Source: Carboxylicivirga sp. M1479
GTDB lineage: Bacteria; Bacteroidota; Bacteroidia; Bacteroidales; Marinilabiliaceae
Assembly: GCF_007097485.1 (NCBI RefSeq)
Contig: NZ_VKDE01000013.1
Span: 1-64,000, forward strand
Direction of reading: 5' to 3'
Length of the DNA stretch: 64,000 bases
The notes under the pieces were generated by a model that was given only the letters and a program-made list of their open reading frames with translations, was not told where the DNA came from and did no database searches. The translations under genes were made by a program, and so were the position numbers. Below, piece by piece: positions 1 through 64,000 of the stretch (its first letter is position 1; each line of letters opens with the position of its first letter).

Positions 1-101
1 TTGATTATAGGGCTTGAAATTGATTTGTTTCATGCTTTTAAGATACTAAATATCAGGCACATGAACAAACTAACTCAGCTGTAATCAATTGATTATGAAC
101 G

Positions 102-139
102 AAAAAAGAGGGAATCCGTTTTTGGACACCCTCTTTTTT
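102..139 (-). terminator. Rho-independent terminator after gdhA
   Basis: An 11-bp perfect stem (102-112 with 129-139) has an A-run on one side and a T-run on the other, and a short TCC/GGA extension inside the loop. It lies 42 bases past the gdhA stop. The A/T flanks could make it work in both directions. Confidence 0.85.
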
Positions 140-180
140 GTTATACGTAAATACTGTCTCTTTTTATAATGGACAATGCC

Positions 181-1563
<1,383 letters not shown>

Positions 1564-1758
1564 TCACAACGGAGGTTCTAATCCTTATCTATTATGTGCA
1601 CTAGAGTTATTTGGCTAGTAGGTTGCGTAAAATAAAAAGTTAAGCAATTAATGTAGAAAGAGCGAATGTACTGTGCTTTTTTATGCTTAGAAAGCATTAA
1701 AAAATAGGGTTTAAAAACTAGTTCTTTTTCAGTAACTTATGTTGTAATTCTTTTTGCT

Positions 1759-4700
1759 ATGAAGAAAGGGGAACAAGAACATAAATTAGCAAGTAAATTT
1801 GATGTTACACCACGATCATCACGTGTGTTAAAAGTACTTGATGAGCTTAATGAAATAATGTTGTTGGGCAACCCGATTGATGAAACCCTGGAAGATTTAG
1901 CTAGGGTAGCGTCAAATGGTTTTTCTTACAACGATGCTCTAGTTCGGATTCAATATAAAGCTCAGGTTTACCCAACTAAAGAGTTGATGGAAACCGATTG
2001 GGTTTTAACTGAACGTTTTTCAACGATTGATAATCAAAAAGGAGTCATCGATGCATTTTACCATCAAGAACATCCACGTGAGAATGAAGGTGTTTTTACC
2101 AAAGATGAAAGAACGCTGTTGAACCAACTGGCACGCATGATTTCTGGTTATATTAATCGAGTGCTGGCCGAGCGAAACCGTTCCGAATCATTGGAGCGAT
2201 TAAAGGAGTTAGATACAATTAATCGAACCACACGCATTATTAACGAGGGGCAATCGGTAAAGGATGTGTTGCAGCAAATAGTATTTACCATTCCTATGGG
2301 TTGGCAATATCCCAAATATACAGTCGTACGTTTGCAGTATGACCAAGCTGAATTTACAAGTGAATATTTTGTAGAAAGCGAATGGGTACAAACTCAGCGA
2401 TTCCATACTGTAGATGGAAAAACTGGTTCATTGGATGTATTCTATACAAAAGAATTTTCAGCGATTAATGGTGATCCCTTTCTGGCTGAAGAAAGAGACT
2501 TATTAATTAATTTATCCCGCCTAGTAACTGATTACTTAAATAATCAATTGGCAATAAAGGAACAGCTTGAAAAGAATGAGAGGCTGAAGGAATTGTCAGC
2601 CATTAACGAGACTTCGCGCATTATTGCTTTGAACCTTGGAGTGCCCTATACATTAAATAAAATTGCCACCAAGTTACCTGCGGGTATGCAGCATCCTAAT
2701 TATTCAGTAGCTCGAATTGTATTTGGTAACGATGTATTTACGAGTGATGGTTTTGCCGAAAGTCCGTGGTTATTGAGTCAATCTTTTGAAACCATCAATG
2801 GCAAAAAAGGAGCTGTGGAGGTGTTTTACCTAAAGGAGATAGCCAAAACAAAAGAAGAGCTATTCCTCAACGAAGAAAATGACCTGATTAAAAATATCAG
2901 CCACCTTATTGTTGGTTATTTAAATGGCGAAGAAGCTCGAAACTTGGTAGAACATATTAAAAGGCCTTATTTAAAAAGACCTCTGCAGGTAACTGCCAAT
3001 CTTAACGAGGCATATAAAAGCAAGCACCTACTCCAGAATTTCATGCACCGCAATAATGCCGCACGCGATATTTATCACGATCTGATGCCTTTTAGGGTAA
3101 AGGAAATATTGTTGGTGGCCAACCTTTACGATGCTTATGCAATAGAAAATGAGGGACGTTTTACAGAGCAGGTAATGGGCGGATTTTATCAGTTACACTT
3201 ATCCTTGTTGCCGCGAGTAACTGGTGTTACCACCTATCAGGAAGCAATTAATAAATTAAACGAAAAGCATTACGATTTAATAATTGTGATGGTTGGTGTT
3301 GATAAACAATCGCCCGTTGACCTCAGTCAAATGGTCAAAAAAGATTTTCCGTACATACCTATTTTTATGCTGCTCAATAACGATGCAGATATTCCTTTTT
3401 ACCAGGCCAGACAAAGGGAACTGGGTGTTCTAGACGAAATTTTCGTATGGAATGGTGATCCTAAAGTCTTTTCATCGATGGTATTTCACTTGGAAGATAA
3501 AGTGAACGTAGAGAATGATACGGAAATTGGTTTAGCACGGGTTATTTTATTAGTGGAGGATTCAGTAAGGTATTACTCCAAGTATTTGCCTTTACTCTAT
3601 GCTAGTGTGTTGGAGCAGACCAAACGTTTAATTGACGATGTTAAAGAAGATAAGTTGTATGGCGTATTGCGTTTAAAGGCACGACCTAAAATACTATTGG
3701 CAAGGACCTATGAGGAAGCATTGGAGATGTTTGAAAAATATAGGGATTATTTATTGTGTCTGATTTCGGATGTTGAATTCTCTAAAAATGGCCAAGTAAA
3801 TGCAAATGCAGGTTTTGATTTGGTTAATTATGCCAAAATTCAGATTCCCGACTTGCCCGTTATTTTGCAATCTTCCAAAATAGAATACTCGCAAGATGCC
3901 TATGAGCTTAAAACTGTATTTATTAATAAGTACTCTGAAAGTTTAATTCAAGACATTAAAACTTTTATCAGCCATTATTTAGGCTTTGGTAATTTCTCCT
4001 ATAAAGATGCGAATGGACGAACGATTGCGGTAGCCAGTAATTTAAAAGAGTTTGAGCGAACAATGCGTAAGGTGCCTGTCGAATCAATTGTTTATCATTC
4101 CCGAAAAAACCATTTTTCCTTGTGGTTAATGGCAAGGGGCGAGATTAAAATAGCACGTAAAATTGCTCCTAAGCGGATAACTGATTTTGAAGATGCAGAA
4201 CAAATTCGTAGCTACTTACTAAAAGTTATAATTGAACATCGAAAAGAAAAAAATCAAGGCAAAGTTATTGATTTTGACGAAGTGGAAGTTATAGATACCA
4301 CCAATATCGTTCGTTTATCAGGAGGCTCTCTTGGAGGTAAGGGGCGTGGTTTATCTTTTATCAATACCTTGCTGTTTAATTTCGACTTTGCCGCTTACGT
4401 GCCTGGCATTAATATTCAAACACCTCGAACTACTGTAATTGGCACGGATGAGTTTGAACAGTTTATAGAACGCAATAATTTTCACGAGTTGGTATTTCGT
4501 CAGTTAAGTTATGCCGAAATCAAAGAGCTCTTTCTAAAGGGTAATTTATCTGCAGAGCTTGTACAGTATTTAGATCGCTTGATGGATCAATTTACCAGGC
4601 CCATAGCTGTGCGTTCTTCAGGTTTGTTGGAGGATAGCCAAAAACAGCCTTTTGCTGGTGTGTTTGAGACTTATTTGTTGCCCAATAATGCCAATAGTAA

Positions 4701-5985
4701 AAGTGATCGTTTAAATGAGCTTTGTAAAGCGGTTAAAATGGTATTCGCATCGGTTTACAGTGATAAAGCACGAGCCTTTACCGAGGCGGTTGATTTTAAG
4801 GTTGAAGAAGAGAAAATGGCCGTTGTGATTCAAGAGGCTGTTGGAAAACAACATAACGACACCTTTTACCCGCATATTAGCGGTGTTGCACAATCATACA
4901 ATTATTATGCATTCGGACATATGAATCCTGAAGACGGTTTTGCAGTTGCAGCATTGGGTTTTGGTAAGTATGTGGTCGATGGAGAAAAAGCATTTCGTTT
5001 TTGTCCTGTTTACCCTGAATTGGATAACGTAACGCCAATTGAGCAAATGAAAAACTCCCAAACCGAATTTTATGCCATCGATATGCGCCAACACCACCTG
5101 GATTTTTCTGCGGGTGATTCTGCTGGATTGGTAAGGCTGGATATTGATGATGCAGAGATGCATGGCGCCTTAAAGCATTTGGCATCTGTTTATAATGTAG
5201 ATAATCAACACGTAGAATCTGGATTAGAGAGTAGTGGTCCGCGCATTATTAATTTTGCTAATATATTAAAGCATCATTATATCCCATTTGCAAAATCATT
5301 GGAAGTAGTGCTCGATGTGGTAAAGGAGGCCATGGGTACACCTGTTGAAATTGAATACGCCATTGATTTGACGAAAGATGAAGAGGGAAGAGCTACGTTC
5401 TATTTATTACAAATTAAACCATTATTAGGTGGTGATCAGAATTATTCTATCAATCCAAACAGTATTGATAGTGAGAATGTTATTCTTCAATCCAACCAAA
5501 GTATGGGAAATGGTAAGAACAAAACCATATCCGACATTATTTATATAGATAGAAATCGGTTTGATAAAGCTAAAACAAGAGAGATGGCGGATGAGATTGA
5601 GCAGTTTAATTCGATGCTTAAAAAACAAAACAGGAATTACATGCTTATTGGTCCAGGTCGTTGGGGTACAAGAGATCCCTGGATAGGAATTCCCGTTACC
5701 TGGTCGCAAATTTCGAATGCTAAAATGATTGTCGAAACCGATTTGGAGGATTTTCCCTTGGAGGCCTCTGGTGGATCGCATTTTTTTCATAATGTAACAT
5801 CCATGCAAGTCGCTTATTGCTCGGTTAGTGAAAGTGATGCCTCATCATTTATCAAATGGGATGAATTGAATAATGCCAAGCTAATTGGACAAACAACTTA
5901 TTTTAGGCATATTCGATTCGATAAACCAATAGTTATACGCCTTGATGGAAGAAAGCGTAAGGCCATTGTAACAAAGGGGTCTTGA
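1759..5985 (+). CDS. Triple GAF-like, double receiver-like, PEP/pyruvate-binding ATP-grasp fusion protein
   Basis: The 1408-residue protein has no signal peptide or membrane segment. Visible layout: three tandem related segments of about 110 residues (roughly 25-135, 155-265, 285-390) that look GAF-like, each with a W(V/L)-x-F-x-T(I/V) core and a V-(F/Y)-Y strand; a degenerate receiver-like domain (about 448-545); a second receiver with ILLVEDS and a candidate phospho-acceptor Asp671 in LISDVEF; then the ATP-grasp module of PEP synthase/PPDK (GGSLGGKGRGL near 855, RPIAVRSSGLLEDS near 947-960). The C-terminal ~110 residues carry LIGPGRWG and GGSHFFHN. The phosphohistidine domain and the PEP-binding TIM barrel of true PEP synthase are absent, so an automatic label of PEP synthase would mislead. 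The next gene is a paralogue lacking the GAF-like part. Function is unknown; a phosphorelay- or ligand-regulated phosphotransfer role is inference. Confidence 0.85.
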   Translation: MKKGEQEHKLASKFDVTPRSSRVLKVLDELNEIMLLGNPIDETLEDLARVASNGFSYNDALVRIQYKAQVYPTKELMETDWVLTERFSTIDNQKGVIDAFYHQEHPRENEGVFTKDERTLLNQLARMISGYINRVLAERNRSESLERLKELDTINRTTRIINEGQSVKDVLQQIVFTIPMGWQYPKYTVVRLQYDQAEFTSEYFVESEWVQTQRFHTVDGKTGSLDVFYTKEFSAINGDPFLAEERDLLINLSRLVTDYLNNQLAIKEQLEKNERLKELSAINETSRIIALNLGVPYTLNKIATKLPAGMQHPNYSVARIVFGNDVFTSDGFAESPWLLSQSFETINGKKGAVEVFYLKEIAKTKEELFLNEENDLIKNISHLIVGYLNGEEARNLVEHIKRPYLKRPLQVTANLNEAYKSKHLLQNFMHRNNAARDIYHDLMPFRVKEILLVANLYDAYAIENEGRFTEQVMGGFYQLHLSLLPRVTGVTTYQEAINKLNEKHYDLIIVMVGVDKQSPVDLSQMVKKDFPYIPIFMLLNNDADIPFYQARQRELGVLDEIFVWNGDPKVFSSMVFHLEDKVNVENDTEIGLARVILLVEDSVRYYSKYLPLLYASVLEQTKRLIDDVKEDKLYGVLRLKARPKILLARTYEEALEMFEKYRDYLLCLISDVEFSKNGQVNANAGFDLVNYAKIQIPDLPVILQSSKIEYSQDAYELKTVFINKYSESLIQDIKTFISHYLGFGNFSYKDANGRTIAVASNLKEFERTMRKVPVESIVYHSRKNHFSLWLMARGEIKIARKIAPKRITDFEDAEQIRSYLLKVIIEHRKEKNQGKVIDFDEVEVIDTTNIVRLSGGSLGGKGRGLSFINTLLFNFDFAAYVPGINIQTPRTTVIGTDEFEQFIERNNFHELVFRQLSYAEIKELFLKGNLSAELVQYLDRLMDQFTRPIAVRSSGLLEDSQKQPFAGVFETYLLPNNANSKSDRLNELCKAVKMVFASVYSDKARAFTEAVDFKVEEEKMAVVIQEAVGKQHNDTFYPHISGVAQSYNYYAFGHMNPEDGFAVAALGFGKYVVDGEKAFRFCPVYPELDNVTPIEQMKNSQTEFYAIDMRQHHLDFSAGDSAGLVRLDIDDAEMHGALKHLASVYNVDNQHVESGLESSGPRIINFANILKHHYIPFAKSLEVVLDVVKEAMGTPVEIEYAIDLTKDEEGRATFYLLQIKPLLGGDQNYSINPNSIDSENVILQSNQSMGNGKNKTISDIIYIDRNRFDKAKTREMADEIEQFNSMLKKQNRNYMLIGPGRWGTRDPWIGIPVTWSQISNAKMIVETDLEDFPLEASGGSHFFHNVTSMQVAYCSVSESDASSFIKWDELNNAKLIGQTTYFRHIRFDKPIVIRLDGRKRKAIVTKGS

Positions 5986-6031
5986 ATGAATCTATCACTA
6001 GGGATACCTCTTTGTAGCTAAGTGTTGTAGT

Positions 6032-6049
6032 GAATACCCAATGGTATTC
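6032..6049. other. Small hairpin between the two paralogues
   Basis: A perfect 7-bp stem (6032-6038 with 6043-6049) and a 4-base loop lie just before the second gene. No T-run follows, so it is not a standard terminator. It may affect translation or mRNA processing, or be chance. Confidence 0.3.
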
Positions 6050-6069
6050 TGTAATAAAAACTGAATTAG

Positions 6070-9000
6070 ATGACAAAACCATTGAATATACAAAATGCCA
6101 ATTATTTCTCAGAAACCCCATTTGGCCATTTAATGCAACGGCGCATACATAAAGTACTCTTAATATGTAGTGGTTACGATGCTTTTATGCTTGATGAGGA
6201 TGGGCGAATTGATGAACAAATATTTAATGAGTACGTGTCATTAAACCTACGTTATCCACCACAATTTATCCATGTAGAAACATCGGAAGAGGCCCTTGTT
6301 GTGTTGGAAAATGAACCGATTGATCTGGTAATAACGATGTTGAGTATTGGAGGGATGGATCCTTTTTCCATGGCTAAAAAGGTAAAAGAATCTTACGAAT
6401 CTATTCCCATTGTAGTGCTCACGCCATTTTCGCGAGAAGTTTCAGTACGTATGAGTCGCGAAGATACCAGTGCGATTGATTATGTGTTTTGCTGGTTAGG
6501 GAATGCAGATATAATGCTCGCTATCATTAAGCTGATTGAGGATGAAATGAATGTGGAGCACGATGTGGAGGAAGTGGGTGTTCAAACTATTTTACTGGTT
6601 GAAGATTCTGTGCGTTTCTATTCGAGTTACCTGCCTCTGATATATCGAATTATCCTTACCCAGGCGAAAAAGTTTATGGATGAGGGTTTGAACGAGCATC
6701 AAAAAATGATGCGTATGCGTGGGCGTCCCAAAATACTTTTAGCCAGAACATATGAAGAGGCAATAGAATTGTATGAAAGTTACGAGGAAAACTTACTTGG
6801 TATTATATCTGATGTATCCTATAACAAAGGAGGTGTAAAAGATACCGAAGCAGGATTAAAGCTAGCCCGACATGTAAAAGGGAGAAATAAGTACATGCCT
6901 TTTCTCTTACAATCGTCAAACAGAAACCTTGAGGCTGAAGCCAAAGAGTTAAGGGTTGCTTTTTTATACAAACATTCCTCTTCACTTCTTCGTCGTTTAA
7001 AGCACTTCATCAATAAATATTTGGCTTTTGGCGATTTCGTATTTGTTGATCCTAAAAGTGGTAAAGAGGTTGGTCGTGTGAGTAACTTAAAAGAGTTGCA
7101 GGATAAAATATATAAAATACCAGACGAATCGTTGTTTTATCATTTTCAGCGTGATCATGTTTCGAAATGGCTTAATGCACGCGCCTTATTTTCCGTAGCT
7201 GAAGTGATTAAGTATTTGAAAGTGGAGGATTTTACCGACTTGGAGGCCACCAAACGTTTTGTGTTTGATACAATTGCGAACTTTAGGTATAGTAAAGGAA
7301 GAGGTATTATCGCCAAGTTTTACCGTGAAAAGTTTGATGAATACCTAACTTTTACGCGTATTGGCGATGGAACCATTGGAGGGAAAGCACGTGGGTTGGC
7401 TTTTTTGAACTTGTTAATTAAAAAATACAATGCTTTTTATGCAATGGATAATGTGGTCGTTACCATTCCGCGAACTGTTGTGTTAAGTACCGATGTGTTT
7501 GAAGAGTTTATGGAAGTTAATGAGTTGTACCCAACAGCTTTGTCTGAAATTGCCGATGAAGAGATATTGGATGCTTTTGTGAAAGCTCATTTACCCGAAC
7601 GGATACATGGCGATTTATTAAAATTTGTTTCGGTAATAGAGGGGCCTATAGCTGTTCGTTCATCGAGTGTTTTGGAGGATAGTCATTATCAGCCTTTTGC
7701 TGGTATTTATTCGACCTATATGATTGCCAATAGTGATGAGGAAGAACTCATGTTAGAGCAGTTATGTAATGCTATCAAATGTGTGTATGCTTCAGCTTTT
7801 TACAATTCGAGTAAGCGCTATATGGAAGCTACCATGAATGTGATTGATGAAGAGCGGATGGGTATTGTTTTGCAAGAAGTTGTTGGGCAAAAGCATGGCG
7901 ATGTATTCTATCCTACATTTTCGGGTGTTGGCCGCTCAGTTAACTTTTATCCAATTGAACCAGAAAAGGCAGAGGATGGAACTGTCAATGTGGCAATGGG
8001 CTTGGGGAAGCATATTGTTGAAGGGAGTGCGTCATTGCGTTTCTCGCCAAAGTACCCTCAAAAGATATTGCAACTGTCGAGCACAGATATGGCAGTGCGC
8101 GAGACTCAAAAGAATTTCTTTGCGCTGGATTTGAAATCATCGAGCTTCCACCCTGCTGTAAATGACTCGATAAATATTGTTAAGCTTGATTTAAAAACGG
8201 CGGAAGCACACGGAACTTTACGTTGGTTAGGGTCAGTTTATGATTACAACAACCACATGATTCGCGATGGTTTAATGGCTAAAGGGCTCAGGCTGGTTAC
8301 TTTTTCCAATGTGCTTAAATATGATGCGTTTCCATTGGCGCCAATTATAGAAAAGGTATTGGAGATTGGTCAAAAAGAGATGAATCAACCTGTTGAAGTG
8401 GAGTTTGCTGTTGATTTACAGGTGCCACAAGGTCAACCACCCATTTTTTACTTATTACAAATACGCCCTATAGTTGATACCAAAGAATCGATTAACGAAA
8501 ACCTGGAAGAGGTTAATCCAACGGATACCATTATTTATTCTAATTCGGCCTTGGGTAATGGGGTAATTGAAGATATTCAGGATGTGATTTATGTGAAGTC
8601 GGAAAACTTTAACCCAGCCAATAATACTCTGATTGCACCAATAATTGAAAAGTTAAATGCTCCGTTTCATGCTAGTCAAAAGCCATATGTACTCATTGGT
8701 CCAGGGCGATGGGGATCACAAGATTCATGGTTGGGTGTGCCAGTTAAGTGGACACAAATATCTGCTGCTCGGTTAATTGTTGAAACTGGATTAGAGAATT
8801 ACCGTGTTGATCCAAGCCAAGGAACACATTTCTTTCAGAATCTTACTAGCTTACGTGTTGGTTATTTCACTGTTACGCCATCCATAGGTGATGGATATAT
8901 TAATACGGAGTATCTTAATGATTTGCCAGCTGTGTATGAAGATGAATACGTTCGCCATGTGCAATTGCCATTTATGAGTTGTATAAAAATAGATGGTCAA

Positions 9001-9081
9001 AAAGGAATAGGCTTGCTTGATTTTCCAAAAGGCAATAATGATGGAGAAGACGATGTTCAGTCGGATTTTAATTTGCAATAA
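6070..9081 (+). CDS. Receiver-like / PEP-pyruvate-binding ATP-grasp fusion protein, short paralogue
   Basis: The 1003-residue cytoplasmic protein is collinear with residues from about 440 onward of the preceding gene product. It has a degenerate receiver (about 28-125) in which the usual acceptor Asp position reads Met/Leu in LVITMLSIGGMD; an apparently intact receiver (about 173-300; ILLVEDS and Asp248 in IISDVS); a linker; then the PPDK-type ATP-grasp module (IGDGTIGGKARGLAFL near 431, GPIAVRSSSVLEDS near 525). The C-terminal module has VLIGPGRWGSQDSWLG and SQGTHFFQNLTS. Neither the phosphohistidine domain nor the PEP barrel is present. It starts 84 bases after its paralogue, same strand, probably co-transcribed. 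Catalysis is unproven; this may be a signalling or scaffold protein. Confidence 0.87.
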   Translation: MTKPLNIQNANYFSETPFGHLMQRRIHKVLLICSGYDAFMLDEDGRIDEQIFNEYVSLNLRYPPQFIHVETSEEALVVLENEPIDLVITMLSIGGMDPFSMAKKVKESYESIPIVVLTPFSREVSVRMSREDTSAIDYVFCWLGNADIMLAIIKLIEDEMNVEHDVEEVGVQTILLVEDSVRFYSSYLPLIYRIILTQAKKFMDEGLNEHQKMMRMRGRPKILLARTYEEAIELYESYEENLLGIISDVSYNKGGVKDTEAGLKLARHVKGRNKYMPFLLQSSNRNLEAEAKELRVAFLYKHSSSLLRRLKHFINKYLAFGDFVFVDPKSGKEVGRVSNLKELQDKIYKIPDESLFYHFQRDHVSKWLNARALFSVAEVIKYLKVEDFTDLEATKRFVFDTIANFRYSKGRGIIAKFYREKFDEYLTFTRIGDGTIGGKARGLAFLNLLIKKYNAFYAMDNVVVTIPRTVVLSTDVFEEFMEVNELYPTALSEIADEEILDAFVKAHLPERIHGDLLKFVSVIEGPIAVRSSSVLEDSHYQPFAGIYSTYMIANSDEEELMLEQLCNAIKCVYASAFYNSSKRYMEATMNVIDEERMGIVLQEVVGQKHGDVFYPTFSGVGRSVNFYPIEPEKAEDGTVNVAMGLGKHIVEGSASLRFSPKYPQKILQLSSTDMAVRETQKNFFALDLKSSSFHPAVNDSINIVKLDLKTAEAHGTLRWLGSVYDYNNHMIRDGLMAKGLRLVTFSNVLKYDAFPLAPIIEKVLEIGQKEMNQPVEVEFAVDLQVPQGQPPIFYLLQIRPIVDTKESINENLEEVNPTDTIIYSNSALGNGVIEDIQDVIYVKSENFNPANNTLIAPIIEKLNAPFHASQKPYVLIGPGRWGSQDSWLGVPVKWTQISAARLIVETGLENYRVDPSQGTHFFQNLTSLRVGYFTVTPSIGDGYINTEYLNDLPAVYEDEYVRHVQLPFMSCIKIDGQKGIGLLDFPKGNNDGEDDVQSDFNLQ

Positions 9082-9155
9082 TATTGTTAAGGATTGAATA
9101 GTTGTCGTATGTCACAATTATCATGTGTAGAATGTATTTTGAAAAAAAGCATAAA

Positions 9156-9181
9156 AAAAGACTGGTTAAAGCCAGTCTTTT
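9156..9181. terminator. Bidirectional terminator between convergent genes
   Basis: A 10-bp perfect stem (AAAAGACTGG with its complement) and a 6-base loop lie between two genes whose 3' ends face each other. A/T runs on both sides fit use in both directions. Confidence 0.85.
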
Positions 9182-9202
9182 GTACGTCAACATATAATGT
9201 TT

Positions 9203-9676
9203 TTAGTCTTCAGTTGGAATAATTAAAGGTAATCCCTCGTGCAATGAAGCCGAGATATGAGCATTTATGTAACCATCAATTTGATAAAATTGTGATGCTA
9301 CCTTTATACCTAACTTCTTTTTCATTTGCTTGTAGTACTTGGCTCTAAGCGAGGTGCGTTTTTTAGTGATTTTAATACCTTGCTGAATTGTTTTATCGAG
9401 TTCTTCTTCTGTCATCTTACCTTCATTTTCAGCAATCGACTGTAGGAATTTAATACGTTGTTGACTCATTGGTTTTAATTCTGCCTCATAAGCTTCGTAT
9501 ATTTCCCAAAATGTTTCGGCTTCATTGGTAGCTAAATCCATGTTTTGTGCAAAAAACACTTTTACTTCTGATTTTAAAATAGATCCAATTAGGCCAATTT
9601 CTTGTGTGGTGGCCTGTGATTTAACTGTCAAATTCGTTAATAGGGCTAGGCTTAGAATAAATAGTAATTTCTTCAT
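9203..9676 (-). CDS. Exported helical protein, Spy/CpxP-like size and character
   Basis: The 157-residue product has a clear signal peptide (MKKLLFILSLALLTNL...) ending near residue 21. The mature part is highly charged and almost wholly helical by eye, with a glutamate/lysine-rich middle (EETLD-type spacing, KITKKRTSLRAKYYKQMKKKLG). This resembles small periplasmic Spy/CpxP-type helical proteins common in Bacteroidota envelopes, but no diagnostic LTxxQ motif is evident, so the family is not assigned. It is convergent with the ATP-grasp paralogue and divergent from the lipoprotein gene at 9842. Confidence 0.75.
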   Translation of the reverse strand: MKKLLFILSLALLTNLTVKSQATTQEIGLIGSILKSEVKVFFAQNMDLATNEAETFWEIYEAYEAELKPMSQQRIKFLQSIAENEGKMTEEELDKTIQQGIKITKKRTSLRAKYYKQMKKKLGIKVASQFYQIDGYINAHISASLHEGLPLIIPTED

Positions 9677-9727
9677 GCTTTATTGTGTTATAGTTTAATT
9701 ATCTATCAATGTAAACCAAAAGTATGA

Positions 9728-9735
9728 TATATTTG
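9728..9735 (+). promoter_or_regulatory. Candidate -7 box (TATATTTG)
   Basis: The site matches the Bacteroidota -7 consensus TAnnTTTG and lies 107 bases before the lipoprotein gene at 9842. No good TTTG -33 box is at the expected spacing. The same 12 bases TATATTTGTTCT recur before the gene at 58044. Confidence 0.4.
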
Positions 9736-9841
9736 TTCTAGATAACAAGTACAATAAATATTTTTTTTGGAGAGACTTATTTAATGAAAAAAAGGAGAAT
9801 AGACTTATTGCTCCTCCAACCTTAATTTAAATTATACAAGT

Positions 9842-10459
9842 ATGTTAAAAAGATTGAATTTTATGCTGGCAATCGGACTGGTTTTTACCGTTTTTGCCTG
9901 TTACCCTGGTGGGGCCGAATTTGTGGATGAATTGGATACATCCATTTCAAAATATGATGATGAATATGCATGGGATGCGTTAAGTGGAAAAACTTATTCT
10001 ATACCGGATAAAATTACCTATGTGAAAGACGGAAAGCCTGTTTTGGCCCCTGATCGCAAGCATGATGCTGCCATAAAAGCTCAGTTAAGAGAAGAATATG
10101 GTAATCTTGGGATGACTGAGGTTGCAGAGGGTGTTGATCCCAATATTGCAGTGGCTATAACCATTATCGAGCAAAATAACACTGGCGCAGCCTGGATCCC
10201 CGGCGGTGGCTGGTGGGGTGGCTACCCAGGATGGGGATGGGGTGGCTATTATCCTTGGTACCCTGTTTATTATAGCTTCAAAACTGGTTCTGTAGTAATC
10301 GAAAAAGGAGACTATGACAATAGGGATGAGGTGGAAGAAACCATTCCATTGATTTACTCAGGTGTCTTAGATGGCCTACTACAAGGAAGTGATGATTACA
10401 TAGGTGATCGTATTGAACGTGGTATTGATGAACTGTTTAATCAAGTTCCTTTTAACTAA
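9842..10459 (+). CDS. DUF4136-like lipoprotein
   Basis: The 205-residue product has a lipoprotein signal peptide with lipobox VFAC (Cys20), so it should be lipid-anchored in the envelope. The mature N-terminus (YAWDALSGKTYSIPDKI) and overall layout resemble DUF4136 lipoproteins of Bacteroidota. The distinctive feature is a Gly/Trp/Tyr/Pro-rich stretch around residues 120-147 (GGGWWGGYPGWGWGGYYPWY). The next gene, 31 bases downstream on the same strand, encodes a small outer-membrane barrel, and the two probably form an operon ended by the terminator at 11108. Function is unknown. Confidence 0.82.
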   Translation: MLKRLNFMLAIGLVFTVFACYPGGAEFVDELDTSISKYDDEYAWDALSGKTYSIPDKITYVKDGKPVLAPDRKHDAAIKAQLREEYGNLGMTEVAEGVDPNIAVAITIIEQNNTGAAWIPGGGWWGGYPGWGWGGYYPWYPVYYSFKTGSVVIEKGDYDNRDEVEETIPLIYSGVLDGLLQGSDDYIGDRIERGIDELFNQVPFN

Positions 10460-10490
10460 CATTTACCTCAATATTTATAAAGAAAGTAAT

Positions 10491-11084
10491 ATGAAATTGA
10501 TAAGATCTTTTTTAATTGTTGCATTTGCTGTTGTTAGCATTGGGGTAAATGCACAAAATAAAACAAATGCCTTTTATGGTATGGCTATGCCAATGGGTGA
10601 TACAGAGAGCTATATAAGCCCAACAAGTTTTCGCGGTGCTAATATTGAATTCGAAAAATTAGTTAACCCCCGTGTTGGTGTAGGTTTATTAGTAGGTTGG
10701 AACACATTTTATGAAGCTAAGGATAGAGGTACTTACCCTATACAGAATGGTGAGATTACTAGTAATCAATACCGTTATTTAAATGCAATTCCAGTACAGG
10801 TAACCGGTAAATATTATTTTGCTGGTGATGATGCCATGATTAGGCCTTTTATTGGTCTTGCTGGTGGTACCTACTACATGGAGCAGCGAGTTGATAATGG
10901 TTTGTTCTCAAGTAGTGCTAAAGGATGGACTTGGTCCGTGGCTCCTAAAGCAGGTGTTTTGGTTCCTTTGTCGTTTCGTACAAGTTTAGCGCTTAGTGTT
11001 GATTATAGCACATCGTTTAAATCATCTGATTTAGAACAGCAAAACTGGTTAGGTATAAACGTAGGATTTAGCTGGGACTATTAA
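10491..11084 (+). CDS. Small outer-membrane beta-barrel protein
   Basis: The start is set at the ATG at 10491 because MKLIRSFLIVAFAVVSIGVNAQ is a standard signal peptide; a longer reading frame running back into the lipoprotein gene has no such logic. The mature part of about 175 residues alternates hydrophobic/polar residues with many Gly, Tyr and Trp, and ends in an aromatic residue (GISVGFSWDY-type end: NVGFSWDY), as expected for an 8-strand barrel. It follows the DUF4136-like lipoprotein and precedes a strong terminator. The specific role is unknown. Confidence 0.82.
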   Translation: MKLIRSFLIVAFAVVSIGVNAQNKTNAFYGMAMPMGDTESYISPTSFRGANIEFEKLVNPRVGVGLLVGWNTFYEAKDRGTYPIQNGEITSNQYRYLNAIPVQVTGKYYFAGDDAMIRPFIGLAGGTYYMEQRVDNGLFSSSAKGWTWSVAPKAGVLVPLSFRTSLALSVDYSTSFKSSDLEQQNWLGINVGFSWDY

Positions 11085-11107
11085 AGAAAAAAAAGTTGTA
11101 ATAAATT

Positions 11108-11140
11108 AAGCGAGTCGTTTTTGAGCGGCTCGCTTTTTTT
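11108..11140 (+). terminator. Rho-independent terminator
   Basis: A stem of 8 bp, with one G-U pair (11110-11117 with 11126-11133), is followed by eight T. It closes the lipoprotein/barrel operon. Confidence 0.88.
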
Positions 11141-11152
11141 TGTGCAAAAAGA

Positions 11153-11177
11153 TAGAGGTTGCCAATGGCAACCTCTA
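11153..11177. repeat. 25-bp palindrome, copy A, upstream of Hsp20 gene
   Basis: An 11-bp perfect inverted repeat (TAGAGGTTGCC / GGCAACCTCTA) around AAT. It matches copy B at 11936-11960 at 23 of 25 positions. No T-run follows, so it is unlikely to be a terminator here. Confidence 0.85.
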
Positions 11178-11468
11178 TACACACAGGAATTGTTGGGAGG
11201 AAAATAACTCTCATAACGGTTTCAAAGATCTTCTTTTGCTCGAATGTACTAGTTACCTCTTTGTTATTTCTAGTTTAAATAAAGATTACCAAGCAGTATT
11301 TTGGATATCTGTCATTATGGCTTATAAAATTCAGAATTAGTGACTAATTGACGCTCGACATTCGTAATGCTCTGACATTCTGACTTATAACGAGAATTGG
11401 TATAGTCATTGAACTATCTGAGTCAAGAAATAAAACAAATAAAAACTTAAATAATAGGAGATTTAGTT
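11178..11468. other. Intergenic region before the Hsp20 gene
   Basis: About 290 bases hold no supported gene. A 66-codon open frame across 11140-11340 begins inside the terminator T-run and reads through the palindrome, so it is not credible. No heat-shock operator (CIRCE-type repeat) was recognised. A Shine-Dalgarno-like AGGAG lies just before the ATG at 11469. Confidence 0.6.
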
Positions 11469-11909
11469 ATGAGACTAGTAAGAGTAAACAATTCGTACCC
11501 ACAGGTAAGTAACTTATTTAATAGTTTATTGGGAAGTGAAGTTGTTAACGAATCAGCAAGATTATGGAATAGCCATTCCGTAAATCTACCCAAAGTCAAT
11601 ATTATTGAATCAGAAGCATCTTTTGAATTAGAAGTTTCCGCTCCTGGTTTCGAGAAGGATGATTTTAACGTGGAGGTAGAGAATAATATTCTAACAATTG
11701 AAGCTTCTAAAAAGGAGACAGAAGCCAATAAGAGTTACTCGCGCATTGAGTTTAAAAATGATTCATTTAAGCGTTCCTTTTCATTGTCGAAAGAAAAAAT
11801 TAATGAGTCAGGTATTGAAGCAAAATATGAGAATGGAATATTAAATGTTATGCTTCCGATTAAAGAGGAAGCCAAGGCTAAGCCCAAGCGTTTGGTTAGT
11901 GTAAATTAA
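11469..11909 (+). CDS. Small heat-shock protein, Hsp20/alpha-crystallin family
   Basis: The 146-residue cytoplasmic chaperone binds unfolding proteins without using ATP. The alpha-crystallin domain spans about residues 38-140: VNIIESEASFELEVSAPGF, then FNVEVENNILTIEA, and the family-typical A-x-Y-x-N-G-I-L-x-V/M motif (AKYENGILNVMLP). A short basic tail (KPKRLVSVN) follows, with no classical C-terminal IxI/V motif beyond it. A good ribosome site (TAGGAGAT) precedes the ATG. The gene is monocistronic, with near-identical palindromes on either side. Confidence 0.95.
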   Translation: MRLVRVNNSYPQVSNLFNSLLGSEVVNESARLWNSHSVNLPKVNIIESEASFELEVSAPGFEKDDFNVEVENNILTIEASKKETEANKSYSRIEFKNDSFKRSFSLSKEKINESGIEAKYENGILNVMLPIKEEAKAKPKRLVSVN

Positions 11910-11935
11910 TTTTTTAGTGCTTTTTCATAATAAGG

Positions 11936-11967
11936 TAGAGGTTGCGCATGGCAACCTCTATTTTTTT
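11936..11967 (+). terminator. Terminator made from palindrome copy B
   Basis: A 10-bp stem (11936-11945 with 11951-11960) is followed directly by seven T, so this copy works as the Hsp20 terminator. It is nearly identical to the palindrome at 11153-11177. Confidence 0.85.
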
Positions 11968-13024
11968 AATATAACTTTCGTTTTTGTCTGGTGTATTTGC
12001 CACCAATGCTATTTAGTGGATTAGCAGTTTCGCTACATGGTACGGCAGGTCGTCTGCCTCCTGATCGGTAACGGGCTCGCTGGTTAAATTCAAAAATTAG
12101 CGAGAGTTCGTGAGCACCTGCTGTTGACCAACCTAAACTTCCTATTGTAATATCATAACTATAACCTATCCTAATAGAGCCAAGGTCGTATGCTAATAGG
12201 GCAATTATAGCATCTTGATTAACAGCTGCACTTTCATGGGCGTTATTAAAAACAGGTAATCCACGATACCATACGCCTATTTCCAATGGTGAATTATGCC
12301 AATATACTCCCAGATCGAGCTGGTTAAATTGATCTTGCCTTTGATACCTAAAACTCGCCGAAAAGGCATGTTGTATGGCGTTTCTTCTTCTTTCACTCCA
12401 GATGTTCATCCCACCAAATACAACATATTTTAATTCTGCCTTAGCGTCCTCATTCATAAAAGTATAGTTCGGTTTGGCTAAATGATCAACTGTTAAACCA
12501 ATCCAATATTTAGGACTGTATAAAAAGACTGAACTGGCTAAATCGATGTAATGCACTTGTTCGTTGGATAGACGATCGTAAGCTCCACTTGAACTGCTAT
12601 TTATAGGTGGTTGATCGGGGAAAATGGCTTTTGAAAAATCTACTGCTTTATTTCCGTATGCAAACTGTATGGCAGGTATAATTTGCCAATAATCTGAGAT
12701 AACTAAGTTATATGAATATTGAAAAGCAGCATTAGTTGTTGTTAAACCTGCACTGCCAGCTTTATCTTGTATCAAATAAAAGCCAATTCCACTGTTGAAT
12801 TTCGAGAAGAAATTATCAAACGATATAGAGTAGGTAGAAAAAGCTTTAGATACTTCAGGCCACTGATTGCGATAGTTCACAATTAAGCGACCGCCATCTG
12901 TTGCTCCAGCTAGAGAGGGGCTGAGGTACAGTGGATTCGCATAAAATTGCGAAAAGTGCGGGTCTTGCGCCACAGCTGTAAAGCTGCAGAATACCAATAT
13001 AATATTAAGTAGCTTTTTAATCAT
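11966..13024 (-). CDS. PorP/SprF family type IX secretion membrane protein
   Basis: The 352-residue product has a signal peptide (MIKKLLNIILVFCSFTAVAQ) and the family-typical start DPHFSQFYANPLYLSPSLAG, followed by an outer-membrane beta-barrel. PorP/SprF-like proteins help the T9SS deliver and anchor particular cargo proteins carrying type-B C-terminal signals. Its start codon overlaps the stop of the upstream PKD-repeat cargo gene by four bases (ATGA), so the two are translationally coupled and very probably partners. It is a paralogue of the protein at 56767, sharing the FSQxYA-PxYLSPS opening, the NYRNQWP/TYRDQWP segment and a C-terminal RR-basic tail. Confidence 0.93.
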   Translation of the reverse strand: MIKKLLNIILVFCSFTAVAQDPHFSQFYANPLYLSPSLAGATDGGRLIVNYRNQWPEVSKAFSTYSISFDNFFSKFNSGIGFYLIQDKAGSAGLTTTNAAFQYSYNLVISDYWQIIPAIQFAYGNKAVDFSKAIFPDQPPINSSSSGAYDRLSNEQVHYIDLASSVFLYSPKYWIGLTVDHLAKPNYTFMNEDAKAELKYVVFGGMNIWSERRRNAIQHAFSASFRYQRQDQFNQLDLGVYWHNSPLEIGVWYRGLPVFNNAHESAAVNQDAIIALLAYDLGSIRIGYSYDITIGSLGWSTAGAHELSLIFEFNQRARYRSGGRRPAVPCSETANPLNSIGGKYTRQKRKLY

Positions 13025-16000
13025 CTGAACAATGTTACATCTCCCGTTTGTGTTTCAATATTTCCGTTGGAATAGCGACAGTTCACTTTCCATATATAGA
13101 CACCGCCTTGGCATATTTTTCCACGATGATAGCCATCCCATCCAATATTGATGTCTTTGCTTTCAAAGATGAGCTCGCCCCAGCGCGTAAAAATTCGCAA
13201 TTGGTACTCTACTATGCCCTCGTAGTTGAATGGGTAAAAAACAAAGTTATCGGATGATCCGGGTGTGTATTCACCGCCCGATGAACCTGAGGGGCTAGGG
13301 GTAAAAGCATTCGGGAAACTTATAGCACCTGCTTCTTCCACAATGGCAGCTTCTCTAATGGTGTGCTCGTCAGTGCATCCTAAATCATTTGTTGCCATCA
13401 AAGTTACATCGTAAACTCCTGCTTTTTTATAGAGGTATTGTATGGAGTGTTCGGTAGATGTTTCGCCATCTCCAAAATTCCACAAATAACTAGTGGCTCG
13501 TTCCGAATGATTGATGAATGATACCGTTTCAGGAAGTTTAACTAGTGTTGGTCTTACTTCAAAATCAGCTAGTGGTGTATCGTACACCTTTATTGTAGCA
13601 TTATCTGCTTCAACCAATCCGCCGGGACCCTCAGCCATTAGCTTAACCTTATAATTGCCTGAAGTATGATAAGTGTGGGCAGGTTCTTTTTCTGATGAAA
13701 CATTGCCATCGCCAAAGTCCCAGAAGTAGGTGTGTGCATCAATCGTATTATTGTAAAACTGAACTTTTAATGGAGGACACCCCTCTGCATTGGGGCCGTA
13801 ATCTAAAGCTGGTAGCGTGGGGTAAATACTTACAATTTGCATAGCCGAATCACTACACTCTTCTCCATTTACTTTAAGCCAAACTTCATACTCCCCGGAT
13901 ACTCCATACGTGTGGGATCCTGGATTTTTCATAAGCGATGTAGCCATATCGCCAAATTTCCAAAAGTAATCCCAATCATTTCCTTGAGTCAGGTTTTGAA
14001 TGTTAACTGTTGATTCTGGCATTTGCATCTCTTTTGGGCTTAAAGAGAATGATGGTGTTGGTCGTCGGAAAACACTTACATTGGTGTAGCTTGTGTCAGA
14101 ACAGCCATAGCTTGATTGTGCAATTAATTCCACCTCATAATCTTTGTCTTGAAGCGTTGAATTGACGAATGTATTATGACCATTAAAGGCTGATGAGGTG
14201 TTGCCATCGCCAAAGTCCCATAAAAACTGATTGGCACCAATAGAATTGTTAAGCAAGCTTTCGGAGTATGGAGTGCATCCTGTTCCACCATCGGAAATTG
14301 AAGCCGTTACTTTGGGGTAAACATTGAGGTAATGAAAACTTGAATCTTTACAACCTGCCGAGTTTTCAACTACTAACTTTGTTTGAAATGAGGCGGCCGA
14401 TAATTCTGAATTAACATAGGTGTGTTGAATATTATCCGATCCGTCTTCTAATGTTTCACTTCCATCGCCAAAGAACCAACTACTTGAAGTGGCACCGCTT
14501 GATAAATTAGTTAAGTCTGCAGTAAAAGGCGAACATCCTTCATTCAGGTTTGGTTTAAAACTGCTAATAGGAGATGGATGTACAGTAACAATGGTTTCGC
14601 TTGAATCCTGGCAGCCAAAAACGGAGCTGGTAATAAGTTTAATGGTAACTTCTTTTGCGCTTGATTCTGTGTTTTCAAAAGTATGGGAAACCTTGTTGCT
14701 ACCATCTAAAGATTGACCATCGCCAAAGTGCCACAGATAGGAGTAGGCTCCCGGGTCTGCTAAAATCTCAGTTTTTAAGGGGTGGCACCCTTCCAATGGA
14801 CTTGTTGTAAAGTTGTATGAGACGAGCGGGTAAACTGTTACAAACTTATCCAAAGTATCCTTACATCCATAGGTGTTATTCGCCACAAGCATTACCTTAA
14901 ATGATTGTACGTAATGTTCTTCGTTACTAAAGGTATGGCTTGGACTTTCCGTTGAGCTAGTTTCTCCATCTCCAAATTGCCATTCGTAGTCGGTGGCTCC
15001 TTCAGATTGATTAGTAAAAAGAAGTTCTAATGGACTGCATGCTGGTTCTTCATTATTTTGAAATTGTGCCAAAGGTGTTGGTAACACGCTTAGGTCAAAT
15101 CGTCCGGTATCAACGCAACCATAGTTGTTAGATGCTACGAGTTCAATTTCATAATCAATCGGATCGAGTGAGTTGTTTGTAAAGGTATGAGTGGGGTTGC
15201 TTTGGTTGGAAATATATCCATCTCCAAAATCCCAAAAATAAGTATCGGCATTGCTCGATGTATTGGTGAATGGCAACGTTATGGGACTGCATGATTCGTT
15301 ATTAAAGGGTGCGATTTCTGCACTTGGAATTGGATAGAATTCAATGTTTAAAGTGTCGCCTGCGATACAGCCATTATTGTTTTCAACCCATGCGAATTGA
15401 TACATTCCGGCTTGTGAAACATTTACATTGGTGTTGGCTAGATTGTTATTATCAAACAGACCGCTGCTGGGCCCATCAATGTTTTTCCAAATGCCTATCC
15501 CCATATCTGGGATCGCTCTAAGTGGGTATGTAAGGCTACAAGTATCGGCATCATTCATTATTCCTGGTTGTGGAATTTGATAAAATGTAATGGTAACATC
15601 CGATACATCAATACATTCGTTGTTGTTTTCAGTCCACCTGAATGTGTAGCTTCCATAGGAATCAACTATTAGGGTTGATTTAGGATTGAAAATATCTGCA
15701 ATATCTACAGCTCCTGCACCTGCCACTAAGCTCCACTCACCTATTCCAACAGATGGTGTTGCATCTAAAGTGTATTCTAAACCACAAGCTGTATCGTTGG
15801 AGCCTGCCTTGCTCAGCGGTTGTTCATAAACGTTGACATATACACTGTCAATGTCTTCGCATCCATATGAATCGCGTACCATATAGGCATACTTAAATAA
15901 ACCTGGGCTTGAGCTCTCAAATACTGGGTTTTCACTGCTTGTTGATGATAATAAATCTGTTCTATCGCCATCCCATTGATGAAATACAAAAGTTCCTGAT

Positions 16001-17403
16001 CCTCCCGTTGGATTTGGTTCCAATGCTTTGGCAACATCGGTGCATAAAGTTAGTTGTTGGTTCAAAAATTGAATACTAACAGAATCGACTATAATATTAA
16101 CAGTGTCTTCGTCAAAGCATCCTCTGTTATCTGTAACGCGGTAAACAAGTTCGAAATTCCCTTCAATAATGGATTCAAATGTTGGGTCAACAATCGAAGT
16201 GTTACTAAGTGGTGTCGTGTCTTCGCTCCAATTGTGGGTATATGGTATTTGGCCTTGGGATGGGTTGCCATTTAGTTGTAACTGCGTACCAGGACATAAA
16301 TGAGCTTCAGGACCTGTTGAGATATCGGCAAGGGGAGAATCCCAAACCTCAATGGTGATGGAGCCAGTGGCACTACATGCATTGCCATCCTCAACATAGT
16401 AAGTGATGGTGTGAATACCTGGTTTTGCCATCGATGGATCAAACTCGCCTGTCCATTCGTTTGTTATGCCGGGTCCTGACCATTGGCCACCTGGGGTAAC
16501 TGGATTAAGTATTACAGGTGCATCGTATTCACAAAATGGACCTGCAGGAGTTATGCTGCCGTTTGGATCATCAACAATGACAATAACGGCAGTAGTTTGT
16601 ACTGGATCATACCCTTGATCGTAAGGGTTACAATAGTTCCAATTATTAAGGGTTACCTCAAACTCATCGCCAACTACTCTATCGTCAGGCACAAATATTG
16701 GGAGTGCCTCATTCCAAGGTGTTGTTGGAGCTAATATTGGTTCAAAAGTTTCGTCAATAGATCCAGAATAAGGATATGCTCTAACGGAACCGTTTACCCT
16801 AGCGTTGTCAATGAAATTTCCTGCGCTATTATTGGTTCCATAGATCCATTGTATCCATCTCTTGCGATCGTTTGGTTGGTCGTTTTCATCTGGAGGAACA
16901 CAATTCCATTGGCTGTTATCCATGAAGGTTACGCTACCGCTATTACCCACACAGATAGGAAAAACTCTGGGGTCTATTGAAATTTCACCACCATTTTTGT
17001 CATCAGTATCCCATACGGTTACAATTTGCTCTTGTACAGTACTTGTGCATACTACGTCATCAACAACAAGTGATACGGTAGGGTGGTAGTTGCATTCATT
17101 TCCACCAATGGGGTATACATGGTTGTGCGAGGCAGACCATTCGTTTAGTGCCGGGTCTGTAAGAGTGGCATCAATGGTTTGTATTGCCGATCCATCGTTC
17201 CAGTCAAATTGCATTTTTACATTGCCAGTTCCGCCATCATTAACACCCCTGTATATAACGTCCCAAGTGACTGTTACAGGTGCACATAATTTGTCTGGTA
17301 CTATGTCGTTAGCTTTTGAAGTTATGGTACATGATTGTGCATAACTGTCAAAACCAACAAGTACAAACAACATTATTAAAATAGCTCGTAGTTTACCGTC
17401 CAT
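13021..17403 (-). CDS. T9SS type-B cargo protein with eight PKD domains
   Basis: The 1460-residue secreted protein has a signal peptide to about residue 22 (DSYAQ). An N-terminal region of about 500 residues is Cys-rich and Ig/PKD-like. Two modules at about 15325-15820 (GEWS...FRWTENNNEC) resemble the 19-copy repeat of the giant protein at 37280. Eight PKD domains follow, each marked by an F/W-x-FGDG core (YFWDFGDG, YEWQFGDG, YLWHFGDG, SSWFFGDG, FLWDFGDG, YFWKFGD, YFWDFGDG, YLWNFGDG). The C-terminal ~95 residues (FPNAFTPSPSG..., RIFTRWGELIFESKD, GWDGYHRGK, GGVYIWKV) are the gliding-motility-associated type-B sorting domain. It is expected to be exported by T9SS and retained at the surface. 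It forms an operon with the overlapping PorP/SprF gene. Adhesin is the likely role; the ligand is unknown. Confidence 0.93.
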   Translation of the reverse strand: MDGKLRAILIMLFVLVGFDSYAQSCTITSKANDIVPDKLCAPVTVTWDVIYRGVNDGGTGNVKMQFDWNDGSAIQTIDATLTDPALNEWSASHNHVYPIGGNECNYHPTVSLVVDDVVCTSTVQEQIVTVWDTDDKNGGEISIDPRVFPICVGNSGSVTFMDNSQWNCVPPDENDQPNDRKRWIQWIYGTNNSAGNFIDNARVNGSVRAYPYSGSIDETFEPILAPTTPWNEALPIFVPDDRVVGDEFEVTLNNWNYCNPYDQGYDPVQTTAVIVIVDDPNGSITPAGPFCEYDAPVILNPVTPGGQWSGPGITNEWTGEFDPSMAKPGIHTITYYVEDGNACSATGSITIEVWDSPLADISTGPEAHLCPGTQLQLNGNPSQGQIPYTHNWSEDTTPLSNTSIVDPTFESIIEGNFELVYRVTDNRGCFDEDTVNIIVDSVSIQFLNQQLTLCTDVAKALEPNPTGGSGTFVFHQWDGDRTDLLSSTSSENPVFESSSPGLFKYAYMVRDSYGCEDIDSVYVNVYEQPLSKAGSNDTACGLEYTLDATPSVGIGEWSLVAGAGAVDIADIFNPKSTLIVDSYGSYTFRWTENNNECIDVSDVTITFYQIPQPGIMNDADTCSLTYPLRAIPDMGIGIWKNIDGPSSGLFDNNNLANTNVNVSQAGMYQFAWVENNNGCIAGDTLNIEFYPIPSAEIAPFNNESCSPITLPFTNTSSNADTYFWDFGDGYISNQSNPTHTFTNNSLDPIDYEIELVASNNYGCVDTGRFDLSVLPTPLAQFQNNEEPACSPLELLFTNQSEGATDYEWQFGDGETSSTESPSHTFSNEEHYVQSFKVMLVANNTYGCKDTLDKFVTVYPLVSYNFTTSPLEGCHPLKTEILADPGAYSYLWHFGDGQSLDGSNKVSHTFENTESSAKEVTIKLITSSVFGCQDSSETIVTVHPSPISSFKPNLNEGCSPFTADLTNLSSGATSSSWFFGDGSETLEDGSDNIQHTYVNSELSAASFQTKLVVENSAGCKDSSFHYLNVYPKVTASISDGGTGCTPYSESLLNNSIGANQFLWDFGDGNTSSAFNGHNTFVNSTLQDKDYEVELIAQSSYGCSDTSYTNVSVFRRPTPSFSLSPKEMQMPESTVNIQNLTQGNDWDYFWKFGDMATSLMKNPGSHTYGVSGEYEVWLKVNGEECSDSAMQIVSIYPTLPALDYGPNAEGCPPLKVQFYNNTIDAHTYFWDFGDGNVSSEKEPAHTYHTSGNYKVKLMAEGPGGLVEADNATIKVYDTPLADFEVRPTLVKLPETVSFINHSERATSYLWNFGDGETSTEHSIQYLYKKAGVYDVTLMATNDLGCTDEHTIREAAIVEEAGAISFPNAFTPSPSGSSGGEYTPGSSDNFVFYPFNYEGIVEYQLRIFTRWGELIFESKDINIGWDGYHRGKICQGGVYIWKVNCRYSNGNIETQTGDVTLFR

Positions 17404-17712
17404 AAGCGCCTTTAATGTGAGTAGATCTCTTAACTTACTTGTTAACAGATGTGTATTTTTCTATCTTTTAGTAATTGTTCTAGTTCATATACAATCTTTT
17501 TTTTGATGACTTATGATTGTTTACCTGAAAAGATGAGTTTAGTCATTTTTTTTGTTCGAAAGATTTCGAAAATTTACAACACTGAATTCAAACAAAACTC
17601 CCTGGGAAATCCAAATAGTAATATTGACTATCCGTCGGTACTACGTAACTTTTTGCCATTTGGTTCCGATCAATAGCATTTTTTTTAATAAGAAACTAAA
17701 AGGAAATCTACG
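17404..17712. other. Divergent intergenic region
   Basis: About 310 AT-rich bases separate the PKD cargo gene from proline dehydrogenase and presumably hold both promoters. No clean TTTG/TAnnTTTG pair was found. A 75-codon frame here is of low-complexity composition with no recognisable start context and was not accepted. Confidence 0.6.
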
Positions 17713-18624
17713 ATGTTTAATAAATTAATTGCAGGATTACTGCCCCATTTTCCGAAAAAATTCGTGTGGGTTTTTTCAAAGAAATACATTGCAGGTGAGA
17801 CAATTGCAGAGGCCATAGCGGCATCAAAAGCCTTGAATGAGAATAATATGTCGGTAACTGTTGATTTGTTGGGTGAGTTTATCACCAACTTAGATCAGGC
17901 TCGGCATAGTAAAGAAGAGTACCTGGAAATAATTGATCGCTTCGAAGGGGATAAAATTGAAGGTACCTATTCTTTAAAACCAACCAGTTTTGGTCTTTTA
18001 CTGGATGAAGATGTTTGTTATCAGCACATACGTGAAATTGTGCAAAAAGCTGCTTCATACGATCGTTTTGTTCGTATTGATATGGAAGATTCTAAATGTG
18101 TGGATTTAGAAATTGAGTTATTCCGAAAGCTAAAAGCCGAATTTCCCAAAAATGTGGGTTTGGTAGTGCAGGCATACCTAAAGAGAACTTTGAAAGACTT
18201 GGAGGATCTAATGGATTTGCATACCGAAGAAACGCCTGTCAATTATCGCCTTTGTAAAGGTATTTATGTTGAGCCCAAGGAAATTGCTTACAAACAATAC
18301 GAGGAGATTAACGAGCACTACCTCGAAGATTTGGAGTATTTGTTAAAGAATAAAGTGCATGTTGGGATTGCAACTCATGACAAAAAGTTAGTGGATGGCG
18401 CCATAAAAATTATAAAGGAAAACAACATTCCAAATGAGCAATTTGAATTCCAAATGTTGTACGGTGTTACACCTGAGCTGAGGCAGCAGGTTTTAGATAA
18501 AGGATACAAAATGCGTGTTTATGTGCCATATGGAAAAGACTGGTTTGGTTATAGTACCCGCCGTTTAAAGGAAAATCCAAAAATGGCGAACCATATTATA
18601 AAATCCTTATTTGTAAAAGGATAA
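17713..18624 (+). CDS. Proline dehydrogenase (monofunctional)
   Basis: The 303-residue FAD enzyme oxidises L-proline to pyrroline-5-carboxylate. The length fits stand-alone PRODH. Family markers are visible: RLCKGIYVEPKEIAYK near residue 178, THDKKLV near 217, FQMLYGV near 240 and the C-terminal substrate/FAD motif YVPYGKDWFGYSTRRLKENP. The partner P5C dehydrogenase is a separate gene at 61429, as is common outside proteobacterial PutA fusions. The ATG at 17713 sits downstream of an AAAAGGAAA purine stretch. The gene converges on the MATE gene across a shared hairpin. Confidence 0.94.
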   Translation: MFNKLIAGLLPHFPKKFVWVFSKKYIAGETIAEAIAASKALNENNMSVTVDLLGEFITNLDQARHSKEEYLEIIDRFEGDKIEGTYSLKPTSFGLLLDEDVCYQHIREIVQKAASYDRFVRIDMEDSKCVDLEIELFRKLKAEFPKNVGLVVQAYLKRTLKDLEDLMDLHTEETPVNYRLCKGIYVEPKEIAYKQYEEINEHYLEDLEYLLKNKVHVGIATHDKKLVDGAIKIIKENNIPNEQFEFQMLYGVTPELRQQVLDKGYKMRVYVPYGKDWFGYSTRRLKENPKMANHIIKSLFVKG

Positions 18625-18645
18625 TAAGGATTAAAAGTTTTTTAA

Positions 18646-18678
18646 AGTGGCATCTTATGAGAGTAGGATGTCATTTTT
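18646..18678. terminator. Terminator between proline dehydrogenase and MATE genes
   Basis: A 10-bp stem with two G-U pairs (18648-18657 with 18664-18673) and a 6-base loop is followed by five T on the + strand. The A-rich left flank might also serve the opposing gene. Confidence 0.7.
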
Positions 18679-19978
18679 AGTTTCTATTCTTAAAAACTTT
18701 TAAATGCTTGTAAAAGAATGTTTGTAACACCCCTCTGCTAAGCATAAAAACGTTCATAGCCAGCCATAAGGCGTGGTTGTTGTATGTTGTTTTTAACGAA
18801 TAATAGAGTATGAAGAAAACGCATGTTGCTAAAAGCATGGTGTTACGCATTAATCGAGATGAGGTGGTTCCAATAAAAATGCCATCCCAAATGAATGAAG
18901 AGAAACCAGTTAAAGGCAAGATAATCAGCCATGGTAAAAATTGTTTAGCTGTATCTATTACTTCGCTTTGATTGGTAAATAGCAGTATTAACTGGTCTCC
19001 CAAAGTTCCATAAATTATCATAAAAACAACGGCAAAGCCACTACCCCAGCCAAATAAGTATTTAACCGTTCTTTTTATTTGTGGTATGTTTTTCGCGCCT
19101 GCAAATTTACCAACTAAAGCTTCTGCCGCATAGGCAAAACCATCGAGAAAGTACGAGAATAGAAATAAGAATTGTAGTAAAGCGCTATTGGCTGCTAATA
19201 TTGTATCACTGGCGCCAGCCGACTTGGACGTGAAGAATGTGAATACTATAATTATGCAAAGCGTTCGTAGAAAAATATCTCCACTTACATCTAAAAAGCG
19301 GAAGAGACCAACTTTGTCAAGTACTTCCTTAAAGTTAAACTCCTTTAGTATATAGTGGTATTTTTTAAGAAATAGGACTATTGCCAGTATTATTCCGGCG
19401 ATGTTTGCAATGACTGATCCAAGAGCAACACCCTCTACTTTCATGTCAAGTACTTTAACAAAAAAGAAGGACGACAGAATATTGATAATGTTGATAGTAA
19501 TGGAGATGATCATTGGATAAATAGCATTTTGCATACCAAGAAACCATCCATTAATTACCATTAATGAAATAGCCAATGGAGCCGCCCAAATACGCACGTA
19601 AAAGTAATTGCTTGCTAATTCCTTTACTTGTGAGCTGCCTTCGAGTATGGTAAAACTTGCTGTTATTATGCCTTTTTGAAGAAGTAATAGAATAACTCCT
19701 GCGCTAATGGCCAAAAACATACCACGGAAAAGCATCATGGCCATTTCCTGATTGCTATTGCGACCATATGCTTGTGCTGCCAGGCCACTAATACTCATGC
19801 GTAAGAATGCAAAACCCCAGTAAACAAAATTAAAAACAACTCCACCCAAAGCAACGGCACCCATAAATATTGATGAATCCTGATAACCCATCAAATGCAT
19901 ATCAACCATGCCTAATAAAGGAACGGTTAGGTTGGTTAAGATGTTAGGAAGTGCGAGTTTTAATATGTTCTTATTCAT
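18677..19978 (-). CDS. MATE family efflux transporter (DinF-like)
   Basis: The 433-residue inner-membrane protein has about 12 hydrophobic segments. The start NILKLALPNILTNLTVPLLGMVDMHLMG is typical of the MATE/DinF branch (ALPNI..NL..PL.G..D). A pseudo-repeat of the first six helices is visible in the second half (FLDVSGDIFLRTL, GFAYAAEALVGKFAGAKN). It should export an organic cation or drug by H+ or Na+ antiport; the substrate cannot be read from sequence. It lies alone, convergent with proline dehydrogenase and divergent from the SOD genes. Confidence 0.92.
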   Translation of the reverse strand: MNKNILKLALPNILTNLTVPLLGMVDMHLMGYQDSSIFMGAVALGGVVFNFVYWGFAFLRMSISGLAAQAYGRNSNQEMAMMLFRGMFLAISAGVILLLLQKGIITASFTILEGSSQVKELASNYFYVRIWAAPLAISLMVINGWFLGMQNAIYPMIISITINIINILSSFFFVKVLDMKVEGVALGSVIANIAGIILAIVLFLKKYHYILKEFNFKEVLDKVGLFRFLDVSGDIFLRTLCIIIVFTFFTSKSAGASDTILAANSALLQFLFLFSYFLDGFAYAAEALVGKFAGAKNIPQIKRTVKYLFGWGSGFAVVFMIIYGTLGDQLILLFTNQSEVIDTAKQFLPWLIILPLTGFSSFIWDGIFIGTTSSRLMRNTMLLATCVFFILYYSLKTTYNNHALWLAMNVFMLSRGVLQTFFYKHLKVFKNRN

Positions 19979-20111
19979 GCGTGCAAATTAGGTGTACGAA
20001 GATAGTTTTATTTGAGATAAAAACGATATGTAATCAATTGTCTAGTTATTAGGTGTTTGAGTTTAAGGATGCATGATTTTAAAAATAAAAGATAAAATTG
20101 TCTTTATTTTA

Positions 20112-20143
20112 TTTGGACTAATTCCAAATAGTTTTTAGTTTTG
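20112..20143 (+). promoter_or_regulatory. Bacteroidota-type promoter for the first SOD gene
   Basis: TTTG at 20112-20115, a 20-base spacer, then TAGTTTTG at 20136-20143. Both boxes match the Bacteroidota -33/-7 consensus, 39 bases before the ATG at 20183. Confidence 0.6.
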
Positions 20144-20182
20144 AATCGTTATTTAAATTATTAACCCGATAACAATTGAATT

Positions 20183-20785
20183 ATGGCTTTTGAATTACCG
20201 CAATTAGAATATGCATACGACGCATTAGAACCACATATCGATGCGCGTACAATGGAAATACATCATACAAAACACCATGCAACTTATACTGCTAATTTAA
20301 ATGGAGCTGTTGAAGGAACTGAACTTGAAGGTCAAAGTATTGAGACCATACTAGCCAATATTTCTAAACACTCGGTGGCAGTGCGTAATAATGGAGGAGG
20401 TTTTTATAACCACAATCTATTCTGGACGGTTATGTCGCCCAACGGTGGTGGAAAACCAAGTGGCGAATTAGCAAGTGCTATTGATAAAGCATTTGGATCG
20501 TTTGATGCATTAAAAGAAACATTTAATAAGGCAGCAGCAACACGTTTTGGCTCAGGTTGGGCCTGGTTGGTTAAGCAAGCCGACGGTACGCTAGCTGTTA
20601 CTTCTTCAGCAAATCAAGATAATCCGTTAATGGATATTGCTGATGTGAAAGGAACACCAATTTTAGGATTGGATGTATGGGAACATGCTTATTACTTACA
20701 CTACCAAAATAAACGTCCTGATTATATTGGCGCATTCTGGAATGTTGTCAATTGGGACGAAGTAACAAGACGTTTTAAAGTTTAG
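20183..20785 (+). CDS. Superoxide dismutase, Mn-type signature
   Basis: The 200-residue enzyme dismutates superoxide to peroxide and oxygen. The four metal ligands are visible: His in [12 protein letters not shown], His in [10 protein letters not shown], and Asp/His in [13 protein letters not shown]. The active-site glutamine comes from SSANQDNPL, the Mn-SOD position, while the Fe-SOD glutamine position reads Gly ([10 protein letters not shown]). That suggests Mn-dependent or cambialistic use; metal choice is inference. No signal peptide, so cytoplasmic. A second, Fe-type SOD follows 129 bases downstream after a terminator, so the two are separately transcribed. Confidence 0.93.
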
Positions 20786-20805
20786 TTTGTTCATTTTGTC
20801 TGGGA

Positions 20806-20844
20806 AAAAAGGGAATTCAAACGTGAATTCCCTTTTTGTTTTTT
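20806..20844 (+). terminator. Strong terminator between the SOD genes
   Basis: A 9-bp perfect stem (GGGAATTCA with its complement, loop AACG) is extended by A5/T5 pairing and followed by more T. It separates the two SOD transcripts. Confidence 0.9.
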
Positions 20845-20871
20845 TACAGTTTTTTGAAAACATAAATATGC

Positions 20872-20879
20872 TATGTTTG
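20872..20879 (+). promoter_or_regulatory. Candidate -7 box (TATGTTTG) for the second SOD gene
   Basis: It matches TAnnTTTG 35 bases before the ATG. The nearest upstream TTTG is only 15 bases away instead of about 19, so the -33 box is doubtful. Confidence 0.45.
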
Positions 20880-20914
20880 TTTAATCCCAAGACAAATACT
20901 TAAAACGAACAAAT

Positions 20915-21490
20915 ATGAGCTTTGAATTGCCAAAATTACCGTACGCGCTTAATGCGCTTGAGCCAGTAATATCTCAAAAAACACTTGAGTTTCATTACGG
21001 AAAGCACCATCAGGCATATGTCAACAATTTGAATAACCTTATTAAAGGAACCGAATTTGAAAATGCTGATTTGGATACGATCGTAAAAAAGTCAGAAGGT
21101 GGTATTTTTAATAATGGCGCCCAGGTTTGGAACCATACTTTTTACTTTATGTCGTTTAAACCCAATGGTGGGGGCGAACCTAAGGGGGCTTTAGCCGAAG
21201 CTATTAATTCTACCTTTGGTTCATTTGATAAATTTAAAGAAGAATTTTCTGCAGCCGCAGCAACAGTATTTGGTTCAGGTTGGGCATGGTTGGTTAAGAA
21301 CGATGCAGGTGCCTTATCTATTGTAAAAGAGAGTAATGCTGGAAATCCTCTTCGCGATGGTTTAACACCTATTTTAACATGCGATGTTTGGGAGCATGCT
21401 TACTATCTTGATAAGCAGAATCTTCGTCCTAAATACATTGAAGAGTTCTTTAGTATTTTAGATTGGGATGTTGTATCGGCTAGATACTAA
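20915..21490 (+). CDS. sodB: Superoxide dismutase, Fe-type signature
   Basis: The 191-residue cytoplasmic enzyme has metal ligands in LEFHYGKHHQAYV, AQVWNHTFYFM and [11 protein letters not shown]. Here the active-site glutamine is at the Fe-SOD position (GAQVWNHTF), and the Mn-type position reads KESNAGNPL, as in SodB enzymes. The length and the FELPKLPYALNALEP start also match SodB. It has its own candidate promoter and terminator. Together with the neighbouring Mn-type gene it gives the cell two SODs that may be used under different metal supply; that division of labour is inference. Confidence 0.93.
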   Translation: MSFELPKLPYALNALEPVISQKTLEFHYGKHHQAYVNNLNNLIKGTEFENADLDTIVKKSEGGIFNNGAQVWNHTFYFMSFKPNGGGEPKGALAEAINSTFGSFDKFKEEFSAAAATVFGSGWAWLVKNDAGALSIVKESNAGNPLRDGLTPILTCDVWEHAYYLDKQNLRPKYIEEFFSILDWDVVSARY

Positions 21491-21513
21491 GACAATTAAA
21501 AAATAGAAGATAC

Positions 21514-21558
21514 AGCGGGACTTGATTACTTTTTTAGTATATTAAGTCTCGCTTTTTT
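21514..21558 (+). terminator. Terminator after the Fe-type SOD gene
   Basis: A 10-bp stem with one G-U pair (21514-21523 with 21544-21553), a 20-base loop and six T. Confidence 0.8.
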
Positions 21559-21591
21559 GTACCCTTTAAACAATAACTAAAAAGAGTTTTT

Positions 21592-22155
21592 ATGCTTAAA
21601 GATTTGATTCTTAAGAACCGTAGTTACCGTCGTTTTTATCAGGATGACGTGGTGGAACTGGAAACTTTACACGAGTTAATTGATTTGGCTCGTTTATCGC
21701 CCTCAGCCCGTAATGCACAACCCCTAAAATATTTTGTGGCTAATTCCGCTGATATCAATGATAAAATTTTCCCCCACCTTTCCTGGGCTGGTTATTTAAA
21801 AGACTGGGCAGGGCCAGAAAAAGGAGAACAGCCAGCTGCTTATATCATCGTATTGAACGATACTGAAATATCGGCCAACTATTTTTGCGACGATGGTATT
21901 GCTTCGCAAAGCATATTATTAGGCGCCGTGGAAAAAGGTTTAGGTGGGTGTATAATTGGCTCGCTTAACCGTTTGCAGTTACAACGCGAATTGCGCTTGT
22001 CCGATAACCTTAAAATTGTTCATATTATCGCCCTTGGAAAACCTAAGGAAGAGGTTAATATCGAAGAAATGAAGGACGATAGTATTAAGTATTGGCGAGA
22101 TGTTAAACAAGTGCATCATGTGCCGAAGCGAGATTTGAAAGATATTATTATATAA
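21592..22155 (+). CDS. Nitroreductase family protein
   Basis: The 187-residue FMN-dependent oxidoreductase has the family opening LKNRSYRRFYQDDVVE, then ARLSPSARNAQPLKYFV (FMN-binding Ser/Arg/Asn-Gln) and GIASQSILLGAVEKGLGGCIIGS in the second half. Such enzymes reduce nitro compounds, quinones or flavins using NAD(P)H; the natural substrate is not predictable. The start sits behind AAAAAGAGTTTTT. It is a single-gene unit, following the SOD pair and ending in its own terminator. Confidence 0.92.
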   Translation: MLKDLILKNRSYRRFYQDDVVELETLHELIDLARLSPSARNAQPLKYFVANSADINDKIFPHLSWAGYLKDWAGPEKGEQPAAYIIVLNDTEISANYFCDDGIASQSILLGAVEKGLGGCIIGSLNRLQLQRELRLSDNLKIVHIIALGKPKEEVNIEEMKDDSIKYWRDVKQVHHVPKRDLKDIII

Positions 22156-22173
22156 GAATTAGTAAACTTGATA

Positions 22174-22203
22174 AACCCGATGCTGAGCGTCGGGTTTTTT
22201 GTT
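22174..22203 (+). terminator. Terminator after nitroreductase
   Basis: A 7-bp stem (AACCCGA with TCGGGTT, 22174-22180 with 22190-22196) followed by a T-run. Confidence 0.85.
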
Positions 22204-22283
22204 ATGTGATTGTTTCCAACCAAATTGCCTCTTTAGTTGTTATATTATTAGAGTTTTCAAAAATCATACAAAACCCAAGTGCT

Positions 22284-23006
22284 ATGAGAAAATATATTTT
22301 GGCCATATTCTTGATCCTACCAGCTTATTTAATGTCAATTGCACAAGAGCAGTCAAGTGATTCTTTACGAATAACGGGAGTTGTGTTTGGGCAAGATAGC
22401 TTAGAGCTATTACCCTATTCAAAGCTGAAAATTGGATCAAGCTCCTATGTTTCTGATGAGGAAGGGCAATTTTCATTTTGGGCCAAAGAGGGCGAGGTTG
22501 TACAGTTCTCGCATATGGGTTTTAAGGATACGTATTTGCAAGTGGATGATACATTGCAGTATAAAAACTTTATGTTGGGTGTATTCTTAACAAGAGATAC
22601 TGTTCGCATTAGTGAAGTTATTGTTATGCCTCGTTATGAGAACTTGGCTTTGCAGGCTAAAACAATGCCACTGATCGTGACTCCCGACGATGCTTATGCA
22701 TCAAATAATGTTCGATCATCTACTTACCAGGCTTTGACACAAACGCCATTGAAAATGGATGCAGAAATGAATCAGAAAATGGTATTGCAGGAGCGCGTTT
22801 GGAGTACTATATACAAAACTCAGATTCCGCCGAATCAAACAGTTGGAATTACCTCGGATAATTTAGCTCAGATGCGCTTGTTTTTACCTAAAAATGAGCA
22901 AAAAGTGAAGGAGGTTAATTTGCAGCCATTGAATAGGAACGAACTGGATTTGCTGTTAAGGATCTATCAACAACGTCAAGAGTTACTGAAACCGCAGCCT
23001 GAATGA
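22284..23006 (+). CDS. Exported protein with carboxypeptidase-regulatory-like domain
   Basis: The ATG at 22284 is preferred because it opens a signal peptide (MRKYILAIFLILPAYLMSIAQ); the open frame extends upstream without a plausible start. The 240-residue product then shows a CarboxypepD_reg-like beta-sandwich (about 30-110: RITGVVFGQDSLELLPYSKL, SDEEGQFSFWAKEGEVVQFS, MGFKDTYLQV), the fold often found at the N-terminus of TonB-dependent receptors, here without a receptor barrel. The C-terminal half is charged and unassigned. It is probably periplasmic or outer-membrane associated; function unknown. Confidence 0.8.
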   Translation: MRKYILAIFLILPAYLMSIAQEQSSDSLRITGVVFGQDSLELLPYSKLKIGSSSYVSDEEGQFSFWAKEGEVVQFSHMGFKDTYLQVDDTLQYKNFMLGVFLTRDTVRISEVIVMPRYENLALQAKTMPLIVTPDDAYASNNVRSSTYQALTQTPLKMDAEMNQKMVLQERVWSTIYKTQIPPNQTVGITSDNLAQMRLFLPKNEQKVKEVNLQPLNRNELDLLLRIYQQRQELLKPQPE

Positions 23007-23104
23007 GCAAAACCTTTCTAAAATCAGATAAATATCAGTAATATATTCAAAGAAAATAGTCACTTTTGCAATTCGTAAAGGTTTGTTCTAGCAAAAATAA
23101 AATA

Positions 23105-23728
23105 ATGGAATTTACTTTAAATGGAAAGAAAGGGTATTCGAAAGTAGAATCATACGATGATGAAACGACAAATGATCTTTCGAATCACTATAAAAAGATA
23201 CTAGAGTCTTTAGGCGAAGATACCGAACGTGAGGGTTTAGAAAAGACGCCTTTGCGTGTGGCTAAGGCCATGCAGTTTTTAACGCAAGGGTATCACATGG
23301 ATCCTGAAGAAATTATTAAGTCGGCTATGTTTCGCGAAGATTATCAGCAAATGGTAGTTGTTAAGGATATAGAGCTATACTCAATGTGTGAGCACCATAT
23401 GTTACCATTTTTCGGCAAGGCTCATGTGGCTTATATACCTCGACACCATATTACCGGCTTAAGTAAATTAGCACGTGTAGTAGAAGCATTTGCACGGCGC
23501 TTACAAGTTCAGGAGCGTTTAACGACACAAATAAAAGAGTGCATTCAGGATACTCTAAATCCTTTAGGAGTTGCCGTTGTTATTGAGGCGCAACATATGT
23601 GTATGCAAATGCGTGGTGTTCAAAAGCAACACTCCGTAACAACAACATCTGATTTTACAGGTGCTTTTCAAAAGAACTTGGCAACACGAGAAGAGTTTAT
23701 GAAGATAATTAGTGCTCGCTTGCATTAA
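23105..23728 (+). CDS. folE: GTP cyclohydrolase I
   Basis: The 207-residue enzyme converts GTP to 7,8-dihydroneopterin triphosphate, the first step of folate/pterin synthesis. Zinc and catalytic motifs are clear: [41 protein letters not shown] and [15 protein letters not shown]. The ATG at 23105 is chosen over an upstream TTG in the same frame because it gives the usual family length, with little N-terminal extension. A TTTTG-containing possible -7 box (CACTTTTG) lies at 23061-23068, inside that extension, which also argues for the internal ATG. Confidence 0.95.
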
Positions 23729-23748
23729 TAGGAAATAGAATAATACAA

Positions 23749-23784
23749 AAAAGGCCCGCTTTCTTTTGAAAATGTGGGCCTTTT
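23749..23784. terminator. Bidirectional terminator, folE / barrel gene
   Basis: A 9-bp perfect stem (AAAAGGCCC with GGGCCTTTT) lies between convergent genes, with A and T tracts on both flanks. Confidence 0.85.
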
Positions 23785-23799
23785 ATATTTTAGCTTGTT

Positions 23800-24378
23800 C
23801 TAGAAGAACAACACAGCACCAATTTGAAAGTACTCTGTTTTTGAGTCGGTATCTTCTATAACATCTACCAATCCCCAATTGTATTTGGCTTCTACTCCAA
23901 GCATTAGAAACTTAACGCCAAGTCCTAGATGAGCACCTGCATCAAATGTTGAAACATCCAAATCAACTTCTTGACCATCAATTTTGTAATCGCCACCAAC
24001 TTTTAAAGCACCACTTAGTCCGCCAAGTCCATAGATGGGCCCCAGTTTGACACGAAGCGCTATCGGGATGTTCACATAATGGAGCTTTAACTCAGATTTA
24101 AATTGTGTATTAAATAATGAATAAGTTTTCTCGCCTTTAACTTGATAGTATTCAAGACCTGTGTCAAGTTTAAGAATACTAACACCAATGTTATTACTCT
24201 TAAAAAAACCAACGTAAAAACCATTTGATTCATCAGACAGTTCAACACCATCTATTGCTATAAAGCTACTCTGCCATCCAGCTCTGATTCCTTTACCATC
24301 CGGACCATCTTTTGCTTGGGTGGTAGAAATAAACCCCAGCATCACTATTACCAAACTAAATACTAAACCTCTTTTCAT
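23800..24378 (-). CDS. Outer-membrane beta-barrel protein
   Basis: The 192-residue product has a signal peptide (MKRGLVFSLVIVMLGFISTTQA). The remainder alternates polar and hydrophobic residues with glycine-rich turns (LGPIYGLGGLSGALKVGG, AHLGLGVKFLMLGVEAKYNWGL) and ends in Phe (IGAVLFF), the usual barrel C-terminal aromatic. This fits the OMP_b-brl / PorT-like small-barrel class. It is a likely distant paralogue of the gene at 24560, sharing the EAKYNWGL/DVRYEWGL block. Specific function unknown. Confidence 0.82.
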   Translation of the reverse strand: MKRGLVFSLVIVMLGFISTTQAKDGPDGKGIRAGWQSSFIAIDGVELSDESNGFYVGFFKSNNIGVSILKLDTGLEYYQVKGEKTYSLFNTQFKSELKLHYVNIPIALRVKLGPIYGLGGLSGALKVGGDYKIDGQEVDLDVSTFDAGAHLGLGVKFLMLGVEAKYNWGLVDVIEDTDSKTEYFQIGAVLFF

Positions 24379-24497
24379 AGTTATATAATTAAGTTGATTA
24401 AAATTTGATCCTCAAGTTAATCAATCAATTAATAAATGTAAAGCTTGACCAAGGAGCTTAATTATAATAAAGTAACAAACCTGGATGTTTTGAGTAT

Positions 24498-24527
24498 AAA
24501 AAAGCCGAACCCTTTAGGATTCGACTC
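24498..24527 (-). terminator. Terminator after the beta-barrel gene at 24560
   Basis: On the minus strand a 9-bp stem with two G-U pairs and a 4-base loop is followed by a T-run, just past the stop at 24560. Confidence 0.75.
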
Positions 24528-24559
24528 AATAGATTTGGGTAAATTTTATGTAATTGCTC

Positions 24560-25171
24560 TTATAACCCAATTAATTTAAAGCCAAGTGAGAAAGTCAAAA
24601 CATCTGTTTTTTGACCAATGTTTGCACTTGCCAAATCTGATATGTCAGATAATCCCCACTCATATCGAACATCAGCTGTTAAGCGCCAAAATTCAATGCC
24701 TCCGCCAGCTTGGAATGTCCAGTTGGTATTTTTAAACTCATTCCATTCTGGAATATCAGTTTTTGTATCAGCAATGAATGATGCAACTGGTCCGGCAACG
24801 CCATAAATTTTTACGGCTTTTAAATCGATTAATTGCAGGTTGGCCAAAATTGGAACATCCCATGTGTGAAAAGTATAATCAGTTGTTTCTGGTAATTCGT
24901 TTTCAGGTATTGCCGATATATTTGATGTTTTCTTCGCATAATACAATTCTGGTTGTATGGAAAATGCTTCTGTTAATCGTAGTTTACCATACGCTCCAAT
25001 TAGAAAACCACTGTTGGCTTCATTTTTTATTTGTACCCCATCAGGAACATCGTTTAGTTTAATTTTTGTGGAGTTGAATCCTGCTTTAAGACCAATTGCA
25101 ATGCGGTCTTGAGCAGTTGTTGATCCAAAGGCAATAGTGATCAATGCCAAAAATAATAATGTCTTTTTCAT
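24560..25171 (-). CDS. Outer-membrane beta-barrel protein (OMP_b-brl class)
   Basis: The 203-residue product has a signal peptide (MKKTLLFLALITIAFGSTTAQ) and an immediate strand typical of this class (RIAIGLKAGFNSTKIKL), then IGAYGKLRLTEAFSIQPELYYA and GGGIEFWRLTADVRYEWGLSD. It ends with LTFSLGFKLIGL. An eight-strand barrel is expected in the outer membrane. It lies upstream of, and on the same strand as, the barrel gene at 23800, but a terminator between them argues for separate transcripts. Function unknown. Confidence 0.84.
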   Translation of the reverse strand: MKKTLLFLALITIAFGSTTAQDRIAIGLKAGFNSTKIKLNDVPDGVQIKNEANSGFLIGAYGKLRLTEAFSIQPELYYAKKTSNISAIPENELPETTDYTFHTWDVPILANLQLIDLKAVKIYGVAGPVASFIADTKTDIPEWNEFKNTNWTFQAGGGIEFWRLTADVRYEWGLSDISDLASANIGQKTDVLTFSLGFKLIGL

Positions 25172-25495
25172 ATGATTCTAATTTGTATACATTTGCCACA
25201 TGAACTTACTAAAAAAGTCATGCGCTTCTGTGTGAGTTAATTCGTATGGCTCCTATTATGTATTTGTAGTTATTCGAATTTACTTCCCTTTCCTAAGTGT
25301 GCATATATGACAGCTAAAATAATTATAACACTTATAAATAATTGTAAGTTTTTTATATTTCTTGCGTCTAAGTGAGCAAATGATAATCAATCAAAGGTTT
25401 ATTAATATGTAACGAGCCATGAGAATAGCTTCTCACACAGGAGGATGACAAAATTGGCGAGTTCCATATGGCAAATGAATACAAACTTCAGACAT
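25172..25495. other. Intergenic region with dispersed-repeat copy
   Basis: About 320 bases between divergent genes. Its right end holds one copy of the dispersed element described at 25434-25471. Nothing else was recognised. Confidence 0.6.
25434..25471 (-). repeat. Dispersed intergenic element, copy 1
   Basis: Read on the minus strand it begins CATATGGAACTC and ends TCATCCTCCTGTGTG. The last 15 bases are identical to the copy at 60805-60849, and the first 13 match at all but one base; the middle is about four bases shorter. It lies 25-60 bases before the peroxiredoxin-like start. On the + strand it includes CACACAGGAGGATGAC, which looks like a ribosome site but sits too close to the ATG at 25445 to serve it. 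Confidence 0.7.
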
Positions 25496-26074
25496 ATGAA
25501 AATTTTTATATCAGTAGTAGCGGTTTTATTAATAAGTACAAGTTTAATAGCTCAGGAAGGGATTAATGTATCGGAAAAAGCACCCTTGTTTAAGGCGAAA
25601 GATCAAAATGGTCAATTAATTGATTTGGCAAAAGAATTAGAAAGTCATAAAGTTGTGTTGGTTTTTTATAGAGGTCAATGGTGTCCGCATTGTAACAGAC
25701 ATATGTCTGCTTTGCAAGATTCTTTATCCTTGATAAATGATAAAGGTGCTAAAGTTATTGCTATAACTCCTGAAAAAAGCGAAGAAATAGATAAAACTGT
25801 AGAAAAGACAGGCTTGAATTTTTCGGTTGTTTACGACGAGAATCATCAGATTATGGATGCCTACGCTGTTACGTTTACGATGAGTAAAAGTAAATTTGCG
25901 GCCTACAAAATCTATGGTATAAATATTAATAAGGCTAGTGGAAATGAAGATAGAGCTTTACCAATTCCAGCTACATATATTATATCAAAGGATGGGCTTG
26001 TTATTGATCGTCATTTTGAGAAAGATTACAAAAGGCGAATGAGCGTTAAGAATATCCTTAAAGCCTTGAAGTAA
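25496..26074 (+). CDS. Exported peroxiredoxin-like (AhpC/TSA) protein
   Basis: The start at 25496 gives a good signal peptide (MKIFISVVAVLLISTSLIAQ); in-frame ATGs at 25445 and 25475 would bury it and place the coding start in a repeat. The 192-residue product has a thioredoxin-fold AhpC/TSA domain: SEKAPLFKAKDQNGQ, VVLVFYRGQWCPHCNRHMSAL with a CxxC pair (WCPHC), KVIAITPEKSEEI, and the cis-Pro region PIPATYIISKDG. This matches PRX-like2 type proteins rather than classical 2-Cys peroxiredoxins. It probably reduces peroxides or disulfides in the periplasm; the electron donor is unknown. Its 3' end overlaps the convergent lipoprotein gene by 17 bases. Confidence 0.88.
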   Translation: MKIFISVVAVLLISTSLIAQEGINVSEKAPLFKAKDQNGQLIDLAKELESHKVVLVFYRGQWCPHCNRHMSALQDSLSLINDKGAKVIAITPEKSEEIDKTVEKTGLNFSVVYDENHQIMDAYAVTFTMSKSKFAAYKIYGININKASGNEDRALPIPATYIISKDGLVIDRHFEKDYKRRMSVKNILKALK

Positions 26075-26510
26075 CTGTTAGCTCCTGCTTTTCAATGGCA
26101 AAAGTTAAATAGTTGTCTTTGTCTATGTAAAGGATAAGTGGTGTTTCTTCTCCTCCTTCAAAACGGGTGGCTTTTCTGATTAATGTTAGAATGTAGTAAT
26201 CCCAATCCGAATCGCAGCACATTTCAGTGCAATTAGTATTGGAAAATGAGATGGTACCGTCTTGTTTGGCTTTGTAGGTTCCGCCACAGGTGTTAGCCGA
26301 TAGTTGCAAGCTAAATTCTTCTTGTTTAGGGAATGATATTTTGATTGGATTTTGATCCTCTCCACTTGCAGGGTAGGCTGGTGCATGCACTTCTTCTAAG
26401 GCATATATTTGTTTGAAATAATGCTTTTGAGTGACATAATTTACTGGATCGCAACTCATCAATGCGATTAGTACAATTAAAAGGGGTATTTTAAAATGAG
26501 GGCTTAGCAT
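26058..26510 (-). CDS. META/HslJ-like lipoprotein
   Basis: The 150-residue product has a lipoprotein signal with lipobox LMSC (Cys20). The mature part resembles META/HslJ-type small beta domains: LQLSANTCGGTYKAKQDGTI, then SFSNTNCTEMCCD and a C-terminal LYIDKDNYLTFAIEKQ strand pair. Several cysteines (CGG, NCTEMCCD) may form disulfides. No enzyme activity is implied. It overlaps the peroxiredoxin-like gene tail-to-tail by 17 bases, so the transcripts are antisense at their ends. Confidence 0.72.
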   Translation of the reverse strand: MLSPHFKIPLLIVLIALMSCDPVNYVTQKHYFKQIYALEEVHAPAYPASGEDQNPIKISFPKQEEFSLQLSANTCGGTYKAKQDGTISFSNTNCTEMCCDSDWDYYILTLIRKATRFEGGEETPLILYIDKDNYLTFAIEKQELTVTSRL

Positions 26511-26570
26511 GTTAGGTTTTTAATAAAAGACAAGGGCAAAGTTAAATGGTTGCTTCTAAAAAGTAAATAA

Positions 26571-27800
26571 TTATTGACGAACTGGTAAAAAACGCAGTTG
26601 AAGTGTAATAATATCTGCAGTAGTAATGCCGTTCTTTATCGTAGGTTGCCAACCTGCACCATTTCTTATTGCTTGAATTGCAATAGAAGAATATTCATCA
26701 CCAGGACTTTTTTTAACCTCTATATTGGTAATGTTACCTTGTTTGTCAATGCTTAATTTAAGTTTTACAAGCTTTTGTTTGTTGGACCCATTGGCAGGAC
26801 TTACTAAGGTCTTTTCAATCTCTGTTATGTATTTTTTCATTCCACCAATCGGTCTGGCTTCTCTGTTTAGGTTATTTCCTTTACTTTTAATAGCTATGTT
26901 AAACTCGTTATTGTTTGAAATGTTGTCGGTATAGTTACTGTCAGTCGTGATGCTCTGGACGGAAAGTGCTGTCTGAGGCAATGATGTTTTTTGACTTATG
27001 TTGGTGTCAATATTCTGCGCAGAATCATCGAAATTTGAGTACGCAACGCTATATGCTTGAACAGTGCTTTCTTTATGATCAGCTTTAGGAGGAGAAGTTT
27101 GTTTTGATAAGGAGCTGCGTTTTTTAGCAAGGTTTCTGTTGGCAGCTGTTGCACCCATAGCTCCTTCGGATTTTATCTCAGTGGGGTAGTTAACTTTCAT
27201 TACCTCTTGTTCCAGCCTACTCGATGACTCATTGTTACTTTTATCAATGCTAATAGATTCCACTTCGGCCAATTCAAATGCTTCCTCCTGATCTTCCTCA
27301 TTCTCTTCAACAATTGATAATGATGCTTGATCCATTTTTTGCATCACTTCTTTTTCTTCTTCTTCTTTTGTTTGAGTTGTATTGTTTGGAACAACTTGGC
27401 TTTTCGCTGCTTTTATGCTTGTGTTTTCAATTTGTTTAGGTATATCCAGTTCTGTTTTCATATTTGTATTGTCGGATACGTATACAGTGTCAGATGGAGT
27501 TAATTGCCATAGAATAGAAATGATACCAATAACTATAATAACAGAAGCTGCTACGTATAATATTGGGTGTTTCCAGTTTAAGCTTGGAGTTTTGCGTAGT
27601 TTTGATTTCAGTTTTTTAATATCCGAGTCAAAGTCATCTTCATTAATGGTAGATAAGCCGTCCAATGCATCTGACTCAAACGGATCTTTCAGGAGTTCAC
27701 GTTCGAAATTGTGCGCGTCAATATTAGACATTTCGTTTTTTAGGTATTTTTGAAATGCCTCCTTATCATGTGGTTTTGTATGACGGTTTTTTTTACTCAT
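26571..27800 (-). CDS. Membrane protein with TonB-like C-terminal domain
   Basis: The 409-residue product has an acidic/basic cytoplasmic N-terminus of about 75 residues (KEAFQKYLKNEMSNIDAHNFE, typical of sigma-linked membrane proteins), one membrane segment (ILYVAASVIIVIGIISILW, about 81-99), a long low-complexity periplasmic linker rich in E/S/N/Q, and a C-terminal TonB-type domain (about 325-409: KLVKLKLSIDKQGNITNIEV, AIRNGAGWQPTIKNG). It overlaps the ECF sigma gene upstream by 8 bases, so the pair is co-expressed. It could act as an anti-sigma regulator or energy transducer; the sequence alone cannot decide. Confidence 0.83.
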   Translation of the reverse strand: MSKKNRHTKPHDKEAFQKYLKNEMSNIDAHNFERELLKDPFESDALDGLSTINEDDFDSDIKKLKSKLRKTPSLNWKHPILYVAASVIIVIGIISILWQLTPSDTVYVSDNTNMKTELDIPKQIENTSIKAAKSQVVPNNTTQTKEEEEKEVMQKMDQASLSIVEENEEDQEEAFELAEVESISIDKSNNESSSRLEQEVMKVNYPTEIKSEGAMGATAANRNLAKKRSSLSKQTSPPKADHKESTVQAYSVAYSNFDDSAQNIDTNISQKTSLPQTALSVQSITTDSNYTDNISNNNEFNIAIKSKGNNLNREARPIGGMKKYITEIEKTLVSPANGSNKQKLVKLKLSIDKQGNITNIEVKKSPGDEYSSIAIQAIRNGAGWQPTIKNGITTADIITLQLRFLPVRQ

Positions 27801-28380
27801 TGTGTGCTTCGATGCATATTTTTAAATTACGTTTGCCATTTTGTATATAGCTCTTTACTTTTTTTATGTCAATATTAAGTTGTTCACTAATTGTTTGATA
27901 ACACAATTCTTTATAATAAAATAATTCAACACAGGCCCTTTGATGTTCTCGAAGTTTGTTTAGGCAGTCTTCTAACCTCTCGTCCATTTCTTCGGGTTCC
28001 CAAGTGTTATAATCAGGATGCACAAAAGGGTTCAATTCCATAAGTGCCTGTTCATTTTTTTTATACGCACGTTCTTGTTTCAATCTAGCCTGTTGGCTTC
28101 GTAGACGCATTAAACATTGGTTTTTGCTTACCACATACAGCCATGGTTTAAAGTTGTCAACTTGTTTAGATAATAATTCCTTTCCCAGTTTTTCGTAAAC
28201 CTCAATTACACAATCCTGAGCATCATCCCTGTTTTTAAGATATTTAAGGCATACACCGTACACAAGGTGCATGTAGCGTTCAAACAAAACACCAAGCAAA
28301 TCAATGTTGCCAGTTTCCTGAAACTGATTGAGTAACTGATTGTCGCTTTTATCTGTGTTTTTAGGCTTTTTAATCCTCAT
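27793..28380 (-). CDS. ECF-type RNA polymerase sigma-70 factor
   Basis: The 195-residue factor has sigma region 2 (about 30-100: LFERYMHLVYGVCLKYLKNR, DDAQDCVIEVYEKL, FKPWLYVVSKNQCLMRL) and region 4 helix-turn-helix (about 135-190: REHQRACVELFYYKELCYQ, TISEQLNIDIKKVKSYI). The start at 28380 (MRIKKPKN) is preferred to one 45 bases upstream that adds a hydrophobic, family-atypical leader. Its stop overlaps the TonB-like membrane protein gene, a plausible regulator, and it is divergent from the vWA gene at 28658, a plausible target. It presumably redirects polymerase to a small envelope regulon. Confidence 0.92.
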   Translation of the reverse strand: MRIKKPKNTDKSDNQLLNQFQETGNIDLLGVLFERYMHLVYGVCLKYLKNRDDAQDCVIEVYEKLGKELLSKQVDNFKPWLYVVSKNQCLMRLRSQQARLKQERAYKKNEQALMELNPFVHPDYNTWEPEEMDERLEDCLNKLREHQRACVELFYYKELCYQTISEQLNIDIKKVKSYIQNGKRNLKICIEAHNE

Positions 28381-28657
28381 ACATTTCTTTGATGTTTTTA
28401 AAAGTAGAAAAAAAAGTAACACCATTTATGGAATAAGTCTTCAAGCTGCATCATAATAGCAAACGTTAAACTCGCATTATGTATTAGAATGTCGTTATGA
28501 ACATTGAAAGAGCAATAAAACAAGGTTTTATCGAAACGAGGCATAGCACAGTTCTGGTGAGTTGAGATGAAACAACGAAGTGACTTGTTTTGAAGCAATT
28601 TCAATGTGTAATAGATTTTCTAATGCCTATTGCGTGTTAAATTAAAACCTTACGATT

Positions 28658-30544
28658 ATGAAGAAGTTAATAATGATTTTAGCAGCTGTAATTTGTTTAT
28701 TAGATGTAACAATGGTAGCACAACAGCGCACCCTTTCTGGTATTGTTAGTGATGAAAATGGTAAGCCTCTCATGGGTGTTTCCATTGTAAGTAAAATTTC
28801 TAATCACTCCACTGTAAGCGATGAAAAAGGTGTATTTGGTATCGAAGTAGTTGGGGATTATGATGTTTTACGCTTTATATACATTGGCAAGAAAGCGGAG
28901 GATATACGAGTTGGTAATAGAATGCATCTCAATGTTACTTTATTGGATGAGGTGTTATCGCAAGAGCCCCAGGTTATCCATTTTGAAATGGAGCAAGATC
29001 AGCTTTTTGTAAAAGCAAGCAGGCAAAATCGGTCTCAGCTCCAGATGCAAAAAAGAGCTGGTGTGCAAGGTCAGGCGAATTATTTTGTTTCTTCGCCGCC
29101 GCTTGGCGACTTTAATACTGAAAGTTATGCCCCAATTGATGAAAATGGATACAAGCAAACTTTAAAAAATCCTTTATCAACCTTTTCTTTAGATGTTGAT
29201 AGAGCATCATATGCCAACGTACGTCGCTTTTTAAATAATGGACAAATGCCTCCTAAAGGATCTGTGCGTATCGAAGAAATGATCAATTATTTTAACTATG
29301 AATATAATGAGCCAACTGGAGATCATCCGTTTTCTCTCAATGCAGAATTAGCTACATGTCCTTGGGAGAAGGAGCATTATCTTATGAAGATTGGTTTAAA
29401 AGGGCAGGAATTAGAAATGGATGATATGCCTGCTTCTAACTTGGTGTTTTTAATTGATGTATCAGGATCGATGAATAGCGCAAATAAATTGCCTTTATTA
29501 AAGTCATCGTTGCGGTTGTTGGTAAATAAGCTGAGGCCAGAAGATTATGTTGCCATAGTGGTTTATGCAGGTGCATCAGGCGTTGTGTTAGAGCCTACTT
29601 CAGGGCAAGAAAAAAAGAAAATAATCGACGCTTTGGAGTCATTAAAGGCAGGAGGTTCAACCGCTGGAGGTGCAGGATTAGAGAAAGCCTATCAACTGGC
29701 GAAAAAGCACTACGATAAAAAAGCAAACAACCGAATTATTTTGGCTACTGATGGCGATTTTAATGTGGGCAAAAGTTCCAATGCAGCCATGGAAGATATG
29801 GTAGAGCAGCAAAGGAATAGCGGTATTTATATGACGGTTTTGGGCTTTGGTATGGGTAATTATAAAGACGATAGAATGGAAATAATTGCCAATAAAGGAA
29901 ATGGTAATTATGCCTACATTGATAATTTGCAGGAAGCACAGAAAACTTTAATCACGGAGTTTGGAGGTACTTTATTTACCATTGCCAAGGATGTGAAGTT
30001 TCAAGTGGAATTTAACCCTTCTAAAGTTTTGGCTTACCGCTTAATTGGTTATGAAAATCGTCTGTTGAATAGCGAGGATTTTAATGATGATCAAAAAGAT
30101 GCTGGTGAATTGGGAGCAGGTCATACTGTAACTGCCTTGTATGAGATTATTCCCGTTGGAGCAACCAATGCTGATAAGTGGATTACCAGTGTTGATGATT
30201 TGAAATACCAAAAACAAGCATCCGTAGTATCGTCTGATGATTGGCTCACGATTAAATTACGATACAAACAACCAGACTCTTCAGAGAGTATTTTAATTCA
30301 AAAAGCACTAAAGGGGAAAGTAAAAGAATATATAAAGGCCAGTAATGATTTTCGCTTTGCAGCATCTGTTGCCGCTTTTGGTATGTTGATGAATAACTCT
30401 GAATATGTGGGAACTTGCAGTTTTGAAAGTGTTAGAAGTATGGCTGAGCAAGCTCGAGGAGACGATAAGCAAGGGTTTAAAGCGGAGATGATCCGCCTTG
30501 TTACAACAGCTGAATTGTTGAGTCAGCAATATGCTCGGGATTGA
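28658..30544 (+). CDS. von Willebrand A domain protein with carboxypeptidase-regulatory-like domain
   Basis: The 628-residue exported protein has a signal peptide (MKKLIMILAAVICLLDVTMVAQ); a CarboxypepD_reg-like domain (about 24-95, RTLSGIVSDENGKPLMGVSI); a YfbK-type N-terminal vWA-associated region (about 165-255: STFSLDVDRASYANVRRFL, RIEEMINYFNYEY); a vWA domain with an intact MIDAS motif DVSGSM at 267-272; and a C-terminal DUF3520-like region. It should bind a metal and probably a protein ligand in the periplasm or at the surface. The vWA plus adjacent ECF sigma/TonB-like pair is a layout seen in Bacteroidota; its biological role is not established here. Confidence 0.92.
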   Translation: MKKLIMILAAVICLLDVTMVAQQRTLSGIVSDENGKPLMGVSIVSKISNHSTVSDEKGVFGIEVVGDYDVLRFIYIGKKAEDIRVGNRMHLNVTLLDEVLSQEPQVIHFEMEQDQLFVKASRQNRSQLQMQKRAGVQGQANYFVSSPPLGDFNTESYAPIDENGYKQTLKNPLSTFSLDVDRASYANVRRFLNNGQMPPKGSVRIEEMINYFNYEYNEPTGDHPFSLNAELATCPWEKEHYLMKIGLKGQELEMDDMPASNLVFLIDVSGSMNSANKLPLLKSSLRLLVNKLRPEDYVAIVVYAGASGVVLEPTSGQEKKKIIDALESLKAGGSTAGGAGLEKAYQLAKKHYDKKANNRIILATDGDFNVGKSSNAAMEDMVEQQRNSGIYMTVLGFGMGNYKDDRMEIIANKGNGNYAYIDNLQEAQKTLITEFGGTLFTIAKDVKFQVEFNPSKVLAYRLIGYENRLLNSEDFNDDQKDAGELGAGHTVTALYEIIPVGATNADKWITSVDDLKYQKQASVVSSDDWLTIKLRYKQPDSSESILIQKALKGKVKEYIKASNDFRFAASVAAFGMLMNNSEYVGTCSFESVRSMAEQARGDDKQGFKAEMIRLVTTAELLSQQYARD

Positions 30545-30576
30545 TGAATAAAAAGTTATTATCATGTTGGGTTCTG

Positions 30577-30607
30577 TTTGCACAAATGGAACCCTTCATT
30601 ATTTTTG
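30577..30607 (+). promoter_or_regulatory. Bacteroidota-type promoter, both boxes exact
   Basis: TTTG at 30577-30580, a 19-base spacer, then TATTTTTG at 30600-30607. Both elements match the TTTG-N19-TAnnTTTG consensus exactly, 26 bases before the ATG at 30634. A hairpin (30569-30579 with 30584-30594) overlaps the -33 box and may be the terminator of the vWA gene. Confidence 0.75.
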
Positions 30608-30633
30608 TAGCAGAACAAACCTAAAACGACATA

Positions 30634-31158
30634 ATGGACGCTACAGAATATCTTGCTTTTTTACCCTTATTAATTTATGGTATTGCCTTGGCTGATTTGT
30701 TTGGACAATGGAAGCGTTTATTAGAACCCAAAGGAGTCTATGCTCCTTACCTTATTTTTACAGTAATTCTTACCGAAGCGGCCGTTTACAATGTGTTTGT
30801 GTATGCCGAGTTGGTTACTCATTTAAAGAACCTGAGCTACCATCATTATTTGCTAAAATTACTGCCACCATTCTTATTTATGCTGACGATTAATGTGTTT
30901 ACCCCTGAAAAAGGGGATGATACCAAAGCTTATTTTATTAAGCAGATGCCCAATTTCTTTACCATGCTGGCAGCATTTATGGCCACTCACTTTTTCTATA
31001 GTTTTGGCGAAGGTGTTGTGACCATCGCTTTACGTAGTGTTGCAATTGTTTTAGTGTTAGTAGCAGGCTTTACCCGAAAAATATGGATGTGCTACCTTTT
31101 TGTTGTTATTTGGTTCTTATCTCTCTTTGCTCGTGCCGATTTTACTATTACAATGTAA
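30634..31158 (+). CDS. Polytopic inner-membrane protein of unknown function
   Basis: The 174-residue product has about six hydrophobic segments (starting AFLPLLIYGIALADLFG; ending VVIWFLSLFARADFTITM) with short charged loops (KRLLEPKGVY, TPEKGDDTKAYFIKQMPN). I do not recognise the family. It has its own well-formed promoter and converges on aroA with only 7 bases between stops. No signal peptide beyond the first membrane segment. Confidence 0.8.
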   Translation: MDATEYLAFLPLLIYGIALADLFGQWKRLLEPKGVYAPYLIFTVILTEAAVYNVFVYAELVTHLKNLSYHHYLLKLLPPFLFMLTINVFTPEKGDDTKAYFIKQMPNFFTMLAAFMATHFFYSFGEGVVTIALRSVAIVLVLVAGFTRKIWMCYLFVVIWFLSLFARADFTITM

Positions 31159-31165
31159 AAATAAT

Positions 31166-32401
31166 TTATTCTGCTGAGGTAGAGTTTATGCCTGCCATTG
31201 CTACATCTTCCCAATAATTAGGGTACGATTTTGTAATTACCATAGGATCGTTTATAACAAGTTGAGGGAATTTATAGGCAGCTGGAGCAAATGCCATGGC
31301 CATGCGATGATCTTTGTAAGTGTCAATTACTATTTCATCCTTACTTGAGATCTCACATTTTTCCCCATCCCAGCTTAAATCATCCCTTTGGTTACTTTTA
31401 AGTACATAACCCATTTTCTTTAGCTCATTCATCAGGGCTACAATGCGATCAGTTTCTTTTATTTTGAGTGTTTGTAGTCCTGTAAAATGAAAAGGAATTT
31501 CAAGCAAACAGCATGTTACAGCCAATGTTTGTGCCAAGTCGGGTTCGTTAATAAAATCGTATTTAAATTTCGAAGTTCTGGTCCCTGTATTGGTCAAAGT
31601 AGTTCCTTTCTGGGAAAACTTTGTTTTAACACCAAGAAGCTCAAACATCTTTTTAATATTTGAATCTCCTTGAAGGCTAATCTTCTTTAAACCCTTGAGG
31701 TTGATTTCTAAGTCTGGATTAAGAGCTGCTATTTCGTACCAATAGCTTGCTGCACTCCAGTCCGATTCTGCAGTTACTACTTTTGGTTGGTAATGACCTT
31801 CAGGAATAGTGATGACATTGCCTTTCCAGTGGCTTTCAACTCCAAAATCCTTCATTAGGGATAATGTCATTTCAAGGTATGGTCGTGAAATAATTTCTCC
31901 ACTCAAGGTTAACCTTAGGCCATTTTCTATGGTTGGAGCAATCATTAGCAGAGCAGATATGTACTGGCTACTCACATTGCCAGGTAGTTCTATATCGCCA
32001 CCTTCCAGGTTACTGCCAAAGATGCGCAAGGGCGGATAACCTTCTTTTTCGATGTATTCAATTTTTCCCCCCAGTTGATTAAGTGCATCCACCAATGTTT
32101 TTATGGGGCGTTGCTTCATGCGTTCAGATCCAGTAAGTACCCATTCGCCCACAATTTTTGATAAAAAAGCCGTTAAAAAACGCATGGATGTACCAGCAGC
32201 ACCAACGTCAAACGTTGTACTATTGGAATTAAGCACACCAAGCATCGCTTTTGTATCATCGCTGTCTGATAAGTTTTTAATATCGTAAGGACTATAACTT
32301 AAGGCATTTAATAATAACAAACGGTTGCTGATGCTTTTCGATGATGGTAGTTGAACCTGAACTTTGCCTGTAACGTGTGAGTTGGATAAAATATATTGCA
32401 T
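31166..32401 (-). CDS. aroA: 3-phosphoshikimate 1-carboxyvinyltransferase (EPSP synthase)
   Basis: The enzyme joins PEP and shikimate-3-phosphate in the sixth step of chorismate synthesis. Family motifs are visible: VQLPSSKSISNRLLLLNAL (substrate-binding Lys/Ser/Arg), VGAAGTSMRFLTAFLS, RMKQRPIKTLVDALNQLG, and the C-terminal KETDRIVALMNELKKMG and DHRMAMAFAPAAYK. The start at 32401 (MQYILSNSH) gives 411 residues, near the family norm; an upstream in-frame Met at 32485 would overlap aroB and adds no family sequence. It lies 49 bases after aroB, in the same operon. Confidence 0.96.
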   Translation of the reverse strand: MQYILSNSHVTGKVQVQLPSSKSISNRLLLLNALSYSPYDIKNLSDSDDTKAMLGVLNSNSTTFDVGAAGTSMRFLTAFLSKIVGEWVLTGSERMKQRPIKTLVDALNQLGGKIEYIEKEGYPPLRIFGSNLEGGDIELPGNVSSQYISALLMIAPTIENGLRLTLSGEIISRPYLEMTLSLMKDFGVESHWKGNVITIPEGHYQPKVVTAESDWSAASYWYEIAALNPDLEINLKGLKKISLQGDSNIKKMFELLGVKTKFSQKGTTLTNTGTRTSKFKYDFINEPDLAQTLAVTCCLLEIPFHFTGLQTLKIKETDRIVALMNELKKMGYVLKSNQRDDLSWDGEKCEISSKDEIVIDTYKDHRMAMAFAPAAYKFPQLVINDPMVITKSYPNYWEDVAMAGINSTSAE

Positions 32402-32450
32402 GTTTATTGACTTCAAATTGTTAAAATGATTGTTGATTAACCCAAGAGTA

Positions 32451-33521
32451 TTACTTAAGGTTTCTGTAAAAATGCAGGGCATCAAAAACCTCTTTTTTAC
32501 TTGCCTGACAATTGATTTGAATCTTACCTATTTCTTCAAGCAAGGTAAAGTTGATTTTATTGGATTCATTCTTTTTGTCATGCGTCATTAGTTGATACAA
32601 TTCATCAAAGTGCGATTCCTCGTAATCAAAATGACCAAAAATAGCTTTTAGCTGATTGGCAATTTCCATTACCAGAGGCATTGGGAATCCCAATCGCGAA
32701 TGCGATAGGTAAAGTTCGCATATCATACCAAAGGCAACCGCATAACCATGCAGCATCGCTCTGTTTTCGTGCATGGCCAAGCTTTCAAATGCATGACCAA
32801 AGGTATGGCCAAAGTTAAGAGCCTTTCGTATATGGTTTTCCAGTGGATCGTTTTGTACAAAATGATCCTTAATACGAATTGAATCGGCTACTAAGTCCTT
32901 AAGTTGTGAGTAATCGGGGTTAAAAATGTCAAATGCCTTTAGTTGATCCCAGCGTTCGGACGAATAAATAAACGCATGCTTAATCATCTCTGCAAAACCC
33001 GAAACAATGTTTTCCTGATCCAAGGTATCCAGAAAGCTGGTTTCGATTAACACGGCAGATGCTTGATTGAAAACACCTACTTCATTTTTAAAACCCTCGA
33101 AATTAATTCCGGTTTTCCCACCAATGGAGGCATCTACCTGAGCCAGTAAGGTGGTTGGGATATTGATGAATTGAATACCGCGTTTAAAAGTGGACGCAGC
33201 AAAGCCTCCCAAGTCGCAAGGCATTCCTCCTCCGAGTGTTATTAATAATGACTTTCGGTCGGCACCGCCATGGCTTAATAAATGCCAGACCTTACTTAAT
33301 GTTTCAACTCCTTTGTTGCTATCACCCGATGGAATGATAACAGTGCGCTCTACCGATAAACCAATAACATCTTTGATTTTTGGAAAGCACTTTTCATAGG
33401 CTATTTCGTCCGATAATAAAAAGACTTTATCGTGTGAAAAATTACTAATTAGCTGCTCAATGTCTTTTTTTAAATCTTCTGCAATAAATACATTAGATTC
33501 TTTTGATATTAACGGAAACAT
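32451..33521 (-). CDS. aroB: 3-dehydroquinate synthase
   Basis: This NAD- and metal-dependent enzyme makes 3-dehydroquinate from DAHP, the second shikimate step. The 356-residue length is normal. Visible motifs: GGGMPCDLGGFAASTFKRG (nucleotide loop), PTTLLAQVDASIGGKTGIN, and the metal-binding LNFGHTFGHAFESL. It is the first gene of the aroB-aroA pair. A candidate -7 box lies upstream at 33598-33605 on the minus strand. Confidence 0.96.
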   Translation of the reverse strand: MFPLISKESNVFIAEDLKKDIEQLISNFSHDKVFLLSDEIAYEKCFPKIKDVIGLSVERTVIIPSGDSNKGVETLSKVWHLLSHGGADRKSLLITLGGGMPCDLGGFAASTFKRGIQFINIPTTLLAQVDASIGGKTGINFEGFKNEVGVFNQASAVLIETSFLDTLDQENIVSGFAEMIKHAFIYSSERWDQLKAFDIFNPDYSQLKDLVADSIRIKDHFVQNDPLENHIRKALNFGHTFGHAFESLAMHENRAMLHGYAVAFGMICELYLSHSRLGFPMPLVMEIANQLKAIFGHFDYEESHFDELYQLMTHDKKNESNKINFTLLEEIGKIQINCQASKKEVFDALHFYRNLK

Positions 33522-33597
33522 GCCTGATAATTATTGATGAAACACCTTGGTTTTTCTATTCACAAAGCAAAACAAATAATAATTGCTTTGTTCCGTG

Positions 33598-33605
33598 CAA
33601 AAATA
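33598..33605 (-). promoter_or_regulatory. Candidate -7 box (TATTTTTG) for aroB-aroA
   Basis: On the minus strand the site matches TAnnTTTG exactly, 76 bases before the aroB start. The upstream TTTG box is not well conserved. Confidence 0.5.
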
Positions 33606-33670
33606 GTTATTTTTAGCAATCAGAAATATCTTTTTATTTCTGTTTAGGAAAAAGTTTCAAATTGATACAT

Positions 33671-33710
33671 TTCGAGCATGACAATTGTCATATTGATAGG
33701 AGTCGAAGGG
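33671..33710. repeat. REP-like palindromic element
   Basis: A 14-bp perfect palindrome (33678-33691) sits between outer TTCGA and TCGAA arms and is followed by GGAGTCGAAGGG. This resembles the TGTCAT/GTCGAAGG-type REP sequences scattered in Bacteroidota intergenic regions. It lies in the divergent gap between aroB and the gene at 33731. Confidence 0.55.
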
Positions 33711-33730
33711 TGATCAATAATTAATAAAGA

Positions 33731-34192
33731 ATGGAAATACGATTTGATAATAAGAAAAGGGCGAAGAGCATTAGTAATGTTTTGAGTTTGGTAGTTATGC
33801 TGGTGATACTAGCTATTGGCTTGAATTACTTGTGGTTCGAAACTACGGATAAGGCAATAGAAGTAAGTTTGTGGCTTGCTTTAGTTGTTATAATTGTATT
33901 ATATTACATAGGTGGATTTTGTTATGTTGAATTTATGGGCAACGACTCCAAATTAGAAGTGAAATATTATAATTTATTCCCTTTTTGGCGTGAGTACAAA
34001 AGAATCGTATTGCCCATTGAGCGATTAAAAAGCATGAAAGTACGTGCTGGACTTGGTATTTTAGGGAGAGGTTTGTCAATTTATGGTCGCATTAGTGGTC
34101 GGCTAGCCATGTTTCCAACTGTTGGCTTGAGCGCTTTAAGTAAATCGCAATTAGATGAATTAAAACAATATGCGGCAAGTGTATCAAAATAG
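33731..34192 (+). CDS. Small membrane protein with PH-like cytoplasmic part
   Basis: The 153-residue product has two membrane segments (VLSLVVMLVILAIGLNYLWF, about 19-38; LWLALVVIIVLYYIGGFCYV, about 48-67). A soluble C-terminal half follows whose strands (KLEVKYYNLFPFWREYKRIV, LPIERLKSMKVRAG) resemble bacterial PH-like membrane proteins. Assignment is by pattern only. The following gene starts about 190 bases downstream on the same strand. Confidence 0.7.
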   Translation: MEIRFDNKKRAKSISNVLSLVVMLVILAIGLNYLWFETTDKAIEVSLWLALVVIIVLYYIGGFCYVEFMGNDSKLEVKYYNLFPFWREYKRIVLPIERLKSMKVRAGLGILGRGLSIYGRISGRLAMFPTVGLSALSKSQLDELKQYAASVSK

Positions 34193-34382
34193 ATTCTTTA
34201 AAATGAGTCATCTACTTAGTCTCTGGAAGAAAACTCAGATATTTCTCAAGCGCTTGAATGGAAAAGTTAAATTTCAAGGCTTGGTCTTTTTGAAAATCAA
34301 GGAGTTTACTTTTGTAAATGACTGTTTTCAAAAAGGGCGTAACGAAGAAATTGGACTTTTCGGGCAAGCACTACTTAAAAGT

Positions 34383-34979
34383 ATGATGAGCTGTTTCTTA
34401 TTGCTTATTGGCTTGTTGGCATCAGCTCAATATGGTAATCACGATTGGTATATCAGTCCAAAAATATCATTTGCCGACTTTAGTGACCGAAACAACTGGG
34501 ATGGATACAGCATTAGTAAGGTGCCTCCAATCTCGGTAGGTGTAGAAAAGGGAGTGACTGATTTCTTAAGTTTGGGTTCTTTTATCGGCATCAGCCATGA
34601 TAAATATGTAAACGATACCTTGTCAAGCAATATTCACCGTTACTCCGATATGGTGATTGGAAGTGGTGGTATGGTTCATTTTGCTGGTTGGATTGAGCAG
34701 TGGACCGACTATTCGGTATTTCTGGGTGATTGGGATATATATGCTGGCTTTAATGTTCTGTTCAAGTGGAAAAGTACAAATGAAACAGATGTGTGGAATG
34801 AGGAATTAATGATATTTGAAGATCATAAAAGTGACTCATTTGACATGAAACTTCGACCTCTAATGGGGGTGCGGTACTTTGTAACGGACAATTTTTGCAT
34901 GATGCTTGAAATCGGCTATGCCAATATGGGTTTGGTGACAACGGGTGTTACTTTCCGAATTCCTAACCAGAACTACTAG
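34383..34979 (+). CDS. Outer-membrane beta-barrel protein
   Basis: The open frame begins at 34170, overlapping the previous gene, but a signal peptide starts only at the two Met codons at 34383/34386 (MMSCFLLLIGLLASAQ), so the start is placed there (198 residues). The mature part has barrel-like alternation, many Tyr/Trp and the YISPKISFADFS and FLSLGSFIGIS strands, ending MGLVTTGVTFRIPNQNY. It probably sits in the outer membrane. Function unknown. Confidence 0.72.
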   Translation: MMSCFLLLIGLLASAQYGNHDWYISPKISFADFSDRNNWDGYSISKVPPISVGVEKGVTDFLSLGSFIGISHDKYVNDTLSSNIHRYSDMVIGSGGMVHFAGWIEQWTDYSVFLGDWDIYAGFNVLFKWKSTNETDVWNEELMIFEDHKSDSFDMKLRPLMGVRYFVTDNFCMMLEIGYANMGLVTTGVTFRIPNQNY

Positions 34980-35063
34980 ATTATTATATAGTTAAGCACT
35001 GCAATCGGATTTAAACTTGCAAGGTTCCATGTTGTGTATCCGACATCAGCGACGTAGCTTGGG

Positions 35064-35149
35064 ACCCACTTTTCTTTGATTTTGAATAGACAGAAAGCTG
35101 TATGACCGTAGGGAGTTCTTTCTGTCTCAAAACAAAGAAACTAGTGGGT
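35064..35149. repeat. Long imperfect inverted repeat (hairpin 1)
   Basis: Arms 35064-35097 and 35118-35149 pair over about 30 bases with small bulges: ACCCACT...TTTCTTTG...TTTGA...GACAGAAAG with its complement. The loop is 20 bases. No T-run follows. Confidence 0.75.
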
Positions 35150-35161
35150 AAGCGAGTGGTG

Positions 35162-35226
35162 TAGTCGGCGGGCTTCTTTGTTTACTTTCTTCGGCTGAAG
35201 GAAGAAAGTAAAAGCCCTTGCGACTA
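35162..35226. repeat. Long inverted repeat (hairpin 2)
   Basis: Three nested pairings: TAGTCG with CGACTA, GGGCT with AGCCC, and a perfect 12-bp TTTACTTTCTTC with GAAGAAAGTAAA (35181-35192 with 35201-35212), with small internal bulges. It directly follows hairpin 1, so the two make a tandem stem-loop array. Confidence 0.8.
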
Positions 35227-35326
35227 GAGCAAAATCAAGTTTTTTCCTCTTAAATAGAAGAGTTTCGCGAAAAAAGTTTTTAAATGCGATTGCCCTGTTT
35301 AGTTAAGTTAAAATGCTGATAAAAAA

Positions 35327-35458
35327 GTTGCCTTATACTTTTGTAAAAGTAACAGTATACTTTAGGTAAAGTTACCTTATACTTTAGTGAAAGTTGCAGC
35401 ATACTTTGTGTAAAGTTCAAGGTAACTTTTTACAAAGTACGCTTTGACTTTTGGACAT
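35327..35458. repeat. Degenerate 22-bp tandem repeat, about 5-6 units
   Basis: Units begin at 35327, 35349, 35371, 35393, 35415 and, weakly, 35437. The first four share the pattern GTTnC..TATACTTT.GT.AAA; units 5-6 are more divergent. The exact 22-base spacing is about two helical turns, so it could be a cooperative protein-binding site. Confidence 0.75.
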
Positions 35459-35923
35459 GAATAATAGGATTATGAGTACATTTCTGTGGATTAATAATAA
35501 TTTGTAACGAAAGGAAGCAATGAAATACCCTGTTTTGTGAGATGATTTTCCTTTCTTTTGCATCGCCCAAAAAAACAAAACGCTAGTCCCATTGATGCTA
35601 CCACCGGCTCTAATGATTAATCAATTTCACAATCAAAGTAGGTCAAGCTCCTTTGGTGTTCAATTAAATTAATCACTATTCACGCCTTGGCATGCCCGCC
35701 AATGGAGCAGGCCACCGAACTGTCGAAATTGCATTTCGAGTGGGGCAAGGAGGATAGCCAAAAGTGAAGGGTGAAAAACTAATTAATTAAATAATGTGCC
35801 AGCCCTGCACTAGGGCAGTGAATGATTTTAACATCGTGTGAGAGTTTATTGATTCTGTTTAATCATAATGCTTGGTAAGTTAATAATATTTTCTACTTTA
35901 GTAATTGATAATCAAACCTTACA

Positions 35924-37033
35924 TTGTCAGATCGCTTAAAATATCAAATAGCCATCAGCTTGGTTAAGGGTATTGGCCCAAAACTAGCTCGTAACCTTGT
36001 TGCCTATGTTGGCGATGAGCAGGCCATCTTCTCCGAAAGTTCAAGAGCTTTAATGGCTATTCCTGGAATAGGAAAAAGCTTAGTCAGTGCCATAAAGTCA
36101 AGAGATGTGCTCGATAGGGCTGAAGAAGAATTGGAGTTTATTACCCGGCATAATATCCATACACTATATTTCAACGATGACAGTTATCCCAAGCGTCTGA
36201 CTATGTGTGACGATGCGCCAATTATTCTGTATGTGAAAGGCCAGTTGCAGCTCAATCAGAACAAGGTAATAGGGGTGGTTGGAACAAGGAAGGCATCTGA
36301 TGAGGCACGTATTAATTGTGAAAAACTCATCGAAGGCATTGCTAAGAGGTATCCTAAAACATGTATTGTAAGTGGTTTAGCTTATGGTATTGATGTTTGT
36401 GCCCATCAGGCTGCTTTAAAATTTGGCTTACCAACTTGGGGCGTTATGGCGCATGGCCTTGATCGTATCTATCCGCCCTTGCATCGGAATATTGCTAAAG
36501 AAATGCTTGTAAATGGCGGTTTGGTAACTGAGTTTACTTCGGGAACAAATCCCGACAAACCTAATTTTGTGAAACGAAACAGAATAGTAGCTGGTTTGGT
36601 AGATGCTCTGGTAATGGTGGAATCTGGCATTAAAGGCGGTGCTATTATTACTGCACGTATTGCTGAGTCCTACAATCGCGATGTGCTGGCTTTTCCTGGT
36701 AGTGCGCACGATGACTTGGCCAAAGGAGGTAATTATTTGATTAAGAAAAATATTGCAGCACTAATTGAGGGAGTAGATGATTTGGAGTATGCTCTAGCTT
36801 GGGAAAGTGTTGCGAAAGATCAGGCTGTTCAGTCTACCTTGTTTGTTGATTTTAAGTCGGCTGATGAAGAATTACTGTATAACGTACTGAAAGAAAATAA
36901 AGAGTTAACAGCAAATGAATTGTGCATAAAGAGTGGTTTAGCAGTGAGTAAAGTTAGTGCTAATATGTTGGCCTTAGAATTTAATGGCCTTGTTAAGTGC
37001 TTGCCTGGTAATGCTTTTCGTATACTGAAATAA
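35924..37033 (+). CDS. dprA: DNA-processing protein DprA (Smf)
   Basis: The 369-residue protein binds incoming single-stranded DNA and loads RecA during natural transformation. It has an N-terminal helix-hairpin-helix region (KGIGPKLARNLVAYVGD, IPGIGKSLVSAIKS), the Rossmann-like DNA-binding core (VIGVVGTRKASDEARI, VSGLAYGIDVCAHQAAL, GIKGGAIITARIAESYNRDV) and a C-terminal winged-helix DML1-like domain (about 310-369, LTANELCIKSGLAVSKVS). The start is TTG at 35924, since no ATG lies before the conserved region. It stands alone after the structured non-coding block. Confidence 0.94.
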   Translation: MSDRLKYQIAISLVKGIGPKLARNLVAYVGDEQAIFSESSRALMAIPGIGKSLVSAIKSRDVLDRAEEELEFITRHNIHTLYFNDDSYPKRLTMCDDAPIILYVKGQLQLNQNKVIGVVGTRKASDEARINCEKLIEGIAKRYPKTCIVSGLAYGIDVCAHQAALKFGLPTWGVMAHGLDRIYPPLHRNIAKEMLVNGGLVTEFTSGTNPDKPNFVKRNRIVAGLVDALVMVESGIKGGAIITARIAESYNRDVLAFPGSAHDDLAKGGNYLIKKNIAALIEGVDDLEYALAWESVAKDQAVQSTLFVDFKSADEELLYNVLKENKELTANELCIKSGLAVSKVSANMLALEFNGLVKCLPGNAFRILK

Positions 37034-37213
37034 TGAGAGATGAATCAAAGGCTTAGTAAATTTTATTTGATCAAACATGGCTAAAGGAGCTTAAAATGAG
37101 TGTTGTTCATGTTTGTTTTTGGTAAAACACGACTAAAGTCCTATCGTAAATGGGGTTTTTACTACATCTTGAAAATGAAGCTAAAATATCAGTAAAACGA
37201 GCAACAAAAAGTA

Positions 37214-37221
37214 TATTTTTG
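37214..37221 (+). promoter_or_regulatory. Candidate -7 box (TATTTTTG) for the giant adhesin gene
   Basis: It matches TAnnTTTG 58 bases before the ATG at 37280. No TTTG lies at the expected upstream spacing. A purine-rich AAGAAGGACGGGG ribosome site precedes the ATG. Confidence 0.5.
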
Positions 37222-37279
37222 CGTAGAAAACACACATACGTTAGAATAGTAGAGTAAATTATAAAAGAAGGACGGGGAT

Positions 37280-40200
37280 ATGGGCATAAATACCCAAGCG
37301 TTAATCAATATAGGATTACGAGGAAGGATTGCATCTTTGATGTTAATCCTTAGTTTGTTGGTGGGAGTTGAGGTAGTAGGGCAAATAGTATATACTGGTG
37401 GGCGAGCCAGTTTAACCGGATTAGAAATTTTAACTGCTGCGGGTATTACGGGAGACGATTTAACTCATGATCATGACTGGACTACAATACCAGCTGGCCT
37501 TACTATTGCAGAAGGTGCAACGTTACGTTCAGATGACGATGTTATCACTTGGTCAGGAGGTACTGGTAGCTCTTATGTTGGATTAGAATGGCATGCTGGG
37601 GGTCATGGAGGTGTTCCTGTAACTATTATTGTTACAAATTCGCCGCCTGTACCTGTTTGTCAAGATGGAGTGGTTAGGTTAGCCAAATACTTAGTTGATA
37701 CGGATTATGTAGAAGGTGTAGATGCAGCACCTCCAGGTCACCTTCAGAAAGGTTATTGGTCGGAGACAGCTGGTTTGACATTAACTGATGTTAATGATCC
37801 TGATGCCATTATAACAATACCTGCATCCGCACAAGAAGGCGATACATATACTCTGACATGGTTTCATGCAACAGATCAAACTTATACAGTAACTATTGCA
37901 GTAACCGGGCAAGTGGCACCAACTGTGCATTTGCATAATGAGGATGGAAATGAGCAAGATGTGCTATTTTGTTCATTTCCTGGAGGACAGTATACATTCG
38001 CAACAGTAGCTTCATCTGGTAGTATAAATATCGTAGATTTATTTAAGCAAAGTGAGGATGGAAGCACAGAAGAGATAATTAAAGATAGTAATACTCCCAG
38101 TGACCTGAGAGTTAACTTTGGTGGAGATAAAATTGTTAGTCAGGATTTGTTTTATGCCATGGTGGATGATGGTCAATGTCTTGATATTACCACAAATCGA
38201 ATTAGATTAGGTGAACTAACAAGTGTTGATGTTCAGATACAAGGGGGGAAGTCAGCTTGTGATCCTACTATATTTGACGGTAATCATGTGCTTGAAGTGA
38301 TGCCTTTTGATGAAAATAATTTTGACTATCAGTGGCAATTTAATGGGGCTGATATACCATTAGCTACAACATCAACCTATACATTAGAAGATGTTGCAAA
38401 TGGGGGCTATGGAGCAGGAAGCTATACTGTTGTTGTAACAGATCCGACTGGAACTTGCGGACCTTTTCCGACAGCACCTGTTGTTGTAAGTGATACGCCT
38501 ATGCCATCAATTTCAATTCTTGATAAACCTGACGGTTCAGGTGTTTTTGGTATGTGCGATGATGGTGTAAGTCAATTATATCTAGAAACACAACTTGATG
38601 CAGCAGAGCCTGCTAATAGCGGATATGCATGGTTTCATAATGGTGGCCTTCTAAGTGGGAATAGTAATTCATTTTTATTAGATAACGATCCAGGAACGGA
38701 TCCAGATAATACTAGACCTGAATATAACGCATATGGCGAGTATGTTGTTGAAATATATGACGTAAACAATCCTGAATGTAGGAGCACTTCAGAGCCAATG
38801 CCTGTGAATGTTGTTAGTGCACCTACGGCTTATTCAGTTAGTGGTAGTAATCTTTGCAAATTGCCAAGCTCAGGTGCATCCATTAATATTGGAATGGCTA
38901 ATAGCGAGGCTGGAGTGCGTTATGTACTTCTGAAAGATGGTGCTGAAATTGAATATGTCGATCGTAATGCAACTGGCTCATTTATATTTCCTGCAGTCAG
39001 TGATTTGGGAACTTATACAGTTGTAGCGCGAGCAGGAACATGTGCAGATGTGAATATGTTAGGTTCAGTCACAATCGAACAGTCAGTTAGCCCTCAAGAT
39101 ATCATGGCGCTAACTGGTAATTTGTGCTCTAATGATAACAATATTATTGGCTTAGCTGCTTCTGAAATGGGTGTAAGTTATTCTTTATACACTGGCATTG
39201 ATATAGCTAGTGCTCTTGCCGCTGGGCCAATAGAATCAATAATTGGAGATGCTTCCGGAGCGGGTGGTCCTGTTTCGTTCAGTACTGTTTTATCTACTGC
39301 TGGAGTCTATTGGGTGCAGGGAACAAGAGTTAACTGTTCTGAATGGATGAATAATTCAATTACCATTGTACAGGGGCCCGATGTTAGTGGTATGGCATTG
39401 GTTGGTTCTAATGGTTGTTCCAATGAATTGAAGAATATTGGTTTAAATACCACGGAATTAAATGTCTTTTACGAATTATTGCGTGATAATAATATAGCGG
39501 CACCAGTTTCTTCTTTTACTGGTGATGGATCGGGTAAGAGCTTCTTTCCAGCAGTGCAGCTTTTGGCCCCTGGTGTTTACACTGTCAGAGCGACAAACGT
39601 CAATAATTGTCAAGAAATGGTGGCGGGCAACATCACAATCACTAAACAGCCAGATGATATAAGCTTCTTAACGATTAGCCCAAGTTACGTATGTGGAACA
39701 GGAACTATTACGATAAACCCTGGCGAACTTGGTGTGCGATATACTGTCTATCTAGATAATGGCGCGGGTAATAATCCTGTATTACCTGCAATGGAACAAA
39801 CGGGTAATGGTGTAAACTACATTACTTTTGGTGGGCTTACTACTCCCGGAACCTATTCTGTTTTTGCCGAAAATAGTGTATGTTCTCGTTTTTTGAGTGA
39901 TGTTTTGATTGTAGAGAAACAACCTATCCCTCAAACGGTGAGTATACCCGATTATAGTTATTGTACAAACGAAACAGGTGTTACAGTTAATATTGATGGC
40001 ACTGAGAATTTAATTAATTATGTTTTAGTTGATAACTCAGGCAATGATGTATTAACAATAACTGGTGATGGCACGCTACGTAGTTTTTCAAATATTACAA
40101 AAGGAACGTATCATATAGAGGCTAGAAGTCCTAACCTAAGCTGTATAGTTACTTTAAAGGATGTACTCAATAATAGTGATTATTTTACCATACAGGAAAA

Positions 40201-43200
40201 TACATTACCAGATGTTGATATATTAAATTTACCTGATAATTTTTGTGAGGATGAAGTAAATATAACCTTAGTTGGTGAACCAAGCAATGCAAGTGGTGTA
40301 TGGTCAGGTGCAGGTCTTGGCTCCTTCTTAATTGACAATGGCGATGGTACTGCTACGTTTGAACCTGGCATGGTTGGTGTACCTGGAACAACATATGACT
40401 TAACATATACATATACAGATGGTTCTCAATGTATAAACAGCATTACTAAAGGAGCAACAGTGCATGCCAATTCCATTGATGCCACCACTTTGGAAATTGT
40501 CTTGTTTGATGATACGACTCCAAATACCGAGTACTGTGAGAACTCTCCTTCAATAGACATTAAAGCTAAGTTTAAAGGACTCGATCAGTTTTATGATTAT
40601 GCTGTTTTTAGTGGACCTGGTGTGACATCAACAGGCTTAGGTACAGCCAGCTTCTCACCAGCAGACGCAGGCCTAGGTGATCATCAAATTACTCTTACTT
40701 TTCAGGATCCTTTAACGGACTGTGTGGGTAGTGTTACCTTGGATGTTTCCGTAGGCACACCAATTAGTATTGTTGGTTTGGCGAGTGAATATTGTGCTAA
40801 TGATAATACTGATTACCCACTTCAGGGATATATTGATGGAGTATTGCCACCAGCAACGGTTGATAACTCATCATTTGAAATTGTCGATCCCGATGGAAAT
40901 ACTGTTGGGGATGGCATTGTAAATAATACGCAGAATTTTAACCCTAACCAGATTGTTACCTCAAGTAATGGTAAAACGGGTGTTTATACAGTAATTTATA
41001 GTTATAATAGTGGTTCGTGTGTTAATGAATTAATTCAGGAAATTAATATCATTGAAACTCCTGATTCAAGTTTTACTTTCCCTACCGATGATAATGGTGT
41101 GGAAATAGATAAGTTTTGTGCTAATTATGGTTTTGTTGGCTTGAAACCCTCAGATCCTAATATTGCTAATTATAGTTCTTTGTTTACCTTGAATGGAAGT
41201 ATTATTAATAATGGCTTTAATACTACCACCAGTAATCTTAATTTATTTCCAACTTTAAATACAATTGTTCATCGTGTAGATAATAATGGATGTATTTCAA
41301 CTAAAACAAGAACGTTTTCAGTTAATGAACCCAATGTTACTATATTATTGCCTTGCAGCATCTATTTTGAAAATGATGATCCATTTCAAGTCGTTGCAAG
41401 CGGTCTCGATGAAAATAATGGAACTGCTATATTTGAAATGTTTGCCAGTGACGGTAGTTCAGTTGCATGGTTGACGGATTCCGACTTAAGTGATAATATG
41501 GCAACGATTGATCCCAATGGGCATGTCGGCAATAATTATCGTGTTGTAATGACTTTCAAATCTGATAATACCGATTGTGAAAAAGTCGTTGAGACATCAT
41601 TTGATATTTACCCAGCACTTGATTTTAACGGAGTATTCGATGGCGATAAAATATGTAATAGTTCAGGTCTTATCACTTTAAGTGGTACATCTATTCCAGC
41701 AGGAGCAAGTGCAGAGTTTACTATCATAAGCGGTTTAACAAATACAAGCAATGGGGTTGCGACAATTGACCCAGCTAGTATGAGTATTGGTATCAACACT
41801 CTTGAATTCAAACTTACAGGAGCTGATGGTTGTGTTCATACAGTCAGTAAACAAATCGAAATTCTTGATACTCCTTCTGCTATCTATGATATTCAAGGCG
41901 GAGGAATATATTGTAAGGATGCTCCGCTCGCAACAAAGGGACGAACTATTGGTTTAACAGGTTCATCCATTGGTGTTACCTACGAGTTATTAATAAATGG
42001 AGGAAGTTTATCCATACCTGTCACTTTCGATGGTACAGGTAGTTCATTTAACTTTACGGTTAATAATGATGGAACAGGTGGAGACCAACTTTTTACCAGT
42101 ACAGGTAATTATACCGTAATTGCAGATATGGGCGGTTGTGCTGCCGTTATGAATGGCAGTACAGATATTATCATGTATGAGCTATCACTTAACTTGGATA
42201 GCCAAACGGATATTAGCTGCTTCGGAGATTCTGATGGAACCGTTACTTTAATCGGTGGTGGCGGTAGCGGCAACTATGAGTACTCAGTTGACGGTACGTC
42301 ATGGCAATTATCACCAACATTCACAGGATTAGGTTTAGGCGATCACGAATTTTCGATACGAGATATTTCTATTCCGGCCGATAAATGTTCTGAACGAATT
42401 GATATATTAACAGTTAACGTTCAACAACCATTAACTGCGTTGGATGTTAACCTGCTTAATAAAACAAATGTTGGCTGTACCCCTTGTACAGCAGGTGTCG
42501 ATTGCGAAGGAAGTGCAACTATTTCTATTTCTGGCGGAACACCAGATGGTGCATTGCCAGATGGCTATACGATTATTTGGTCAACAGGTGGTACTGGTTT
42601 AACAGAAACAGGAATGCCTGTTGGAAACCATAGTGTTCAGGTGACTGATGCTAAGGCTTGTACTACAACTTTTGGGGTTGAGATTATTGCCAATACACCA
42701 ATAATGCTTACCGAGCATGCTGATGCCAATTTGCATATTGACAATGACTGTCATAATGGTACAAGTGGAGAATTTGTTGTAGTGGCAACAGGTGGTAGTG
42801 GAACTTTCGAATTTTCATTAACCGATCCGGCAACAACAACTGAAGTTTGGTTGCCAGCTACTAATGTTAATGAGTTTAACTACACCGGTTTGAGTGCTGG
42901 TGCTTATAATATTTGGGTACGCGATGCTGATGCTCTTTACCAAAGGTGCATAGTTAAAGTTGATACTCCAATAACTATCAGCGAACCAAATATTTTAACA
43001 ATTACTGAAGAAGTTGTAAGTCATAAGGATATTACTTGTAGTACTGCTACCGATGGTGAATTTACTGTTAAAGCAAGTGGTGGTTTATCAGGTACTTACA
43101 ATTTTTCTTTGACCGACCCTGCTATTGGTGCTTCGTGGCAAGCGGCCAATACAGCTCTTTTAGATGGTTTGTATGTAACAGGTGTTGGTGCTGGAGTACA

Positions 43201-46200
43201 CAGTGTTTGGGTACAAGATGCAGTTTATAATTCTTGCGAAACACAAAAGGTTGATGTTACAATTCTGGATGTCAATCCATTAACATACACTGTAATAGAC
43301 AATACGAATGTTTCGTGTCATTTAGGCAATGATGGACGACTAGAAGTTTTAGCGCAGGGAGGAAGCGGTAATTATGTTTATCAGTGGGAGCAGCCTGTTG
43401 GGACGATCATTTCAAGTGGACCGGTAAATTACATTGAAGACTTATTAGCTGGAGATTACCATTTGACTATTCAAGATGTAACTGATCCTACTAATATATG
43501 TGCTGCAGTTCAGCAAACATTTACAATTACGCAACCAGATGCTCTCGTCATAAATTTACTTGACATTCAAGCAAGTAATTGTTCATTGCAAAATACTGGT
43601 TCAATTGAAATTGATGTGCAAGGCGGAACGACCGACTTTGTTACTTATCCAGGATTAGGATATGATATCTCTTGGTCGAATGGAGAAAGCAATAAAGAAA
43701 AAATTGAAAATTTAACACCTGGCAATTATACAGTTGAGGTTATTGATAACAATGGCTGTCGAATTGACAATGTAGCAACACCATATATTGTTGGGGCACT
43801 TGCTGACATTTCATTGGAAAGTCACCTACTAACTCATAACGATTGTTTCCAAGGAAGTTTAGGAGAAATCGCTGTTAAAGTTGATGGAGGTTCGGGTCAG
43901 TATGAATTCAGATTACAAGGAGACAAAATTGTAGATTGGCAAACTGCTGTTCCTATTCTTTCCGATGAATTTGCCTGGTCTGGCTTATTAGCAGGAAACT
44001 ATGAAGTACTAGTTCGTGATGCAAATGATAATGCTTGTGAATTTTCAATGGGAACCTTCGCAATTACCGAAGGAACAGAAATTATCATCAGTCATAATCC
44101 TGCCATTGATGTTACAGATGTGACTTGTAATGGTGGTAATGATGGAGCTATAACAGTCTCTACTATTGGAGGTTCTGGTGTGTATCATTATTCATTAGAC
44201 AATGGAGCAACATGGTTTGCAACCAACCAGGCAGCAAGCTATACTTTTACCAATATTAATGCTGGTAAGTATTTTATTAAAGTTCAAGATGCGCTATCAT
44301 GCTCTTCTTCAAATGTCTTAGAGATTGATGTTGATGAAGTTACACCTTTAAGTTTTGCACTTAATCCTTTAGTAACTCCTGTTTCATGTTTTGATGGTAA
44401 TGATGGATCCATTGTTGTTTCAGGACAAGGAGGAAGCGGTAATTATGATTACTCCATTGATGGGGGTGCCAACTGGCAGCCAACTGGTGACTTTAATATT
44501 TTAGAGGCAGATACTTATTCATTAAGTATACGAGATAGAAACAATATTTTATGTCAACAATTAAACTTATTGACAATAACGGTTGATCAACCAAATGACT
44601 TTACTGTAACTGAGGATCCAGATCCTACGAAGCATATTGATGTCAACTGTTTCGGTGAAAGTACTGGTTCCTTAACAGTTGTAGCTTCAGGTGGTGAGGG
44701 AACTTTTGAATACCAGTTAAGTAATGCTAGTGGTGTAGTACGCGCTTGGCAATCTTTACCTACTTTCTCAGGATTAGCAGCTCAGACCTATAATGTGTCT
44801 GTGCGCGATATGGGAACAAGTACACCTGATAATTGCGAGAAGACAAATGTTTTATCAATCACTATAAGTGAACCAAGTTCTTTGCCAAGCATCGATAATA
44901 TTTCAATCACTAATGTTGATTGCTTTGGTTCCGATTCTGGAGAAATTGAAGTTGGCGTAAGTGGTGGAACTGCTCCTTATACTTACCAATGGACGCGAGT
45001 ATCTGATAATGCAAATATCTCAGCAGCTGTTGATAATAATCCAGTTGATTTATTAGCAGGCATTTATCGTTTAGTTGTTACCGATAATAATGGATGTGTT
45101 GTTGATGATTTACCAGAAGTAAAACAACCAATAGCTGCTATTAATGTATCGCATAATCCAACTAACATTTCGGTAGTTGGAGCTAACGATGGAACAATCT
45201 CGGTAAATACGCCTACCAATGGAACTTCGCCATATACAATTGTATGGAGCGATGGTGCTGGTGCATTCGATGGATTATGGATGCGCGATAATCTTGCAGC
45301 TGGTACTTATACATATATCATTACTGATAGCAATGGATGTACTGTAAGTAAGGATGTTACGATTTTAGAAACTGGTATCGCATTAAGTTTTGATTTAGTT
45401 AGCAATACTATTAATTGCTTTAACGATAATAGTGGTGTTATTTCGATAAAAGTAACTGGAGGAACCGGACCATTTGATATTGAGTGGGATGGAACAGTTC
45501 ATGATGGAACAGTTGCTAACGGATCTAAATCCAATATTCTTACGAATGATATTATTTCATCCTTACGTGCCGGCACTTATACTGTTAAGTTAAAAGATGT
45601 CAATGGTGAATTGTCTAAAGTAATAAGTATTGATCAGGCTGATGAAGTGAGCATTACAGCCGGAGTCATCTCGTCAATATCATGTAATGGTGCTGGCGAT
45701 GGAAGAATCATAGTTAACGTGGCAAGTGCAACTGATCCAACTGCTTACGAAATGATATGGAGTGGCCCAGGAGGTTATCTTGTAAGCGGAACGGTAGCAG
45801 CTGAAAGTACACAATCAGATTTATCGGTGCCAGGAGATTATTATGTGACTGTTAATTATAATAGTACATGTGCTGTTACTGAGAAATTCAATATTAAAGA
45901 GCCATTAGCATTAGGCATCAGTACAGATTTCGCTGATACAAAGAATGTATCTTGCGATGGAGGTAATGATGGACAAATTGCTGTTAATGTAACAGGAGGT
46001 TCTGGTTTTTCTTATACTTGGTATGAGTGGAATACAAGCACTAGCACATTTGATGTCGTTGCCGGTGAAACTAATCGAGTAATTACCGGATTAACTGCAG
46101 GATTGTACAAAGTTGAGGCTGAGTTGTCTAGCACTTCATGTACCATTGAACACGAAGTGACACTAACAGAACCTCAAGCATTAACACTTGATCTTTCTCC

Positions 46201-49200
46201 TGTACATATTACTTCTTGCTTTGGAAATGCAGATGGAGCAATGCAGTTAACTATAGGTGGAGGTACAGCTCCTTACCGTTATAACTTCGGGGCGGGGGAT
46301 CAATTAATGAATCCTCTAGATACTGAAGCGCTTAAGACAAACCTTCTTGCAGGAACTCACACTGTTGTAGTAACTGACGATAAGGGTTGTGTCGTAACGG
46401 CCTCTGAAGATATATTAGAGCCTAACGAGCTTCAAGTAACAGTAGTTGATTATGCAATAAGTTGCGAAACACCAACTAGCGGTGACGATGGTTATCTTGA
46501 TATTACTATCGCTGGTGGATACGATAATGGCGGTCAGCAGTATAGAGTGTCGATAGAGAACAGTAGTAATGAGTTGGTTTACTCAGATGTTTACACGAAT
46601 ACAGTAGGTGTGGCGTTGCCAGTTAACGTTGATAAGCTTGCAGCTGATACTTACGATCTTATTGTTGAGGATATCAATTCCAGCGATGCCTCTAATTGTA
46701 CTTTTACCGATCGTTTTACGCTTAGTACAATTGTAATAAGTGGATCTACTGAAGATGCGACCTGTATAACGGTTAACGATGGTGAAATCAATGATGTTGT
46801 CATTACTGGAGCAACAGCTTCATATACTTATAATTGGCAGTCATTAGATGGCGGAGTTGGTTTCTCAGACGCCACTTTAAACCAGGCAGGACTGTCGGTT
46901 GGTACATACCGTTTAACGGTTACCGATCCAGGACGTGGTGGATGCGTTGCAGATACTAATTTTGTTATCATTCCAAAAACGGAGATTGACATTGCCGCAT
47001 CGGTGAGTGATGTTGAATGTTTTGGAGATCAGACTGGTGCCATTGAAATCGATCCTAAAGGTCGTGTTTATACATACACTTGGAGTGGGCCAGGTATTAC
47101 GGCTAGTAACGAACATAGTCAGAACCTGAGCAATGTTGTTGCTGGCCAGTACGAACTATTGGTAGAAGATGGTGCCTGTAGTTTTGTTGCTTTCTACGAT
47201 ATTGAAGAGCCGGCTGAAATAGATTTCGATTTACATTACGAAATAACGGATTGTGACGATTATGAACGCACAATTGTGATTGACAATGTAAGTGGTGGTA
47301 CAGGTGACATTGCAAGTGAATATGCATTCAGCGTTTCTGGAACAGGTACAGCCGTTCAAGATGTTAGTGATAAGCAGAAGTTTATTGTTGATCAAGGTGG
47401 AAGCTATACAGTAAGTGTTTTTGATAAAAATGCATGTTTTACTTCTCGTTCAATAACCATTCCGCTTGAAATGAACAAAAGTGAAGTGATTAACGATGTT
47501 GTATGTCATAATGGTGCTACAGGAAGTATTAACTTAAACATGTCTGGTGGAAGTGGTGCATTTACGTATGCATGGACTAACACAGGAGATGCTACATACT
47601 CAGAAAGTACCGCATCTATCTCAAATCTTAAAGCAGGTGAATATCAGGTTCTTGTAACGGATGTAATTGAAGGATGTACACGCACTTGGTTATTCGATGT
47701 GGCAGAACCACAGGCTATTACCATTGGTATTGACAAGGGTGATATCACTTGTAACGGAGATAATAATGGCTATATCAATGTATCAGCCACAGGAGGTGTA
47801 GAGTCATATACATATTATTGGTCCCCAACTTCTGGAGGTATTGTGCAAAATGCACAGAACCAAAGTGACTTATCAAGTGGTAGCTATACAGTAACTGTTC
47901 GCGATAATAATAATTGTTCCGCAAACGAAACGGTTGTTATTGAGGAGAATGATCCAATTAGTGCAGTTCTTACCCCAACAGATACTGACTGTGATGGGAA
48001 TAATGGTCAACTGGAATTAACCGTTAATGGTGGATCAAATAACTATACCTATAACTGGAGTACTGTTGATGGTAATCATACCGCTCTTAATAATTCTCTT
48101 ACTACACAAACAGGTTTATCCGGCGGTACTTACCAGGTTACGGTAACGGATGCCGACCCGGCTAAATCATCGTGTAGTATTACTGTAGAGGAAACCCTTA
48201 CTAAGGCTATTGAGGTAATTAATAAGGTGGTTACACCAGTATCTTGTTCTGGAAACAATGATGGTACTATTTCCTTTGATGTAATTGGAGGTGATGAAAA
48301 CTATACCTATTCTTGGACGACCTTAATAGGTGATCCAACGAAAATACAAGATGGAGTTCGTAATCAAATAGGTTTATCTGAAGGTAAATACCAGGTGGAC
48401 ATTGCTGATGGACGAACACCAGCTGGTGTACCTTGTAGTATACCAGTCATATTTGATGTTGTTGCAACTTCGGGCTTAATAGTCGATGTCGCGATAGATA
48501 ATGTCGTTTGTAAAGGCGAGTCATCAGGTAAGTTAAGTGTTACTGTTTCAGGTGGAAATAGCAACGATAATTACACCTATGACTGGAATGATGGAGCTTA
48601 TTCAGGAAAAAATCTAGATAATTTACCAGCTGGTCCTTACAAGTTGCTTGTGATTGATAATGAGTTATCTTGCGAATTTATTCAAACATACCATATTACA
48701 GAACCTAGCGAGCTTGTATCAATTGATTTGGTAGATGTAACCGATGTTAAATGTAAAGATGATGCAAGTGGTGAAATACTTATCAGTGCTTCTGGCGGAA
48801 CAGGTGCTTTAACGTATCTATGGTCTGGTAGTCCTAGTATTCCAACGGGTAATAATCCAACTGGACTCCTAGCCGGAACTTATGAAGTTGCTATAGTAGA
48901 TGCAGAAGGTTGCAATATTTCAAGTGGACCAATTGTAATCAATGAGCCAGCACAAAGTATTGCGATTGATGACTTTACTGTTAGTCATACCACTTTACCA
49001 TTAGCTAGCGATGGATCTATTTCTATCGCTGTTAGCGGTGGCGTAGGAACCTATCATTATGCCTGGTTTGATAAAGATGACAATGCAGTAGGTACTGATA
49101 ATACTGTATTAGATGGTGTTGGAAAAGGAGAGTACTATGTTATCGTTACAGATGATAATGCATGTTCTGTAAGAAGCGGACTGATAAATGTTGTTGGTCC

Positions 49201-52200
49201 AGATGCAAGCTTAGACTTTGACTATGAATTATACCATGTACGACCATGTAATGGTGATGGTAATGGTATTATTGACATCACTAATATCTACGGTGGGCAT
49301 AAAAACTTAGCTACCGGAAGTCCTACCTATAACATTAAAATAGAACAGGGTGCTGTTACACATGTAGAAGTTGATGCATTGAATTATACATACACTGGTG
49401 TATTGGCTGGTACTTACCAAATTACTATTACCGATAGAGATGGTAACACAGCACTTAAAGAAGTAATTGTTACCGAAGAGCCTGTGTTAACAATTGCGAG
49501 CGATGTGATTAGCAATGCAACATGTTACTTGGGTAACAATGGTGTAATTGAAGTAACCGTTGACGGAGGTATTCCAGATGCTTCGGGTAATTATTTCGTT
49601 GAGATTGTAGGCGATAATGGCGATTATCAAAGTAAGTCAGATGTTAAAGCAAACGTAGCTTTAAATTTCTCAGGGCTTGCTGCAGCCACCTACAGCATAA
49701 GGGTAAGTGACCATGTTAAAGACTACCCTGGATACGAATCAGCACCTACTAATTGTTTTGCTGAGGATATCAAAGAAATTACCCAACCAGAGGCACAAGT
49801 AGCTCTTGATGTTTCAGCAGGTAGTAAGGAAATTTGTTGGGGCGAGGATGCAAATTTAACATTGGCTGTTAGCAACTGGAACTTTAGTGATGGTAATCTT
49901 GCAGTAACTATTTTCGATGGAAAAAATAAATATACCGATGTAACAGTGAGTAGTTCACCGTTCAATGTAACTGTAACTCCAGAAACTAGAGGAAACTATG
50001 AATACAGCATATTAAAGGTTTATGAACCTGGAAATGCGACTTGTTTAAGAGGTTTTGATATAACACCTGTTCCTGCCACTGTTATTGTTAACGAACCACC
50101 AACAGCGAGTATTTCATCTACTGTAACAGAAGTATGTCAGGGTGATGATGTTGGTTTATCGGTTGTATTTAGCAGTGGAACAGAGTGGACTTTTACATGG
50201 GAAGATCTTAATAATGGAAGTTCAGGTACTGTAACAACGACTAATAATCCATACTTATTCACTGATTCACCAATTGACGATGCCAGATATGTGATCACAT
50301 CTGTTGATAATACTACTTGTAGCAGTGTGGGTAATGGCGAAGTATTGGTAGATGTCAGAGATAATCCAAGTGTATTGTTAAGCGGGGCAAAAGCCATTTG
50401 TGCAAATGATGCAAGCGGTGTTGATTTACAGCTCGATTTTACTGGGCAAGCACCCTACACACTAGTAATGGATGAAGATGGTAAAGAAGTAAGTTATACC
50501 TTTAATAGCGATTCAGAGACCTTAAACGTTAGGCCGCTTACAACCACTACATATACAGTTAAGTCAGTACGCGATGCCAACAGTTGTATTGTAAATGTGG
50601 CTGGCCAGCAAGCTATTGTAACCATCAATCACTTGCCTGAGCGCATTGCAAAAATCAATGTTGTAGATCCACAATATACCGATGGCGTTTGTCAAGGTGC
50701 TGTAGGCGTTGAGTATTCAGTAGAAGCGGTTAATTATGCGACTGGTGGATATACCTGGATTGCTCCTGACAATAGTAGCATAGTATCAGGTGACGGTACT
50801 ATTAAGGTTGAATTAGAATTTGATAGCAACTTTGCCGGAGGTTATCTTAAAGTTAAAGGAGGCGATAACGGTTGTGGTGAAGGTCCTGTTACTAAACTTT
50901 GGATTCCTGCTAAACCATTGCCTGCTAATCCGTCAGTGATTACTGGGCCAGCAGAATTATGCGAGGGACAGTTTGGCTTCTCATACAGTATTACTCCAGT
51001 GGCGAATGCCACAGCATACCGATGGGAGTTGCCAACAGGCTTTAATATTGTTGGTGATACCGATGGAGCTTCTATTGTTGTGGAATTAGATCCGATAATC
51101 AATTCCTTAAGTAGTACGATCAAGGTAATACCTTATAATAATTGTGGCGATGCTTTAGCTGATTCAGAACTAGGTGTTAATGTATATCCATTGCCAGTTG
51201 CCTATGCAGGGCCTAATGGAAATGTATGTGGTAGCGCTGATACCTATACGATGCAGGCAAATAATGCATCTTTAGTTAATGCTGCTTATTCTGGTGAATG
51301 GGAAGTAGTAAGTGGAGAGGCTACTATTACCGACGTATCAAAATACAATACAACAGTCACAAACTTAAGCAGAGGAGATGTCGTTTTCCGCTGGAGAGTG
51401 ACAAATACTAATATGGGTAACAATCAATGTGGTGCAGAGTCGTTTACAACGGTGCGCAACAATGAATTGTCAGTATTAGCTCAGGCTGCAAGCTCAACTG
51501 TATGTAACAGCATAGCCGATTTAACAGGAACACCAATTCCACTTGATATAGATGGTAATGTTTATGCCAATACAAGCGGCGCTTGGAAAGTGGTAGAGCC
51601 AATCAGTTCTACAGCGGTTATAAGTGATGGTAGCGCTAATGTCACTTCTGTTTCTAACCTGGAGAATGGGCGCAATGTATTTAGCTGGACAATAACTCAA
51701 AACGGGTGTTCAAGCACTGCATTGGTTGAAGTATACAATAATGAGCCATCTGATCCTGTAATAACCAACGGTACATTGGTCGATGTGTGTGGTGACGCAG
51801 TAACATTAACGGCTGCCGGTTCGGTTGTTGGCAATGGTAGTTGGAGTTTGATTAGTGGTTCAGGTACTGTTGCAAGTTCTAATAGTACTACAACTAATAT
51901 TACAGGCTTACGTCAAGGTGATAATACATTTAGATATACGATTGAAGAAGGAGGCTGTACTAAGTCTTCTGAAATTGTTGTACGCAATAACAAATTAGAT
52001 GTAAGTGCAGGAGCCGATGATATTGTTTGTGGTGATGTTTATTTATTAGAAGCTACACCTGTCGATCCTGCGAATGGTATCACTGGTTATTGGTCTTCAA
52101 CAGAGAGTGTATTTTTTGTAGATGGAACTAATCCTTCTACCGAAGTGCGACAGTTGTTGCCAGATGACAATACACTGACATGGACTTTAAAGCAGAATGG

Positions 52201-55200
52201 ATGTGAAAGCTCAGCTCAGGTTGTTATAACAAATAACCAACCAACATTAGCCGAAGTTGGAGCTAATGATGCCGTTTGTTCGTACGAAACAGAATTAAAA
52301 GCAACGAGCTTTCCTGATCTTGCCAGAGGAGAACAAGCTTACTGGTCAGTGCTTAGTGGAGCAGGTAAATTCGAGGATAAAACAAAGTTTAATACAAAAG
52401 TTAGTGGTCTAGGCCTTGGAGAAAACACTTTCCGATGGACCATTACTCATGAAGGATGTTCATCTTATGCCGATCAAACCATCACTAACTTACATGTTGA
52501 AGTAAATGCCGGAAAAGATACTGTTGTATGTGAGAAAACAGTGATGTTGAATGGCAATAAGCCTGTTAATGGAGATATAGGAGCATGGAGTATTGTTGAA
52601 GGTGGAGCGACTTATGAGGTAGATCAAAATAGTAACCCAAGTATTTTGTTAGGTAACCTGGAATATGGTGTAAATAGGTTCGCTTGGACTATTATGCATG
52701 AAACTTGTCCATCTTCTGATATCGTAACAGTTACTAATAATAAACCCTATTACATCGACTCTAACCAAGATAAACGTGAAGTTTCAGCAGGTTCGCAAGT
52801 TACTGTTAGCGGCAGTGAGGCTACGATGACGGCAGATAGGCCTCATGAAGGTAGTGGCTTTTGGATTTTGGTGTCTGGTGGTGGTAATATTGTTGATCCG
52901 GATAATGCAGGAACAAAAATTACGAATCTTCGTCAGGGAGAAAGTGTTTTCCGCTGGACAGTTACGAATGCGGGCTGTAGTTATTCATCGGATGTTACTG
53001 TAGTGAATGGCGCAATTGAACAAGCCAATGCAGGGCGTAACGATTCTACATGTAATGCTGAGATTCTTTTAAATGGTAACGAACCATTGGTAGCACTTGG
53101 TGAGTGGAGCATTATTGAGGGGGCCGGATCATTTGAAGATGAAAATAAGTTTAACACCAAAGTTGTTGGTTTAGATGCAGGAAGAAATATTTTCAGATGG
53201 ACACTATATAATGGTGCCAGCAAGTCATATGATGATGTGGTGATAATAAACAATGAAGTGGTTGTCGCTAATGCCGGTGAAGATGGAACAATCTGTATTG
53301 ATAATGTATTTGCATTAAGTGGTTCTATTCCAACTCCTAATCGCGAGACGGTTAAGTGGTCGGTGATTGGTGGTTCAGGTACCTTTGCTGATGAAAATGC
53401 TTATTCGACTACTGTTAGCGGACTTGAACAAGGTGAGAACATTATCAAGTACGAAGTTGATTACCATGGTTGTTATTCAGAAGATTACATGACCATAATT
53501 AACGATACGCCAACCGAGCCTTTTGCTGGTGACAATGTAACTTTATGTACTGATTCAATTATGTTAACGCCTAATACACCAACATTTGGTGTTGGAGAAT
53601 GGATTCGTGTGAGCGGTCATGCTGATGCTCTTGCATTGGACGATAATTGGGCCAAGGACCTTGCTCCAGGTATTAATAAGTTGAGTTGGCAAATAAGTAA
53701 TAACGGCTGTGTTTTAAGCGATACAATTACCATAATTAATAATCAACCGGATATGGCTGTTGCAGGACAGGATAGACCTGTTTGTGACAATTCGGTGGTA
53801 TTATCGGCTAACCAACCACGTGCTGGTATGGGAATCGGATACTGGCAATTAATTGCCGGCTCAGGCAGTATAGCTGATTCAACCAATCGAGAATCTGCTG
53901 TAACTGACCTAGGATTAGGAAATAATCGCTTTAGATGGGTGATTGATAATAATGGTTGTCTTTCTATGGACGAAGTAAATATCGCCTATAACTTAGTTGA
54001 GGCGGATGCCGGTTATGCAATGGTCCTATGTGAAGATTCAACTGTACTAAATGCGAATACAGCTTATCCAGGTGTTGGATCATGGGGAATTGAGTCAGGT
54101 AGCGGATCGGCAAGGTTTGAAGAACCTAATAACCCATATACTAAAGTGACTGGTTTGGATCAGGGAGACAACATACTTACTTGGACAATCGACTATGGCG
54201 GATGTCAGTCAGTTAGTACTGTTGTTATCACAAATAATAGTCCAACCAAAGCTGATGCAGGTAGCGATCAGGCTTTATGTGATGTTAATATGGCGACATT
54301 AGGTGGTAATATACCTCTATCAGGACATGGAACCGGGCAATGGAGTATTAAAAATGGTACTGGTAGTTTTGACAACATTGATGTTAATAATCCAACAGTA
54401 AATGATATTGAGTTCGGTGATAATATTTATCGCTGGACCATTAGTAATAAAGATTGTAAATCGTTTGACGATGTTGTGATTAGTAATAATCGCATTGAAT
54501 CAGTTGCAGGAGAATTGCAGGAACTGTGCGCGAGTGAAACAATTCTTGATGGTAATGCCGCAACACCAGGAATCGGAACTTGGAGCGTTATTGGTGGCAC
54601 TAGTCAGGCATCTTTTGAGGATCTTCATAATCCGCACACAACGGTAAGTAACTTAGCAAAAGGCACAAATGTATTACGCTGGGTAGTTGCTTACCGAGGA
54701 TGTGAAACAATATCAGAGGTAACAATTGTGAATAATTCTCCAAGTGCTGCCTATGCTGGTAATACTCAGGAGTTATGTGAGAGTGAAGCAGTGTTGGATG
54801 CCTCTGTTCCATCACCTGGTGAAGGTGTTTGGACAGTGATCAATGGCTCAGGAACGATAACGGATCTAACTGACCCTAAAGCTCCGGTTACTGGTCTGTC
54901 TAAAGGAGACAATGTTTTAAGGTGGACTGTCAGCAATGGTATTTGTACATCAGTTGACGAAGTTCGAATTATTAATAACGAACCATCTGTACCATATGCT
55001 GGTATTGATGAAACAACCTGTGATGGTTCCATTAGCTTGAAAGCGGAAGAGCCTCTCGTTAATGAAGAGCATCTTTGGACAATTGAACAGGGTTATGGTA
55101 ATTTTGATGATCCAACGAGTCCAACAGCGACTATTAGTAACTTAATGCCTGGTGATAATATTCTAAAATGGACTATTACTCGAGGACAATGTGAATTGAG

Positions 55201-56767
55201 TCATTCAATCACGATATCAAACAACGCCGCTGAAATATCTGAAGCTGGACCTGATATAGAAGACTGTAAAGATTGGTCTGAACTTGATGCGAATGTACCG
55301 CAGGATGGTAATGGTATTGGAGAGTGGTCACTTGTGTCTGGTAAAGGAGATTTTGATAATGCCTCTGATGCTAAAACGACTATTCGTAATCTTGGTTTCG
55401 GTGAAAATATATTAATGTGGACCATTACCAATGGCGATTGTTTTACTTCTGATCAGATCACTATTTTTAATAAAATACCAGATCAATCAGAAGCTGGAGA
55501 CGACCGCACAATATGCGAAGATTACATAACTCTAAATGCCAACGATCCGCTTGATGGAATTGGACAATGGAGTGTTGAGAGTGGCATTGGTGAGTTTGTT
55601 GATGCTTCAAAACACAACACTCAGGTGACGGGTATTGGTTATGGTACCAACATATTTAAGTGGACGATCTCTTATGGTGATTGTACTACGGAAGATGTTG
55701 TACAGGTGACAAGTAATAAGGCGAGCCCATATGCTGGAGAAGATGATGTAACCTACGATAATGAATATGACATGCAGGCACAAAACCCTGGTAGTTTAGA
55801 TGGTGTTTGGACGGTAGTTTCAGGAGGAGGCACATTTGATGATCCTAACTTTTTTAACACCACTGTACGTGACTTACCTGCTGGGAAAAGTACTTTCCGT
55901 TGGTCAATTATTACCGAAGGTTGTGAAGCTTACGATGAAGTAACCATTGATTATTTGGAGACGCCGGATGCTGGATTTATTGTTGATCATGAGGTGGGTT
56001 GTTATCCTCTTGAAGTTAAGTTTACCAATTACTCTGTTAATGGTAGTAGGTATATTTGGGACTTTGGAGATGGAACTGAATCTTATGTGTCCGACAAAGT
56101 GAATGGACCACAACACGTTTATGAGGATCCAGGTACATATACCGCTTCTTTAACAGTACCCGGACCTGGTGGTAATGATGCTATTTTTACACAACGTATA
56201 ATCGTACATGATCATCCAGTAGCAGATTTTAATGTTGGGCCAGAGCTTGTGTATCTGCCAGAAGATGAAATTAGGTGTTACGACTTATCAATTGATGCTG
56301 TTAGTTGGTTCTGGGAGTTTGGCGATGGTCAAACATCCGAAGAGCAGAATCCAAGCTATCTATATACTGATGAGGGTACCTATTCTATTACATTGACTGT
56401 TCAGAATGGATTAGGATGTGAAGATAGTTTCACAAAAGATAATGCTATTGAGGCCTATTTAAGTGGTTATGTTGAATTCCCGAATGCCTTTAGGCCGCGT
56501 CCTGGTGGTTCTGGCGGATCTGGAACCATTGGTGAGCGTAACGATGCTATTTTTAAAGCCAAAAATAAAGATGTTGAAGAATATAGTATTCAAATATTTA
56601 ATCGATGGGGGCAGCTTATTTACGAGTCAAAAGATATTGAACAAGGTTGGGATGGAACTTATAAGGGTAAACTTGTGCCGCAGGCTGTTTATGTTTACAA
56701 AGCTTTTGTTAGATTTACCAACGGTAGAGAAAAAAATAAAGCAGGAAGCGTTTTATTAGTGAGATAA
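37280..56767 (+). CDS. Giant SprB-like T9SS surface adhesin (6495 residues)
   Basis: One uninterrupted 19.5-kb frame. Layout: long signal peptide ending near residue 35 (VEVVGQ); Ig/PKD-like region to about 510; at least five related ~80-residue modules (about 510-960) and a later sixth; mixed Ig-like region; about 29 SprB-type repeats (about 1637-4170; C-x-G-x-x-x-G-x-I...GGxGxYxYxW...NGC); a spacer of PKD-like domains; 19 repeats of a second ~85-residue class (about 4641-6229; GxWSVxSGxGxF...FrWTI...GC...VxIxNN); two PKD domains (YIWDFGDG, WFWEFGDG); and a C-terminal gliding-associated type-B sorting domain (FPNAFRPRPGG, IQIFNRWGQLIYESKD, GWDGTYKGK). Flavobacterium johnsoniae SprB, the mobile gliding adhesin, is of nearly the same length. 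The next gene is SprF-like, as beside sprB. A role in gliding/adhesion is inference. Confidence 0.95.
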   Translation: MGINTQALINIGLRGRIASLMLILSLLVGVEVVGQIVYTGGRASLTGLEILTAAGITGDDLTHDHDWTTIPAGLTIAEGATLRSDDDVITWSGGTGSSYVGLEWHAGGHGGVPVTIIVTNSPPVPVCQDGVVRLAKYLVDTDYVEGVDAAPPGHLQKGYWSETAGLTLTDVNDPDAIITIPASAQEGDTYTLTWFHATDQTYTVTIAVTGQVAPTVHLHNEDGNEQDVLFCSFPGGQYTFATVASSGSINIVDLFKQSEDGSTEEIIKDSNTPSDLRVNFGGDKIVSQDLFYAMVDDGQCLDITTNRIRLGELTSVDVQIQGGKSACDPTIFDGNHVLEVMPFDENNFDYQWQFNGADIPLATTSTYTLEDVANGGYGAGSYTVVVTDPTGTCGPFPTAPVVVSDTPMPSISILDKPDGSGVFGMCDDGVSQLYLETQLDAAEPANSGYAWFHNGGLLSGNSNSFLLDNDPGTDPDNTRPEYNAYGEYVVEIYDVNNPECRSTSEPMPVNVVSAPTAYSVSGSNLCKLPSSGASINIGMANSEAGVRYVLLKDGAEIEYVDRNATGSFIFPAVSDLGTYTVVARAGTCADVNMLGSVTIEQSVSPQDIMALTGNLCSNDNNIIGLAASEMGVSYSLYTGIDIASALAAGPIESIIGDASGAGGPVSFSTVLSTAGVYWVQGTRVNCSEWMNNSITIVQGPDVSGMALVGSNGCSNELKNIGLNTTELNVFYELLRDNNIAAPVSSFTGDGSGKSFFPAVQLLAPGVYTVRATNVNNCQEMVAGNITITKQPDDISFLTISPSYVCGTGTITINPGELGVRYTVYLDNGAGNNPVLPAMEQTGNGVNYITFGGLTTPGTYSVFAENSVCSRFLSDVLIVEKQPIPQTVSIPDYSYCTNETGVTVNIDGTENLINYVLVDNSGNDVLTITGDGTLRSFSNITKGTYHIEARSPNLSCIVTLKDVLNNSDYFTIQENTLPDVDILNLPDNFCEDEVNITLVGEPSNASGVWSGAGLGSFLIDNGDGTATFEPGMVGVPGTTYDLTYTYTDGSQCINSITKGATVHANSIDATTLEIVLFDDTTPNTEYCENSPSIDIKAKFKGLDQFYDYAVFSGPGVTSTGLGTASFSPADAGLGDHQITLTFQDPLTDCVGSVTLDVSVGTPISIVGLASEYCANDNTDYPLQGYIDGVLPPATVDNSSFEIVDPDGNTVGDGIVNNTQNFNPNQIVTSSNGKTGVYTVIYSYNSGSCVNELIQEINIIETPDSSFTFPTDDNGVEIDKFCANYGFVGLKPSDPNIANYSSLFTLNGSIINNGFNTTTSNLNLFPTLNTIVHRVDNNGCISTKTRTFSVNEPNVTILLPCSIYFENDDPFQVVASGLDENNGTAIFEMFASDGSSVAWLTDSDLSDNMATIDPNGHVGNNYRVVMTFKSDNTDCEKVVETSFDIYPALDFNGVFDGDKICNSSGLITLSGTSIPAGASAEFTIISGLTNTSNGVATIDPASMSIGINTLEFKLTGADGCVHTVSKQIEILDTPSAIYDIQGGGIYCKDAPLATKGRTIGLTGSSIGVTYELLINGGSLSIPVTFDGTGSSFNFTVNNDGTGGDQLFTSTGNYTVIADMGGCAAVMNGSTDIIMYELSLNLDSQTDISCFGDSDGTVTLIGGGGSGNYEYSVDGTSWQLSPTFTGLGLGDHEFSIRDISIPADKCSERIDILTVNVQQPLTALDVNLLNKTNVGCTPCTAGVDCEGSATISISGGTPDGALPDGYTIIWSTGGTGLTETGMPVGNHSVQVTDAKACTTTFGVEIIANTPIMLTEHADANLHIDNDCHNGTSGEFVVVATGGSGTFEFSLTDPATTTEVWLPATNVNEFNYTGLSAGAYNIWVRDADALYQRCIVKVDTPITISEPNILTITEEVVSHKDITCSTATDGEFTVKASGGLSGTYNFSLTDPAIGASWQAANTALLDGLYVTGVGAGVHSVWVQDAVYNSCETQKVDVTILDVNPLTYTVIDNTNVSCHLGNDGRLEVLAQGGSGNYVYQWEQPVGTIISSGPVNYIEDLLAGDYHLTIQDVTDPTNICAAVQQTFTITQPDALVINLLDIQASNCSLQNTGSIEIDVQGGTTDFVTYPGLGYDISWSNGESNKEKIENLTPGNYTVEVIDNNGCRIDNVATPYIVGALADISLESHLLTHNDCFQGSLGEIAVKVDGGSGQYEFRLQGDKIVDWQTAVPILSDEFAWSGLLAGNYEVLVRDANDNACEFSMGTFAITEGTEIIISHNPAIDVTDVTCNGGNDGAITVSTIGGSGVYHYSLDNGATWFATNQAASYTFTNINAGKYFIKVQDALSCSSSNVLEIDVDEVTPLSFALNPLVTPVSCFDGNDGSIVVSGQGGSGNYDYSIDGGANWQPTGDFNILEADTYSLSIRDRNNILCQQLNLLTITVDQPNDFTVTEDPDPTKHIDVNCFGESTGSLTVVASGGEGTFEYQLSNASGVVRAWQSLPTFSGLAAQTYNVSVRDMGTSTPDNCEKTNVLSITISEPSSLPSIDNISITNVDCFGSDSGEIEVGVSGGTAPYTYQWTRVSDNANISAAVDNNPVDLLAGIYRLVVTDNNGCVVDDLPEVKQPIAAINVSHNPTNISVVGANDGTISVNTPTNGTSPYTIVWSDGAGAFDGLWMRDNLAAGTYTYIITDSNGCTVSKDVTILETGIALSFDLVSNTINCFNDNSGVISIKVTGGTGPFDIEWDGTVHDGTVANGSKSNILTNDIISSLRAGTYTVKLKDVNGELSKVISIDQADEVSITAGVISSISCNGAGDGRIIVNVASATDPTAYEMIWSGPGGYLVSGTVAAESTQSDLSVPGDYYVTVNYNSTCAVTEKFNIKEPLALGISTDFADTKNVSCDGGNDGQIAVNVTGGSGFSYTWYEWNTSTSTFDVVAGETNRVITGLTAGLYKVEAELSSTSCTIEHEVTLTEPQALTLDLSPVHITSCFGNADGAMQLTIGGGTAPYRYNFGAGDQLMNPLDTEALKTNLLAGTHTVVVTDDKGCVVTASEDILEPNELQVTVVDYAISCETPTSGDDGYLDITIAGGYDNGGQQYRVSIENSSNELVYSDVYTNTVGVALPVNVDKLAADTYDLIVEDINSSDASNCTFTDRFTLSTIVISGSTEDATCITVNDGEINDVVITGATASYTYNWQSLDGGVGFSDATLNQAGLSVGTYRLTVTDPGRGGCVADTNFVIIPKTEIDIAASVSDVECFGDQTGAIEIDPKGRVYTYTWSGPGITASNEHSQNLSNVVAGQYELLVEDGACSFVAFYDIEEPAEIDFDLHYEITDCDDYERTIVIDNVSGGTGDIASEYAFSVSGTGTAVQDVSDKQKFIVDQGGSYTVSVFDKNACFTSRSITIPLEMNKSEVINDVVCHNGATGSINLNMSGGSGAFTYAWTNTGDATYSESTASISNLKAGEYQVLVTDVIEGCTRTWLFDVAEPQAITIGIDKGDITCNGDNNGYINVSATGGVESYTYYWSPTSGGIVQNAQNQSDLSSGSYTVTVRDNNNCSANETVVIEENDPISAVLTPTDTDCDGNNGQLELTVNGGSNNYTYNWSTVDGNHTALNNSLTTQTGLSGGTYQVTVTDADPAKSSCSITVEETLTKAIEVINKVVTPVSCSGNNDGTISFDVIGGDENYTYSWTTLIGDPTKIQDGVRNQIGLSEGKYQVDIADGRTPAGVPCSIPVIFDVVATSGLIVDVAIDNVVCKGESSGKLSVTVSGGNSNDNYTYDWNDGAYSGKNLDNLPAGPYKLLVIDNELSCEFIQTYHITEPSELVSIDLVDVTDVKCKDDASGEILISASGGTGALTYLWSGSPSIPTGNNPTGLLAGTYEVAIVDAEGCNISSGPIVINEPAQSIAIDDFTVSHTTLPLASDGSISIAVSGGVGTYHYAWFDKDDNAVGTDNTVLDGVGKGEYYVIVTDDNACSVRSGLINVVGPDASLDFDYELYHVRPCNGDGNGIIDITNIYGGHKNLATGSPTYNIKIEQGAVTHVEVDALNYTYTGVLAGTYQITITDRDGNTALKEVIVTEEPVLTIASDVISNATCYLGNNGVIEVTVDGGIPDASGNYFVEIVGDNGDYQSKSDVKANVALNFSGLAAATYSIRVSDHVKDYPGYESAPTNCFAEDIKEITQPEAQVALDVSAGSKEICWGEDANLTLAVSNWNFSDGNLAVTIFDGKNKYTDVTVSSSPFNVTVTPETRGNYEYSILKVYEPGNATCLRGFDITPVPATVIVNEPPTASISSTVTEVCQGDDVGLSVVFSSGTEWTFTWEDLNNGSSGTVTTTNNPYLFTDSPIDDARYVITSVDNTTCSSVGNGEVLVDVRDNPSVLLSGAKAICANDASGVDLQLDFTGQAPYTLVMDEDGKEVSYTFNSDSETLNVRPLTTTTYTVKSVRDANSCIVNVAGQQAIVTINHLPERIAKINVVDPQYTDGVCQGAVGVEYSVEAVNYATGGYTWIAPDNSSIVSGDGTIKVELEFDSNFAGGYLKVKGGDNGCGEGPVTKLWIPAKPLPANPSVITGPAELCEGQFGFSYSITPVANATAYRWELPTGFNIVGDTDGASIVVELDPIINSLSSTIKVIPYNNCGDALADSELGVNVYPLPVAYAGPNGNVCGSADTYTMQANNASLVNAAYSGEWEVVSGEATITDVSKYNTTVTNLSRGDVVFRWRVTNTNMGNNQCGAESFTTVRNNELSVLAQAASSTVCNSIADLTGTPIPLDIDGNVYANTSGAWKVVEPISSTAVISDGSANVTSVSNLENGRNVFSWTITQNGCSSTALVEVYNNEPSDPVITNGTLVDVCGDAVTLTAAGSVVGNGSWSLISGSGTVASSNSTTTNITGLRQGDNTFRYTIEEGGCTKSSEIVVRNNKLDVSAGADDIVCGDVYLLEATPVDPANGITGYWSSTESVFFVDGTNPSTEVRQLLPDDNTLTWTLKQNGCESSAQVVITNNQPTLAEVGANDAVCSYETELKATSFPDLARGEQAYWSVLSGAGKFEDKTKFNTKVSGLGLGENTFRWTITHEGCSSYADQTITNLHVEVNAGKDTVVCEKTVMLNGNKPVNGDIGAWSIVEGGATYEVDQNSNPSILLGNLEYGVNRFAWTIMHETCPSSDIVTVTNNKPYYIDSNQDKREVSAGSQVTVSGSEATMTADRPHEGSGFWILVSGGGNIVDPDNAGTKITNLRQGESVFRWTVTNAGCSYSSDVTVVNGAIEQANAGRNDSTCNAEILLNGNEPLVALGEWSIIEGAGSFEDENKFNTKVVGLDAGRNIFRWTLYNGASKSYDDVVIINNEVVVANAGEDGTICIDNVFALSGSIPTPNRETVKWSVIGGSGTFADENAYSTTVSGLEQGENIIKYEVDYHGCYSEDYMTIINDTPTEPFAGDNVTLCTDSIMLTPNTPTFGVGEWIRVSGHADALALDDNWAKDLAPGINKLSWQISNNGCVLSDTITIINNQPDMAVAGQDRPVCDNSVVLSANQPRAGMGIGYWQLIAGSGSIADSTNRESAVTDLGLGNNRFRWVIDNNGCLSMDEVNIAYNLVEADAGYAMVLCEDSTVLNANTAYPGVGSWGIESGSGSARFEEPNNPYTKVTGLDQGDNILTWTIDYGGCQSVSTVVITNNSPTKADAGSDQALCDVNMATLGGNIPLSGHGTGQWSIKNGTGSFDNIDVNNPTVNDIEFGDNIYRWTISNKDCKSFDDVVISNNRIESVAGELQELCASETILDGNAATPGIGTWSVIGGTSQASFEDLHNPHTTVSNLAKGTNVLRWVVAYRGCETISEVTIVNNSPSAAYAGNTQELCESEAVLDASVPSPGEGVWTVINGSGTITDLTDPKAPVTGLSKGDNVLRWTVSNGICTSVDEVRIINNEPSVPYAGIDETTCDGSISLKAEEPLVNEEHLWTIEQGYGNFDDPTSPTATISNLMPGDNILKWTITRGQCELSHSITISNNAAEISEAGPDIEDCKDWSELDANVPQDGNGIGEWSLVSGKGDFDNASDAKTTIRNLGFGENILMWTITNGDCFTSDQITIFNKIPDQSEAGDDRTICEDYITLNANDPLDGIGQWSVESGIGEFVDASKHNTQVTGIGYGTNIFKWTISYGDCTTEDVVQVTSNKASPYAGEDDVTYDNEYDMQAQNPGSLDGVWTVVSGGGTFDDPNFFNTTVRDLPAGKSTFRWSIITEGCEAYDEVTIDYLETPDAGFIVDHEVGCYPLEVKFTNYSVNGSRYIWDFGDGTESYVSDKVNGPQHVYEDPGTYTASLTVPGPGGNDAIFTQRIIVHDHPVADFNVGPELVYLPEDEIRCYDLSIDAVSWFWEFGDGQTSEEQNPSYLYTDEGTYSITLTVQNGLGCEDSFTKDNAIEAYLSGYVEFPNAFRPRPGGSGGSGTIGERNDAIFKAKNKDVEEYSIQIFNRWGQLIYESKDIEQGWDGTYKGKLVPQAVYVYKAFVRFTNGREKNKAGSVLLVR
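38815..40200 (+). repeat. Five N-terminal ~80-residue modules in the giant adhesin
   Basis: Protein-level repeats share Cys ... G(V/N)xYxL(L/Y)xDx ... GTYTVxA ... C: examples are VRYVLLKDGAE, VSYSLYTGID, VFYELLRDNN, VRYTVYLDNG and INYVLVDNSG. A further copy lies near 41900-42180 (VTYELLINGG). Confidence 0.75.
42185..49790 (+). repeat. About 29 SprB-type repeats
   Basis: Each ~85-90-residue unit opens with a Cys-Gly-x-(N/D)-(D/G)-G motif (DISCFGDSDG, DVTCNGGNDG, DITCNGDNNG) followed by GGSGxYxY, and most end with (N/D)xxxC. Two units lack the opening Cys (near 45165 and 48970). DNA-level identity between units is low, so this is an old array with little recent recombination. Confidence 0.85.
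51200..55965 (+). repeat. 19 tandem ~85-residue modules of a second class
   Basis: Units share AG-x-(D/N)-x-x-x-C ... L-x-(A/G)-N-x-P ... G-x-W-(S/T) ... G-x-F-x-(D/N) ... T-x-V-x-x-L-x-x-G-x-N-x-x-x-W-(T/V)-I ... G-C ... V-x-I-x-N-N. Most contain exactly two Cys, presumably one disulfide. Units 7, 8 and 19 have only one. Confidence 0.87.
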
Positions 56768-57861
56768 TGGGAATAATAAGAGATATCATTTCAAAAGTTA
56801 ATCAAGGCAAACAAGTGTTTGTGTTATGTGCTATTGTTATGCTTGTGGCCGGAGTTACTCGAGTGCAGGCGCAAGATGTATCATTTTCACAAATGTATGC
56901 CACTCCCATGTATCTAAGCCCATCGTTTACTGGTTTAACACAGGGAACACGTATGGGCTTAACCTATCGCGATCAGTGGCCTGGAATAGCCAATACATAT
57001 AGTTCTTATGCCTTATCAGTCGATCATTTTTTTGATGAGTACAGTAGTGGTATTGGTTTTATGGCTATGCGAGATGATGCTGGTAATGGACTTTTAGTTC
57101 GTCAGGACTTTAGCTTGCTGTATGCCTACGAGTTTGAGGTGGCTCGCGAGATATTTGTTCGCCCGGGTATTGAATTTGCTTATAAAGAGCGTAATCTAAA
57201 TTTGGTCGATGCAGTTTTTCCATCCGATCAAAGTTTAGAAGGCGGTTTTATACCTGGCAGTGGAAGTACGGGTGAGGAGTACAGTCATAAGCAATTTGAT
57301 GCAGCCGCTTCGGCCATGATTTATAGTGATGATTTTTGGTTTGGTTTTGCTTTTCACAATTTGGTTAAAAGTAATATTGGAGTGACAGATATTGAAACTT
57401 ATAATCCTTTTAAAACCACATTATATGGTGGATATAAGTATCAGTATAAAGATCAAATGCGTCGTAATGATGAGCAAAGTATTACACTTGCTTTTCATTA
57501 TCGAATGCAAGAGAGTTTTCGTCAACTAGATGCGGGTACTTATTGGTATATTAATCCAATAGAATTGGGATTGTGGTATAGAGGTATACCTTTTGCATCA
57601 AGTGGAGGGCTAGAGAATCAAGATGGCTTAATTTTTATACTTGGTATCAATGTAGGGTCTGCTCGTTTTGCTTATAGCTACGATTGGACATTATCCGAAC
57701 TAGGTGGTTATAGTAATGGAGCCAATGAACTAACATTAATATACCGTTTTAATCAATCTGTTAAAAAAGTTAAGTCGCGTGGTGCTATACCGTGTAGTGC
57801 TCCAGGTATAAATGGAGGATCAGGTTCCAAATACCGTCGTCGATCTCGCTCTTTCTTTTAA
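56767..57861 (+). CDS. PorP/SprF family membrane protein, partner of the giant adhesin
   Basis: The 364-residue product has an N-terminal signal segment (FVLCAIVMLVAGVTRVQA) and the PorP/SprF start QDVSFSQMYATPMYLSPSF, followed by TGLTQGTRMGLTYRDQWPG and barrel strands. The C-terminus is strongly basic (KYRRRSRSFF), as in its paralogue at 11966. Its ATG shares one base with the stop of the adhesin gene, so translation is coupled. In F. johnsoniae, SprF is needed for secretion of SprB; the same role is likely here. Confidence 0.94.
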   Translation: MGIIRDIISKVNQGKQVFVLCAIVMLVAGVTRVQAQDVSFSQMYATPMYLSPSFTGLTQGTRMGLTYRDQWPGIANTYSSYALSVDHFFDEYSSGIGFMAMRDDAGNGLLVRQDFSLLYAYEFEVAREIFVRPGIEFAYKERNLNLVDAVFPSDQSLEGGFIPGSGSTGEEYSHKQFDAAASAMIYSDDFWFGFAFHNLVKSNIGVTDIETYNPFKTTLYGGYKYQYKDQMRRNDEQSITLAFHYRMQESFRQLDAGTYWYINPIELGLWYRGIPFASSGGLENQDGLIFILGINVGSARFAYSYDWTLSELGGYSNGANELTLIYRFNQSVKKVKSRGAIPCSAPGINGGSGSKYRRRSRSFF

Positions 57862-57994
57862 TAGTATTGCTTACAAATGGGTATTAGTACATTACGGTTA
57901 ATGGCGCTAATTAAGTACTGTAGTGCTTTATTATAGGGCCGTGTAGAAAGTTTAAAAAAAGAGAGCAAATATTTTTATATGAATGGTAATCCGT

Positions 57995-58002
57995 TATATT
58001 TG
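57995..58002 (+). promoter_or_regulatory. Candidate promoter for the OmpH-like gene
   Basis: TATATTTG (57995-58002) matches the -7 consensus, with TTTT at 57972-57975 at the -33 spacing (one mismatch to TTTG). It lies 42 bases before the ATG at 58044, and GGGAG precedes the start. Confidence 0.55.
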
Positions 58003-58043
58003 TTCTCCGTAAAATTAAAAGGTTAAATTTCACTAGGGAGAGT

Positions 58044-58646
58044 ATGAAACAATTATCAACAGTGTTGAATGGCGTATTATTAGTAGCTGTTATTATATTA
58101 TTTGTATTGCATTTTTCTAACTCAGGAAACAGTCAGGCAAAAAACATAGCCGATACGACAGTGCAAGGAGGAGAAGTTTTTCCTGTAGCTTATATTAATA
58201 CAGATTCACTATTATTAAACTACAGCTTTGCAAAGGAAGTTAACGAGCAGTTAATGGGTAAAGAAGAAGCATCAAGAGCTGATTTTAATGAAAAGGCAAA
58301 AGTGTTTCAGCAGGATGCAGTTGAGTTTCAGCGTAAAGTTCAAAACAATGGTTTTTTGAGTATGGAGCGTGCTCAAAAGGAGCAAGAGCGCCTGGCAAAG
58401 GCTGAGCAGGATTTACAACAGCTGAATCAGCAGTTGACGAACGAGTTGATGAAAGAACAAGACAAATTAAACCGTCAGTTACGCGATACTCTAATGAATT
58501 ATCTTGATGAGTATGCTAAGGTAAATCCTTACAAGGTTATTTTAAGTAATACATTAGGTGATAATGTACTGTATGGAGCTGATGGCGTTGATATTACCAA
58601 TGAAATTGTAGAGGTATTAAATGCCCGTCATTTGGCTTCTAAGTAA
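58044..58646 (+). CDS. OmpH/Skp family periplasmic protein
   Basis: The 200-residue product has an N-terminal signal or anchor (VLLVAVIILFVLHF, about 12-25), then the OmpH opening VFPVAYINTDSLLLNYSFAKE, a long coiled coil rich in Gln/Glu/Lys (about 75-155: RAQKEQERLAKAEQDLQQLN), and a C-terminal alpha/beta end (YKVILSNTLGDNVLYG, DITNEIVEVLN). Skp/OmpH chaperones hold outer-membrane proteins during transit. It may stay anchored, since no clear cleavage site is seen. It is transcribed alone. Confidence 0.9.
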   Translation: MKQLSTVLNGVLLVAVIILFVLHFSNSGNSQAKNIADTTVQGGEVFPVAYINTDSLLLNYSFAKEVNEQLMGKEEASRADFNEKAKVFQQDAVEFQRKVQNNGFLSMERAQKEQERLAKAEQDLQQLNQQLTNELMKEQDKLNRQLRDTLMNYLDEYAKVNPYKVILSNTLGDNVLYGADGVDITNEIVEVLNARHLASK

Positions 58647-58663
58647 TAGCTAAAACGTATTAT

Positions 58664-58698
58664 AAAAAGGCAGAGGTCAAGCGACTTCTGCCTTTTTT
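58664..58698 (+). terminator. Terminator after the OmpH-like gene
   Basis: A 15-bp stem with one G-U pair (58664-58678 with 58683-58697), a short loop and a T-run. Confidence 0.88.
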
Positions 58699-59200
58699 CA
58701 TTTTTATACTTTGCTTTCGTTTGTCACATGGAATTCTCAAGTAAAATTTATTTATCTTCTGTGTGTCAAACCGAATTATCAACTTTACAAGTTCGTATCA
58801 TTTGTTATGGACCAAAAGTGTCCTAAATGATTTATTGATATGAATCGAACTGATTGAAATTAAGTATGATATTAGTGTTAATTAAAAACTGGGGTTCTTT
58901 TAAGCATCATATCTTATGGCCTCTCTTTTAAATGACTTTAGTTTTCTCGAAAGCTTTAGTAAGACCGAGAAGTTCCGAACTTGATTCGGAAATCACTCGG
59001 CCGCACTTAAGCTTGAGATAAATTGAAGCGGAGCGGAAATCATGAATACCTTTGAAAGGTTGAGGCGATATGAACTAATAAGAAAGTAATTTAAAAAGTA
59101 GCCTTGATCTTTTTCCTTAGTTTTTTAGATCAAGCTAAAAAAGTAAGTTGGGTTTGGGCGAATAGCCCAATTGAAAAAAATATTTAGGACAACATTGGTT
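58699..59200. other. 0.5-kb intergenic block with hairpins
   Basis: No coding frame is supported. It holds dispersed-element copy 2 (58725-58769); a bulged stem-loop at 58965-59000 (CCGAG and TTCCGA paired with TCGGAA and CTCGG); an 8-bp stem at 59103-59110/59127-59134; and a 6-bp hairpin (59154-59159/59165-59170) directly before a TTG at 59171. Confidence 0.65.
58725..58769 (+). repeat. Dispersed intergenic element, copy 2
   Basis: 45 bases aligning without gaps to 60805-60849 at 35 of 45 positions, with identical ends (CACATGGAA and GTGTGTCAA). It has imperfect self-complementarity between its ends. Confidence 0.65.
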
Positions 59201-60451
59201 ATGGATAAGGTATTTAGAAAGTATTTTGAGAAACATCCGATTGCTATAAATACAACTATTAGTAGTGATATTAAAGTTGTTGTACCTGTTTATCTTGAAG
59301 AAGAAGACTTACCCATTTTATTGAATAGTTTGTCGACAGCAAGTAAGCAATCAAAGGCTGTGGTAGAACTGGTTTTGGTTTTTAATTATAGCGATGATGC
59401 TTCGCAAGATGTGATTGATCGGCAGCACCAACTCTTGCATAGGGTACAAAGTGAACAGAGTCAATGGGAGAATGATAGGTTTAAGATTACGTGTTTAAAG
59501 GCCTTTGGTGTTGCCAAAAAGCATGCAGGTGTTGGTAATGCCCGTAAGGTAGGAATGGATTATGCTGCATTTTCATTTGTTAAAGGCAATAAACCAAGAG
59601 GTATTATCGTATCATTAGATGCCGACTGTAGGGTGCAGGAGAATTATTTTGAAGCCATAATTGATGCTTATTCAAACAGTACGATTAACGGCTGTAATAT
59701 CTACTTTGAGCATCCGATGGATGGATCAATTTCAGAAGAAAACGATGCTGCCATTGCTGAATATGAACTACACCTTCGGTATTACGTACAAGCTTTGCGT
59801 TACATTGGATTTCCTTTGGCTTTTCATACGGTGGGTTCTTGTTTTACGGTCACAGCTGATACCTATTTAAAAGTAGGAGGGATGCCCCGTAAACAGGCAG
59901 GAGAAGATTTTTATTTTTTGCAGAAGATAATACCATCGGGTAAGTTTATCGAAATCAGTAACACGGTTGTTTATCCATCATCCAGACCATCTGACAGGGT
60001 GCCTTTTGGTACCGGACCGTCTATTAATACACTCTTAGGCTCCGATCAAGAATACCAGACTTATAATTTACAAGCCTTTCTCGATCTCAATGAGTTTCTT
60101 GATATTAAAGATGAGTTATATACTTTAAAGCCCATCAATATTGAAGAATTTACCCACAAGGTGGGAGGACGTATACGCAGTTATTTGCTTAATTCCGATT
60201 TCTTCAAGGCCATTGAGTCCTTAGTTGATAATTGCAGTACCATAGAAGTGTTTCAGAAGCGTTTTTACGAAGTTTTTAGCGCCTTTAGGGTTGTAAAATA
60301 CCTTAACTATACACACGAACATTTTCTTGATAAAATGCCCGTGTTTGATGCTGCTTTAAACTTAGAAGAATTAATGACAGGAGAAGAGTCTGATGTATTT
60401 GATACGCCTGAGTTGTTAGATTTGTATCGACACAGAGAAAAGCAGGGCTAA
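59201..60451 (+). CDS. Family 2 glycosyltransferase
   Basis: The 416-residue protein has a GT-A fold opening (IKVVVPVYLEEEDLPILLNS, about 25-44), a nucleotide-sugar/metal DxD in IIVSLDADCRV near residue 145, and a later ED pair in KQAGEDFYFLQKI. The C-terminal ~120 residues are helical and acidic. There are no membrane segments, so it is cytoplasmic or peripheral. The ATG at 59201 is preferred to an upstream TTG at 59171, which sits against a hairpin. Donor and acceptor are unknown; surface polysaccharide or glycoprotein synthesis is the general expectation. No other sugar-pathway gene is adjacent. Confidence 0.88.
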   Translation: MDKVFRKYFEKHPIAINTTISSDIKVVVPVYLEEEDLPILLNSLSTASKQSKAVVELVLVFNYSDDASQDVIDRQHQLLHRVQSEQSQWENDRFKITCLKAFGVAKKHAGVGNARKVGMDYAAFSFVKGNKPRGIIVSLDADCRVQENYFEAIIDAYSNSTINGCNIYFEHPMDGSISEENDAAIAEYELHLRYYVQALRYIGFPLAFHTVGSCFTVTADTYLKVGGMPRKQAGEDFYFLQKIIPSGKFIEISNTVVYPSSRPSDRVPFGTGPSINTLLGSDQEYQTYNLQAFLDLNEFLDIKDELYTLKPINIEEFTHKVGGRIRSYLLNSDFFKAIESLVDNCSTIEVFQKRFYEVFSAFRVVKYLNYTHEHFLDKMPVFDAALNLEELMTGEESDVFDTPELLDLYRHREKQG

Positions 60452-60456
60452 GGCTG

Positions 60457-60780
60457 CTATTTTTTTATTCGCCTGAAGCTGGCATAGCTATCTAAAATGG
60501 CCGTTAGCAAGATGAAAATAATCCAATAGCCCCTATGTGTTAGCATAGCCCAGGTCCCGGGTAATAACATAAAAGCACTGTATACTAAAATGCTATGCAC
60601 TCTTTTGTTTTCTGGTTTACCCATTAGTAAATTGTACAATCTGATGCCAAACATAATGAGTGCACCTAAACCAAAGCACCATGCTCCATAAGGTAAGTCG
60701 CTCATGTGCATTAGAACGCCCGTAAAAACAAAGGCCATACCTACGTAGTAAACCACGCTTAATAATTTATAAATATTCAT
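60457..60780 (-). CDS. Small three-helix membrane protein
   Basis: The start at 60780 (MNIYKLLSVVYYVG) is chosen because an upstream in-frame start runs through the dispersed repeat at 60805-60849. The 107-residue product has three to four hydrophobic segments (LLSVVYYVGMAFVFTGVLMH, WCFGLGALIMFGIRLYNLLM, ILVYSAFMLLPGTWAML, YWIIFILLTAILDSYASF) and a basic tail (RRIKK). The family is not recognised. It converges on the glycosyltransferase with 5 bases between stops. Confidence 0.75.
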   Translation of the reverse strand: MNIYKLLSVVYYVGMAFVFTGVLMHMSDLPYGAWCFGLGALIMFGIRLYNLLMGKPENKRVHSILVYSAFMLLPGTWAMLTHRGYWIIFILLTAILDSYASFRRIKK

Positions 60781-60804
60781 GTGTTTAAATTTATTTTCAA
60801 AGGC

Positions 60805-60849
60805 CACATGGAACTCCCAAATAAATTTGATCATCCTCCTGTGTGTCAA
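60805..60849 (+). repeat. Dispersed intergenic element, copy 3
   Basis: 45 bases related to copy 2 (78 percent, ungapped) and to copy 1 (identical 15-base end TCATCCTCCTGTGTG). It lies 25 bases upstream of the small membrane protein start, in the same orientation to that gene as copy 1 has to the peroxiredoxin-like gene. Confidence 0.7.
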
Positions 60850-60959
60850 TTTGGATGAGCAAATTTGCATGGTCGTTTCATATGAATAAAATTGTTTTTG
60901 TTACGCTTGTGTCAAACAATGTGGTTTTCGAAAACTGTAAGATGGATTAACTTGAGAGA

Positions 60960-61265
60960 TTATTCCTCTTCAACCACAAAAATTACTTCATCTTTCTTCT
61001 TCATTAAATACTCCTCACGTGCAAACTTCTCCAGGTTGTCATCACTACTTTGTAGCTCTTCCATTTTCCTGTTGTTCTGATCAATTTCTTTAATGTAATG
61101 TTCTTTCTGGTTTTCGAGCTGTTTAATACGTTTCGATAACTGGTAGCGATCAATTAAGCTATTTTGATCAAAAGCAGTGATGTAAATAATGAAGATAAGC
61201 GTTGCAATAAAGAACTTATTACTGACTATTGGTTGTATGTATTTTTTAAAATTCGACCAGTTCAT
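60960..61265 (-). CDS. FtsB/DivIC-like septum formation initiator protein
   Basis: The 101-residue product has one membrane segment near the N-terminus (FFIATLIFIIYITAF, about 18-32) and a coiled coil (about 38-80: LSKRIKQLENQKEHYIKEID), then the family-typical DDNLEKFAREEYLMKKKDEVIFVVEE end. FtsB/DivIC proteins link FtsL/FtsQ to septal peptidoglycan synthesis. It is separated from pruA by a terminator and not evidently in a division cluster. Confidence 0.88.
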   Translation of the reverse strand: MNWSNFKKYIQPIVSNKFFIATLIFIIYITAFDQNSLIDRYQLSKRIKQLENQKEHYIKEIDQNNRKMEELQSSDDNLEKFAREEYLMKKKDEVIFVVEEE

Positions 61266-61341
61266 CTCTGCTTATTTTTGACAAATATAACGATTTAGTA
61301 ATGAAATTATAACTTCCAAAAATAGATTATAATCCATAAAA

Positions 61342-61372
61342 AAAGCAAGGCTCCCAATCGGAAGCCTTGCTA
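61342..61372 (-). terminator. Terminator after pruA
   Basis: On the minus strand a 9-bp perfect stem (AGCAAGGCT with AGCCTTGCT), extended by further partial pairing, is followed by a T-run. Confidence 0.85.
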
Positions 61373-61428
61373 ATACTTTGCAGATGCCAAGAGTTTAAGT
61401 AAACTCTATCATCTACTTATCTTTATAC

Positions 61429-63057
61429 CTATTCAGCTAAGAATGGATATTTGAAATCATGAGCAGGAACAAATGTTTCCTTAATAGTGCGTGGGCTAAC
61501 CCAACGCATTAGGTTAATGGCCGAACCAGCTTTATCGTTCGTACCTGAACCCCGAGAACCACCAAATGGCTGCTGACCAACAACAGCACCAGTTGGTTTA
61601 TCGTTGATGTAGAAGTTACCAGCTGTATTAACTAAGCGCTTGGTAGCTTGTTCAATAACATAACGATCTTGAGCAAAGATACATCCTGTTAATGCATAAA
61701 TCGATGTAGAGTCAAGGATATCCATTGTTTCCTCAAACTTGTTATCTTCATATACATAAATGGTTAAGATTGGGCCGAATAACTCCTCTTCCATTGTGCG
61801 GTACATTGGATTAGTTGTTAAGATAATTGTAGGCTCAACAAAGTAACCAACCGATTTATCGTAGCCACCACCAATAATTACTTCAGCCTCTTTGCTGGCC
61901 TTAGCTTCATCAATAGCACCTGATAATATATCAAACGAAGTTTCGTCAATAACAGCATTTACAAAGTTACTGAAGTCTTCAGGAGGCCCCATTTTCACTT
62001 CTTTCATTTGTTCTTCAACATATCCGCGTATCTCGTTCCAACGACCCGCTGGCATATAAGCACGAGATGCTGCTGAACATTTCTGTCCCTGGTATTCAAA
62101 TGCACCACGAACAATAGCAGTTGCTACAGCTTTAGCATCACATGATTTGTGAGCCATGATGTAATCTTTTCCGCCTGTTTCACCTACAATACGAGGGTAT
62201 GTTTTGTACTTCTCAATGTTGTCACCAATTGCTTTCCAAGTGCTTTGGAATACTCCTGTAGAACCAGTAAAGTGGAAACCTGCAAAATCAGGGTGTGCAA
62301 ATATTTCTTTAGCAGCAACAGGACCCGAAGCATATACCAAGTTAATAACACCATCAGGTACACCAGCTTCTTTAAATAACTTCATCAAGAAATAAGCCGA
62401 GTAAACAGCTGTTTTAGATGGTTTCCAAACAGTAACGTTACCCATCATTGCAGGAGCCGTTTGCAGGTTACCAGCAATTGAAGTAAAGTTAAATGGCGTT
62501 AAAGCAAATACGAATCCTTCTAATGGACGGTACTCAACACGATCCCAAATGCCTGGAGCCGAATCTGGCTGACCTGCATAAATCTCGGTCATGTACTGAA
62601 CGTTAAAACGGAAGAAGTCAGCCAACTCACAAGCCGAATCAATCTCAGCCTGAAAAGCATTTTTCGATTGTCCTAACATGGTTGCTGCATTAATTAACTG
62701 ACGGTAAGGTCCAGCTAATAAATCAGCCGCTTTTAAAAAGATAGCAGCACGGTGCTCCCAGCTAAGATTAGCCCACTCTTCGCGTGCTTTTAAAGCTGAG
62801 TCAATAGCCATGTGTACATGGGTTTCGTCACCCTGGTGGTAATGGCCTAATGTGTGCTTAATTTCATGAGGTGGGTGAATACGCTTGGTATTACCCGTTC
62901 TAATTTCTTCACCACCAATAAACATAGGGATGTCAACTTCTTGAGAACGAAGTTCTTCTAACATCTTTTTTAGATCAGCACGTTCTGGTGAACCTGGTGC
63001 GTAGCTTTTAATTGGCTCATTTACAGCCGGCGGTACTTGAAAAATTCCTTTTGGCAT
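61429..63057 (-). CDS. pruA: L-glutamate gamma-semialdehyde (P5C) dehydrogenase
   Basis: The 542-residue NAD-dependent aldehyde dehydrogenase oxidises glutamate semialdehyde to glutamate, the second step of proline use. The length and start (GIFQVPPAVNEPIKSYAPGS) match stand-alone P5CDH of the mammalian/Bacteroidota type. Motifs: LTPFNFTSIAGNL, NVTVWKPSKTAVYS, FHFTGSTGVF, GGKDYI, and the catalytic Cys in YQGQKCSAASRAY; the C-terminus has GQQPFGGSRGSGTNDKAG. The partner proline dehydrogenase is 43 kb away at 17713. It stands alone with its own terminator. Confidence 0.96.
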   Translation of the reverse strand: MPKGIFQVPPAVNEPIKSYAPGSPERADLKKMLEELRSQEVDIPMFIGGEEIRTGNTKRIHPPHEIKHTLGHYHQGDETHVHMAIDSALKAREEWANLSWEHRAAIFLKAADLLAGPYRQLINAATMLGQSKNAFQAEIDSACELADFFRFNVQYMTEIYAGQPDSAPGIWDRVEYRPLEGFVFALTPFNFTSIAGNLQTAPAMMGNVTVWKPSKTAVYSAYFLMKLFKEAGVPDGVINLVYASGPVAAKEIFAHPDFAGFHFTGSTGVFQSTWKAIGDNIEKYKTYPRIVGETGGKDYIMAHKSCDAKAVATAIVRGAFEYQGQKCSAASRAYMPAGRWNEIRGYVEEQMKEVKMGPPEDFSNFVNAVIDETSFDILSGAIDEAKASKEAEVIIGGGYDKSVGYFVEPTIILTTNPMYRTMEEELFGPILTIYVYEDNKFEETMDILDSTSIYALTGCIFAQDRYVIEQATKRLVNTAGNFYINDKPTGAVVGQQPFGGSRGSGTNDKAGSAINLMRWVSPRTIKETFVPAHDFKYPFLAE

Positions 63058-63370
63058 AGATCTTATTTTTTTTTGGTTGTTATTTAGTCAATTAATATGA
63101 CTCAATTATGAATGGAACATAACCCAATCATCGATCCTTTCATCTGGTTTTAACAAATCTATGAAATAAAAAAGCTCTTGTACATGAAATATGTCAGGGT
63201 TTGACCTGAATTTGGATATTTTTTAACTCACTTTTTTGTCATAATAGGCCTAAATGCTTTTAAAAACGGTAAATGTCGCTGTTTCTGATGGAGTATATTT
63301 TTATCTTTTCGATGCAGAAAAGTTTAGATTTATTTCAGTTTCTAATGTGTTGTTGCATCAATAAACCGTC
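63058..63370. other. Intergenic region upstream of pruA
   Basis: About 310 AT-rich bases that should hold the pruA promoter and the 3' end of the small gene at 63371. No clear promoter pair, hairpin or gene was seen. Confidence 0.55.
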
Positions 63371-63640
63371 TTAACCACAGTCTTCTTCGAAATGAATTGA
63401 TTCAAAGAGTACGATTTGGCAGATGATTTCGTCTTTACTATAGTAAATGGAAAGTCTATCGACCATCCAGCATTCATTTTCCTGGATTTTTTCAAGACGT
63501 CTTATCTGCTCTTTGTCTTCGATATAATCACTCCATTTACAGTTGAATATTTCACCTTGTGATGGTAGGTGTCGAGGATTTTCTATATAAAAGCTTTTAA
63601 GGCCTGTTGAATTAAATGATATTCGAATTTTTGTTTTCAT
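63371..63640 (-). CDS. Small hypothetical protein
   Basis: The 89-residue product starts MKTKIRISFNSTGLKSFYIE and is rich in acidic and aromatic residues (EIFNCKWSDYIEDKEQIRR, ENECWMVDRLSIYYSKDEII). No signal peptide or membrane segment; an all-beta or alpha/beta cytoplasmic protein seems likely. I do not recognise a family. Upstream is the terminator of the edge gene, so it is probably transcribed alone. Confidence 0.65.
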   Translation of the reverse strand: MKTKIRISFNSTGLKSFYIENPRHLPSQGEIFNCKWSDYIEDKEQIRRLEKIQENECWMVDRLSIYYSKDEIICQIVLFESIHFEEDCG

Positions 63641-63722
63641 GGCTAATGGTATTTGTTTATGCGATAGTGTTTTATTGTGATAAAATTTATCTAAGCTTTA
63701 GAATAAACATTAATGTAACCGT

Positions 63723-63751
63723 AAAAAAGGCCCCGCACAACGTGCAGGGCC
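63723..63751 (-). terminator. Terminator after the edge gene
   Basis: On the minus strand GGCCCTGCAC pairs with GTGCGGGGCC across a 3-base loop with one mismatch, followed by six T, 28 bases past the stop at 63779. Confidence 0.85.
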
Positions 63752-63778
63752 ACAACTAATCTCAAGCTTAAAATTAAT

Positions 63779-64000
63779 TTACTCGTTTACTTCTACTTTA
63801 TTGCGGCGTAGTCGCACTGCATTATTGCTTTCACTAATGCGGTTGGCAGTATGTTGTGCCAGTTCGCTATAAACATCGGCCTGTACCTTTTGCATCACAT
63901 TCAGGTAGGCAATCAGTTCTTCGTTAATAAAGCAAATAAGCTGCTTTTTAATATCAGTGGCCGAGGCGAGGTTTTGCTCATCATCTTTAACTGACAGATA
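63779..64000 (-). CDS. C-terminal part of an unidentified protein, cut by window edge
   Basis: An open minus-strand frame of 73 codons runs from the window edge to a TAA at 63779-63781; the start lies beyond 64000. The fragment is helical (IKKQLICFINEELIAYLNVM, VQADVYSELAQHTANRISES) and ends with a basic-then-acidic tail (VRLRRNKVEVNE). A good terminator follows, which supports it as a real gene. The product cannot be named from this piece. Confidence 0.75.
   Translation of the reverse strand, partial: YLSVKDDEQNLASATDIKKQLICFINEELIAYLNVMQKVQADVYSELAQHTANRISESNNAVRLRRNKVEVNE

Follow-up and report, generated by a model that had tools for sequence, protein, structure and literature searches.

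The two adjacent genes analyzed here encode proteins that we read, with a probability of roughly 0.5, as regulatory histidine kinases derived from phosphoenolpyruvate (PEP) synthase, carrying exchangeable sensors and regulating glutamate dehydrogenase (GDH). Many of their relatives adjoin a GDH gene in two phyla, suggesting that these proteins are probably signal-controlled kinases acting on this enzyme. Autophosphorylation and phosphoryl transfer, gating by the sensors, the target, and the direction of the effect are the parts of this reading that we infer from the domain architecture, residue conservation, predicted fold, and gene linkage described below. Both genes lie in the window, that is, the whole stretch of 64,000 nucleotides of Carboxylicivirga sp. 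M1479 DNA that was analyzed.

Domain architecture of the gene pair

The two open reading frames lie on the same strand, 84 bp apart, and the gene of the first protein is divergent from a GDH gene (Table 1). As the original prediction had it, both products are tandem receiver/ATP-grasp fusions, each combining a pseudo-receiver, a receiver, and the PPDK_N domain of pyruvate phosphate dikinase (PPDK). That prediction mentioned neither the three GAF-like repeats of the first protein nor the GDH gene. The closest protein matches among named relatives, at up to 88% identity, came from Carboxylicivirga and other Marinilabiliaceae (Bacteroidota). A genome search found two PF00208 genes in the window's genome (5.4 Mb), including the GDH gene of Table 1, and a third paralog of the two fusion proteins, encoded elsewhere in this genome, precedes an acetyl-CoA synthetase gene. 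The inverted repeat downstream of the gene pair was reported on the minus strand, its stem being nearly symmetrical, and was one of 7 terminator-like matches in the region against a shuffle mean of 5.7. A promoter scan of the region was uninformative (21 matches against a shuffle mean of 26.9).

Table 1. Positions in the window of the gene pair, its encoded domains, and flanking features
Feature	Position	Strand	Details
GDH, GdhA type, 450 aa	181..1533	-	Pfam PF00208 (E 5.6e-90) and PF02812
First protein, ORF of 1408 aa	1759..5985	+	Three GAF-like repeats, pseudo-receiver, receiver, ATP-grasp, C-terminal swivel-like domain
Three GAF-like sensor repeats, first protein, residues 23-132, 144-277, 271-401	1825..2961	+	HMM i-Evalues 1.1e-14, 3.4e-22, 4.4e-19
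Pseudo-receiver, first protein, about residues 446-590	3094..3528	+	Limits estimated via offset to second protein; Met at phospho-Asp position
Receiver, first protein, about residues 596-745	3544..3993	+	Limits estimated via offset to second protein; phospho-Asp D671
PPDK_N ATP-grasp domain, first protein, residues 857-1223	4327..5427	+	Pfam E 3e-41; K861, R952, E1199, Q1218; Lys 1220 replaces the usual Arg
C-terminal swivel-like domain, first protein	5431..5982	+	Candidate phosphohistidine H1341 (codon 5779-5781)
Second protein, ORF of 1003 aa	6070..9081	+	Pseudo-receiver, receiver, ATP-grasp, C-terminal swivel-like domain
Pseudo-receiver, second protein, about residues 26-165	6145..6564	+	Response_reg E 3.5e-5, below cut-off; M90 at expected phospho-Asp site
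Receiver, second protein, residues 171-322	6580..7035	+	VIA-align Z 13.1-15.2 against solved receivers; D248 (codon 6811-6813), K301
PPDK_N ATP-grasp domain, second protein, residues 435-814	7372..8511	+	Pfam E 1.5e-39; K439, R530, E778, Q797, R799
C-terminal domain, second protein, residues 804-988	8479..9033	+	Swivelling-domain fold in the predicted structure; H920 (codon 8827-8829) as candidate phosphohistidine
Terminator-like inverted repeat and T run	9156..9181	.	Downstream of gene pair; consensus match only

The Pfam profile Response_reg gave only sub-threshold matches in the two proteins (E 0.012 and 3.5e-5), but the structural model of the second protein shows a clear receiver at residues 171-322. 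Residue conservation was followed in the 109 distinct receiver-type members of the family, a class picked by the HFF motif and length and not by receiver residues (numbering of the second protein). The first of the two receivers lacks the phospho-Asp in all 109, position 90 being Thr in 56, Met in 51, and Trp in 2. In the second receiver, E178, D248, and K301 are each present in 109/109, D179 is found in 106/109, and position 282 is Ser or Thr throughout (109/109). The second receiver has the acidic pair, phospho-Asp, Ser/Thr, and Lys of a response regulator. HMM searches related the additional repeats of the first protein to the N-terminus of family members of about 1060 aa; "GAF-like" is our own label for these repeats, to which Pfam assigned no name. 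The Pfam domain DUF5752 scored above its cut-off in the first protein only (25.7 versus 23 bits). Across the family, the kinase core is joined to receivers in some members, to GAF-like sensors in others, and to neither in a third group, as expected of a signalling family whose constant core takes varying inputs.

The ATP-grasp core itself is strongly conserved. The residues K439, R530, E778, and Q797, at PPDK_N positions that we take to be catalytic, are invariant in 162/162 distinct full-length members, a set obtained from 171 members by leaving out 8 partial ones and merging one duplicate. Sixteen of these 162 have Lys at position 799, as does the first protein, and one has His. The remaining parts of PEP synthase had been described as absent, namely, the phosphohistidine swivel domain with its TSHAA-type motif and the PEP-binding barrel. 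Pfam matched neither PF00391 (PEP-utilizers) nor the C-terminal pyruvate/PEP TIM barrel in either protein, the second of which ends 189 residues past its PPDK_N match and so leaves no space for a barrel, and no TSHAA-like motif was found in the 162 full-length members. The absence of the motif and of the barrel thus stood, as did the conclusion that neither protein can carry out the full PEP synthase reaction alone. The absence of the swivel domain, in contrast, is probably wrong, as detailed in the next section.

An AlphaFold2 model of the second protein, built from an alignment of 55 sequences, reached a pLDDT of 86.2 and a pTM of 0.80. From about residue 416 onward, it matched PEP synthase, PPDK, and rifampin phosphotransferase in VIA-align, with rifampin phosphotransferase and PEP synthase as the best solved relatives. 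Ten of the 14 rows of these enzyme types extended past residue 900 and four ended by residue 806; for example, residues 416-987 aligned to 4-467 of 2ols and 414-987 to 6-511 of 1dik, each range giving the first and last aligned residue only.

A divergent C-terminal domain with an invariant histidine

The C-terminal domain of the second protein was also modelled alone (residues 804-988, 185 residues; pLDDT 92.8). Seven of the eight best VIA-align rows were phosphohistidine domains of PPDK, rifampin phosphotransferase, or Enzyme I, at Z 5.6-6.4; below Z 8, the tool cautions that a match may reflect no more than a common arrangement. These were PPDK 5jvj 374-510 (Z 6.4, rmsd 3.7, 124 aligned), 5jvn 381-510 (Z 6.4, rmsd 3.5, 119 aligned), 5lu4 377-510 (Z 6.2, rmsd 3.9, 124 aligned), and 2x0s 404-532 (Z 5.6, rmsd 3.9, 121 aligned), rifampin phosphotransferase 5hv2 764-867 (Z 6.4, rmsd 3.0, 103 aligned), Enzyme I 5woy (Z 6.0, rmsd 3.1, 107 aligned), and Enzyme I-Ntr 5t1o (Z 5.6, rmsd 3.4, 103 aligned). 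The residues matched in the PPDK, rifampin phosphotransferase, and Enzyme I chains are those that we take to form the His domain. The top row was residues 476-583, at the chain end, of pyruvate kinase 2e28 (Z 6.6, rmsd 3.1, 108 aligned). From rank 9 (Z 5.5) downward, the rows were mostly other proteins, e.g., chaperonins (TRiC apical domains) and aconitase, which share the same SCOP fold (c.8).

VIA-align only re-aligns Foldseek candidates, and Foldseek with the domain alone gave no match at E <= 0.001, the listed rows being unrelated proteins with no phosphohistidine protein among the best 50. Sequence profiles were equally non-confirming. Comparison by hhalign of a 55-row C-terminal alignment with 26 swivel segments gave no homology (Prob 0.1), and trimmed C-terminal alignments gave nothing against PPDK, PEP synthase, Enzyme I, or pooled sets. 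When anchored on the ATP-grasp domain, the alignment with two PEP synthases reached Prob 98.8, its confident part ending at about residue 842, within the would-be first hairpin of the His domain; the corresponding alignment with 19 PPDKs reached Prob 7.4. Forced to the end, the PEP synthase alignment placed GPGRWGS, and not GTHFFQN, beneath GGRTSHA, a register other than that of H920.

H920 sits in the motif S-x-G-[ST]-H-F-F. Since the earlier member classes had been chosen by the HFF motif, which makes conservation partly a matter of construction, H920 was recounted without this filter in the 162 distinct full-length members. R880, W881, G882, S916, G918, H920, F921, and F922 were invariant in 162/162. 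In the AlphaFold2 model, H920 opens a helix (residues 920-927), and the catalytic His of PPDK likewise starts a helix. We preferred H920 over the GPGRWGS register because the structural matches run through the domain from one end to the other and because H920 is invariant, a choice that is a matter of judgement. Taken together, the VIA-align matches and an invariant histidine at a helix start lead us to read the C-terminal domain, with moderate confidence, as a derived phosphohistidine swivel domain whose sequence has diverged. In the structure prediction and domain search that had been proposed as a check, Pfam returned PPDK_N with neither PF00391 nor a barrel, and the model pointed to a candidate cryptic phosphohistidine domain.

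Linkage of the family to glutamate dehydrogenase

The family profile matched 69 of 395 Bacteroidota genomes at E <= 1e-10, including the window's genome, with at most two candidates scored per genome so that copy numbers are lower bounds. Gene neighbourhoods were taken from all 69 genomes, and two genes were called adjacent when no non-family ORF of at least 90 aa lay between them. A member adjoined GDH in 57/69 genomes and in 100/122 member rows; the other 12 of the 69 genomes had no GDH-adjacent member. Some of the rows are copies that are split or truncated, and in one case both a truncated copy and its full-length counterpart were counted. The median same-strand gap between member and GDH was 122 bp (93 rows). 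As a control, GDH made up only 4 of the 628 ORFs lying three or more genes off. PF00208 was searched in 61 Bacteroidota genomes, nearly all of which had one to six matches and one of which had none; with so few such genes per genome, we put the probability that a member adjoins GDH by chance at well under 1%.

The pairing also depended on member type. Where a same-strand GDH lay directly upstream, it was of the GdhA type for 42/42 receiver-type members and of the GdhB type for 42/46 sensor-type and short members; 34 of the 122 member rows had no same-strand GDH directly upstream. The linkage was weaker among the loci of named relatives, where GDH was adjacent in 16/34 and not adjacent in 18/34, some contigs ending early. 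In Parabacteroides distasonis, the gene of the homolog (WP_041525632.1) and gdhA are divergent, the arrangement also seen in the window, and no GDH was found within the 17.7-kb stretch covered in Prevotella oral taxon 299. In a second phylum, Ca. Delongbacteria, the C-terminal domain was found in 12/13 genomes, and within the stretches covered GDH was adjacent in 9 of these 12 and in none of the other 3. A tblastn search of plasmids returned 19 records, comprising three full-length Bacteroidota matches (one from Phocaeicola) and 16 partial ones; gene neighbourhoods were covered for the two full-length matches other than Phocaeicola.

Other genes recur beside the family as well. All 16 homologs of a calcineurin-like phosphoesterase found in the main set adjoined a member (16/16), a count favoured by the sampling of DNA around members, and this phosphoesterase often accompanies the GDH linkage in Delongbacteria. 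PF00149 was confirmed in the two phosphoesterases tested. One cluster order is GDH, short member, sensor-type member, phosphoesterase, receiver-type member, GDH, receiver-type member (L207-L209), and in some relatives (L073) two GDH-kinase cassettes flank a PAS-HisKA_3 kinase and a NarL-type regulator.

Proposed mechanism, alternatives, and known systems

In our model, a histidine kinase would phosphorylate the second receiver, the Asp-less first receiver may serve as a docking or dimerisation module, and the GAF-like repeats would supply additional input to the first protein. Receiver or sensor input would presumably switch the ATP-grasp domain, which may then phosphorylate the C-terminal histidine, H920 in the second protein and H1341 in the first, the fold being predicted and the chemistry assumed. 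A protein would then receive the phosphoryl group from the phosphohistidine. The lack of a pyruvate/PEP barrel points to such a recipient, and with the ATP site conserved, a candidate phosphohistidine present, and a third substrate domain missing, a protein is the likely acceptor. The best candidate partner would be the neighbouring GDH, a likely target because it is a recurrent neighbour with type-specific pairing. Going by gene order, the calcineurin-like phosphoesterase would remove the mark in some lineages. A receiver-controlled ATP-grasp phosphotransferase, one of the functions originally put forward, is the best reading. We suggest more tentatively that these proteins represent a widespread signalling system, in which the ATP-grasp/swivel unit of PEP synthase acts as a protein histidine kinase with a new phosphohistidine motif, SxG[ST]HFF, takes two receivers, GAF-like sensors, or no sensor as interchangeable inputs, and reversibly marks GDH with the help of a dedicated phosphoesterase. 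Such a system would be a post-translational switch of ammonia assimilation in Bacteroidota and Delongbacteria.

GDH linkage and type pairing require binding only, and the swivel histidine comes from a predicted fold. The core could accordingly be an allosteric partner, a nucleotide sensor under receiver control that binds ATP or AMP and docks on GDH but transfers no phosphate to the enzyme. We consider this rather unlikely, since K439, R530, E778, Q797, and H920, all present in 162/162 members, are more than binding needs, and a phosphoesterase gene is often adjacent. The metabolic gene neighbours and the identity of the best solved relatives, rifampin phosphotransferase and PEP synthase, would also suit a small-molecule enzyme, an ATP-grasp/swivel phosphotransferase with a GDH-reaction metabolite (glutamate or 2-oxoglutarate) as its substrate. 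The third substrate domain of those enzymes is absent, however, and the variable inputs of the core (receivers, GAF-like sensors, or neither) are at odds with such an enzyme, which makes this improbable.

His-to-Asp phosphotransfer is ordinary two-component chemistry, and H920 and D248 are both invariant among receiver-type members; the phosphate could thus pass from H920 to D248 on the same or the paired chain, the receiver being an acceptor and not an input. Such a self-contained relay seems quite improbable, given that sensor-type and short members have no receiver yet retain the kinase core and H920. Finally, an ATP-grasp half-enzyme whose substrate is a separate protein carrying the His domain, as also proposed originally, would agree with the unmatched PF00391 and the negative profile-profile comparisons, but we rank it as very improbable because the genome search for stand-alone phosphohistidine domains found a sole PF00391 match (E <= 0.001), in an ordinary complete PPDK (at C46), and because a candidate His domain with structural matches to phosphohistidine domains lies on the same chain.

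GDH joins carbon and nitrogen metabolism. If the regulatory kinase reading is right and these proteins modify GDH, many Bacteroidota, including the gut species Parabacteroides distasonis, control GDH by this kinase class, which carries no annotation there beyond "PEP/pyruvate-binding domain-containing protein".

Regarding novelty, a literature search by title and abstract found no account of the GDH pairing, the phosphoesterase, the three-armed family, or the cryptic His domain, an absence that weighs little as subscription literature was thinly covered. To this extent the system may be undescribed as originally suggested, but REC-PPDK fusions themselves are already known from two censuses (PMC5847659, PMC4395418). 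The first, in the account available, terms the fusion Bacteroides-like and notes its presence in three Ca. Heimdallarchaeota; its REC-PPDK response regulators share with our proteins a receiver fused to pyruvate phosphate dikinase, listed as an architecture, and that account mentions neither a GDH link nor the C-terminal domain (PMC5847659). The second describes Asp-less receivers as highly associated with pyruvate phosphate dikinase effectors, which fits the first receivers here, followed in our proteins by a complete second one (PMC4395418). Our reading, if true, would give these fusions a testable target.

Among enzymes, our proteins resemble PEP synthase, PPDK, and rifampin phosphotransferase in the sequence of their ATP-grasp domain, and PEP synthase and PPDK in having this domain followed by a swivel-like one in the predicted structure. 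Unlike all three, they have no PEP or substrate domain, carry sensory N-termini, and end in a C-terminal domain with no detectable sequence similarity.

Among regulators, the nearest parallel is VadK (Rv1127c), described as a PPDK-derived histidine kinase with ATP-binding and His domains and no barrel, which autophosphorylates and co-immunoprecipitates methylcitrate-cycle enzymes, whose genes lie close to vadK (PMC13400623). Our proteins likewise have the ATP-grasp domain and no pyruvate/PEP barrel, with a His domain by predicted fold only, and likewise lie near metabolic-enzyme genes, binding having been shown for VadK and gene linkage here. Unlike VadK, which its authors overlaid on PPDK with the catalytic His, they have a sequence-divergent C-terminal domain; by description, they also differ in having receivers, which VadK lacks, and in their link to GDH instead of the methylcitrate cycle. 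If our reading holds, the PEP synthase fold would have given rise to regulatory histidine kinases repeatedly, VadK being a second case. On the published description, VadK shows that the step from PPDK to a regulatory kinase has happened (PMC13400623).

Members beside other metabolic genes

The genome of the window encodes a third paralog of 999 aa, with the architecture of the second protein. The gene immediately downstream of this paralog encodes an acetyl-CoA synthetase, so other metabolic enzymes may be partners of some members.

At L025, a 415-aa member fragment, which has the GSHFFHN motif variant in common with the first protein, is followed downstream by genes that encode Nuo51-type flavin domains and molybdopterin oxidoreductase domains, perhaps those of an NAD-linked formate dehydrogenase or similar enzyme. 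The receiver-type members at L027 and L030 lack GDH, and their divergent neighbours resemble, by eye, NAD(P) transhydrogenase subunits (candidate identity). Sensor-type members at L082, L084 and L086 have candidate hisG-like genes, also identified by eye, adjoining or nearby; neighbours of this kind (~289 aa) form one cluster, present in 13 loci.

Features within individual members

A DUF5752 match scoring above its own cut-off falls within the linker between the receiver and ATP-grasp domains of the first protein. In genome G228 (contig C3, L137), an in-frame TGA splits one receiver-type member into 636 and 343 aa.

Coordinates of the features described
Feature	Stretch	Nucleotides	Residues
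Third paralog	L041 (G000:C56)	856-3855	
Member fragment and oxidoreductase genes	L025	1-7398	
Receiver-type member without GDH	L027	4550-7448	
DUF5752 match	window	4030-4254	758-832
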